Source: a virus. Taken from it: 36,657 nt of DNA. Both the position numbers and the translations under genes were made by a program. Below, piece after piece: positions 1 to 36,657 of this stretch; the stretch's first letter is position 1, and every line of letters starts with the position of its first letter. The stretch is from the IMG/VR virus record IMGVR_UViG_3300046472_000273, positions 1 to 36,657 of that record; one strand, written 5' to 3'. The notes below the pieces were generated by a model. That model saw only the letters and a list, made by a program, of their open reading frames with translations. It did no database searches and had not been told where the DNA came from.

Positions 1-92
1 CCCCCCGAAAGGGGTAGACGATTAGGAGTTAGCGCCACTGAAAATTCATCAGTGTACTGCATGAGAGCGTAGCGTGATCTCGCGTGGTTCAT
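1..92 (-). CDS. Small protein, 5' part only (runs off window start)
   Basis: An ATG at 92-90 overlaps the TGA of the upstream leftward gene (91-89) as ATGA, the usual sign of translational coupling. The frame stays open for 30 codons to the window edge (MNHARSRYALMQYTDEFSVA...). No family is recognised. If the window is circular, the same frame continues at 36656 and stops near 36609; a one-base difference in the homopolymer at positions 1-6 would instead join it to the partial gene ending at 36557. Seen: start, overlap and open frame. Inferred: circular continuation. Confidence 0.5.
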   Translation of the reverse strand, partial: MNHARSRYALMQYTDEFSVALTPNRLPLSG

Positions 93-433
93 ATGAGCAA
101 TCGCAGATCAAAGCTAATGGGCTCGCTGCTGGTGGCGTCCGGTAGCCGTATAAGCTCGGTTTCAAAGGCCTCAAGCGCTCCTTCATCCAGCGTCTGCGGT
201 GAGACGGCAGCAATCCATACATGCACCCGCACACCACTTGCGGTGGTGCCAGTCCACTTGCGGCAGCGCGTGCCTTGGATGCTCTCAAGCGTGTTTGTTG
301 CGCTCAGCGTCAGTTGCATCGGGTTTTCGCGTCCCACCATCACTGCGATCAAGTCCAGATGCGGCGCTCGCCAGCAAATTGCGAGAAGCGCAACGTGATC
401 GGCATGTGAAGTTCGGCGCGGCTGCTCTGTCAA
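89..433 (-). CDS. Hypothetical protein, first gene of the leftward operon
   Basis: The 114-codon frame has convincing protein-like character in its C-terminal two thirds (VHVWIAAVSPQTLDEGALEAFETEL...). No family recognised; no HTH visible. The start is uncertain: the longest form begins with TTG at 433 directly after an in-frame TAA and without a clear ribosome site. An internal ATG at 340 would give 83 residues (MVGRENPMQL...). It is divergent from the Cro-like gene at 656, where lambda-like phages place the repressor, but it lacks an obvious DNA-binding motif. Confidence 0.55.
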   Translation of the reverse strand: MTEQPRRTSHADHVALLAICWRAPHLDLIAVMVGRENPMQLTLSATNTLESIQGTRCRKWTGTTASGVRVHVWIAAVSPQTLDEGALEAFETELIRLPDATSSEPISFDLRLLI

Positions 434-518
434 TTAAGAGAGAGCACATTTGTACTCTCCTATTTAGCCCAATACTCAGGAGGCTGACAACACACGTTTT
501 CTACAACCGTTAACGATT

Positions 519-544
519 GCGCTTTGTACAATTGTGTAAAGCGC
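519..544. promoter_or_regulatory. 26-bp near-palindrome, candidate operator in the divergent control region
   Basis: GCGCTTT (519-525) and AAAGCGC (538-544) are perfect inverted arms around a central palindrome ACAATTGT (528-535); 22 of 26 positions are symmetric. It lies in the 434-655 non-coding gap between the leftward gene at 433 and the Cro-like gene at 656. I see no confident -35/-10 pair on either strand here. Downstream at about 569-587 the motif GTGATTGTT occurs twice. Role as operator is inferred from symmetry and position. Confidence 0.5.
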
Positions 545-655
545 AAGCCGAGTTACAAGCACCTAAGTGATTGTTTGTGATTGTTGTCTTGATTTCCGTT
601 TCCTCTCTGAGAGAGATGGCCGCGCTGGCCAATTTCAGTCAGGAGACACGGAAAA

Positions 656-862
656 ATGAGCGCGCAGCTCAAGGACCCCCCCGATCGCGTGCGTGCGTGG
701 CTTCGCAAAAAGAAGCTCACGCAGGAGCAATTCTCTGAGCAGATCGGCCGCAACCCCGCGCAGATTTCGCGGGTGCTGAATGAGGAATCGCTGCCATCCC
801 TTGAGGTGGCAACGCGCATCGAGCGTCTCACGGGCGTGCGAGCCAGCAGCTGGATCAAATGA
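656..862 (+). CDS. Cro/CI-type XRE DNA-binding protein
   Basis: A 68-residue protein that is almost entirely one helix-turn-helix domain (about residues 10-60): LTQEQFSEQIGRNPAQISRV is the classical XRE pattern with the recognition helix around residues 32-42. ATG at 656 is preceded by CAGGAG at 640-645. It is the first rightward gene from the control region holding the 519-544 palindrome, and its stop overlaps the next start (ATGA). By position and size it resembles a Cro-type early repressor; which operator it binds is not shown. Confidence 0.8.
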   Translation: MSAQLKDPPDRVRAWLRKKKLTQEQFSEQIGRNPAQISRVLNEESLPSLEVATRIERLTGVRASSWIK

Positions 863-1107
863 AAGCTGCGCGCACGCCAGACAAGGTGTCACCACAAGAA
901 TGGTGCTATCCGAATGATCTATTTCTCGGCACCATTAATCTGCTCTCGCTAATCGAGGATGTGCTCAACGCACGCAAGCTGACGGCTGCCGGTGACAAGA
1001 TCGTCCTTGCACGGTTGAAAGATCACAGAGCGCGCTGCCTGCATTACCTGCACTTTCTGCAGCGCAAAGAGAAAAAACCTTATCCCCCGCAGCTGCCGCC
1101 TGCCTGA
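859..1107 (+). CDS. Hypothetical early protein
   Basis: An 82-residue frame whose ATG overlaps the stop of the XRE gene by four bases, so the two are probably translationally coupled. It is rich in charged helical segments (NLLSLIEDVLNARKL) and has a basic C-terminal part. No recognised domain. An intrinsic terminator follows two bases after its stop, so the XRE gene and this one can form a short transcript of their own. Confidence 0.7.
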   Translation: MKAARTPDKVSPQEWCYPNDLFLGTINLLSLIEDVLNARKLTAAGDKIVLARLKDHRARCLHYLHFLQRKEKKPYPPQLPPA

Positions 1108-1108
1108 G

Positions 1109-1152
1109 CCAGGCTCTCAAAGACTTGAGAGCCTGGCCGGGCCTTTCGTTTC
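1109..1152 (+). terminator. Intrinsic terminator after the two-gene early unit
   Basis: A perfect 12-bp inverted repeat (1109-1120 with 1125-1136, loop AGAC) is followed by CCGGGCCTTTCGTTTC, which resembles the tail of the rrnB T1-type terminator. SSB begins 28 bases later, so read-through or antitermination would be needed to transcribe the replication genes from the same promoter. Confidence 0.75.
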
Positions 1153-1179
1153 TCACCCACAATCGAAAGAGCGCACCCA

Positions 1180-1608
1180 ATGCCTGGAATCAATCGAGTG
1201 ATCATGATCGGCAATGTTGGCCGTGATCCGCAGATCATCCGTCTCAAGTCCGGCGAGGAGGCGGCAGGCTTTGACATTGCGGTGAATGAATTTGAGTCGG
1301 CTCAGGACGGCTCGCGAAAGGAGCGCGTTGAATGGGTGCGCGTGATTGTTCGCGCGAGCGGGCTCGTGGAGCTGTCCAAGAATTATGTGCGCAAGGGCGT
1401 CAAGATTTACGTTGAGGGCGCGTGGCGATCACGTATGTGGACGGATGATCGCGGTATCAAGCGCACGATCGTTGAGGTGCAGCTCGCGCCGTTCAATTCC
1501 AAGCTCGTGTTGCTGACGGCAAATGATGGCCAAGAGCGTGCGCCGTTGCATGTGAGCGAAGCGTTGCCTGCTGATCAATTGGATGCGCCTTTCACGTTTG
1601 ACGATTGA
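1180..1608 (+). CDS. ssb: Single-stranded DNA-binding protein
   Basis: 142 residues with the standard bacterial SSB OB fold: N-terminal MPGINRVIMIGNVGRDPQI, the central EWVRVIV strand, and VRKGVKIYVEGAWRSRMW (about residues 72-88). SSB coats single-stranded DNA during replication and recombination. The C-terminal acidic tip reads DAPFTFDD rather than the usual DDDIPF, so its recruitment of host partners may differ. It is followed directly by the GcrA-like gene and the primase, consistent with a replication module. Confidence 0.92.
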   Translation: MPGINRVIMIGNVGRDPQIIRLKSGEEAAGFDIAVNEFESAQDGSRKERVEWVRVIVRASGLVELSKNYVRKGVKIYVEGAWRSRMWTDDRGIKRTIVEVQLAPFNSKLVLLTANDGQERAPLHVSEALPADQLDAPFTFDD

Positions 1609-1616
1609 TCCAGATC

Positions 1617-1859
1617 ATGGGGGATTGGAACCGAGACACAACCGCGATCCTGCAGCAGTTATGGGTGCAGGGCAGACTGGCCGCTGAGATTGCCAGCACG
1701 ATCAATCAGCGCTGTGGCACTTGCTTCACTTCGCGCGCGATCGTGAGCAAGGCACATCGCATGAGATTGCCTGGCCGCGTGCGGTTTCCGCATGGCCACG
1801 GTGCCGGGCCTGGTGGCTGGTGGCGCGGTGAACGGTACACAGCAAGCGTAAAGGCCTGA
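1617..1859 (+). CDS. Small GcrA-like HTH protein
   Basis: The first 55 residues match the GcrA family N-terminal pattern: a Trp near the start, LQQLWVQGRLAAEIASTIN, then SRAIVSKAHRMRLPGR. In alphaproteobacteria GcrA is a cell-cycle regulator that acts with sigma-70 RNA polymerase at CcrM-methylated (GANTC) promoters. Here only about 80 residues are present, so the typical GcrA C-terminal region is missing or shortened. ATG at 1617 is chosen because the family motif begins right after it; a TTG at 1605 overlapping the SSB stop is the alternative. Function in the phage is inferred. Confidence 0.7.
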   Translation: MGDWNRDTTAILQQLWVQGRLAAEIASTINQRCGTCFTSRAIVSKAHRMRLPGRVRFPHGHGAGPGGWWRGERYTASVKA

Positions 1860-1862
1860 GCT

Positions 1863-4430
1863 GTGATCATGTTGAACGCAGCTCTGCATTATGTCCGGCG
1901 TTTGCGCTGGCCGGTGTTTCCCTGCCGTCAAGACAATAAGCGGCCACTGACAGAGCACGGTTTCAAGGATGCGAGCCTGGATGAGGCTCAGGTGCAGGCG
2001 TGGTGGACCAAACATCCGCAAGCCATGATCGGGATTCCCACCGGCGTGCAGATCGGTGCTTGGGTGCTGGACCTTGATCCTAAGGGCATGCCGCCTGAGG
2101 AGATGCTCAAGCAGCTGATTAAATATCTAGGCCTCAGCTCGCTGCCGCCTTGTCCGATGGTGCACACGCCAAGAGGCGGGCTGCATCTTTATTGGCAATG
2201 GCAATGGTCCGAACAATTCCAGATCGGCAATCGCGGCAATTTGGTCAAAGAGATTCCGCTGATCGATGTGCGCGGTGAGGGTGGCTATGTGATCGCGCCA
2301 CCGAGTTTGCGCACTGGCACGGCTGCGCGTGAGGACGGCTCAGAGGGCAAGTCCTATCAGTGGGCAGAAGATGCAGAGCACCTGGGTGCGATCGCTGGCA
2401 GTGAGGATCAGGGATTCCTGCCGCAGCTCGCACCACCGGCGCTGATCAAGCTGGTGATGGGTGAGGAAAAGGCGCGGCCTCACGTTGCGCGCGCGGTGCC
2501 GGTGGATGAGCAGCAGGATGAGGCGGTGCGCAAATATGCGCTGACTGCCTTTGATCGCGAGCTGAGGCTCGCGCGCAGCGCGCCGGACGGGAACCGAAAC
2601 AATCAGCTGAATCTTTCTGCCTTTGCCTTGGGCCAGCTCGTGGCGGCCGATGCGCTGTCTGAAAACATGGTGCGCGCTGCGCTCAGCGACGTGGCCAGCC
2701 AATGGCCGAATTATAAACACTCGCTAGGGACCATTGAGAGCGGGCTCGCAGGCGGCAAATTGCAGCCGCGTGATCTGAGCGAGGTGCGCGCCAATGCCAG
2801 GCGCTACCGGCCGCGCAGCGCGCCGGTGCAGCCTGCAGATGATTGGCCAGGTCCGGCTGATCAGGAGGGTGCTCGAACTGCAGGTCAGGCCGCTCAGGCC
2901 GCAGCTGCCGCTGGTGAGGAGGCTGCGGCCGATCAGGACAGCGAGGCCCCACCTCCTGCGAGTGGTGGCGGTAAGAAAGGCAGGCCCTCGCAGCGCGATC
3001 GGCTGATTGAGATCGCCGCTGAAGGTGAGCTGTGGCGCGATCGCGCCGGTGATGGGTATGCGAGTGTGCGCGTGCACAATGAGCGCGGTGTGCCGCATAC
3101 CGAACACTGGAAAGTGGACTCGCCAGGCTTTGGCTATTGGTTGCGAAATGAATACTACCGGCGCACCGGCAGTGCCGCGCGCGGCGGTCACTTTGGTGAT
3201 GCGCTTGCCACCATCGAGGCGATCTCGCATCGAGGCCCCATCTATGAGATAGCGCAGCGCGTAGCGCGTGTTGATGATGTGGTGTGGCTTGCTCTCGGTG
3301 ATGAGGAATGGCGCGCAGTCAAAGTCACATCACGCAAATGGACCATTGAGCAAAATCCACCGATCAAGTTTTTACAGCAGCGCGAAATGTGCGCACTGCC
3401 GGTGCCTCAGCAAGGCGGCATGATTGAGGAGCTGACAAACCTCATGCCGAATTTGAAGGACGCAGACTTTGATTTGGTGGTGGGGTTTCTCATGGGCGCG
3501 CTCAGGCCCGATGGATCGGCATTTCCGGTGCTCGTGGTCAATGGCGAGCAAGGCTCTGCAAAATCATCACTGTGCCGAATTGTCAGAACACTGATTGATC
3601 CTTCGCTGGTGAGCCTGCATGCGCCGCCTAAGGATGAATTGGATGTGATTGAATTTGCGCGTCACCAGTGGGTGGTGGGATATGACAATCTCTCCTCGCT
3701 TGATGGCTGGCTGTCCGATGCGTTTTGCAGACTGTCGACGGGCTCAGGTTTTTCCAAGCGCAAATTGTGGACAGACACGGGCCTGATCACGTTTGAAGGT
3801 TCACGGCCGCTGCTGCTCAATGGGATTCCTGATCTCGCGACAAGGCCTGATCTGGCTGATAGAGCAATCGTGATCACGCTGCCATCAATGGCCGCGGCCG
3901 ATCGGCGCGAGATGAAAGTGATAGATGAGCAGCTGCGCAAAATGCATCCGCGTTTGCTCGGTGCGTTGCTCGATGGTGTATCGGCAGCGCTGAGAAATGA
4001 GTCTGCGACGGTGTTAGAGCGCATGCCGCGCATGGCTGATTTTGCAAAATGGGTGGCGGCCAGCAGCGCGGGCCTTGGATGGGAGCCAGGGCAATTTATG
4101 GCGAGTTATGAGAGCAACCGCGAAGGCATTTTCGATATTGCTCTTGAGAATGATCAATTCGCGGTGGCGCTCACTCGGTACATCAATGAGCGAGGCGAAT
4201 TTGTCGGCAGCGCTGCTGATCTATTGTTGAATGTGAATCAGGGCCAGGTGCTTGCCACCACCACGCAGCGCAGCTGGCCGCAAAGTCCGCAAGCTGTTGG
4301 CCATCGCTTGCGACGGATTGCGCCGTTGCTGCGTCAAGCGGGAATGTTTGTGCAGCTCGCAGATCGGCGCACTGGCCATGACAAATTCCGGCAGATTACG
4401 CTGCGCGCCGATAAAGGCTCTGAGCGATGA
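1863..4430 (+). CDS. Bifunctional DNA primase/polymerase (Prim-Pol) fused to a P-loop ATPase
   Basis: About 855 residues. The N-terminal 200 form a Prim-Pol (AEP superfamily) domain: KRPLTEHGFKDAS, the IGIPTG strand, the metal-binding DLD of WVLDLDPKG and the TPRGGLHLYW motif. A flexible Ala/Asp/Pro linker lies near residues 320-370. The C-terminal half has a Walker A (GEQGSAKSS, near residue 560) and a Walker B-like VVGYDN (near 603), followed by a conserved FEGSRPLLLNGI segment, as in phage primase-helicase proteins. It should prime and unwind DNA at the phage origin. Start is GTG 1863 or ATG 1869. It is the largest early gene. Confidence 0.88.
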   Translation: MIMLNAALHYVRRLRWPVFPCRQDNKRPLTEHGFKDASLDEAQVQAWWTKHPQAMIGIPTGVQIGAWVLDLDPKGMPPEEMLKQLIKYLGLSSLPPCPMVHTPRGGLHLYWQWQWSEQFQIGNRGNLVKEIPLIDVRGEGGYVIAPPSLRTGTAAREDGSEGKSYQWAEDAEHLGAIAGSEDQGFLPQLAPPALIKLVMGEEKARPHVARAVPVDEQQDEAVRKYALTAFDRELRLARSAPDGNRNNQLNLSAFALGQLVAADALSENMVRAALSDVASQWPNYKHSLGTIESGLAGGKLQPRDLSEVRANARRYRPRSAPVQPADDWPGPADQEGARTAGQAAQAAAAAGEEAAADQDSEAPPPASGGGKKGRPSQRDRLIEIAAEGELWRDRAGDGYASVRVHNERGVPHTEHWKVDSPGFGYWLRNEYYRRTGSAARGGHFGDALATIEAISHRGPIYEIAQRVARVDDVVWLALGDEEWRAVKVTSRKWTIEQNPPIKFLQQREMCALPVPQQGGMIEELTNLMPNLKDADFDLVVGFLMGALRPDGSAFPVLVVNGEQGSAKSSLCRIVRTLIDPSLVSLHAPPKDELDVIEFARHQWVVGYDNLSSLDGWLSDAFCRLSTGSGFSKRKLWTDTGLITFEGSRPLLLNGIPDLATRPDLADRAIVITLPSMAAADRREMKVIDEQLRKMHPRLLGALLDGVSAALRNESATVLERMPRMADFAKWVAASSAGLGWEPGQFMASYESNREGIFDIALENDQFAVALTRYINERGEFVGSAADLLLNVNQGQVLATTTQRSWPQSPQAVGHRLRRIAPLLRQAGMFVQLADRRTGHDKFRQITLRADKGSER

Positions 4431-4615
4431 AGCAGCCGGACACAAGGCGCATCACGCAGACTTTGGAGCGGGCGCGCATCGTCAAGCTCTTTCCTGTAGA
4501 CGCAGTGGTGATCGGGCTCAGCTCCGGCTGGCTTATTGTTGGTGGTTCCGATTATTGGCAAGAGCGCGCTGCGCAGTGCGCTACTGATCGCGCAAGGGAG
4601 TCGACAGATGGATGA
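4427..4615 (+). CDS. Hypothetical small protein
   Basis: A 62-residue frame whose ATG overlaps the primase stop (ATGA), so it is probably coupled to it. It contains a short hydrophobic strand (VDAVVIGLSSGWLIVGG) between basic and acidic ends. No family is recognised. Its last codons overlap the start of the DUF4326 gene. Confidence 0.65.
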   Translation: MKQPDTRRITQTLERARIVKLFPVDAVVIGLSSGWLIVGGSDYWQERAAQCATDRARESTDG

Positions 4616-4961
4616 GATTCCGCACCGCGTACAGCTCTCGCGCAAGAAAGGTTGGCGCATGCCGCCTAACACGGTGAAGGTTGATAGAAAAACCAAGTGG
4701 GGCAATCCCTGGCGCGTCGGTGAGCCACATTGCCCTAACGCAGCTGAGGCTGTGCGCATGTTTCGCAGCCGTTTCATTGGTGAGTATGCGCGGCCGATGC
4801 CACCTGAGAGTCACCTCGGATGGATTGCAGCCAACATTGAGCAGCTGCGCGGCAAGAACCTTGCCTGCTGGTGCAAGCCTCATCAGCCGTGCCACGCAGA
4901 CGTGTTGCTTGAGCTGGCGAATAGAGAGCAGCAATCGGCAACCGGCGGAGAGGAAAAATGA
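4608..4961 (+). CDS. DUF4326 domain protein
   Basis: 117 residues: VQLSRKKGWRMPPNTVKVDR, then WGNPWRVGE, and near the end LRGKNLACWCKPHQPCHADVL, the hallmark pattern of DUF4326 proteins with clustered Cys/His residues (CWC...C.H). The family is common in phages and is of unknown biochemical role. ATG 4608 is chosen because GGGAG sits at 4596-4600 and the domain starts there; the upstream in-frame extension to 4536 has no family likeness and overlaps the preceding gene. Confidence 0.85.
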   Translation: MDEIPHRVQLSRKKGWRMPPNTVKVDRKTKWGNPWRVGEPHCPNAAEAVRMFRSRFIGEYARPMPPESHLGWIAANIEQLRGKNLACWCKPHQPCHADVLLELANREQQSATGGEEK

Positions 4962-5003
4962 AGGAATCAAAGAGCGGGAATAGATCGCGTCACTGAGTTT
5001 CAT

Positions 5004-5162
5004 TTGGCGAATTGCAAAACGTGGAATGATGCGCAGATCGCCAAGCGTGATGCGTTTCTCGCTCTCATGCGAGATAAGCAGTATGGGTGGGATGCAACGG
5101 TGCAGGCTTGGGTTTGGTTCGATTATGGGTGGGCTGCACGCGAAACGAAAAACCCCACCTAA
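5004..5162 (+). CDS. Small Trp-rich protein, start uncertain
   Basis: The frame reads LANCKTWNDAQIAKRDAFLAL then QYGWDATVQAWVWFDYGWAARE and ends at TAA 5160-5162. It is open back to the DUF4326 stop but has no ATG; TTG 5004 is the most likely start. An ATG at 4958 with GAGAGG upstream opens a different frame (MKESKSGNRSRH) that stops after 12 codons, so a base change or frameshift may have separated start and body. The Trp-rich composition looks like real coding sequence. Function unknown. Confidence 0.45.
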   Translation: MANCKTWNDAQIAKRDAFLALMRDKQYGWDATVQAWVWFDYGWAARETKNPT

Positions 5163-5171
5163 TCGGTGGGG
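5148..5171 (-). terminator. Intrinsic terminator for the 5200-5947 leftward operon
   Basis: CCCCACC (5153-5159) pairs with GGTGGGG (5165-5171) over a five-base loop. Read on the minus strand the hairpin is followed by five T (complement of 5148-5152), the intrinsic terminator pattern. On the plus strand no T tract follows, so it works mainly leftward, and it overlaps the 3' end of the small rightward gene. Confidence 0.75.
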
Positions 5172-5199
5172 CTCACGCGCGTTGTGATCCTTGCGGTGA

Positions 5200-5499
5200 T
5201 TAGGCCGCGTGCACGCTGCCTGCCGCCATCGAGCTGCTCACGATCTTGAGCGCTGCATCAACCGAGAGGCCTAATTCTGCGTTGAGATCGTCGCAATGCG
5301 TGGACATTTCCGGCCAGGTGTCCGCGTTGCACCAGCTGATGGGCACCGCGATATAACCCGGTTCATTGGCGATCGCTATTCCAAGGATGATCTTGTGGTG
5401 CTCGCTTGAGATCGCAGGCACAAACGCAGCGAGCTTGCCGCTGATCGCCTCATCAATGCCTGCCTCAAAGCGGCCTTCCTTCGTGAGCGGTTTTAGCAT
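5200..5499 (-). CDS. Hypothetical protein, last gene of leftward accessory operon
   Basis: 99 residues, MLKPLTKEGRFEAGIDEAIS... with a hydrophobic middle (HHKIILGIAIANEPGYIAVPI). No family recognised and no membrane segment of sufficient length. Its start overlaps the end of the preceding 55-residue gene and an intrinsic terminator follows 28 bases after the stop, so it closes a compact three-gene leftward unit. Confidence 0.7.
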   Translation of the reverse strand: MLKPLTKEGRFEAGIDEAISGKLAAFVPAISSEHHKIILGIAIANEPGYIAVPISWCNADTWPEMSTHCDDLNAELGLSVDAALKIVSSSMAAGSVHAA

Positions 5500-5660
5500 G
5501 TTCGCACCTTTCCTTTGTCAGCTGCCATTAGTTTGACCAAGGCGCGCTCTAGCGCCTTGGCCTCTTTCTCGGTGATAGTTTCACCCCACTCGCCTGCGAG
5601 CAAGAAACCGGCTGCCGTGCGTAGCGCGTCACGCTCAAGCTGCGTGAGCCGCAATCTCAT
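5493..5660 (-). CDS. Hypothetical 55-residue protein, middle gene of leftward accessory operon
   Basis: ATG at 5660-5658 overlaps the stop of the 96-residue gene (ATGA) and the frame (MRLRLTQLERDALRTAAGFL..., ITEKEAKALERALVKL) ends at 5493, inside the next gene's start. It is helix-rich and highly charged. Overlaps on both sides and codon character support it as a real gene although it is short. No family recognised. Confidence 0.65.
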   Translation of the reverse strand: MRLRLTQLERDALRTAAGFLLAGEWGETITEKEAKALERALVKLMAADKGKVRTC

Positions 5661-5947
5661 GACGCCATCCCCATCACCGGCGCTGTCTCGCTGAGCGCGT
5701 CCAGCGCAGCCTGCGCGGCCTCATAGCGATAGCAATTGCGGATAGTCACGCTGCTGCGCATGCGGGTGCCGGTGCTGGTGTAGTAGGTGGCAATCACATG
5801 CCAGGTGCGCCGGGTGCTGCTGCGCGGGCCTTCGTGAGCGGCTGAAAATTGGACGCATTGGCGCACGCCTGCGATCGTAAACCACGCGGCAGCGCTGCTC
5901 ATTCCTCTGCCGAGGGCGTCAAACTTGAGAGTCTTGAGATCATCCAT
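5657..5947 (-). CDS. Hypothetical protein, first gene of leftward accessory operon
   Basis: 96 residues (MDDLKTLKFDALGRGMSSAA... TWHVIATYYTSTGTRMRSSV...). AAAGGA upstream of the ATG is a good ribosome site. It is the first gene behind a strong promoter (5993-6021, minus strand) whose spacer carries a palindromic operator. No recognised domain. The predicted beta-rich middle with many Ser/Thr gives no functional clue. Confidence 0.7.
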   Translation of the reverse strand: MDDLKTLKFDALGRGMSSAAAWFTIAGVRQCVQFSAAHEGPRSSTRRTWHVIATYYTSTGTRMRSSVTIRNCYRYEAAQAALDALSETAPVMGMAS

Positions 5948-5992
5948 TTTGGTGTCCTTTCGTAGGACTTGGCCGTGATCGGATCAGAGGTT

Positions 5993-6021
5993 TATATATG
6001 CCAGCTGGCATACATGGTCAA
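5993..6021 (-). promoter_or_regulatory. Leftward sigma-70 promoter with 16-bp palindromic operator in the spacer
   Basis: On the minus strand TTGACC (6021-6016) and TATATA (5998-5993) are separated by exactly 17 bp, a near-ideal sigma-70 promoter. A perfect palindrome, TATGCCAGCTGGCATA (5997-6012), fills the spacer and touches the -10, so a bound repressor would block polymerase. It drives the 5200-5947 operon. Confidence 0.75.
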
Positions 6022-6068
6022 GCCGTTTTCCATGTCCTTTTTTTCATGCAGGGACATATAGAGAGTGC

Positions 6069-6097
6069 TTGACGGTATATGCCACCTGGCATAGTTT
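6069..6097 (+). promoter_or_regulatory. Rightward promoter with second copy of the 16-bp operator
   Basis: TTGACG (6069-6074) is followed three bases later by TATGCCACCTGGCATA (6078-6093), one base off a perfect palindrome and nearly identical to the copy at 5997-6012. The same geometry as the leftward promoter puts a weak -10 (TAGTTT) at 6092-6097. Its orientation fits the 6149-6829 genes. The two copies imply one regulator controlling both directions. Confidence 0.65.
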
Positions 6098-6148
6098 CAG
6101 TTTCAGTCAGAGCCAGTCACGGCTCGCCTTCGGAAAGGGACCAAGCAA

Positions 6149-6364
6149 ATGAGCAAGTTTGAAGCAGGCCGGACCTACTGGACACGCAGCGTCTGTGATC
6201 ACGAGTGCATCTATTCGCTCACGGTGGCCACGCGCACTGCGAAAACCATCACCACCACCGAGGGCAAGCGGCTGCGTGTTGCGATCTGGCATGATATTGA
6301 GCAGGTCAAGCCGTTTGGTTCTTACAGCATGGCGGCAATCATCAGCGCAGATCGCGTGCGCTGA
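6149..6364 (+). CDS. Hypothetical small phage protein
   Basis: 71 residues: FEAGRTYWTRSVCDHECIYS, then TVATRTAKTITTTEGKRLRV and a C-terminal PFGSYSMAAIISA. I recognise this pattern (tyrosine-rich start, CDH/C motif, PFG.YSMAP-like end) as a small protein family widespread in phages and plasmids, with no known function. AAGGGA lies upstream of ATG 6149. It is the first gene after the operator-controlled rightward promoter. Confidence 0.75.
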   Translation: MSKFEAGRTYWTRSVCDHECIYSLTVATRTAKTITTTEGKRLRVAIWHDIEQVKPFGSYSMAAIISADRVR

Positions 6365-6395
6365 TCTCACGGCCGGGAAAGAGGAGTTGGGTTCA

Positions 6396-6593
6396 TTGTT
6401 TACCATCACACTGGCAGAGCGTTTTGAAATGGCTTTCGATCGCGCGCAGAGCGCGGTGACTTTGGATGGCGTCACGCTTGTGCGTGAGTTTGTCGGTGCG
6501 TCGCAATTCGTGACGCGGCCGGGTGTGCTGCGCATCGAGGTGCAGGCCTATCTCATTGACGCGATCAGCGACGCGCTCAAGGTGCAATCATGA
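6396..6593 (+). CDS. Hypothetical protein with TTG start
   Basis: 65 residues (FTITLAERFEMAFDRAQSAV..., VLRIEVQAYLIDAISDALKV). TTG 6396 is chosen because GAGGAG (6381-6386) lies nine bases upstream; there is no ATG near the domain start. The frame is open much further upstream, but that part overlaps the 6149-6364 gene and looks like shadow sequence. The stop overlaps the next ATG (ATGA). No family recognised. Confidence 0.6.
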   Translation: MFTITLAERFEMAFDRAQSAVTLDGVTLVREFVGASQFVTRPGVLRIEVQAYLIDAISDALKVQS

Positions 6594-6829
6594 AACGGGG
6601 CGAGAGAATGACGGGTGAGCAGCTCAAGGCGATTCGCGAGAAGCTAGGCCTCACCCTTTGGGATTGGGGCCAGGTGCTTGGCTACACTGGTAACCGCAAC
6701 ACGGTGCAGGTGCTGCTGCGGCGCTATGAGACGGGCGAGCGTACACCTCTGCCGCCTTTGCTTGAGCGCACCGCGCTGATGTTCGGGCGGTATGGGATTC
6801 CGCGTGAGTATGATCTGCCGCAGAGCTGA
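6590..6829 (+). CDS. XRE-like helix-turn-helix protein
   Basis: 79 residues with an HTH domain at about residues 8-60: MTGEQLKAIREKLGLTLWDW, then a VLLRRYETGERTPLPPLLER segment typical of XRE proteins. Start could also be ATG 6608, which places the domain at the N-terminus. It is the last gene of the operator-controlled rightward unit and is followed by a strong terminator. It is the best candidate in this island for the protein binding the TATGCC...GGCATA operators, but this is inference from position. Confidence 0.75.
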   Translation: MKRGERMTGEQLKAIREKLGLTLWDWGQVLGYTGNRNTVQVLLRRYETGERTPLPPLLERTALMFGRYGIPREYDLPQS

Positions 6830-6857
6830 GCGTGCGGGAGTTTTGGTGCGCCTAGGA

Positions 6858-6886
6858 AACCTCACCTGAGCCGGTGAGGTTTTTTG
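6858..6886 (+). terminator. Intrinsic terminator
   Basis: AACCTCACC (6858-6866) pairs perfectly with GGTGAGGTT (6873-6881) over a six-base loop, followed by a T run to 6885. It separates the XRE gene from the toxin-antitoxin pair, which must therefore have its own promoter. Confidence 0.85.
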
Positions 6887-6901
6887 TTGGTGTAATATAG
6901 C

Positions 6902-6930
6902 TTGACTGTGCGTATCCAAACGGATACAAC
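6902..6930 (+). promoter_or_regulatory. Promoter and operator of the toxin-antitoxin pair
   Basis: TTGACT (6902-6907) and TACAAC (6925-6930) are 17 bp apart. The inverted repeat GTATCC-AAAC-GGATAC (6912-6927) sits between them and overlaps the -10. This is the expected place for autoregulation by an antitoxin. The toxin ATG is at 6938, so the leader is very short. Confidence 0.7.
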
Positions 6931-6937
6931 CCTTTCC

Positions 6938-7228
6938 ATGAACTCGATTGTGCAGACAGAAGAATTTAAGGCCTGGCTTTTGGGCGTGACTGATCTCAAG
7001 GCGCGCGCGGCGATCTTGGTGCGCATTGCGCGGGCCGCAAGTGGAAATTTTGGCGATTGCAGTTCTGTTGGCGCGGGCGTGTTTGAAATGAGAATCGATG
7101 TGGGCGCGGGCTATCGCGTCTATTACGTCCGGCGCGGCAGGACGGTTTATCTGCTCTTGTGCGGCGGATCAAAGAAAACGCAGGCGAAGGACATTGCTCG
7201 CGCTAAGGCGCTGGCAGAAGCAACTTGA
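6938..7228 (+). CDS. RelE/ParE-superfamily toxin (HigB-like, COG3657 type)
   Basis: 96 residues: TEEFKAWLLGVTDLKARAAI, a GNFGDCSSVGAGVFEMRIDV segment and GYRVYYVRRGRTVYLLLCGG, the standard pattern of the addiction-module killer protein family. These are usually ribosome-dependent mRNA interferases, neutralised by the antitoxin. ATG 6938 is chosen over the TTG at 6902, which lies inside the promoter. Toxin-first gene order with the antitoxin 13 bases downstream is typical of HigBA-type systems. Confidence 0.88.
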   Translation: MNSIVQTEEFKAWLLGVTDLKARAAILVRIARAASGNFGDCSSVGAGVFEMRIDVGAGYRVYYVRRGRTVYLLLCGGSKKTQAKDIARAKALAEAT

Positions 7229-7241
7229 GGATTAAGGGCAG

Positions 7242-7541
7242 ATGACAAAAGCAGTAAAGCGCAAGGTTAAAATTGTTCCGTTTGATGCTTCGGAATTTCT
7301 CGATAGCAGCGAAGCGATCGCGGCCTATCTCGATGCAGCGATGCGCGAGTCTGATCCTGATGTGTTTGTGCGCGCACTCGGTGATGTGGTGCGCGCCAAG
7401 GGGGTTGCGGCCATTGCGACTCAAGCTGGCATTGGACGTGAGAGTCTTTACAAGACAATCGCGCCAGGTTCAGCGCCGCGTTATGACACGGTGTGGAAGC
7501 TGCTAGACGCGATGGGCGTCCGGTTGCATGTGGGCGCGTGA
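7242..7541 (+). CDS. Addiction-module antitoxin (HigA-like, COG3636 type)
   Basis: 99 residues: FDASEFLDSSEAIAAYLDAA in the N-terminal part, then a helix-turn-helix GVAAIATQAGIGRESLYKTI and the C-terminal DTVWKLLDAMGVRLHV. This is the partner family of the preceding toxin. It should bind the toxin and repress the pair through the GTATCC/GGATAC operator. In a temperate phage such a pair can stabilise the lysogen or exclude competitors; neither is shown here. Confidence 0.88.
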   Translation: MTKAVKRKVKIVPFDASEFLDSSEAIAAYLDAAMRESDPDVFVRALGDVVRAKGVAAIATQAGIGRESLYKTIAPGSAPRYDTVWKLLDAMGVRLHVGA

Positions 7542-7573
7542 TCGGCGCTGAGTTCTGACACTATTGAGCGTGC

Positions 7574-7607
7574 AAACCCCTGCCGGGGCGTCCCTGGCAG
7601 GGGTTTT
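7574..7607 (+). terminator. Intrinsic terminator after the toxin-antitoxin pair
   Basis: AAACCCCTGCC (7574-7584) pairs perfectly with GGCAGGGGTTT (7596-7606) over an 11-base loop, followed by TTTTC. It closes the TA transcript 32 bases after the antitoxin stop. Confidence 0.85.
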
Positions 7608-7665
7608 CGATTCGATGGCGCGGCTGTGGTCGCTCGCGCGCGTTTTGTTCTCTCTGCCGCTTATA

Positions 7666-7920
7666 GGCCGCATGTGCGGGTGCACTCGCGCTCATGCGGC
7701 CAGCTGCGGCCAATCGCGGCCAATACCGGAAATGCAGGCAAGGCCGCGCGCAGAGCCTTGATCTGGCTGAGCTTTGTTGAGGTTGCGGCTTACGCGGCTC
7801 TTGTTTTGCCTGATCTCTCATCCCCACTAATGAAAAAGAAAGAGAACGAAGTAAGGCAGGCCGCATGCATTATGGGGTGCAACAATAGGAAGGGCCGCAA
7901 AATCAGGCCGCATGGCCGCA
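7666..7920. repeat. Array of GGCCGCA/TGCGGCC elements in a 450-bp non-coding stretch
   Basis: The stretch 7542-7996 has no convincing gene; the frames crossing it have no family likeness and shadow-like composition. It holds repeated seven-base elements: GCGGCCA at 7696, 7706 and 7716 (exactly 10 bp apart) and the opposite orientation GGCCGCA at 7666, 7859, 7893, 7906 and 7914, plus a near copy at 7742. The spacing of the first three places them on one face of the helix. The array lies between the TA pair and the packaging region and could be a terminase- or regulator-binding site, or part of an origin. Confidence 0.5.
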
Positions 7921-7996
7921 CGCGAAAAACGCTTGCAGGTGCGCTGCGAATGTTTCCGTAAGTGGATGTGACGCTTGTTGAAACTGCTGGAAGGCG

Positions 7997-8644
7997 ATGG
8001 CGAAAACCGCGCGCAATCGAGTCGACACGAGGCCCATGAGCGCTGACGTGCAGCCGGGCACGGCAGCTGCTGCGCGTCCGGTGGAGCGTGTGACGCTCAA
8101 GGACCCCACGGGTGTGACGCGCGATCTGCAGAAGTTTGTGCCGATCGCTGAGCTGATGCAGCGCAGAGGCCAGATTGATAATCGGCAGCTGCGCGCCGCT
8201 CAGCGCTATGGTGAGGCCTGCGATGCGCTCAGGCGTGGCCTTTCATCCAGCTTGGAAATGCGGGTTTCAGGAGGCGGCAGAGCATCGCCTAGCGAGGCTC
8301 AGCTGTTGGCCGCAGAGCTGGTGGCCGATGCGCACCGCATCCTGGGTGTGATGGACGCCAAGGTGATCTCGCTCGTGGTGTGCGAGGGATTCACGATCAC
8401 AGAGGTGGGCGATCGTGTGAGCACCGGCGCAAGCCGGGATTACTGCAAGCACATCGGGCTGCGCTTTCGCGAGGGCCTCACCTTGCTCGCTAATGCCTGG
8501 TGGCCTGAGCGCGGCAGTCAGCTCGTGGGCGGGTTGCTGCCTGGTGTCGAGCTGCAGCCGGTGACGGCAGGCGAGGTGGTGCCCGGCGCATGGGCGCACG
8601 CAACCCCGCACAAGGTTTTCAGATCGGGTGGTGACAGGTCCTGA
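7997..8644 (+). CDS. Putative DNA-binding late regulator
   Basis: 215 residues. The middle reads AELVADAHRILGVMDAKVIS then LVVCEGFTITEVGDRVSTGA, a pattern like sigma-70 region 4/ArpU-type HTH proteins, followed by RDYCKHIGLRFREGLTLLA as a recognition helix and tail. Proteins of this kind just before the terminase often activate late transcription. No enzymatic motif is visible. An alternative start is ATG 8036. The call rests on the HTH-like pattern and position only. Confidence 0.5.
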   Translation: MAKTARNRVDTRPMSADVQPGTAAAARPVERVTLKDPTGVTRDLQKFVPIAELMQRRGQIDNRQLRAAQRYGEACDALRRGLSSSLEMRVSGGGRASPSEAQLLAAELVADAHRILGVMDAKVISLVVCEGFTITEVGDRVSTGASRDYCKHIGLRFREGLTLLANAWWPERGSQLVGGLLPGVELQPVTAGEVVPGAWAHATPHKVFRSGGDRS

Positions 8645-8743
8645 TTGCTCGATTGACAACAGGGGCGGTTGTTCTCAGTTTCGTGACAGCCTTGAGAGTT
8701 GCGCCTAACCTCAAGGCTAGGTTTCCCCCCACGAGAGCGTGAG

Positions 8744-8783
8744 TCACCGGCACCAACTTCGCACCTGGTGCCGGTGAATTTTT
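8744..8783 (+). terminator. Intrinsic terminator-like hairpin upstream of the HNH gene
   Basis: TCACCGGCACCA (8744-8755) pairs perfectly with TGGTGCCGGTGA (8766-8777), loop 10, followed by five T. The 8645-8787 gap also holds a TTGACA at 8653 without a good -10 and an inverted repeat CCTTGAG/CTCAAGG near 8690-8716. The HNH gene starts right behind the T tract, so transcription into it needs read-through. Confidence 0.7.
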
Positions 8784-8787
8784 GCAA

Positions 8788-9111
8788 ATGCCGTGGATGC
8801 CACCGACACACAACGTGCAGGCCAGCCGAGAGCGTGAGCGTGCCAGTGATCGCGATCGCCGCTCAGCCGCGCCGTGGCGTGGCTGGTACAGCCTGGCAGT
8901 GTGGAAGCAGATCAGAGAGCGCGAGCTGAGGGCGCACCCATATTGCGCGCGCTGCACGCTCGATGGTCACACGGTCATTGCAACGGTGGTCAATCATAAT
9001 CCACCGCACCGGGGTGATTGGTCCGCGTTTGTGAACGGGCCTTTTGAGACGCTGTGCAAGCATCATCATGATGCGGATGTGCAGGCAGAGGAGCGGGCGG
9101 GCTCGAAGTAG
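8788..9111 (+). CDS. HNH endonuclease, packaging-associated
   Basis: About 107 residues. The C-terminal half has the HNH pattern with zinc Cys pairs: YCARCTLDG, then VVNHNPPHRGDWSAF and FETLCKHHHDAD. In HK97-type cos phages an HNH protein encoded next to the terminase stimulates the terminase's cut at cos. It precedes the cos-like element (9164-9190) and the small terminase. The N-terminal part is Arg-rich. Start is ATG 8788 or 8797; a TTG at 8782 lies in the terminator T tract and is unlikely. Confidence 0.85.
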   Translation: MPWMPPTHNVQASRERERASDRDRRSAAPWRGWYSLAVWKQIRERELRAHPYCARCTLDGHTVIATVVNHNPPHRGDWSAFVNGPFETLCKHHHDADVQAEERAGSK

Positions 9112-9163
9112 GGATATGGGGTTGAAAGTCCACCACCTGCCGATGACAGACCGGTGGTCACCA

Positions 9164-9190
9164 CGAAAAAAGTGCGCGGGGGTTTTTTCG
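9164..9190. other. Candidate cos site
   Basis: CGAAAAAA (9164-9171) and TTTTTTCG (9183-9190) are perfect 8-bp inverted arms around the GC-rich core GTGCGCGGGGG (9172-9182). It lies in the 9112-9323 non-coding gap between the HNH gene and the small terminase, where cos sits in HNH-terminase phages. A GC-rich core between symmetric arms suits a staggered terminase cut. The cut positions are not visible from sequence. Confidence 0.45.
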
Positions 9191-9236
9191 CCAGAATTTT
9201 TTTGTGTTGCGTGCTGTTGCCTGGAGCCTGACTGAT

Positions 9237-9303
9237 GAGCGGTTGAGGTGTCCAAGGTGGGTGAGAGCACTTCGGACATTGCCCACCTCAGCCGCTCTTT
9301 TTT
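9237..9303 (+). terminator. Large structured intrinsic terminator just before the small terminase
   Basis: A 14-bp stem (9237-9250 with 9284-9297, one T/G wobble) encloses a nested hairpin (GTCC 9250-9253 with GGAC 9274-9277) and is followed by six T. The terminase ATG lies 21 bases later, leaving no room for a new promoter. Either late transcripts read through it under antitermination or it belongs to the packaging site. Confidence 0.7.
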
Positions 9304-9323
9304 CGAGTGGAGATCGCCGCAAA

Positions 9324-9935
9324 ATGGGAACGCGAGGCCCTAAGCCGGAGAGCGCGGCCGTCAAACGCGCGAAAGGCAACCCTAGCAGGCAGCCGATCGG
9401 CGCTGATGCACCGGCCGTGCAATTGCCGCAGGTTGAGCAGCTCGAATTGATGCCCGACTGGATGCTGCGCAAGGCCAGCAGAAAGGCCTATGCACAGCGT
9501 GTCAGCAAGTATGCGCAGCAGGTGTGGCGCGAGCTTTATGACGAATTGACTCGGTTGAACCTGCTCAAGCGCGTCGATCAGAACGTGTTCGCGCGATATT
9601 GCCGATATTTCGCTGAGTGGGTGGAGTACACCAGAATCATTGATGAGCAGGGGCCTTACTACGAGACAACTTCGCCGCATGTGGGCGAGCTCAAGCGCAG
9701 CCATCCGGCCACGCGATTGCGTAAGGACCTAGAGCAGCACCTCAAGGACATCGAGGACGCGATCGGCATGAGGCCTGCAGCTCGGCAGCAGATTTTCATG
9801 AGATTGTCCGCGCAGGGACAAATGCCCATGACGGGCAGCGCGCCTGGCGCTGGTGGTGGCACCGATGAGGGTGATGAGAATGTGCCGCTGCCGTTTCCCA
9901 ATTCTCCGATCGGCGGCCTATCGCGGCCAAACTAG
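9324..9935 (+). CDS. Phage terminase small subunit, P27 family
   Basis: 203 residues beginning MGTRGPKPESAAVKRAKGNP, the conserved start of P27-family small terminases, followed by helices (VWRELYDELTRLNLLKRVDQ, VFARYCRYFAEWVEY) of the DNA-binding/oligomerisation region. It recognises phage DNA and presents it to the large subunit. ATG 9324 with GGAG at 9309-9312 is chosen; the frame extends upstream to 9204 but that part crosses the terminator hairpin. The Gly/Pro-rich tail is probably flexible. Confidence 0.9.
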   Translation: MGTRGPKPESAAVKRAKGNPSRQPIGADAPAVQLPQVEQLELMPDWMLRKASRKAYAQRVSKYAQQVWRELYDELTRLNLLKRVDQNVFARYCRYFAEWVEYTRIIDEQGPYYETTSPHVGELKRSHPATRLRKDLEQHLKDIEDAIGMRPAARQQIFMRLSAQGQMPMTGSAPGAGGGTDEGDENVPLPFPNSPIGGLSRPN

Positions 9936-9983
9936 CGCGGGGAGCGACGGAATCACGGGGCGTGAAAGGGTGAAGGCTTGGCC

Positions 9984-11660
9984 GTGAGTGATGTTGAATG
10001 GACGGATGATGGGCAATTTTGGTTTGATGAAGCTGCGGCGAATTTCGCAGTCAGCTTTTTCCCGCGTTATCTGCGTCACACAGAGGGCGAGTGGGCGGGC
10101 CAGCCTTTCGTGCTCGCGCCGTGGCAAGAGCATGACATCATCCGGCCATTGTTCGGCTGGAAGCGTCCAGACGGCACGCGGCGCTATCGGCGCGGCTTTG
10201 TGTGGATCGCACGCAAGAACGGCAAGAGCGAGCTTGGTGCTGGCATTGGTCTGCTGCAGCTGATCGGTGACGGTGAGCCAGGCGCTCAGGTGTTTTCGAT
10301 CGCAAATGATAAGCAGCAGGCAGAGATCGTTTTCAATAAAGCAGCTTTGATGGTGGGCCTGAGCGAGGAGTTATCGCGTCACCTCACCAGCTTTAAGACA
10401 TCAATCTGGTGTCCAGAGCTGCAGGGAAGTTATCGCGCATTGTCCGGCAGGCCGCGTGGCAAGCATGGCTTGTCAATGTCCGGCCTTGTTGCGGATGAAA
10501 TTCACGAGTGGGTGGACGGTGATCTGTATACCTATGTGCGCCAATCGAGCGGCGCGCGTCGGCAGCCTCTTGAGTTTCTGATCTCAACGGCCGGGAAGCG
10601 CGGCACTTTCGGATGGGACCTGTACCAGCACTGTCTCAAGATCGCAGCGGGTGATGTGCTTGAGCCTGAGACGCTGGTGGTGATCTATGCGGCGAATCCT
10701 GAGGATGATTGGCGAAGCGATAAAGCGCTGAGGGATGCAAACCCCAATCTAGGCGTGTCACCCAAGTTGGAATTTCTGGAAGCTGAGCGGCGCAAGGCGA
10801 TGGCGTCGCCGCGCGCTGAAAACGATTTCAAGCGTTATCATCTCAATTTATGGACAGAGCAGCTCGTGCGCTGGCTCTCGCTCGGGAGTTGGGATGAGTG
10901 CGGCCATGAGGCGCCGGCGCTGCCGGCGCCGGCGCTGGCAGGAGACAGCAGCGCGCCGGCGTCGCCAGTGATCAAAAGGCCCGCTGAAAATGCGCGCTGG
11001 ATGCGTTTTGAGGAGGAGCTGCAAGGCAGGCGCTGCTGCGGCGGCATTGATCTCTCTGCCACGGCCGATCTCACGGCATGGGTGATGGTGTTTCCACCTG
11101 AGGATGAGCAAGGCCGGTGGGTGCTGCTGCCGCGTTTCTTTGTGCCAGCGCAGACGATCGCCAGACGCAGCAGAGATGAGGGCGTGAAATATGAGCAATG
11201 GGCTGCGATGGGTGCGCTGATCGCAACGCCTGGCAATGTCACAGACTATGGACGGCTCAAAGCTCAGGTGTTCGCGGATGCTGAGCGGTTTCTCGTGGGC
11301 AAGATCGGGATTGATCGGTGGAACGCAACGCAGCTCTCAACCGAGTTGATTGATGAGGGTTTGGATGTGGTGCTCTTTGGCCAGGGTTTCGCATCCATGT
11401 CAGCGCCTGCGAAAGAGCTTGAGCGTTTGATGCTGAGCGGGCGTTTGGATCATGGTGGCCATCCGGTGTTGCGCTGGTGTGCTGGCAACGTGGCGGTTGA
11501 TACCGATGCGGCAGGCAATATCAAACCTGCCAAGGACAAGTCCTCTGAGCGCATTGACGGAATCGTGGGTGCCATCGAGGGCTTGGGCGTCGCGCTGGCC
11601 GGTGGCGCGGATGGTCCATCGGTTTATGCAACGCGCGGCATTATCACGGTGAGGGTGTGA
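9984..11660 (+). CDS. Phage terminase large subunit (HK97-like)
   Basis: 558 residues. The ATPase half has Walker A ARKNGKS near residue 77 and Walker B LVADEIHEW near 170. The RNase H-like nuclease half has GGIDLSATADLTAW near 354, IGIDRWNA near 442 and the SSERIDGIVG motif near 522. It cuts and translocates DNA into the procapsid. GTG 9984 is chosen because GAAGG lies seven bases upstream; TTG 9978 is the alternative. A GC-rich Ala/Pro insert (APALPAPALAG, DNA 10911-10940) sits between the two domains. Confidence 0.95.
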   Translation: MSDVEWTDDGQFWFDEAAANFAVSFFPRYLRHTEGEWAGQPFVLAPWQEHDIIRPLFGWKRPDGTRRYRRGFVWIARKNGKSELGAGIGLLQLIGDGEPGAQVFSIANDKQQAEIVFNKAALMVGLSEELSRHLTSFKTSIWCPELQGSYRALSGRPRGKHGLSMSGLVADEIHEWVDGDLYTYVRQSSGARRQPLEFLISTAGKRGTFGWDLYQHCLKIAAGDVLEPETLVVIYAANPEDDWRSDKALRDANPNLGVSPKLEFLEAERRKAMASPRAENDFKRYHLNLWTEQLVRWLSLGSWDECGHEAPALPAPALAGDSSAPASPVIKRPAENARWMRFEEELQGRRCCGGIDLSATADLTAWVMVFPPEDEQGRWVLLPRFFVPAQTIARRSRDEGVKYEQWAAMGALIATPGNVTDYGRLKAQVFADAERFLVGKIGIDRWNATQLSTELIDEGLDVVLFGQGFASMSAPAKELERLMLSGRLDHGGHPVLRWCAGNVAVDTDAAGNIKPAKDKSSERIDGIVGAIEGLGVALAGGADGPSVYATRGIITVRV

Positions 11661-13030
11661 TGGGCTTGCTTGCACGCATTGCTGAGGCCACTCGCTTTGT
11701 GATGATGGGCGCGGCAGCGCAATCGCAATCCGTGGGCGCTGAGCAAGGCTGGATTTTCAGCGTGCTGAATGGCGCGAGAACGAAAGCAGGCACGCAGGTC
11801 AATCAATACACAGCCTTGAATCTGCCGGTGGTGTGGAGCGCTGTGACATTGCTCGTGGATGTTTTCACGCAGCTGCCTGTTGATATGTATCAGCGCACCG
11901 ATCGCGGCAGCAAAAAGATCGTTTCGCATCCAGTGCTGGATCTTTTGAACGCGATGGGAAACGACGAAATGACAAGCACCTCGGTGCTTGGTGCAATGGA
12001 AATGGCAGACTGCACATGGGGCAATGGATACGCAGAAATTCAGTGGGCCAATTCAGGTGAGCCTGTTGGCTTGTGGCCACTGCTGCCATTTGCGACGCGC
12101 GCGGAATCATATCTGCCAGACGGCACGCGCAAGCTGAATTACCTTACCTCGATTGATGGTAAGCAGTTTCGTCTGTACCCAGAGAATGTGCTGCATTTCA
12201 AGGATTATACGCGCGATGGAATCACCGGCCTCTCTCCCATCGCCTATGCGCGCCAGACGATTGGGTGGGGCCTGGCCATGGAAGAATTTGGCGCGAAGTT
12301 CTTTGCCAATGATGCAAAGAGCGGTGGCTTTCTCATGCATCCGGGCAAGCTCGGCAGCAAAGCCATCACCAACATTCAAGACTCGATGGCAGATCAGGAC
12401 AAAGCCAGCAGCGATGGCAGCGGGCTGGATAACGCGCATCGGCTCAAAGTGCTTGAGGAAGGCCTGAAATATATACCGGTCACGATTCCGCCTGAGGATG
12501 CGCAATTCCTTGGCAGCCGTGAGTTTCAAGTTGCAGAGGTGGCGCGCATCTATCACATCCCACTCGTGCTGCTGCAGAGCCTTGAAGGTTCAACGGTGTG
12601 GGGCACTGGCATTGAGAGTCTCCTGATTGCGTTTGTGGTGTTCACGATCGCACCACGTTTGAAGCGCCGAGAGCAGGAGCTGATGAATAAGCTGCTCAGT
12701 CCGGCTGAGCGCGCGAAAGGCTTCTATCTGAAATTCAATCTCAATGCGCTGTTGCGCGGTGACATGGGTGCGCGCTCGAAATTCTATCAGAGCGGCATTT
12801 TGTCTGGCTGGCTCGTGCGCAATGAGGCACGCGAGAAAGAGGACCTGAATCCGATTGCTGGCCTCGATACGCCACTGCAGCCGCAGAACACGGTGGGCGT
12901 TGATGAGAACGGGCAGGCAATGCCTGCCGCTCAGCAGGGCTCGCCATCGCAGCGCAAGTCACCACCACCAGCTCAGGACCCTGCAGCAGAGCCAGAGCCT
13001 GACGTGATTGAGGAGGACACGAGTCAATGA
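11660..13030 (+). CDS. HK97-family portal protein
   Basis: 456 residues with the typical portal pattern: an N-terminal WSAVTLLVDVFTQLPVDMYQ segment, GNGYAEIQW, the LHFKDYTRDGITGLSPIAYA region and the stem/crown region further on, ending in a Pro/Gln-rich tail. Twelve copies form the DNA entry channel and tail docking ring. ATG 11660 overlaps the terminase stop by one base; a GTG at 11657 is the alternative. The stop overlaps the protease start (ATGA). Confidence 0.95.
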   Translation: MGLLARIAEATRFVMMGAAAQSQSVGAEQGWIFSVLNGARTKAGTQVNQYTALNLPVVWSAVTLLVDVFTQLPVDMYQRTDRGSKKIVSHPVLDLLNAMGNDEMTSTSVLGAMEMADCTWGNGYAEIQWANSGEPVGLWPLLPFATRAESYLPDGTRKLNYLTSIDGKQFRLYPENVLHFKDYTRDGITGLSPIAYARQTIGWGLAMEEFGAKFFANDAKSGGFLMHPGKLGSKAITNIQDSMADQDKASSDGSGLDNAHRLKVLEEGLKYIPVTIPPEDAQFLGSREFQVAEVARIYHIPLVLLQSLEGSTVWGTGIESLLIAFVVFTIAPRLKRREQELMNKLLSPAERAKGFYLKFNLNALLRGDMGARSKFYQSGILSGWLVRNEAREKEDLNPIAGLDTPLQPQNTVGVDENGQAMPAAQQGSPSQRKSPPPAQDPAAEPEPDVIEEDTSQ

Positions 13031-13920
13031 GCAATCACATGCGCGCCGCGATGCTGCAGGCCTGCTTTGGCAATTCTGCCTGCCTGCAGCTCGATTGGCC
13101 GGGCCTGACGCAATGGCTCGATATGGCGTTTAATGTTGCGGCAATTCATCCGAACACTGAGCGTGCGATCGCACGCAAGACTGGCAGTGTCGCGGTGGTG
13201 CCGGTGTCAGGCCCGATCTTTGCCAAGCCAAACTTTTGGGAAGCCTATGGCCTTGGCATTTCGTGCGAGACGCTTGTGCGTCAGATGCGCCAGGCGGTGA
13301 GTGATCCTGATGTGAAGGCCGTGGTGATGGACATCAACTCGCCAGGCGGCACCTCATATGGCTTGCCTGAGGCAGCTGCCGAGATTCTCAAGCTGCGCGG
13401 TGATAAGCCGATCATTGCGCAAGCCGACTATTTCATGGCGTCGGCAGCTTATTGGCTTGGCAGCTGCGCTGATGAGATCGTGGGCAGTTCATCCGCGTTT
13501 GTTGGATCAGTTGGTGTGTACGCTCTGCACGCGGACTATTCCAAGATGTTGGACATAGAAGGGATCAAACCCACTTTCGTGTTCGCTGGAAAATATAAGA
13601 CCGAGGCGAATCCATATGAGCCGCTGTCTGATTCTGCCAAGGCCGCGATGCAGCATGAGGTGGACGCAACCTATCAGCAATTCCTGGCGCACATCGCAGC
13701 AGCGCGCGGCATCAGTGTTGCGGATGTTGAAGCAAACTATGGCCAGGGCCGTGTGCTCAACACAGCGGATGCACTTGCTGCAGGCGTGATTGATAAGGTG
13801 CGCACGCTTGAGGAGACGCTCAATGCGTATGGGGTGGTGCCGGGGGCGAGCAATCAGCAAGCGCGAGCAAGCTCATATGCAAAGCTCAGCCGAGAGATTG
13901 ATCTACTGAGCTATCGCTAG
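13027..13920 (+). CDS. S49-type (SppA-like) capsid maturation protease
   Basis: 297 residues of the S49 family: AVVPVSGPI, VVMDINSPGG, the nucleophile region FMASAAYWLGS with Ser139, and FAGKYKTEANP with candidate general-base Lys189/Lys191. Phage versions cleave scaffold or the N-terminal part of the capsid protein during head maturation. It lies between portal and capsid, as in other HK97-like phages that use an S49 rather than an S14/S78 enzyme. The C-terminal 60 residues may act as scaffold. Confidence 0.9.
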   Translation: MSNHMRAAMLQACFGNSACLQLDWPGLTQWLDMAFNVAAIHPNTERAIARKTGSVAVVPVSGPIFAKPNFWEAYGLGISCETLVRQMRQAVSDPDVKAVVMDINSPGGTSYGLPEAAAEILKLRGDKPIIAQADYFMASAAYWLGSCADEIVGSSSAFVGSVGVYALHADYSKMLDIEGIKPTFVFAGKYKTEANPYEPLSDSAKAAMQHEVDATYQQFLAHIAAARGISVADVEANYGQGRVLNTADALAAGVIDKVRTLEETLNAYGVVPGASNQQARASSYAKLSREIDLLSYR

Positions 13921-13967
13921 ACAGCAGAACACGAGATTCCGAGTGCTGCGACTGCCTCGGTGGAGTG

Positions 13968-14001
13968 GGGGTTAGGCCTTTTGCCTGGCCCCTTATTTTT
14001 T
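13968..14001 (+). terminator. Intrinsic terminator-like hairpin before the major capsid gene
   Basis: GGGGTTAGGC (13968-13977) pairs with GCCTGGCCCC (13983-13992), two T/G wobbles, five-base loop, then TTATTTTTT. It ends against the capsid ribosome site TAGGAG (14001-14006). A weaker stem CCGAG/CTCGG (13939-13943 with 13956-13960) precedes it. Placed here it could attenuate or process the late transcript between protease and capsid. Confidence 0.7.
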
Positions 14002-14008
14002 AGGAGCA

Positions 14009-15316
14009 ATGGAAATGACTCTTAAACTGCTTAGAGAAAAAAGGACTAAGGCGGTCGCGGACATGCGCGCGATCGTGGATGCGGCGCACGCTGACAATGA
14101 TCGTGAGCTGACTGCTGATGAAACTGCGAGCTATGCAGCGCTCAAGAAAACGGCAGACAGTCTCACAGAGACGATCACGCGCGAGGAGGACCTAGAAAGC
14201 CGTGAGCTGCAGCTCGCTGGAAGGCGGCCAGCGATCGCGCAGCTGCATCAGCCGCGTGTGCCGCGCGGGCCTGAGGCCAGCACCGAGTTTGAAACATTCT
14301 CTGACTTTCTATTTGCGGCGATGTTTCGGCAGAACGATCAGCGGCTCACTGGCCTGTGGGCGAATTTCCCGGCCGATATGAACGCCATGGAAATGGGCAC
14401 CGGCAGTGCTGGTGGCTTTGCCGTGCCCACACAGTTTTTGGCTGAGGTGTTCAAGGTATCGCCTCAGTCCGCGATTGTCCGGCCGCGTGCGCGCGTCATT
14501 CCTGCAGGCACGCCACCTGATTCCGCGATCACGGCACCGGCGCTCGATCAATCGGGCGCACCACCTGCAAATATGTTCGGTGGTGTGCAGCTCGCCTGGA
14601 CGGCTGAGGGTGGGCTCAAGAATGAGACGGATGCGAAACTGCGCGAGGTAACGCTCACGCCTCATGAGGTGTCCGGCTTTGTGACGGTGACAGACAAGCT
14701 GCTCACCAATTGGCCTGCCGCCTCGGTGTTCATTGGCGATCTGCTCAGCAGCGCGAAGGACGCGGGCGAGGATTATTCCTTCCTGCAAGGCAACGGTAAC
14801 GGCAAGCCATTGGGTGCGATCGTTTCACCGGCAGCTTACGCGGTGAAACGCACTACTGCCGGACAGATCAATTATCAGGATGTGGCCAACATGATGGGAC
14901 GCATGCTGATGAAAGGCGGCACTGCCGGGCCGGTGTGGGTGGCGTCGCGTTCGATTCATTCCAAGCTGCTCACCATGAAAAACGATTTGCCTGGTGGTGA
15001 TGGCTCGCTGGTGTGGCAGCCGAATTTCCGCGATGCAGGCGGCAATCAATCGCTCCTCGGTTATCCGCTACTGTGGAATGAGCGCTCTCCCACACTCGGT
15101 GTGCGCGGCGATCTCAGCTTTGATGACTTCGGCTATTACCTCATCAAGGACGGCTCAGGGCCGTTCATTGCGGCAAGTCCGCATCCCAAGTTCACCGAGA
15201 ATAAGACCATCATCAAGATTTATTGGAATGTTGATGGTCAGCCTTGGCTCAACGCACCGCTGCAGGATGAGTCCGGCTATGCCACCTCGCCATTCGTGGT
15301 GCTCGATATTCCGTAA
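14009..15316 (+). CDS. HK97-fold major capsid protein
   Basis: 435 residues. The first 80 are charged and helical (LLREKRTKAVADMRAIVDAA), like the HK97 delta/scaffold domain removed on maturation. The rest carries the capsid fold: FAVPTQFLAEVFK, SAIVRPRARVIPAG, the VSGFVTVTDKLL strand and the long C-terminal segment with FGYYLIKDGSGPFI. TAGGAG lies four bases before the ATG. It should be the most abundant virion protein and shares the leader hairpin at 13968-14001. Confidence 0.95.
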   Translation: MEMTLKLLREKRTKAVADMRAIVDAAHADNDRELTADETASYAALKKTADSLTETITREEDLESRELQLAGRRPAIAQLHQPRVPRGPEASTEFETFSDFLFAAMFRQNDQRLTGLWANFPADMNAMEMGTGSAGGFAVPTQFLAEVFKVSPQSAIVRPRARVIPAGTPPDSAITAPALDQSGAPPANMFGGVQLAWTAEGGLKNETDAKLREVTLTPHEVSGFVTVTDKLLTNWPAASVFIGDLLSSAKDAGEDYSFLQGNGNGKPLGAIVSPAAYAVKRTTAGQINYQDVANMMGRMLMKGGTAGPVWVASRSIHSKLLTMKNDLPGGDGSLVWQPNFRDAGGNQSLLGYPLLWNERSPTLGVRGDLSFDDFGYYLIKDGSGPFIAASPHPKFTENKTIIKIYWNVDGQPWLNAPLQDESGYATSPFVVLDIP

Positions 15317-15324
15317 ATCAGCGC

Positions 15325-15362
15325 GCCGATCGGCAGCGCCATCGCGTTTGCTGCCGATTGGC
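15325..15362 (+). other. Stable hairpin after the capsid gene
   Basis: GCCGATCGGCAGC (15325-15337) pairs with GCTGCCGATTGGC (15350-15362) in 12 of 13 positions plus one G/T wobble, 12-base loop, starting eight bases after the capsid stop. No T tract follows, so it is more likely a 3'-end stabiliser or processing site for capsid mRNA than a full terminator. Confidence 0.5.
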
Positions 15363-15420
15363 TGAGACGTTTCCATCAACACAAGTCAGAGATATTCCTC
15401 AGTAGAAGGATCATTGGATC

Positions 15421-15765
15421 ATGACTTCTAGGATCACATCTAAGCTCAAGTTTTTCCCGGCTGACGGGACGTGGCATCCCATTACGGGGTTTGAGGAAGT
15501 GGTGGGCGTTGCGATCGGGGTTGCGTCAGGCGTGCAGCTCAAGCGCGCAACCGATGGCGCGGGCCTCAACGCGGCGAATATTGGCGCGCTTGCAAGTGGC
15601 GCAACAGACAACACAAACGTGGCGCACGCTAACGCCATTGATTTTGGTGCAACGGGAACACCAGCCGCGCCGATTCCTTTCACGCATGTGTCCGCGGTGA
15701 TCACCGGTGCGGGTGCAGTGGGCATTTTGGTTCTAGCGTCGCCGCGTTATTCGCTGCCGGAGTAA
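15421..15765 (+). CDS. Hypothetical virion protein, possible head decoration protein
   Basis: 114 residues, MTSRITSKLKFFPADGTWHP..., rich in Ala/Gly/Thr with a C-terminal FTHVSAVITGAGAVGILVLA. No Cys and few charged residues, as for small structural proteins. It follows the capsid gene, where decoration or head fibre proteins are often encoded. No family firmly recognised; the role is inferred from position and composition. Confidence 0.6.
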   Translation: MTSRITSKLKFFPADGTWHPITGFEEVVGVAIGVASGVQLKRATDGAGLNAANIGALASGATDNTNVAHANAIDFGATGTPAAPIPFTHVSAVITGAGAVGILVLASPRYSLPE

Positions 15766-15866
15766 GCGCCTGGCGCGTCATGAGGGTTTTGCATCCATGC
15801 GCGCGCTCTTTTTTCAGAGTCTGTCACAGCGTCGGTTTAATCAGCAGACGGAAGGAAACCGCAGCC

Positions 15867-16202
15867 ATGAAATTGAAAGTCATTGCATCATTCCGCGATA
15901 GCAGCGGCAAAGAGATCAAGCCAGGCGAGCCAGTGCCTGCTGATCTGGATGAGGAGAACACGCAGCGCCTGATCAAGGCCGGGTGCTTGGCAGAGGACAA
16001 GGGTGGCGGGAAGGCCAAGAGCGCGAGCACCGGCACCGAGGGCAGCACCGGCACCGGTGCAGGCACCGAGGGCAGCACCGGCGCGGGCGCAGCCACCGAG
16101 GGCAGCACTGGCGCAGGCACCGAGGGCAGCACCGGCGCGGGCGCAGCCACCGAGGGCACCGGCAGCGATCATCCGCAGCGTGGCAGGCATGGCAGCAGAT
16201 AG
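15867..16202 (+). CDS. Small protein with Thr-Glu-Gly-Ser-Thr-Gly repeats
   Basis: 111 residues. The first 50 form a compact unit (MKLKVIASFRDSSGKEIKPG..., NTQRLIKAGCLAE) that resembles small phage head-region proteins with an SH3-like strand pattern. The rest is a low-complexity tail with TEGSTGAG units repeated about five times, encoded by GC-rich tandem DNA at about 16028-16158. ATG 15867 with AAGGAAA upstream is chosen; the frame extends to 15780 without family support. Confidence 0.65.
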   Translation: MKLKVIASFRDSSGKEIKPGEPVPADLDEENTQRLIKAGCLAEDKGGGKAKSASTGTEGSTGTGAGTEGSTGAGAATEGSTGAGTEGSTGAGAATEGTGSDHPQRGRHGSR

Positions 16203-16225
16203 GCCGCGCGCCTCCCCTGCAGTGG

Positions 16226-16251
16226 CGGCAGCAGCCATCGAGCTGCTGCCG
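16226..16251 (+). other. Hairpin in the gap before the connector gene
   Basis: CGGCAGCAGC (16226-16235) pairs perfectly with GCTGCTGCCG (16242-16251), six-base loop, followed by CTCTTTCCC. The T tract is weak, so it may be a poor terminator or an RNA processing element. It lies 50 bases before the parS-like site. Confidence 0.45.
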
Positions 16252-16300
16252 CTCTTTCCCTCCGGCTGTGAGCCGCGTCGCACGAGAACAAAATAGGCTC

Positions 16301-16316
16301 TGTTTTACGTGAAACA
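16301..16316. other. parS-like ParB-binding site
   Basis: TGTTTTACGTGAAACA differs in one position from the widely conserved bacterial chromosomal parS sequence TGTTTCACGTGAAACA. It lies in the 138-base gap between the repeat-tail protein and the head-tail connector. No ParA or ParB is encoded in the window, so host ParB would be the reader. The match is seen; binding is inferred. Confidence 0.5.
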
Positions 16317-16340
16317 CAGAGAGAGCGGTGGAGCGGCGGC

Positions 16341-16937
16341 ATGATGTGGGATGTGAAAGTGATCACGCCACCGGCTCAGCCGGTGATCACATTGGATGAG
16401 GCCCGGCAGCATTTGCGCCTGGACGCCACCGGCACGCCTGCGGTGCATCCTGATGATGATCTGATCGGCAAGTTTGTCGAGGCCGCGCGCCAGGAGCTTG
16501 AGGCTCCTAACGGCTGGCTAGGCCGCTCGCTCATGACGCAAACCCTGCAGCTCACGCTGCCTCGGTTTCCGCTGAATGTGATCAAGCTGCCGTTTTCGCC
16601 AGTGCAGACAATCACCTCGGTGAAGTACAGCGGCAGCGATGGCACCGAGGTGACAATGGACGCTGCAGAGTACCGGCTGGCTAATGCCTATTTGCCAGCT
16701 CTCCTGCAGCCGGTGGCTGGCTCTTGGCCCGATACCGGCCTGTTTGCCGATGCAGTGCAGATCACCTATGTGGCGGGCGCTGATGAGGTTGAGGAGCTGA
16801 TCAAGCAATATATCAAGGTGCGCCTTGGTGACTTCTATTCGCACCGTGAAATGGTGATCGCTGGCATCCAGTTTGCCGCTCATCCCTATGCGCGCGACTC
16901 TCTTGAGAACATGCGAATTAGGGGCTCATTCCCATGA
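16341..16937 (+). CDS. Head-tail connector protein (HK97 gp6-like)
   Basis: 198 residues of the phage gp6-like connector family: N-terminal ITLDEARQHLRLD, the DDLIGKFVEAARQELE helix, FPLNVIKLPFSPVQTITSVK, and VQITYVAGADEVEELIKQYI. It forms a ring under the portal. Start is ATG 16341 or 16344. The stop overlaps the next gene (ATGA). Confidence 0.88.
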   Translation: MMWDVKVITPPAQPVITLDEARQHLRLDATGTPAVHPDDDLIGKFVEAARQELEAPNGWLGRSLMTQTLQLTLPRFPLNVIKLPFSPVQTITSVKYSGSDGTEVTMDAAEYRLANAYLPALLQPVAGSWPDTGLFADAVQITYVAGADEVEELIKQYIKVRLGDFYSHREMVIAGIQFAAHPYARDSLENMRIRGSFP

Positions 16938-17269
16938 GGGCCGGGACGCTTGATCGCCGGATCATCATCCAAACGTGCGTCGCCACCACCAAGGATGCAT
17001 CGGGCGGCACCACTGAAACGTGGTCTGACTTCGGCACCTTTTGGGCAGAGAAGCGCGATCTCACCGGCCGCGAATTTCTGGCAGCCGGGCAGCTCAACGC
17101 TGAGGTGACAACGCGATTCCGCATGCAGTGGCGCACCGGCATTGATGTGAAGCAGCGCATCCTGCTGGACGGTTTCACCTATCAGATCGTGAACGTGGCT
17201 GAGATCGGCAGGCGCGATGGCCTAGAGATTCTCGCCCGTGCGCGCAGTGATGTGGACGTGACGGCATGA
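16934..17269 (+). CDS. Head closure / head-tail adaptor protein
   Basis: 111 residues: MRAGTLDRRIIIQTCVATTK, TWSDFGTFWAEKRDLTGREF, and WRTGIDVKQRILLDGFTYQI followed by a C-terminal strand, the standard pattern of phage head-tail joining proteins (SPP1 gp16 / Pfam head-tail adaptor type). It seals the DNA-filled head and docks the tail. ATGA overlaps at both ends show tight coupling. Confidence 0.9.
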   Translation: MRAGTLDRRIIIQTCVATTKDASGGTTETWSDFGTFWAEKRDLTGREFLAAGQLNAEVTTRFRMQWRTGIDVKQRILLDGFTYQIVNVAEIGRRDGLEILARARSDVDVTA

Positions 17270-17823
17270 GCAGCGGGATCACAGTTACCAGCAAGATCAC
17301 CGGCGCGCGCGAGCTGGAACGGGCATTAGAGCTGCTGCCCAAGCGCGTGCAGGAGCGCGTTCTCAAGAACGCAGTGCGCGCCGGTGGCCGCATCATCCAG
17401 GCAGAGATGATCGTGCGTGCGCCAGAGGGCCATGAGCCAGCGCGGCGGCAGGGACGGCTCAAAAAGAACATCAAGGTGACGGCGCTGCCTGCGGTAAGCG
17501 TGAGCGCGTTCACTGTCTCGGTGCACTCAGGGCGCGCGTTTTGGGGCTCGTTTGATGAGTTTGGTGCCAAGGCCTCGGTGGCGCGCGGCAAGCTCACGCG
17601 CAAAGGCGGCAAAGGCAGCAAGCGTGCGGTGTTGTTCGACAAGCGCACCGGGCAGTTCTTTGGCAAGCGTGTCGGTGCGCGCCTGGCGCGGCCGTGGGCG
17701 CGGCCAGCGTTTGAGGCGAAGAAATTTGCCGCGCTCGATGCGATCGGCAAAAGCTTGGGCAGAGGCATCGAGCGTGAGGCCATCAAGCTGGCCGGGCCTC
17801 AGGGCAGAAAGTCATTTGGATGA
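17266..17823 (+). CDS. HK97 gp10-family neck/tail completion protein
   Basis: 185 residues: ELERALELLPKRVQERVLKN, AVRAGGRIIQAEMIVRAPEG, and the RQGRLKKNIKV motif are typical of the HK97-gp10_like family. It sits between head closure protein and tail terminator in the expected order. The C-terminal part is very basic (GKRVGARLARPWARPAFEAK). Overlapping ATGA at both ends. Confidence 0.88.
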   Translation: MSSGITVTSKITGARELERALELLPKRVQERVLKNAVRAGGRIIQAEMIVRAPEGHEPARRQGRLKKNIKVTALPAVSVSAFTVSVHSGRAFWGSFDEFGAKASVARGKLTRKGGKGSKRAVLFDKRTGQFFGKRVGARLARPWARPAFEAKKFAALDAIGKSLGRGIEREAIKLAGPQGRKSFG

Positions 17824-18248
17824 TTATCAAGCGCGCGATCAATCAGCTCTTGGAGACGGATGCTGCTCTCGCTGCGATCGTCAGCACCAAGATTTATGCG
17901 AATCGCGCGCCGCAAAAGACTGATCCACCTTATGTGATCTTTGGCGTGCAATCAGGCCCGCGATTGCAAACGATTGACGGGCCGACAGGCCTCGCAACGC
18001 CATCGCTCTTGGTGGACATTTACGCACCGAATGAGGACCAAGTTGCGCAGATCGCTGAGATCATCCGTCTACGGATTGGTGCGTTCAAAGGCGTGGTCAC
18101 TGATAACAAGAACGTGCCAGCGCAGTGGGAAGTGAAAATCCGTTTCTGCCGCATTGATAATGAGGAGGACCTGCCGCCTGAGCTGCAGGACCCGCTCAGC
18201 TCATCAACGCGGCAGACTTATTTCTTGATGCACGATGAGGCTGTCTGA
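17820..18248 (+). CDS. Tail terminator-like protein (DUF3168)
   Basis: 142 residues: INQLLETDAALAAIVSTKIY, PYVIFGVQSGPRLQTIDGPT, LLVDIYAPNEDQVAQIAEII. This is the DUF3168 pattern, a family with the tail-terminator fold that caps the tail tube and joins it to the neck. Order and overlap with neighbours agree. Confidence 0.88.
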   Translation: MIIKRAINQLLETDAALAAIVSTKIYANRAPQKTDPPYVIFGVQSGPRLQTIDGPTGLATPSLLVDIYAPNEDQVAQIAEIIRLRIGAFKGVVTDNKNVPAQWEVKIRFCRIDNEEDLPPELQDPLSSSTRQTYFLMHDEAV

Positions 18249-18268
18249 CAACAGAGGGATTAGCGACA

Positions 18269-18706
18269 ATGCCAACACCAGTTTCACAAGCTCTCGAAAC
18301 GCAGGGCACGATCATCTCACGCGGCGATGGTGCGCCTACTGAGTTGTTTGAGCCGATCGGTGAGATCATTTCATTCAACGGGCCAGGCGGCTCAGCGAGT
18401 GTGATTGATGTGTCCAGCCTGCAATCAGTGCGTCGTGAAAAGCGCATGGGTTTGCCGGATGAGGGACAATTCACATTTGAGGCAAACCTCTTGCCAAGCG
18501 ATACCGCGCAAGAGGGCTGCCGCGCCGATCGCGCAAACCGCGCACTGCGGAATTTCCAGGTCACGCTCACAGATGAGCCACCCACGGTGCTGACTTTCTC
18601 AGCCTATGTGCTGCAGTTTGCGGTGTCCGGCGGTGTCGATGCGGTGGTCAAGCTCAATGCCACTCTTGAGATCACCGGTGAGGTGGTTTGGACGCCAGGC
18701 GCATGA
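18269..18706 (+). CDS. Major tail tube protein
   Basis: 145 residues, beta-rich: TIISRGDGAPTELFEPIGEI, FNGPGGSASVIDVSSLQS, and a C-terminal LNATLEITGEVVWTPGA, matching phage tail tube proteins of the siphovirus/GTA type. Hexamers stack to form the tail. GAGGG precedes ATG 18269 and the stop overlaps the next start. Confidence 0.9.
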   Translation: MPTPVSQALETQGTIISRGDGAPTELFEPIGEIISFNGPGGSASVIDVSSLQSVRREKRMGLPDEGQFTFEANLLPSDTAQEGCRADRANRALRNFQVTLTDEPPTVLTFSAYVLQFAVSGGVDAVVKLNATLEITGEVVWTPGA

Positions 18707-19086
18707 CGGTGACAAACGCCTATAAGGGCACCAGCGTGATTGAGATCGGCGGCAAGAGCTGCACCCTTGTGTATGATTGGGAAGCTCTTGGCGCGCTGTG
18801 GTCGCATTTCCACGATCTGGATATTCACGCGGTGCTCAAGGCAGGTTCGCCCAAGGATTTGGCGGTGATCCTGTCGGAGGGGCTCAAGCGCCATCAGCCG
18901 GAAATGACGGTTGAGGAGATCATGCGCATCTCGCCACCCTTGGTGCGGATGGTGCAGGCAGTGAGCAAGGCGCTTAACCTGGCTTATTGGGGCAAAGAAA
19001 GCGGCAGCAGTGATCAGCCTGCTGATGATGGTGAGGCGGAGGATACGGCGGACCCTCAGCAGGTGGAAGGAAAGCAGACCCAATAG
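18703..19086 (+). CDS. Tail assembly chaperone, short form
   Basis: 127 residues from ATG 18703, which overlaps the tail tube stop. The N-terminal strand region (SCTLVYDWEALGALWSHFHD) and the LAVILSEGLKRHQPEMTVEE helix resemble GTA gp10/tail assembly chaperone proteins. The C-terminus is acidic and Gln-rich. Near its end A GGA AAG (19068-19074) resembles the lambda slippery site; a -1 slip would fuse it to the next frame, as in many siphophage chaperone pairs. Confidence 0.8.
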   Translation: MTVTNAYKGTSVIEIGGKSCTLVYDWEALGALWSHFHDLDIHAVLKAGSPKDLAVILSEGLKRHQPEMTVEEIMRISPPLVRMVQAVSKALNLAYWGKESGSSDQPADDGEAEDTADPQQVEGKQTQ

Positions 19087-19100
19087 AGCAGGCCATTGAT

Positions 19101-19424
19101 ATGGCAGGCTCGCTTTCCATTCCACTCAGCGAGATGTGGCCTTTAACGCCTTATGCGTTCTGGCTGTACTGCAAGGGCAAAATCCATCAGCACGAGCGTG
19201 ATGCTCAGTTAGCTCGCAAGCTGATGCTGGCAGGCGCTTGGCATGCCGCAGCTCTGCAGCGTGTGCGGCAATTTCCGACACTGCCAAGTTTCCTCGGTGA
19301 GAAGGCTGCGGCAGCAGCTGAGCCGCGCGGTGCCGATGTGTCGCGACGTTTGCGCGAGGCCTTCCGCAGTTTCGGTGCCAAGCAAAAGACTCAAACTGAG
19401 AGGGCGCACGAAGCGCAAAGCTGA
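19101..19424 (+). CDS. Tail assembly chaperone, downstream (frameshift) part
   Basis: The frame is open from 19035, overlapping the end of the short chaperone by 52 bases, while its first ATG is at 19101 with only a weak ribosome site. The expected product is therefore a -1 fusion: after the slip it reads KADPIEQAIDMAGSLSIPLS. The core (TPYAFWLYCKGKIHQHERDA, then LMLAGAWHAAALQRV) is the domain that binds the tape measure in this family. The stop overlaps the tape measure ATG (TGATG). Confidence 0.75.
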   Translation: MAGSLSIPLSEMWPLTPYAFWLYCKGKIHQHERDAQLARKLMLAGAWHAAALQRVRQFPTLPSFLGEKAAAAAEPRGADVSRRLREAFRSFGAKQKTQTERAHEAQS

Positions 19425-21397
19425 TGGCAGCAACAATTGGCGCAATTCATGCTGAGCTGAGTGCTGAAACCGCTGCCTTTCAGCGTGACATGGGCAAGGC
19501 TGTCAGCGCAGCACAATCTGCATCAGCTGGAATAAATCGCGCCTTTGCCACGATTGGCAAAGGCGCTGATGCTATTGGCGGCTCAATCACAAAGTTTGTG
19601 AGCGGATTTTTCTCGATCAAGGGCGCGATCGCAGGCCTGGTGGGTGGCGCTGCTGTTGGCGGTATCGGTTCGCTGATTAAGAGCACGGTGGATTTTGCCA
19701 GCGAGCTGGTGGACACATCCGACAGGATAGGGATCACCACGAAAACGCTGCAGGAATATCGCTATGCGGCCAGCCAGACGGGCGTCACGCAGGACGTGCT
19801 GGATCAATCGCTTGCGTTTTTTGTCAAGCAATTGGGGTTTGCGCGCGAAGGCACCGGCAGTCTGTATGCCTATCTGAAAAAGACTGATCCTGCGTTGCTG
19901 AATTTGATCACGCACGCCAAGTCAAGCGGCGAAGCGCTGAGCTTGATGGTGGAGAAAGCAGGCGGGCTCAAGAACGCTGCAGATCAGCAGGCCTTGCTCG
20001 CGGTTGCGTTTGGGCGCACCGGCACTGCGCTTGGCAATCTGGTGCCGCATGTCAGCGAGCTAACCGCAGAAGCTGAGAAGCTCCATGTGGTGATCGGTGA
20101 TCAGGTATTGCGCAGCGGTGAGCAGCTCGGTGATACGCTCGAAAAACTTGGCCGGGTGATGGCGGGCCAATTGCAGGGCGCGATCTTGCAGAACGCGGAC
20201 GCGATTAACACGCTGGCCAATAGTTTGATCGCAGCAATTCCTGAAGTTCTGAAAATGACTCAAGGGGTGCTCGATTTCTTTGGTGTTGTCGGCAGCGATC
20301 GCGCGTCACAGATCGCATCGCTAGAGCGCGAGCTGACACGGCTCGAATCGCACAAGGATGATTTTTGGTTCAACGTGCTCGATACGGTGAGCGGTGGTGG
20401 TCCGGCGCTTGATGCGGCAATCGCAGAGCAGAAGAAAAAAATCATCAATTTAGAGAATCAATCGCTTAAAGACCCGATGGTGTTTAGCAAGCCTGCTGAG
20501 GGTGCAGCGCTCTTTACAACGAATCTCGATGAGCTAAATGCGTCAATCAACAAAGTGGTTGGCAGCATGTCAGTGCCTGCCAAGGCCACGGCGCAGCGCG
20601 CGCATAAAGAGACAGACGCAGAGAAGCAGGCGCGCGAGGACAAGGCCCGGCAGGACAGTCTCACGGCTGAGATTGCAAAGATTGAATCGCTCAACAAAGT
20701 GCATCAGCAGCTCGGCACCAGCGTGGGCCTGACAGGCGAAGCGCTCAAGCAATTCACGATCAATGAAACGATCGCCACCGAGGCAATCGACAAAGGTATT
20801 GATCTCACCAGCACGCTTGGCCAGGAGTGGGAAAGCGCGCGCCGTGAGCAGCTCGAATTGGCAGACAGCACCGATACGCTCAGCAAGAGCATGCAAGATT
20901 TGAATGACATCAGCCAAGGCATTGGCGAATCGATGGCTGACAGTCTTGAAAAGGCAGTGATTGAGGGCGGCAAGCTGTCTGGCATTATTCGCGATCTCGC
21001 TCATGACATAAATCAGCTGGTGTTTCGCAAGCTCGTTACTGAGCCGATCGCGGACGCGCTCACGAGTGGCATCAAAGGCATCGTGTCGGGTTTCAACACG
21101 GGCAGCATCGGCGGCACCATCAGCTCAGCGATCGGTGCCTTGGGATTCGCAGACGGCGGCAGGCCTCCTCTGCACCGCGCGTCAATCGTGGGTGAGCGTG
21201 GGCCTGAGTTTTTTGTGCCGGATGTGGCTGGCACGGTTGTGCCCATGTCAGAGCTGCAGAGCGGCAGTGATTCCAAGAGCAGCTCGCGCAGTGTGCAGCA
21301 GGTGTTCAATATCACCACGCCTGACGCCAACTCATTCAGAGCGACACAGCGGCAGCTCGCGCGAGCTGGCAGGCGTCGCTTAGCACTTCCGGCTTAG
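19424..21397 (+). CDS. Tail tape measure protein
   Basis: 657 residues. It begins ATIGAIHAELSAETAAFQRD, typical of tape measure proteins, with a long helical N-terminal part, a hydrophobic segment near residues 60-90 (AGLVGGAAVGGIGSLI), charged coiled-coil stretches near 385-430, and a C-terminal GERGPEFFVPDVAGTVVPMS motif common in this class. Its length sets tail length; about 657 residues suggests a tail of roughly 100 nm. It lies directly after the chaperones, as expected. Confidence 0.93.
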   Translation: MAATIGAIHAELSAETAAFQRDMGKAVSAAQSASAGINRAFATIGKGADAIGGSITKFVSGFFSIKGAIAGLVGGAAVGGIGSLIKSTVDFASELVDTSDRIGITTKTLQEYRYAASQTGVTQDVLDQSLAFFVKQLGFAREGTGSLYAYLKKTDPALLNLITHAKSSGEALSLMVEKAGGLKNAADQQALLAVAFGRTGTALGNLVPHVSELTAEAEKLHVVIGDQVLRSGEQLGDTLEKLGRVMAGQLQGAILQNADAINTLANSLIAAIPEVLKMTQGVLDFFGVVGSDRASQIASLERELTRLESHKDDFWFNVLDTVSGGGPALDAAIAEQKKKIINLENQSLKDPMVFSKPAEGAALFTTNLDELNASINKVVGSMSVPAKATAQRAHKETDAEKQAREDKARQDSLTAEIAKIESLNKVHQQLGTSVGLTGEALKQFTINETIATEAIDKGIDLTSTLGQEWESARREQLELADSTDTLSKSMQDLNDISQGIGESMADSLEKAVIEGGKLSGIIRDLAHDINQLVFRKLVTEPIADALTSGIKGIVSGFNTGSIGGTISSAIGALGFADGGRPPLHRASIVGERGPEFFVPDVAGTVVPMSELQSGSDSKSSSRSVQQVFNITTPDANSFRATQRQLARAGRRRLALPA

Positions 21398-21405
21398 AGA
21401 GACAG

Positions 21406-22077
21406 ATGGCGCGTTTTCAGGACGTTTACACACCACCAGAAATGCCCGGCTGGCCGTGCACCTCAACGCCAAGAACCTCAACGCTGATCGTTGAGGTTGA
21501 TTCCGGTGATGAGCAGGTCAATCGCCGCTGGCAGCATCCGCTCAGGCGTTTCACCATGCCTGAGGCTGTGCGTGACATGAACATCTTTGAAGCTGTGCGC
21601 GATCATTTCCTAGTCATGGGCGGGCCTGCACACACCTGGCCGTTTCGTGATCCGCTGGATTTTGCATCGCGCGCGCTCGCGCAGCCGAATGTTCCGCCTG
21701 CGGTGGGTTTCAGTGATCAGGTGATCGGCAATGGCAATGGTGCTACCACCAACTTTCAGCTCATCAAGACCTATAAGAGCGGTGCCTTTAGTTATGCGCG
21801 CACGATCACGCTGCCGGTGATCGCCAGTGTGGTGGTGTCGATTGATGACAAGCCATTGGCCGCGCATGTGCCGCCTCTCACGTTCACAGTGACGCGGCCG
21901 GGTGGCGTGATCACTTTCGCTGGTGGTGCGCCGCATCCGGGTGGTGTGATCAAGGCCGGGTTTCTCTTTGATTGCGAAGTGCGTTTTGAAAGTGACGATG
22001 CGCTTGAAGCGATCGCGCAAGCGATTGGCCTCGGTGGCTATGCGGATTTGACTCTTGTCGAGGTGAGGCACTGCTGA
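21406..22077 (+). CDS. DUF2460 distal tail protein (GTA gp12-like)
   Basis: 223 residues: VDSGDEQVNRRWQHPLRRFT, the FEAVRDHFLVMGGPAHTWPF RDPLDF segment and a C-terminal FDCEVRFESDDALEAI strand pattern, which mark DUF2460 (TIGR02217). In the Rhodobacter gene transfer agent this is the distal tail ring below the tube. It opens the GTA-like tail-tip block. Confidence 0.9.
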   Translation: MARFQDVYTPPEMPGWPCTSTPRTSTLIVEVDSGDEQVNRRWQHPLRRFTMPEAVRDMNIFEAVRDHFLVMGGPAHTWPFRDPLDFASRALAQPNVPPAVGFSDQVIGNGNGATTNFQLIKTYKSGAFSYARTITLPVIASVVVSIDDKPLAAHVPPLTFTVTRPGGVITFAGGAPHPGGVIKAGFLFDCEVRFESDDALEAIAQAIGLGGYADLTLVEVRHC

Positions 22078-23102
22078 TGCTGCTTTGGATGGATGGCTTT
22101 GGCACCTATGGGCAAACCATTGCGCAGATGACGGCAGGGCCGTGGGCGCAAGTGAGCGCAGCCAATCTGGTGACTAATCCGGCGCGCACCGGCACTTATG
22201 CTTTGCAGGTGGGCACCCATGCGCGCCGTGTGTTCGGTGCAGATCGCAACGTGATCGGCTTTGGCATGGCGCTCTATATGAACGCTTTGCCAGGCGCAAA
22301 CGCGCGCATTGTCGAGTTCTCCGATAATGGGAACAACAATCAATGCTGGGTGATCCTGCTCACCACGGGCGTGATCACGCTCAACAGTTCTGATGCAGTG
22401 ACGGGCGCTGTGGTGGTGCTTGGCCAGACGGCAGGCCCGGTGCTCACTGCAGGCTCGTGGCAGCACATCGAGATGAAAGTGACGTGCGACACCGTAAACG
22501 GCGGCATTGAGCTGCGCGTCAATGGTGTGACGGTGCTGCAGGTGAGTGGCGTCAACACGCGCGGAAAATTCTCAGCCACCTCGCTCATGTCACAGCTCGA
22601 TATTGCCACCAGCGGCTCAGGTTGGTTCATTGATGATGTTTTCGCGTGGGATACCACCGGCACCGTCAATAAGGATTTTCTTGGTGATCGCCGCGTGATC
22701 ACGCTGCTGCCGAACAACACCACTGCAAAGAATGATTGGGTGCCTAGCGCGGGCCAGAGCTATGCCGCAATCAAGGAAGTCCCGGCAGATGATGACGCCA
22801 CCTATGTGGCTGCCTCCGCGGTGGGCAATCGTTCTGAGTTTGCGATGGATGACACGCCTGCTGGTGTCACAGCGATCGCAGCCATTCAGGTGCAGGGCAG
22901 ATTCAAGAAAACCGATTCGGGTGCTGCAAACGTCAAGCAATCCATCGTATCCGGTGCCTCTGTGTCAGCCGGTGCCGATCGTCCCGCGCTCACGGCATAC
23001 ACAGCCTTTGTGGATGTGTTTGAGCTTGATCCTGCCACCGGCGCGCTGTGGACCAAGGCGGCAGTTGATGCAGCGCTCGTGCGCGTAGATCGCACTGTGT
23101 GA
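22077..23102 (+). CDS. LamG/concanavalin-like structural protein inserted in the tail-tip block
   Basis: 341 residues. Residues about 15-195 look like a jelly-roll lectin domain: GTYALQVGTHARRVFGADRN, WVILLTTGVITLNSSD, GSWQHIEMKVTCDTVNGGIE and GWFIDDVFAWDTTG. Such domains often bind sugars on the host surface. GTA-type tails normally have DUF2460 followed at once by DUF2163; this gene separates them. The ATG overlaps the DUF2460 stop. The C-terminal 130 residues may be a tail-attachment domain. Specific ligand unknown. Confidence 0.75.
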   Translation: MLLWMDGFGTYGQTIAQMTAGPWAQVSAANLVTNPARTGTYALQVGTHARRVFGADRNVIGFGMALYMNALPGANARIVEFSDNGNNNQCWVILLTTGVITLNSSDAVTGAVVVLGQTAGPVLTAGSWQHIEMKVTCDTVNGGIELRVNGVTVLQVSGVNTRGKFSATSLMSQLDIATSGSGWFIDDVFAWDTTGTVNKDFLGDRRVITLLPNNTTAKNDWVPSAGQSYAAIKEVPADDDATYVAASAVGNRSEFAMDDTPAGVTAIAAIQVQGRFKKTDSGAANVKQSIVSGASVSAGADRPALTAYTAFVDVFELDPATGALWTKAAVDAALVRVDRTV

Positions 23103-23106
23103 ACAC

Positions 23107-24108
23107 ATGACAGACGCGCGGCTTACGCAAGAGGCAGTGCTGGTGCTTTACTCGCAGCCAGCCGTTGCGGTGCGCCTCACGCAGGCAGCAACGCTCGCGC
23201 TTTATTCCGCACCGGCAGATGCGGTGCGCCTCACGCAGAGCGCGTTGCTGGCTCTCGCGCAGAACGTGGAAAGCCTTACGCATTGGGCGCAAGCCTGGCG
23301 CATCGAGCGGACGGATGGCCCGGTGTTTCTGTACACAGATCATGATGAGGCGCTGATCTTTCGAGGTGAGACATATCTGCCGTGCGAGAGTTTGTCCGGC
23401 TCTGCCATCGAGCTGTCCTCATTGCGTGATGGCGCTGGCAATCAGGAGATCAAAGGAATCATTTCCGATGATGCAATCAGCGAGAAGGACATTGCGGCCA
23501 ATCTCTTTGATGGTGCTCAAGTCGAGGTGTGGATGGTCCCTTGGAGCAATGCCGGGGGTGAAGTTCCCTATAGAGTTATCAGCGGCACCATCGGAAAAGT
23601 TGAATGGGGCCTCGCAGGCTATGTCTTGGAAGTGCTCACTCCTCTGACAATACTCTCGCAGAGGGCGCTGCTGCAGACTGTTACGCCTGCGTGTTCGTGG
23701 GATTTGGGCGATGATCGGTGCACGGTTGATCTGGCTGCGCTTGAAGTCACTGGCGCGGTGACTGCGGTCGCAGCCAAGAACGCGAGCAATCAGGCCGATC
23801 GCAGAGACTTCACAGACGCGGCGCGCGCTGAGGCTGATGATTATTTCGCGCTTGGCACGCTCACATTCACCACCGGCGCAAACGCTGATCAGAGCGCTGA
23901 GATCAAGAGTTTCAAGGCCGGACGTTTCATGCTGTGGAAACCGATGCTCTATCCGGTGGCGGTGGGCGATGCGTACAAGGCACGGCCAGGTTGCGATCTC
24001 TCGGCAGCCACCTGCAAAGCCAAGTTCAATAACCTGATCAATTTCGGTGGCTTTGATGATGTGCCCGGCAGAGATGCGCTGCTGCAGACGCCAGATTCAA
24101 AATCATGA
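23107..24108 (+). CDS. DUF2163/BR0599-type tail hub protein (GTA gp13-like) with N-terminal repeats
   Basis: 333 residues. From about residue 60 it matches DUF2163 with the phage BR0599 C-terminal domain: FRGETYLPCESLSGSAIELS, DLGDDRCTVDL, and CDLSAATCKAKFNNLINFGG with paired Cys. In GTAs this is a baseplate hub protein, reported to bind an iron-sulfur cluster in some. The first 50 residues hold three copies of an RLTQ-x3-L-x-L unit separated by 18 residues, absent from ordinary family members as far as I know. The stop overlaps the peptidase start. Confidence 0.85.
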   Translation: MTDARLTQEAVLVLYSQPAVAVRLTQAATLALYSAPADAVRLTQSALLALAQNVESLTHWAQAWRIERTDGPVFLYTDHDEALIFRGETYLPCESLSGSAIELSSLRDGAGNQEIKGIISDDAISEKDIAANLFDGAQVEVWMVPWSNAGGEVPYRVISGTIGKVEWGLAGYVLEVLTPLTILSQRALLQTVTPACSWDLGDDRCTVDLAALEVTGAVTAVAAKNASNQADRRDFTDAARAEADDYFALGTLTFTTGANADQSAEIKSFKAGRFMLWKPMLYPVAVGDAYKARPGCDLSAATCKAKFNNLINFGGFDDVPGRDALLQTPDSKS

Positions 24109-24557
24109 CGGCTGACAAGCGTGCACAAGTGATCAGCGAGGCGCGCAGTTGGGTGGGCACGCCATTCAGGCATCAGGCCGCGTTCAAGGGCGTGGGCGTT
24201 GATTGCGCGAAGCTCGTTTATGAGGTGGGGATTGCGGCAGGCGTGCTCGCGCGAGATGAGATCAAGTGGAGCGCTTACGCACATTATTCACGGCTGCCGA
24301 GTCCATCACATATGGGCGCGGCGATTTTGCGTTTCCTCTTTCCGATCGTTGCAGCGGATGCGCGTGAGGGTGATGTGCTGTGGCTTGAGTGGCGTGAGAA
24401 CATGCCAATGCATTTGGCGATCGTCGCTATGCATGAGGGTAGACACAAACTGATTCACGCCACCGAGGCGATCGGCAGAGTCGTTGAGCACGAGCTGTCC
24501 TCAGATTGGCGCACCAAGATCAATTCCGCCTGGCGCTATCCTGGCCTGATGAGCTGA
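24105..24557 (+). CDS. NlpC/P60 tail-associated cell wall peptidase (GTA gp14-like)
   Basis: 150 residues of the phage NlpC/P60 family (TIGR02219 type): EARSWVGTPFRHQAA, the nucleophile motif GVDCAKLV (Cys34) and the catalytic His103 in MPMHLAIVAMHEG. It should cut peptidoglycan during DNA entry from its place in the tail tip. Context is the standard order DUF2163, peptidase, hub. It is also the only clear peptidoglycan-degrading enzyme in the window. Confidence 0.92.
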   Translation: MTADKRAQVISEARSWVGTPFRHQAAFKGVGVDCAKLVYEVGIAAGVLARDEIKWSAYAHYSRLPSPSHMGAAILRFLFPIVAADAREGDVLWLEWRENMPMHLAIVAMHEGRHKLIHATEAIGRVVEHELSSDWRTKINSAWRYPGLMS

Positions 24558-24561
24558 TCAG

Positions 24562-26886
24562 ATGGCAACCGCACTCTTTACCGTGCTCGGCAATGCTTGG
24601 TTTGGCCCACTCGGTGGCCTGGCCGGTGGCGTTCTCGGTTCTTTGGTAGATCGCGCGCTGCTGCCTCAGCAGAAAGTGCAAGGCCCGCGCCTCGATGATC
24701 TGCGAGTCACGATCTCAAGTTATGGTGCGCAGATTCCGCTGGTGTACGGGCCGGAGAATCGCGCCACCGGAAATGTCATTTGGTCCACCGGCCTCATTGA
24801 GTCGAAAAAGAAAAAGGGCGGCAGCAAACTTGGCACCACGCCATCACAAGTCACATTCACCTATCGGCTCAGCTGCGCAATTCTCTTGGGTGAGGGTTTC
24901 ATTGGAACCATCGGGCGAATCTTTGCCAATTCCAAAGTGATCTTTGATCCGTCCAAGGCAACGGTGGCGCTGCCTGCACCAACTCCTCAGGTGGGGATGG
25001 TGGCCACCAAGGCCAATGGCACGCATGCGGTATTTGATCTGCTGCGCTTCTATCAGGGCAATGGCACCCAGCAGATTGATCCAACAATCGAAAGCTATAA
25101 GGGCGTTGGCAACACGCAGGCGTTTCGATTTCGCTCCTATCTCGTGCTGCAGGATTTGCAGCTCGCAGATTTCGGCAATGCAATGCCTAACATTGAGGTT
25201 GAGCTGATCGCTCAAGCCTCGGTGACGGATGAGGACATTGCCAATGATGTGTGCGCGCGCAGCGGTGTCACTGATGCAGTGACTGTCTCGCTCAGCAACA
25301 ATGTTCGGCGCGGTTATATCGTGAGCCGTGCTGATAATGGCGTGGCCGCGCTTGAGCCGCTCGCGACGGCGGGCAATTTCGATATGGCTGAGCAAGCCGG
25401 GCAGGTGCGATTCATCAAACGCGGCGGGCCGATTCTTTCAAGCATTTCGCTTGGTGACATGGGTGCGCGCCAGGCCGGTGATTCCTCGGTGGCAGAGCCG
25501 TTGCACTTGGTGGATGCAGGTGTGTATGAGCTGCCAAGGCGTGCGACGGTGAGTTTCTCTGATCCTGCCTTGGATTATCAAACCAACTCGCAACCTGTCT
25601 CTAGGACGCTTGGCGCGAGCGACAATGAGCTGTCAGCAGAGCTGCCTGTTACCATGTCACCAGATGAGGCGCGGCAGATCGCTGATCGGATTTTGTGGGA
25701 TGCGTGGTCCAGCCGCAGGGCTGCGCAATTCGCTGGCTCAGATCGCATGCGATCGCTTGGCGCTGGCAATGTGATTGCGCTGCCGGTGGCCGATACGATG
25801 CAGGCCTTCCGCATCACGCGGACCAATCGAGGCGCTAATGGCGTCATTCAGTTTGAGGCCCTCGCAGATGATCCTGAGGCCCTCACCAGCGAGATTCCCG
25901 GTGCACCTGGCAACATACCTGAAAACTCCTTTGAGCTGCCGGGGCCCACGCGGTTGCAGCTGATTGATGGTCCGGCTGCGATCGCAGAGGCGGATGACAC
26001 GGGCTTTTATTGGGTGGTGACAGCTGACTCGGCCGGGTGGCGCGGTGTCGAGCTGAATCGCTCCACCGATGGTGGCGCGTCCTATGAGGCATTTGCCGAG
26101 TCCTCGGTGGTGTCTGTGATCGGCAATGCGAGCACCACGCTTGCTAACGGGCCATGCGATTTTTGGGACCATGCGAACACGCTCACGGTGGTGCTTGAGC
26201 GCGCGGATGATGAGCTGGTGAGCCTCAGCGAGCTGGACACGCTCAACGGTGGCAATCTCGCCTGGGTGGGGCCTGCCACCGGCCAGGGCGGTGAGGTGGT
26301 GCAGTTCATGACTGCGACGCTCATTGCACCGGGCACGTACAAACTGAGCGAGCTGTTGCGCGGCCGATTCGGCACCGAGTATGCGGCCAGCACGCATGCT
26401 GCCGGTGAGGTGTTTGTCCTCCTGGATCCATCGGTGATGGGCAGGAGCGATTTCAGCTCAGGCGATTGGAACAAGGACAGGCTCTATAAGCCGGTGTCAG
26501 TGCTCAGCACGCTGATTGACACGGCCGCGCAGCATTTCACCAACACGGGTGAGAGCAAGCGCTGTCTGACGGTGATGGATGTGCGTGGCGATCGCACCGG
26601 CAGTGGCAGTGATCTGATCATCAGCTGGAAGCGCCGCAGCCGTTTGATCGTGCCCGGCTTTGGCTCAGGCCCTCAATCGCTGAATGAGGCGGCAGAGAGC
26701 TATGAGACTGATGTGGTGGTGGGTGGCAACGTCAAGCGCACGCTCGCGAGCACGCAGCCAAGCGTGACTTACACAGCGGCGCTGCAGGCGGCAGACGGCA
26801 TTGCGGCAGGCTCACCCATCACCGTGCGCATCTATCAGATGAGCGATGTGCGGGGCCGTGGCAGACAAGTGCAGGCAGCGCTCTAG
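24562..26886 (+). CDS. Large phage tail hub/tip protein (GTA gp15-like)
   Basis: 774 residues. The start has a Gly-rich hydrophobic segment (GPLGGLAGGVLGSLVDRALL), then LDDLRVTISSYGAQIPLVYG, the ENRATGNVIWSTGLIE strand, a tail_3-like middle (VARSG/ VSLSNNVRRGYIVSRADNGV) and a C-terminal region with PGTYKLSELLRGRFGTEYAA. This pattern and position after the NlpC/P60 gene match the baseplate megatron/host specificity proteins of GTA-like phages, shortened compared with the 1200-1300 residues usual in GTAs. It should carry the central hub and host contact. Confidence 0.88.
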   Translation: MATALFTVLGNAWFGPLGGLAGGVLGSLVDRALLPQQKVQGPRLDDLRVTISSYGAQIPLVYGPENRATGNVIWSTGLIESKKKKGGSKLGTTPSQVTFTYRLSCAILLGEGFIGTIGRIFANSKVIFDPSKATVALPAPTPQVGMVATKANGTHAVFDLLRFYQGNGTQQIDPTIESYKGVGNTQAFRFRSYLVLQDLQLADFGNAMPNIEVELIAQASVTDEDIANDVCARSGVTDAVTVSLSNNVRRGYIVSRADNGVAALEPLATAGNFDMAEQAGQVRFIKRGGPILSSISLGDMGARQAGDSSVAEPLHLVDAGVYELPRRATVSFSDPALDYQTNSQPVSRTLGASDNELSAELPVTMSPDEARQIADRILWDAWSSRRAAQFAGSDRMRSLGAGNVIALPVADTMQAFRITRTNRGANGVIQFEALADDPEALTSEIPGAPGNIPENSFELPGPTRLQLIDGPAAIAEADDTGFYWVVTADSAGWRGVELNRSTDGGASYEAFAESSVVSVIGNASTTLANGPCDFWDHANTLTVVLERADDELVSLSELDTLNGGNLAWVGPATGQGGEVVQFMTATLIAPGTYKLSELLRGRFGTEYAASTHAAGEVFVLLDPSVMGRSDFSSGDWNKDRLYKPVSVLSTLIDTAAQHFTNTGESKRCLTVMDVRGDRTGSGSDLIISWKRRSRLIVPGFGSGPQSLNEAAESYETDVVVGGNVKRTLASTQPSVTYTAALQAADGIAAGSPITVRIYQMSDVRGRGRQVQAAL

Positions 26887-26937
26887 CGCGCGCGATTCGA
26901 TTCACACGAATTGAGAACCTCAAGAGGATTGCAGCTC

Positions 26938-27957
26938 ATGGCTCGCAGCGCCGATCTTGGCTTGCCCTATGTGGCGTCTCAGCAGAATCAGCCTGAGGTG
27001 ACACACAATGATGCGATTAACCTGCTGCAGATATTGCGCACTGGCGTGCTCTCGCGTGGTGTCAATGCGCCGCCTGGTGCGCCGGTGGAAGGCGATTGTT
27101 ACATCATTGGCGCTGTGCCCACCGGCGCATGGGTGGGGCAGCCGAACAAGATCACCGGATGGTTCGGTGGTGTGTGGGTGTTTGTACCAAGCCGCGATTC
27201 GTCCGGTGCCTATATTGCGATGGGCGCACGCCATGAGGGCCTCAAGGCCTGGGTGCGTGATGAGGACAAAGAGTATGTGTGGAGTGGTGCCGCGTGGGTG
27301 TTGCTGATCGCGGGTGTTGGCACCGATACGAATTATAATTGGCGTGTGAACAATCTGAGCGATGTTGCATCCGCGCCGACGGCGCGCACCAATCTTGGCT
27401 TAGGCACGATCGCGACGCAGAACGCAAACGCTGTCACGATCACCGGCGGCAGCATTGCGAACATTGCTGATATGGCGATTGCGGATGGCGGCACCGGTGC
27501 GAGCACTGCAGGCGAGGCTCTTGCAAACTTAGGCGTGCCTGGCCAGTTCTTTAATCCAACCGTGATTTTCTCAACGCTTGGTAACGCCACTTTCGCCTAT
27601 GCGATTCAATCGGGCTACTATTTCAGCGTAAACAATAACATTGTGATCTTTGGGTTGCGTCTCCGATTTACGCCAACTTACACAACGGCTGCGGGTGAGC
27701 TTCGCGTTGTTGTGCCGTGGACAAATTCCAATCCCTCGCGCGGTCAAGGCGGTGTTGCGATCACGGCTTTTTCCGGTACGATATTGTCGTACCCTGCAGG
27801 AACAACTTTTCTCGCTCTCGGCATGCCATCGGCGGCATCTTATATTTCAATCGCGGCCTATGGCTCAGGGATCACTGCCTCATCTCTGCAAGTGGCTCAA
27901 ATTCTCAGCGGCAGTCAATACGATCTCCTCATGAGCGGTATCACCACCATCGGATGA
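26938..27957 (+). CDS. DUF2793 tail fibre protein
   Basis: 339 residues. The N-terminal 130 match DUF2793: LPYVASQQNQPEVTHNDAIN, PPGAPVEGDCYIIG..TGAW, and a GGVWVFVPSRDSSGAY strand. The middle has a fibre-like stretch (ADGGTGASTAGEALANLG) seen in many tail fibres, and the C-terminus is beta-rich and probably the receptor-binding head. ATG 26938 with AGAGGA upstream is chosen over an earlier frame opening at 26911. Confidence 0.88.
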   Translation: MARSADLGLPYVASQQNQPEVTHNDAINLLQILRTGVLSRGVNAPPGAPVEGDCYIIGAVPTGAWVGQPNKITGWFGGVWVFVPSRDSSGAYIAMGARHEGLKAWVRDEDKEYVWSGAAWVLLIAGVGTDTNYNWRVNNLSDVASAPTARTNLGLGTIATQNANAVTITGGSIANIADMAIADGGTGASTAGEALANLGVPGQFFNPTVIFSTLGNATFAYAIQSGYYFSVNNNIVIFGLRLRFTPTYTTAAGELRVVVPWTNSNPSRGQGGVAITAFSGTILSYPAGTTFLALGMPSAASYISIAAYGSGITASSLQVAQILSGSQYDLLMSGITTIG

Positions 27958-28004
27958 TGATCTGCGATTGCGCACATTCAATTCAATTCGTGGAGAGACA
28001 ATTT

Positions 28005-28331
28005 ATGATTCTCAAAGCGTTGAAAGACGCGATAAATCAAGGGCCAGCGAATCCAACAGAGGCGGTGCCTGTGGGCGATGTGGTTATCATCTCGAAGGCG
28101 GATGCTGAGCAAATTGAGTCGGACGTTGCGGCGATCGAAGCTGAAAACGTCAATCTGCAGAACGCGCTCACGGCTGCACAAGCGCACGCGCTCACGCTTG
28201 AGGAGCACCTGGCCGCGAAAAATGCCGAGGCTTCAAAGAGCAAAGAGCACACGCTCAAACTTGAGGAGGAGAACGCAGCGCTGCGTGCCGATGCTGAGCA
28301 GGCGGCAGGTGATGAGGCGAGCGTAGTCTGA
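28005..28331 (+). CDS. Small coiled-coil protein
   Basis: 108 residues. Residues about 35-100 form a strong heptad coiled coil (AEQIESDVAAIEAENVNLQN, then LKLEEENAALRADAE). ATG 28005 with GGAGAG upstream is chosen; the upstream frame opening lies inside the tail fibre gene. Possible roles are a fibre chaperone, a spanin-like or a structural protein; no signal peptide or membrane segment is visible. Confidence 0.7.
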   Translation: MILKALKDAINQGPANPTEAVPVGDVVIISKADAEQIESDVAAIEAENVNLQNALTAAQAHALTLEEHLAAKNAEASKSKEHTLKLEEENAALRADAEQAAGDEASVV

Positions 28332-28618
28332 TGACATATCGCGGCTGTCCACCTTGTGCGCATTTTTTCATGGATGCTGGTGGCTTCTGGCGCTGCAAGC
28401 TCGCTGCCGTGATCCTTGACAGCCGATCGCTTGGCTTTCGCCAAGCGCTAGGCCTTGAGGTGTACACCAGCCACATGCGCCAGAAAGATGGGCCGTGCGG
28501 ACCTGATGCGCGGTTGTTCGAGGAGGCACCGGCCGTGATCGCAGATCAGCGATCGCAGCTCATTGATGAGCAGCCATGGCCACCGGCAGCGGAGATTGAG
28601 TCCTGGCGCGTTGAGTGA
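28331..28618 (+). CDS. Hypothetical Cys-rich protein
   Basis: 95 residues: MTYRGCPPCAHFFMDAGGFW RCK, then a CGPDARLFEEAP segment. Four Cys (CPPC, C, C) suggest a small metal or disulfide site; the pattern RGCPPC.HF...GG...C.....I is one I have seen in small phage proteins without function. The ATG overlaps the preceding stop. An intrinsic terminator follows, closing the late rightward operon. Confidence 0.7.
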   Translation: MTYRGCPPCAHFFMDAGGFWRCKLAAVILDSRSLGFRQALGLEVYTSHMRQKDGPCGPDARLFEEAPAVIADQRSQLIDEQPWPPAAEIESWRVE

Positions 28619-28648
28619 AGTGCGCAGCGCGCGGATGAATTGCAAACG

Positions 28649-28689
28649 AGAGGCCACCGGCGCTGAGCTGGTGGCCTCTTTCGTTTTGA
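28649..28689 (+). terminator. Intrinsic terminator at the end of the late operon
   Basis: AGAGGCCACC (28649-28658) pairs perfectly with GGTGGCCTCT (28670-28679), 11-base loop, followed by TTTCGTTTTG. The DUF4031 gene begins right after. Confidence 0.85.
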
Positions 28690-28702
28690 GAGGAGGTGTG
28701 TG

Positions 28703-29077
28703 GTGGCTGTTTATCTGGACAGTGCGCGCCATCGGTTCGGGCGCATGCTTATGTGTCACATGATTGCTGATGAGCTTGGCGAGCTGCACGCGATGGCGGC
28801 AGCGATCGGGATGCAGCCGTGGTGGTTTCAGGCGGCACCACCGGCCAGTTTCCCGCACTATGATGTGAGCTTGTCGCGCAGAAAGCGTGCGCTTGCACAC
28901 GGTGCAATTGCCTTAGATCGCCGCGCGTTTCACGCGCGCATGCAGGCGATCAGAGAGTCACTCGGTGAGGCTGTACGCGGTAGAGATACGGCACTGGATA
29001 GCAGCGGGATCAGGCCCGGCTTGCATGAGCAAGGTGGTGACATATGCGCTGGCACCGGGCGCGAGATTCGTCGCTGA
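28703..29077 (+). CDS. DUF4031 protein
   Basis: 124 residues: MAVYLDSARHRFGRMLMCHM IADELGELHAMA, then PHYDVSLSRRKRALAHGAIA, the DUF4031 pattern; the family is small, widespread in phages and bacteria, and of unknown function. GTG 28703 is chosen because AGGAGG (28691-28696) is six bases upstream; GTG 28700 is too close. The last 40 residues overlap, tail to tail, the leftward gene at 28958 and have no family likeness. Confidence 0.85.
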   Translation: MAVYLDSARHRFGRMLMCHMIADELGELHAMAAAIGMQPWWFQAAPPASFPHYDVSLSRRKRALAHGAIALDRRAFHARMQAIRESLGEAVRGRDTALDSSGIRPGLHEQGGDICAGTGREIRR

Positions 29078-29344
29078 GGCTTGTGCCACGCCAATGGGCT
29101 GGTGATCCTTGGTGAGCATGGCGCAATCCACGATCAGGGCACCCACGGCCGTGCTGCCTCTGTTGGTCACGGTGGCGATCGCGGTGAGATAGTTGGTGGC
29201 CTGCTGACGGCTGAAAGTTGTGGGCTGCTCAATCGTCAGCTGCGCGCTCTGATCCGTCACATGCATTACAGCCAGGGCCGTGCTGCCGCCGGTGGCGGTA
29301 AGCAGCGCAGCGATCGCGACGGCGCGCGGCGAGAGGTGGGGCAC
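28958..29344 (-). CDS. Exported or membrane-anchored protein, likely lysogeny accessory gene
   Basis: 128 residues with an N-terminal hydrophobic segment (residues about 8-27, AVAIAALLTATGGSTALAVM) that serves as signal anchor or signal peptide, then a beta-rich domain TAIATVTNRGSTAVGALIVD and CAMLTKDHQPIGVAQASATN resembling FxLYD-type periplasmic domains. GTG start with AAGGAT upstream. Opposite in direction to the late genes, it fits a moron carried for the lysogen. Overlaps DUF4031 convergently by 120 bases. Confidence 0.7.
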   Translation of the reverse strand: MPHLSPRAVAIAALLTATGGSTALAVMHVTDQSAQLTIEQPTTFSRQQATNYLTAIATVTNRGSTAVGALIVDCAMLTKDHQPIGVAQASATNLAPGASAYVTTLLMQAGPDPAAIQCRISTAYSLTE

Positions 29345-29416
29345 GGTGGTGATCCTTTCCGAGTCGTGAGCGATAGGACCTGCAAGCTGTGCACCGCATT
29401 GCAGGCCTGTAACTTT

Positions 29417-29779
29417 TCAACCGTTCGCGCGAGAGGCTTTGCCAGCCGTGTCAGGGCCGGTGGCAGACGCGGTGGTGCCGGGCAGCTCGCCTAGCAGCTT
29501 GCGATCTCTGATCACGTCCACGGCAGCCGTGAGGGCGTCCAGGCCCATCACCAGGCTGCCTGCCTTTTCAGGGTGCGCTGCCAGGTCCTCGATGGCGGCC
29601 AGGGCGTCCTCGCAGTGGCGCACCGTCACTTGCTGATTGGCGATGGTCCTCAGCAGATCGGCGCGCTGTGCCTTGAGGGCGGTGATGAGCTTTTGGGGAT
29701 CACGCCTGAGGGCCTCCTTGAATAGCTCATTGCCTTGCCCAAGGGCGTAGGTGAGGGGTGGTGGCTTTCTGCTGGCCAA
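29417..29779 (-). CDS. Hypothetical helical protein, upstream partner of the exported protein
   Basis: 120 residues, mostly helical: LITALKAQRADLLRTIANQQ, VTVRHCEDALAAIEDLAAHP, LDALTAAVDVIRDRKLLG. The C-terminus is low-complexity Ala/Thr/Gly. It lies 72 bases upstream of the exported protein gene in the same direction. No family recognised. In a lysogen both would lie downstream of the restored host tRNA-Thr. Confidence 0.65.
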   Translation of the reverse strand: MASRKPPPLTYALGQGNELFKEALRRDPQKLITALKAQRADLLRTIANQQVTVRHCEDALAAIEDLAAHPEKAGSLVMGLDALTAAVDVIRDRKLLGELPGTTASATGPDTAGKASRANG

Positions 29780-29877
29780 GGTGATCTCCGATTCGGTTTC
29801 GGGGTAGTACGGGCTTTATGTGAGGCCGGGTGAGCAGCTCGCGCCGGTGAGAACAAAGCAAGAGTGTTGAGGGTGCC

Positions 29878-30142
29878 GGGTGTCAATGGGGTGTCAATCA
29901 TGCCCTCTCAGGCCCCATCAGTTGCTGCTGCGTTCTATCAGGACCAATCGCGGGCGATCGTTTGCCACAATCGCTAAGTCCTTGGATTTTCCGCAGAATT
30001 TGGCTTGATTTTATGGTGCCCACGGTGTGGATTGAACACACGACCTCTCCCTTACCAAGGGAAACCGCGGTGCGCCTAAGCGCTTGATCTGCTTTGCGTT
30101 TTTGATTTCCGCGCGCGCCGGGTGTCAATTGGGTGTCAATCA
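29878..30142. other. Phage attachment site attP with paired integrase arm-type repeats
   Basis: The stretch 29780-30221 holds no gene. GGTGTCAAT occurs at 29879-29887 and 29890-29898 on the left and at 30121-30129 and 30132-30140 on the right, each pair with 11-bp period and all in the same orientation. The tRNA-derived core (30014-30063) lies midway. This is the layout of an attP with P and P' arms for a tyrosine recombinase, and the integrase gene is 400 bases away. Confidence 0.8.
30014..30063 (-). tRNA. 3' half of a tRNA-Thr(GGU), attP core, not a complete tRNA
   Basis: Read on the minus strand it has an anticodon loop TTGGTAA (anticodon GGT) with complete stem, variable AGGTC, T-arm GTGTG-TTCAATC-CACAC, acceptor strand CGTGGGC, discriminator A and encoded CCA. 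No D-arm or 5' acceptor strand (GCCCACG) follows upstream, so the gene is incomplete. Integration would restore the host gene. It predicts attB in the 3' half of a host tRNA-Thr(GGU) gene. Confidence 0.85.
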
Positions 30143-30221
30143 AAATTGTGAAGGACGCAATCTGCTGAAAGACAGCGCCTGCCGGGCATGCTTGGCTAGG
30201 TCCTCTGAGGAGGGGATTCCC

Positions 30222-30539
30222 ATGACAGAGAAGCCGATCGTTACCACGCGCGAGGAGTGGCAGGCGCTGCCTGAGGTGGTGCTGCCGGTGCTGCGTGATG
30301 CCGGTGCCAAAGGGCACACCTATCTCGTGCACCGCATCGGGATGGTGGAGCCGCTGCGCGCCAATCTGCCCACCGTCACGGTGGATGCGGCCGGGCAAGA
30401 GCAGCTCTGCCGTCTGCCGGTGCAGCTCGCTGATTGGGCGCTCAGCTGCATCGCCTTTGCGCGTCGCGGCGCACTCACGTTTCCGCAGCAAGTGGAGTTT
30501 GGCGTGCTCGATGGCCGTCAATATGCGGAGTTGCGCTGA
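30222..30539 (+). CDS. Hypothetical protein between attP and integrase
   Basis: 105 residues: MTEKPIVTTREEWQALPEVV, LVHRIGMVEPLRANLPTVTV, LADWALSCIAFARRGALTFP. GAGGAGGGG (30207-30215) is a strong ribosome site for ATG 30222. It converges on the integrase gene with 15 bases between stops. No family recognised; a short cytoplasmic protein with one Cys pair (C67/C80 region). After integration it would lie at the very end of the prophage. Confidence 0.65.
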   Translation: MTEKPIVTTREEWQALPEVVLPVLRDAGAKGHTYLVHRIGMVEPLRANLPTVTVDAAGQEQLCRLPVQLADWALSCIAFARRGALTFPQQVEFGVLDGRQYAELR

Positions 30540-30554
30540 GGCCATCGAGGAGCC

Positions 30555-31832
30555 TCAAGCACTCTGCTTTTTCGAGTCGACAGGTCCGCTGGCCACCGGC
30601 TTCTCAAAGAGATCGTTAATCACGCTGCGCCGGTGCGATTCAACGTCCAGGGTGTAGCCAAGCACCGATCGCGAATCGATCCACCCACCCTGAGCCATGG
30701 CGAGCTTGAGATTGCCTGAGCCGTTCATGATGCGAGTGGCGAGCATGTGCCTGAACCAATGCTGTGTGACTTTGCGCAACAGGCTGGCCTCGCCCCATGC
30801 GCGGTGAGCACCGGCGCGATCGCCGCGCGCGCGCAGCTCAGCCGCTTCACGCCATTTGGCTTTCACGGCTCTGCGCTTGGCACCATTGAACGCGCTGCGA
30901 TTGTTATTGCTGCCTTTGATTGAGTAGGGCTCGCGCGCATCGGTCAAAAAGAACGGGGCCTCTCGCTTGTGCAGATCGCCGCGCCACTCGGCATATTCGC
31001 GCATTAGCTCAGCTGCCTCAGGCGGTAGCGTCGCGGTGACTTCCTCACCGTTCTTGGTTCCCCAATAGCGAATTTGCTCGCGGCCTTCCGCCAAGATCAC
31101 ATCACAGACGCGCGCGCCGCGCAGAATTGAGGACACGCGCGCGCCGGTGGCCCACTCAGCTGCGAGCTGGCCTTTGAGGTGCGGTGCTGCGTGCGAGATC
31201 AAGAACCTGATCAGCTCTGAGGACAGCTCAGTCACTCTGCGCTTGGCGCGGCGATTGGGGCTGCGCACCTTATTGTCTCGCTCAAAGATCGGCAGCTTGT
31301 CGCGGGTGATCCATTCGCGCGGTGGCTCACTGCACCAGCGAAGAAACGCCACCACCGCGTTGAGGTAGCGCTCGCGCGTTGCGCTCTTGTTTCCGTCATG
31401 GCGCTGATCAATCCAGCTTGTCCATTCATCCTGCGTGATGCTCTTGAGCGTGCGGCCTTGAAAGCGCTCGCCCAATTCTTTCAGCACGCTGACTGTCATT
31501 TGTCCGAGGACTCGCTCGCGTGGCCTTTTGAGATATGCAAGCGCAGCTTGGGCGATTTCCTCACTCGTTTTGATTCCGTGGATGGTTTCTTGCTGGAATT
31601 GGAGCGTGAGCTTGTTGAGGATGGCTTGGGCGTTTGTTCTGTTGGCGGGGATGCCGGAAAGGCCCGTAGATTGTCTAATGCGTCGCGAGACTCTTTCGCC
31701 TTCTGCGGTGACTGCGCTGCAGGTTCCAACAATGGTGAACGTGCCTTTGCGGATGGTGAGGCATAATCCTGCCGCTCGTTTGCTGCGGCGATTATTGCTG
31801 CTCTCAGCTTTTGGAATCCGGCCTCTGTCCAT
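30555..31832 (-). CDS. int: Tyrosine recombinase (phage integrase)
   Basis: 425 residues. N-terminal arm-binding region (LTIRKGTFTIVGTCS, VSRRIRQSTGLSGI), a core-binding SAM-like domain near residues 105-185, and the catalytic domain with Arg232 (TGARVSSIL), the beta-strand Lys region (IRYWGTKNGEEV), His358 and Arg361 (HWFRHMLATR), Trp384 and the nucleophile Tyr393 (RSVLGYTLDV). All catalytic residues are present. It should recombine the tRNA-Thr core at 30014-30063. Its first 112 codons overlap the HTH gene upstream in another frame. Confidence 0.93.
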   Translation of the reverse strand: MDRGRIPKAESSNNRRSKRAAGLCLTIRKGTFTIVGTCSAVTAEGERVSRRIRQSTGLSGIPANRTNAQAILNKLTLQFQQETIHGIKTSEEIAQAALAYLKRPRERVLGQMTVSVLKELGERFQGRTLKSITQDEWTSWIDQRHDGNKSATRERYLNAVVAFLRWCSEPPREWITRDKLPIFERDNKVRSPNRRAKRRVTELSSELIRFLISHAAPHLKGQLAAEWATGARVSSILRGARVCDVILAEGREQIRYWGTKNGEEVTATLPPEAAELMREYAEWRGDLHKREAPFFLTDAREPYSIKGSNNNRSAFNGAKRRAVKAKWREAAELRARGDRAGAHRAWGEASLLRKVTQHWFRHMLATRIMNGSGNLKLAMAQGGWIDSRSVLGYTLDVESHRRSVINDLFEKPVASGPVDSKKQSA

Positions 31833-31981
31833 CTCGGTGACTTCCCTATTCGGTAGTGAAACTGAAATTTGCGCTGCGCGGGTGGCAGCTTGCGATCATT
31901 GCCAATGAGTGCGCGCAGCCAGCTTTCTGACTTGCCCAAGCGTGCTGAAACATCCCACTGCGTTAAGTCCTCTTGGCCCAT
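31496..31981 (-). CDS. HTH protein, possible excisionase, deeply overlapping integrase
   Basis: 161 residues from ATG 31981. The first 70 look like a DNA-binding domain: DLTQWDVSARLGKSESWLRA then FHYRIGKSPRWTEAGFQKL, a MerR/Xis-like winged HTH pattern. The rest, from about residue 75, is Ser/Lys/Pro-rich low complexity and overlaps the integrase start by 337 bases in another frame. A small DNA-binding protein directly upstream of int is the usual place for a recombination directionality factor. The upstream GTG at 32014 is an alternative start. Confidence 0.6.
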   Translation of the reverse strand: MGQEDLTQWDVSARLGKSESWLRALIGNDRKLPPAQRKFQFHYRIGKSPRWTEAGFQKLRAAIIAAANERQDYASPSAKARSPLLEPAAQSPQKAKESRDALDNLRAFPASPPTEQTPKPSSTSSRSNSSKKPSTESKRVRKSPKLRLHISKGHASESSDK

Positions 31982-32186
31982 CGTCTTTGCCTTCACTGAG
32001 AGTTGCGGGCGCACCAGCTCTCAGCTGCCTGGCCAGATGTGTGGCCGCGATCGGCAGGCGCAAGAGTCCTGATGCTTACAAATTGGAGAGTCTTGAGGTT
32101 TTTCCGCACGCTTTCGCCTATTGGGTGTGAGTGGATCTCGTGCGGCTCAACTTCCGCGCGAATAGGCCTCCTGGCGTCCTGGCCAG

Positions 32187-32522
32187 CTATTCGATCAGGT
32201 GGCTGATGATCCTGATGGCACGATCAAGATTCGCGCGGGTGTTTTGCGCGGTTTCTGATTTGTCGTTGCTCAGCGTGCGAAACTCACCAGTGAGAAATTC
32301 GAGGGCGCTCTCAAGCGCGTCTGCGTCTGCCTCGCTCGCGCTTTCGATTTTGCATTGCCTGATCAGCTGCGCCATCTCGGTGTAGATGCGTGCGCTGATC
32401 GCAAGCTCGATGCGATCGCGCTCAGTTGCGTTCTTGCGTGCGCTCTCGCGCGCTGTCTGTGCTTTCTCAATCAGAAACTCAGCGAGATCAGGCAGTGATG
32501 AGAATCGGTAATTGATGCTCAT
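32187..32522 (-). CDS. Hypothetical helical protein
   Basis: 111 residues, almost all helix: LAEFLIEKAQTARESARKNA, IELAISARIYTEMAQLIRQC, ADADALESALEFLTGEF. No family recognised. The ATG overlaps the stop of the next upstream gene (ATGA). A 205-base gap (31982-32186) separates it from the HTH gene and holds an inverted repeat CTGAGAG/CTCTCAG near 31996-32024 but no clear gene. Confidence 0.7.
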   Translation of the reverse strand: MSINYRFSSLPDLAEFLIEKAQTARESARKNATERDRIELAISARIYTEMAQLIRQCKIESASEADADALESALEFLTGEFRTLSNDKSETAQNTRANLDRAIRIISHLIE

Positions 32523-32824
32523 GGCTTTACTTTCCGCGATACGCCTAGCAGCTTGCCAATGCGGTTGTGCAGCTCGATAGACTGCGCGTGCAAAAACTCT
32601 CTGCCGCCTGGTGCTGCGAGGATCAGCGCAAGGCGCTCATAGTCCGGCCGTGCTTTGAAAAGTTTGGCGAGCATTGCAATGCCATCGGCACCGCGCTCAA
32701 CCGCACAGAGTTGGCTGCCACCGCGCGTCTCGTGCATCGGATTGCAGCCAAGGCCCTCAGCATCATGCGCTGCCCAATAGAGTGGGCAATCCTCGATGCG
32801 CTCAGGGTGCAGAGGACAGGCCAT
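32519..32824 (-). CDS. Hypothetical Cys-containing protein
   Basis: 101 residues. The first 40 carry spaced cysteines (ACPLHPERIEDCPLYWAAHD, GLGC, QLC) that could bind metal, followed by helices (MLAKLFKARPDYERLALILA). No family recognised. It is coupled to its downstream neighbour by an ATGA overlap and lies three bases from the upstream gene's stop. Confidence 0.7.
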   Translation of the reverse strand: MACPLHPERIEDCPLYWAAHDAEGLGCNPMHETRGGSQLCAVERGADGIAMLAKLFKARPDYERLALILAAPGGREFLHAQSIELHNRIGKLLGVSRKVKP

Positions 32825-32827
32825 CGC

Positions 32828-33322
32828 TCACTTGTCCTTGCGTCTGACAAGTCCTCTGCCGGGCACAACGTCAAACTTGCCCCACGGTGCGAATCGTCCC
32901 TCGCTCAGGTCCGCGCGGCAGGCGAGCTGCAGCGGCAGCAGATAGGCCTCAAAGAATGAGTAACCGCGCCGGTGCCGTTCAAAAATGCGATGTATGCCAT
33001 CGATGAGCAGCTGCGTTGCGCCGATACCGTTAGCGCCAGGCGGGCAGTCAAGGATGATCACCGGCTCATCAATCTCAACAAAGTTGAGCGCGGCCGCGCG
33101 CGTGCGATCAATCTCACGGTTATTGAAAAGGTGGGTGAGCGCATCGAGGCTTGAGTCCTCAACGCGCATGTCTGCAAATTCGCAGCGCACCGTGGGTGAT
33201 TTCACTGAGCGAATCATGGCGCGTGTTTCGGTGACATCGAAACTGCCAAGCGTGACATGCGTGAAAATCTCTTTGGCGATGCCTGCATCACGCAGCCGAT
33301 TGATCTCGATTTTGCTTGGCAT
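32828..33322 (-). CDS. Hypothetical protein
   Basis: 164 residues from ATG 33322 (MPSKIEINRLRDAGIAKEIF...), with DEPVIILDCPPGANGIGATQ in the middle and a C-terminal basic tail. The GATQLLIDGIHRIFERHRRG stretch reads like the pattern of ParB/Srx-type nuclease families (D-G-x-HR), where DG.HR is conserved, so a ParB-like fold is possible; evidence is weak. A TTG at 33331 overlapping the upstream stop is an alternative start. Confidence 0.65.
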   Translation of the reverse strand: MPSKIEINRLRDAGIAKEIFTHVTLGSFDVTETRAMIRSVKSPTVRCEFADMRVEDSSLDALTHLFNNREIDRTRAAALNFVEIDEPVIILDCPPGANGIGATQLLIDGIHRIFERHRRGYSFFEAYLLPLQLACRADLSEGRFAPWGKFDVVPGRGLVRRKDK

Positions 33323-33327
33323 GGTGA

Positions 33328-33807
33328 TCAATCCTTGAGCGGACGTTGCTTAAGGCCGGGGCGCGCACCGGCAGTGTGATGATCGGAAACATCACGCGCG
33401 TCATAGCCCATGGGGAATCGATAGGTGGGATCAGCACAGACAAAGAGGTGATATTTATTGCTGGTGTCCACCAGCCTGCTCTCAGCGGGATAAAGCTCAA
33501 GGCCTTCGCACTCAGGCCCGACAAGCTCATTCTTGATTTTCTGGAAGTGCCGCCAATCGCGCATGATGGGTTTGCCATCCCTGCGTCTGATGCAAAGCCA
33601 CACCAGCTCATCAGGCTTGCGGCGCACCATCACCTGATAAAGATCATTGATCCAGATTTCGCTCTCAGCGTGTTCCTTGAGCAGCAGCGCGCGCGCGTCC
33701 TCAGCGCTGAGGCTCATGCGCTGCATTGTGGTAGTGAGCAGCTCATCATAGATCGGCTTGCTCGCTTTGGTGAGCTGCATCGGTTGCCACTGTGCAGGCT
33801 TAGCCAT
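33328..33807 (-). CDS. DUF7694-like phage protein
   Basis: 159 residues. The second half contains WLCIRRRDGKPIMRDWRHFQ, then KNELVGPECEGLELYPAESR and NKYHLFVCADPTYRFPMGYD, a pattern I associate with a small phage family (DUF7694 type) in which a polar DWR...KN...ELYPAESRL.D..N.YHL core is conserved. Function unknown. It lies in the leftward early operon, five bases after the preceding gene. Confidence 0.7.
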   Translation of the reverse strand: MAKPAQWQPMQLTKASKPIYDELLTTTMQRMSLSAEDARALLLKEHAESEIWINDLYQVMVRRKPDELVWLCIRRRDGKPIMRDWRHFQKIKNELVGPECEGLELYPAESRLVDTSNKYHLFVCADPTYRFPMGYDARDVSDHHTAGARPGLKQRPLKD

Positions 33808-33811
33808 TGGT

Positions 33812-34018
33812 TCACACGCGGCGGTTAAATTCGTCTAACAGCTCCTCAGAGCTAGGCACTCGCACGCCTAGCGCTTGCAGCGATTGCAGAAACCAATCTG
33901 CGGTGATCTTGAGCGCACGCTCATTAAATTCGATAAAGTGGCCGTGCGCGTCACTGGTGATGCAGTGCTCAAAATCCAAGTTGAAAAATAGATCAGAGAG
34001 GTGCGAGTTGATTCCCAT
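33812..34018 (-). CDS. Hypothetical acidic small protein
   Basis: 68 residues (MGINSHLSDLFFNLDFEHCI..., LGVRVPSSEELLDEFNRRV), acidic and helical. No family recognised. Twelve bases separate its start from the preceding gene and four its stop from the next, consistent with one operon. Confidence 0.65.
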   Translation of the reverse strand: MGINSHLSDLFFNLDFEHCITSDAHGHFIEFNERALKITADWFLQSLQALGVRVPSSEELLDEFNRRV

Positions 34019-34030
34019 CGGGTGCTGGCC

Positions 34031-34669
34031 TCAGTCCCGTGGGATGAGTTTCGCGGCGCGCTCCACCATGCGATCAAGCTCACGCTTGCCTGCAGCGCCA
34101 TCAGCTGCAGCTGCACGCTCAAGATCGGGCATGCCGTTTTCAATCGATGCGAGTATTTCTTTTCGGGTTGCTGTGCGTCCCTCTGCGTACCAATAGATTT
34201 GGATGGGCTCGTGCAGCTCAAACAAGGTGCCATCCTGCAGCTGCATCAGCGAATAACCGCGTGTTACCCAGATCGCGGTGCAGCCGGGATTGCGCAAGAT
34301 CATGTTGCCCGGTGCCTTCATTGAGTCGGTAGGCAGTGGCCGCATGTTGCGCTGCATGCTCGGCCGGGTGAGGAAAGGACAAACCCTCACGGCAAACTCA
34401 GCGCACGCCAGATGCGAGGGCGGCTCTGATGACACGCGATTGATCACACACATGGGGCCAATCACGAAGGCGGAGTCGTGGCCGCGTGGTTTGCCGCACA
34501 GCCAGCAGAGGCCTCGCTCGTGCGCAGTCATAACCTTGCCCGGCGCGATCACGCGAAAGTCAGGCTTGCCATTGATCCAAGCGACAAACCACGGGACGGG
34601 ATAGCCGCGCTCATCAAACTTGAGGCCAGCCATGTTGGGCGGCAGAGGCGCTGTGAAAGGTGGTTTCAT
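34031..34669 (-). CDS. Hypothetical phage protein with N-terminal Cys/His site
   Basis: 212 residues. GLCWLCGKPRGHDSAFVIGP MCVINR and SEPPSHLACAEFAVRVCPFL hold spaced Cys and His that fit a zinc site. I recognise this Cys/His block (CGKP...F.IGPMC..NR...EPP.H..CA..A...CPFL) as recurring in phages of alphaproteobacteria and actinobacteria, function unknown. The last 70 residues are helical and charged. Confidence 0.7.
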   Translation of the reverse strand: MKPPFTAPLPPNMAGLKFDERGYPVPWFVAWINGKPDFRVIAPGKVMTAHERGLCWLCGKPRGHDSAFVIGPMCVINRVSSEPPSHLACAEFAVRVCPFLTRPSMQRNMRPLPTDSMKAPGNMILRNPGCTAIWVTRGYSLMQLQDGTLFELHEPIQIYWYAEGRTATRKEILASIENGMPDLERAAAADGAAGKRELDRMVERAAKLIPRD

Positions 34670-34690
34670 GGGGGGTGCTTTCTTTCCTGC

Positions 34691-35614
34691 TCAGCTGAGA
34701 AGTGAAACCGGCGCGCGCTGTGGCATTGCATCATGCGTGACGCCATCGAGGCTGCGTCCAGCGGCAGGCTTGCCCATGCGCACAAAGGTGTGGCCTGAGG
34801 AATGGTGCGAAAAGAACCGTTTGCCTGCCCACTCGGCTGCCTCCTCATAATTGAGGTGGTCCGGTGCCGGTGCCCAATCGCCCCATTGCTTGAAGAAAAA
34901 CGGCACACCTGCTGCCGCGCATTGATCGCGCAACGATCGGGGCCAGTAGGGATGCATCACGCGCGCGCCGGTGCCGCTCTCGCCACCAGCAATCACCCAA
35001 TCGAGGCGTGCAGTTTGAAGTGTGCCGTGTGGGTGATTCTCCTCAATGCCGGTGAGCGCATTGATGTGATCGCAGCCTTTGACAGTGAGCCGCGTGAGAT
35101 CAATAGGGCCTAGCAATGGTTCTGCTGAGACAAAGCGCATCACGGCCGGTGCCTTGAGCAAGAGAGGCACGCGCTCCTCAGCACGCAGCTGATCCTCAAT
35201 CGAAACGCCTAGCCAGACGTTTGGCAGGATTGCGATGTTGCTCAGCACCTCAAGCATGCGCGCCGGGCGTTTGGTGAGAATCTGAAAGATGTGCTGCTGG
35301 TGTTGGCTCATGACAGCGAACACCTGCACAATCCACTCGGCAGGGATGTTCTCGTGAAAGAGATCGCCCATCGAGTCGACAAACACATGACGGGGCTTGC
35401 GCCAGGTCGCGGGTTCTAGCAGCCGATCGGCAATCAGCTTCACCTCGCCATTCCAGACGGCATTACCTTTGTGCAGCTCTGTCAGGCCTTTGTAGTTGCG
35501 GCCGATGCGGTGCGCCCATCGCATGGCGTAACAATTCGTGCAGCCAGGTGAGAGCACGCTGCAGCCAATGATCGGATTCCAAGTCTCATCTGTCCATTCA
35601 ATGCCGGTGCTCAT
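34691..35614 (-). CDS. DUF5131 (phage Gp37/Gp68) protein
   Basis: 307 residues: IEWTDETWNPIIGCSVLSPG CTNCYA places Cys18, Cys25 and Cys28 as C-x6-C-x2-C, followed by VFVDSMGDLFHENIP, FQILTKRPARM, VWLGVSIED, RFVSAEPLLGPIDL, VIAGGESGTGARVMHPYWPR and FFFKQWGDW, all hallmark motifs. The family is common in phages and has a TIM-barrel-like, radical-SAM-related look with a Cys triad; its substrate is unknown. It overlaps the neighbouring gene by four bases. Confidence 0.9.
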   Translation of the reverse strand: MSTGIEWTDETWNPIIGCSVLSPGCTNCYAMRWAHRIGRNYKGLTELHKGNAVWNGEVKLIADRLLEPATWRKPRHVFVDSMGDLFHENIPAEWIVQVFAVMSQHQQHIFQILTKRPARMLEVLSNIAILPNVWLGVSIEDQLRAEERVPLLLKAPAVMRFVSAEPLLGPIDLTRLTVKGCDHINALTGIEENHPHGTLQTARLDWVIAGGESGTGARVMHPYWPRSLRDQCAAAGVPFFFKQWGDWAPAPDHLNYEEAAEWAGKRFFSHHSSGHTFVRMGKPAAGRSLDGVTHDAMPQRAPVSLLS

Positions 35615-35892
35615 CTGGTGTGGCCTTTTGCGAGCACCTGGCGCGCTGTGTCAGTCAGCACGAAGTGATTGGGCGTGTCCTCATTCAAGAGGCCTCGATG
35701 CGCGAGAGCTTTAACGGTTTTTAGATAGACAGGCTTTGGGTACGCATCTGGGTGCCAGCGATAGGTGAGCGGGCCATTGGCGGGGCTGTCTATCCCCACC
35801 TCATAGAGGCCAAGGCGTTTAACCGCGCCACCGTTCTCATCAATCTGCGTGAGCACCTTGCGGTGCAATCGCGTCAGCTTTTGCTTAGACAT
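35611..35892 (-). CDS. Small winged-helix-like protein
   Basis: 93 residues from ATG 35892: KLTRLHRKVLTQIDENGGAV, PKPVYLKTVKALAHRGLLNE and FVLTDTARQVLAKG form a helix-turn-helix with wing, as in small phage regulators. The frame opens further upstream (36135) but that part overlaps the next gene and has no family likeness. It overlaps the DUF5131 start by four bases. Possible regulator of the operon; not shown. Confidence 0.65.
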   Translation of the reverse strand: MSKQKLTRLHRKVLTQIDENGGAVKRLGLYEVGIDSPANGPLTYRWHPDAYPKPVYLKTVKALAHRGLLNEDTPNHFVLTDTARQVLAKGHTR

Positions 35893-35956
35893 TTCGCCGT
35901 CTCTCAGATCGGTTTGAGGAAGAGAGAAACAATCCGCACCCCTGCGGTGCGTGTTT

Positions 35957-36205
35957 TCAGCTTTGTGCTTGCGAGTCCTTCGGTTGAAAAAGCGTTGCCA
36001 TGCAAATGAAACCGAGATGCCGTTTGCCATTGTCGAGGCGATAAACGATTGCGTTTGTGGCACCCTCTGCACATGCCTTGATGCCGGTACGCACAGCTTC
36101 TGCCGTGTCATGTGTCGTGATCTTGGTGGTGGCAATATCGCCGCCTGTCACGCGCGTGATCTCAACTTCGTAAGCGATGACGGGTTTGAGTTTGAAAATG
36201 GGCAC
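35957..36205 (-). CDS. Hypothetical small protein
   Basis: 82 residues, MPIFKLKPVIAYEVEITRVT... then TAEAVRTGIKACAEGATNAI and VYRLDNGKRHLGFICMATLF, alternating strands and one helix. No family recognised. It begins one base after the stop of the preceding gene, consistent with an operon. Confidence 0.65.
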   Translation of the reverse strand: MPIFKLKPVIAYEVEITRVTGGDIATTKITTHDTAEAVRTGIKACAEGATNAIVYRLDNGKRHLGFICMATLFQPKDSQAQS

Positions 36206-36206
36206 T

Positions 36207-36560
36207 TTAGTTGAGCCTCTTTAATGCGAGCTGCTGCTGCGCATTGTGCATGACTCTCTTGAGCCGTTCGGTGATGAGCTGAGCTGTGCGATCGCAGACA
36301 TCGTTGTGATGCTCAGGCTTGATCGCGGTGGCAGGTAGTAGCATCAGGAAAGAGGCGCTGATGGATGCAGCGGCAAAGATCGCGTGTGGTGGTGTGAGCA
36401 GTGCGCGCTCAGCGATGAATAGTTCGTGCGCGACTGGCACCAAGCGCTGTTGCCAGCGTCCCACCGCAGCATCGATAGGATCACTGCGTTCTTTCAATTC
36501 GGCAGCCTGCTGCATGAGATCGCAGATTGACTGCTCAAGATTGGTGAGGCGCGGTTTCAT
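36207..36560 (-). CDS. Hypothetical protein with a hydrophobic segment
   Basis: 117 residues from ATG 36560 (MKPRLTNLEQSICDLMQQAA...). Residues about 60-77 (HAIFAAASISASFLMLLPAT) are hydrophobic and may span a membrane, flanked by charged helices. That form, one transmembrane segment with helical ends, can suit a holin- or anti-holin-like or lysogenic membrane protein, but no family is recognised. The ATG overlaps the stop of the partial gene upstream (ATGA). Confidence 0.6.
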   Translation of the reverse strand: MKPRLTNLEQSICDLMQQAAELKERSDPIDAAVGRWQQRLVPVAHELFIAERALLTPPHAIFAAASISASFLMLLPATAIKPEHHNDVCDRTAQLITERLKRVMHNAQQQLALKRLN

Positions 36561-36657
36561 GATGCAGACCGCGCGTTGCAATTGATCAGTGCGCTGCGCA
36601 GTGCACCGTTATGTTGCTTGAGGCTGAGAGTGGCATTGATGCAGCCAGGTCGGACGA
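36557..36657 (-). CDS. C-terminal part of a small protein (runs off window end)
   Basis: The frame reading VRPGCINATLSLKQHNGALR SALINC... is open from the window edge to TGA 36559-36557, which overlaps the next ATG as ATGA. No family recognised. If the window is circular it would be the end of the gene that starts at 92, given a one-base difference in the C run at positions 1-6. Confidence 0.45.
   Translation of the reverse strand, partial: VRPGCINATLSLKQHNGALRSALINCNARSAS

Follow-up and report, generated by a model that had tools for sequence, protein, structure and literature searches.

Cassette organisation and the twin operators

The window analysed here, the whole stretch of 36,657 nucleotides of viral DNA, carries between its replication genes (SSB, primase-polymerase) and terminase a cassette of small genes arranged as two divergent operons of three genes each (Table 1). 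The three leftward genes overlap one another and clear ribosome sites precede the first and third of them, while in the rightward operon the second and third genes share 4 nt. With its own promoters, terminators on both sides and a position apart from the early and late operons, the cassette is organised as expected of an accessory, moron-like insertion bounded by its own terminators. Family searches matched the leftward proteins to no known function, no homologues of the 5657-5947 and 6590-6829 proteins were found in viral contigs, and a search for DNA relatives of 5100-6950 in phages returned none. No primase relatives were found in viral contigs, and the cassette genes were absent by tblastn from the terminase relatives.

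Table 1. Features of the divergent cassette, with positions in the window.
Feature	Position	Strand	Description
Leftward-operon intrinsic terminator	5150-5174	-	-21 kcal/mol, z -4.3
Leftward gene 3	5200-5499	-	99 aa, PHROG 16631 (unknown function)
Leftward gene 2	5493-5660	-	55 aa; 4-nt overlap with gene 1
Leftward gene 1	5657-5947	-	96 aa, no family found; AAAGGA Shine-Dalgarno
Leftward promoter	5993-6021	-	TTGACC-17-TATATA, extended -35 gCTTGAC
O-left operator (predicted)	5997-6012		Perfect 16-bp palindrome TATGCCAGCTGGCATA, arms 8+8; in leftward promoter
Rightward promoter	6069-6097	+	TTGACG-17-TAGTTT, weak -10; -35 reads gCTTGAC
O-right operator (predicted)	6078-6093		TATGCCACCTGGCATA, 7-2-7 inverted repeat; in rightward promoter
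Rightward gene 1	6149-6364	+	71 aa, predicted small all-beta protein
Rightward gene 2	6396-6593	+	65 aa, TTG start, GAGGAG upstream, no family found
Rightward gene 3	6590-6829	+	79 aa, XRE-type HTH, proposed repressor of both promoters
Rightward-operon intrinsic terminator	6857-6882	+	-19.1 kcal/mol, z -3.9

The operons are read from back-to-back promoters, and the 17-bp spacer of each promoter is taken up by its palindrome, placed in mirror orientation. The two near-identical 16-bp palindromes were found where the preliminary description had located them; they differ by a single base, their starts lie 81 bp apart, and at both promoters 3 bases separate the TTGAC(C/G) hexamer from the palindrome, the terminal TA of which is also the opening TA of the -10 hexamer. 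Like operators overlap both divergent promoters, and this anatomy supports the earlier proposal of a divergent control region in which one regulator serves both directions. As RNA hairpins or terminators the palindromes fold weakly (z -1.64), and such a role was rejected. Outside the operator and the gCTTGAC the flanks of the two promoters do not match, and thus the promoters are not a plain duplication.

The Sinorhizobium meliloti sigma-70 consensus is CTTGAC-N17-CTATAT (PMC2573895). Both -35 elements, reading gCTTGAC, agree with it, and hand counts give 11 of 12 matching positions for the leftward promoter and 9 of 12 for the rightward, so that the leftward is, on paper, the stronger of the two, in line with the earlier reading of a weak rightward -10. 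Transcription would be expected to start at about 5986 on the leftward side and about 6104 on the rightward. Neither divergent promoter was reported by a generic E. coli-type promoter scan, since both fail its cut-offs, which were 9 of 12 matches together with a T as the final -10 base.

Several other features of the window were recorded alongside the cassette. Positions 6902-7541 hold a type II toxin-antitoxin pair, with a RelE/ParE-type toxin (TIGR02683) and its antidote (TIGR02684); the spacer of its promoter (6902-6930) contains an operator-like palindrome, GTATCCAAACGGATAC, and the toxin mRNA may be leaderless, as the ATG at 6938 lies at about the expected transcription start. A strong hairpin with 13-bp arms (1108-1137, -35 kcal/mol) lies between the early genes and SSB. 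In the leftward block, 34691-35614 (minus strand) encodes a PHROG 2045 protein with strong matches to the PADLOC candidate-defence families PDC-M41B and PDC-M30B. The small protein of 1605-1859 resembles the N-terminus of GcrA (Pfam 3.9e-5, just below the cut-off), a cell-cycle regulator of alphaproteobacteria, and offers a hint of the host.

Chance expectation and distribution of the operator

We compared the palindromes with their chance expectation. A single loose match is expected 1.24 times in the window and is unremarkable alone, whereas simulation of 300 windows with matched dinucleotide composition gave a single case of two like palindromes no more than 300 bp apart (arms of at least 7, at most 2 mismatches), even before the mirrored placement in promoters was required. 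No third copy of TATGCCANNTGGCATA with up to 3 mismatches is present in the 36.7-kb window besides the two sites. Each of the three TTGAC promoters in the window (5993-6021, 6069-6097 and 6902-6930) has a palindrome in its spacer, with arms of at least 6; at the comparison phage loci the proportion of TTGAC promoter-like sites was 29 of 601 (4.8%) at this arm length and 1.2% with arms of at least 7. Chance is a poor explanation, and the improbable part is that there are two exact matches, paired and set in promoters. It is therefore very improbable that we are dealing with accidental palindromes, or with a copied promoter segment that has no regulatory role: low-stringency matches to the palindrome are not rare, but two exact copies occupy mirrored promoter positions, and the unlike flanks speak against a copied segment.

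The combined promoter-plus-operator pattern, TTGACNNNNTATGCCANNTGGCATA, gave 2 matches in 257 Gb from 85,000 bacterial and archaeal genomes, for a chance expectation of about 1.9 (19 fixed bases, two strands), and 0 matches in viral contigs, a collection that may lack near relatives of the record. The operator sequence is phage-specific, and this distribution favours a phage-encoded binder. A scan of viruses with the bare palindrome returned, among the matches listed, unrelated contexts with few near a -35-like hexamer, and hence no family was obtained. A host regulon was rejected, the genome scan being at chance level. Palindromes of this type are compatible with several host regulator families, and a host transcription factor on these sites would tie the cassette to host physiology, but with the pattern at chance frequency across the 85,000 genomes we regard such a factor as improbable.

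We also looked for related arrangements around relatives of the first rightward gene, 6149-6364, which occur in several dozen phage contigs. The model of this protein is confident (pLDDT 93); its fold search gave no significant match in the PDB and only uncharacterised phage proteins in BFVD. The gene order of the window recurs in one contig (L208), with the 6149 homologue at 1747-1965, a small gene at 1968-2201 and an XRE gene at 2173-2373; in another (L004) the homologue comes first and the XRE gene last (7700-7945), opposite a divergent leftward operon, and in Butyrivibrio phage Arian (L182) the 6149 relative is followed, 0.3 kb further downstream, by a gene annotated as Cro/CI-type. The XRE proteins of L208 and L004 could not be confidently aligned to the 6590-6829 protein and are too divergent for binding-site prediction, and the palindromes in the promoters of both loci are different and weaker. 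The leftward operon of L004 also encodes a NusG/KOW-type protein (5128-5685, minus strand), a possible phage antiterminator.

Repeated palindromes or promoters were seen at four further loci. In L003, TTACGCGCGTAA occurs three times (4127, 4512 and 4920; region 4120-4950), in successive TTGAC/TTGCG promoters of separate rightward units, one of which heads the operon holding the 6149 relative. GTCACGTGAC occurs twice in L212, and in L210 (3952, 6571) and L185 (3940, 6254) whole promoters with their flanking motif are repeated upstream of separate small-gene units. Operators in or near the 6149-type promoter thus recur, with a sequence particular to each phage. In most of the relatives (e.g. L186-L207) no such operator arrangement was seen, and so it is not constant within the family.

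The candidate regulator and alternative explanations

Within the cassette, 6590-6829 alone is an HTH gene, and it lies last in the rightward operon, followed by the terminator. Its product matches PHROG 14076 (1.8e-7) and is recognised weakly as an HTH protein, with 21.5 bits against Pfam HTH_31 (cut-off 27) and a sub-threshold match to an MqsA-type HTH (1.8e-4). Modelled from its sequence alone, the protein forms the expected helices with moderate confidence (pLDDT 68); the fold search gave nothing significant, the nearest structures including Aca2 (E 0.56), P22 c2, HigA and C.Csp231I, and the sequence search of the PDB found no HTH chain of note. No sequence homologue with a known operator was detected, and consequently site and protein cannot be linked by comparison. 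Among the binders put forward by the preliminary description, this XRE protein stands, on anatomy, as the first candidate; the products of 5200-5947, which had been named beside it, do not resemble regulators, no HTH family having been found in them.

Since a phage-encoded binder is favoured and the cassette holds a single HTH gene, autoregulation by the 6590-6829 protein is favoured too, and we consider it fairly likely that this protein occupies the two operators and shuts down the two promoters. The sites, the promoter geometry, the operons with their terminators, the HTH family, the phage-specific operator and the recurring operon plan are observed; we infer that it is the binding protein, that it acts by repression rather than activation, and that events follow the order given below. 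The protein, as a dimer, would sit on each 16-bp operator (TATGCCASSTGGCATA) and exclude RNA polymerase, because the operator fills the spacer between -35 and -10 and the start of the -10. Through O-right the rightward operon would shut itself off, by negative autoregulation, and through O-left the stronger leftward operon would be repressed. At infection both operons would fire, the leftward more, and would then settle at a low level as the repressor builds up.

A different phage regulator, be it the XRE protein of 656-862 or a prophage repressor from another locus, may own the operators, a possibility that we hold as an appreciable minority view, in which the cassette would be silenced or released with the lytic programme through outlying, stoperator-like operators. 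The repetition of one palindrome or promoter across the promoters of the 6149-related phages L003, L212, L185 and L210 could indeed mean a phage-wide repressor, but the window has no third TATGCCANNTGGCATA copy within 3 mismatches and the palindrome of the 434-655 region differs from the twin operators. The 434-655 region is a classical early control region, ahead of the XRE gene 656-862, the first gene of the rightward block that also holds SSB and primase. If the ends of the record join, this region is the boundary between the replication operon and the integrase block. Upstream of this XRE gene, at 517-546, lies a 30-bp imperfect palindrome, TTGCGCTTTGTACAATTGTGTAAAGCGCAA, unlike the twin operators, and it probably serves as an operator in main early control.

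The preliminary description had further suggested that the cassette could be a second genetic switch, or even the main immunity switch. We did not find this borne out, as neither operon has an integrase or a CI-like repressor opposed to a Cro; the integrase gene of the phage is at 30555-31832, in the leftward block. A lysis/lysogeny switch, whether secondary or main, would account for divergent promoters with shared operators in a temperate phage (an integrase is present) in which none of the proteins scanned was a long CI of the classical type, carrying a peptidase domain. Nevertheless, each promoter has a single operator, each operon has its own terminator, the leftward operon lacks an opposing repressor, and the junction between replication operon and integrase block (if the ends join) is elsewhere, so that we judge a switch unlikely.

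If autoregulation by the 6590-6829 protein is correct, the locus would be a clean and minimal example of an autoregulated divergent promoter, from an apparently alphaproteobacterial phage. Its signature, a spacer operator combined with an HTH gene placed last, would point to the small genes as candidates for host takeover or anti-defence. The 6149 family, followed by an XRE gene in a few of its several dozen contigs, is the most useful lead.

Comparison with known regulatory systems

In acr-aca operons, autorepressors of the families Aca1-Aca10 are encoded downstream and one or two inverted repeats lie in the core promoter (PMC9410906, PMC8434428). The rightward operon of the cassette has the same plan, with small unknown proteins first, the HTH gene 6590-6829 last before the terminator at 6857-6882, an inverted repeat in the core promoter and predicted autorepression. 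Some acr-aca cases also have two like repeats; in the cassette, by contrast, the second operator belongs to another promoter, which reads in the opposite direction. The 6590-6829 protein matched no known Aca family in NCBIfam, and a phmmer search of the PDB (E<=1) gave no Aca chain. For the remaining five proteins of the cassette no family was matched in NCBIfam or PADLOC, and anti-CRISPRs are often unrecognisable by sequence. The cassette resembles acr-aca operons in architecture, and we do not claim membership. A bidirectional anti-defence cassette, in which an Aca-like autorepressor, encoded last in the rightward operon, would act through the twin operators to limit two divergent operons whose unrecognised products, the 6149-type protein among them, serve in host takeover or against CRISPR, is a speculative extension that we regard as conceivable but not likely.

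Pairs of divergent, autoregulated promoters such as that proposed here are a classical arrangement, and as a switch the cassette is ordinary. In tetR/tetA-type regions, back-to-back promoters with paired overlapping operators are controlled in both directions by one autorepressor. The cassette shares with them the divergent promoters, the paired operators and a single proposed regulator, but here the regulator is last rather than first in its operon, no TetR-family protein is encoded and the operators lie 81 bp apart. The lambdoid CI/Cro switch combines divergent promoters and core-promoter operators with XRE-type proteins acting as an opposing repressor pair. The divergent promoters with core-promoter operators and the XRE-type protein are found here as well, whereas each promoter has one operator, the HTH gene is in the rightward operon only, without opposing repressors, and the locus is not beside the integration and replication decision genes. 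Finally, mycobacteriophage stoperators are described (PMC9283540, PMC6550527) as asymmetric and numerous and as also stopping elongation. The likeness lies in identical repressor sites at several transcription units of one phage, and the difference is that the cassette has two symmetric sites, both placed inside promoters.
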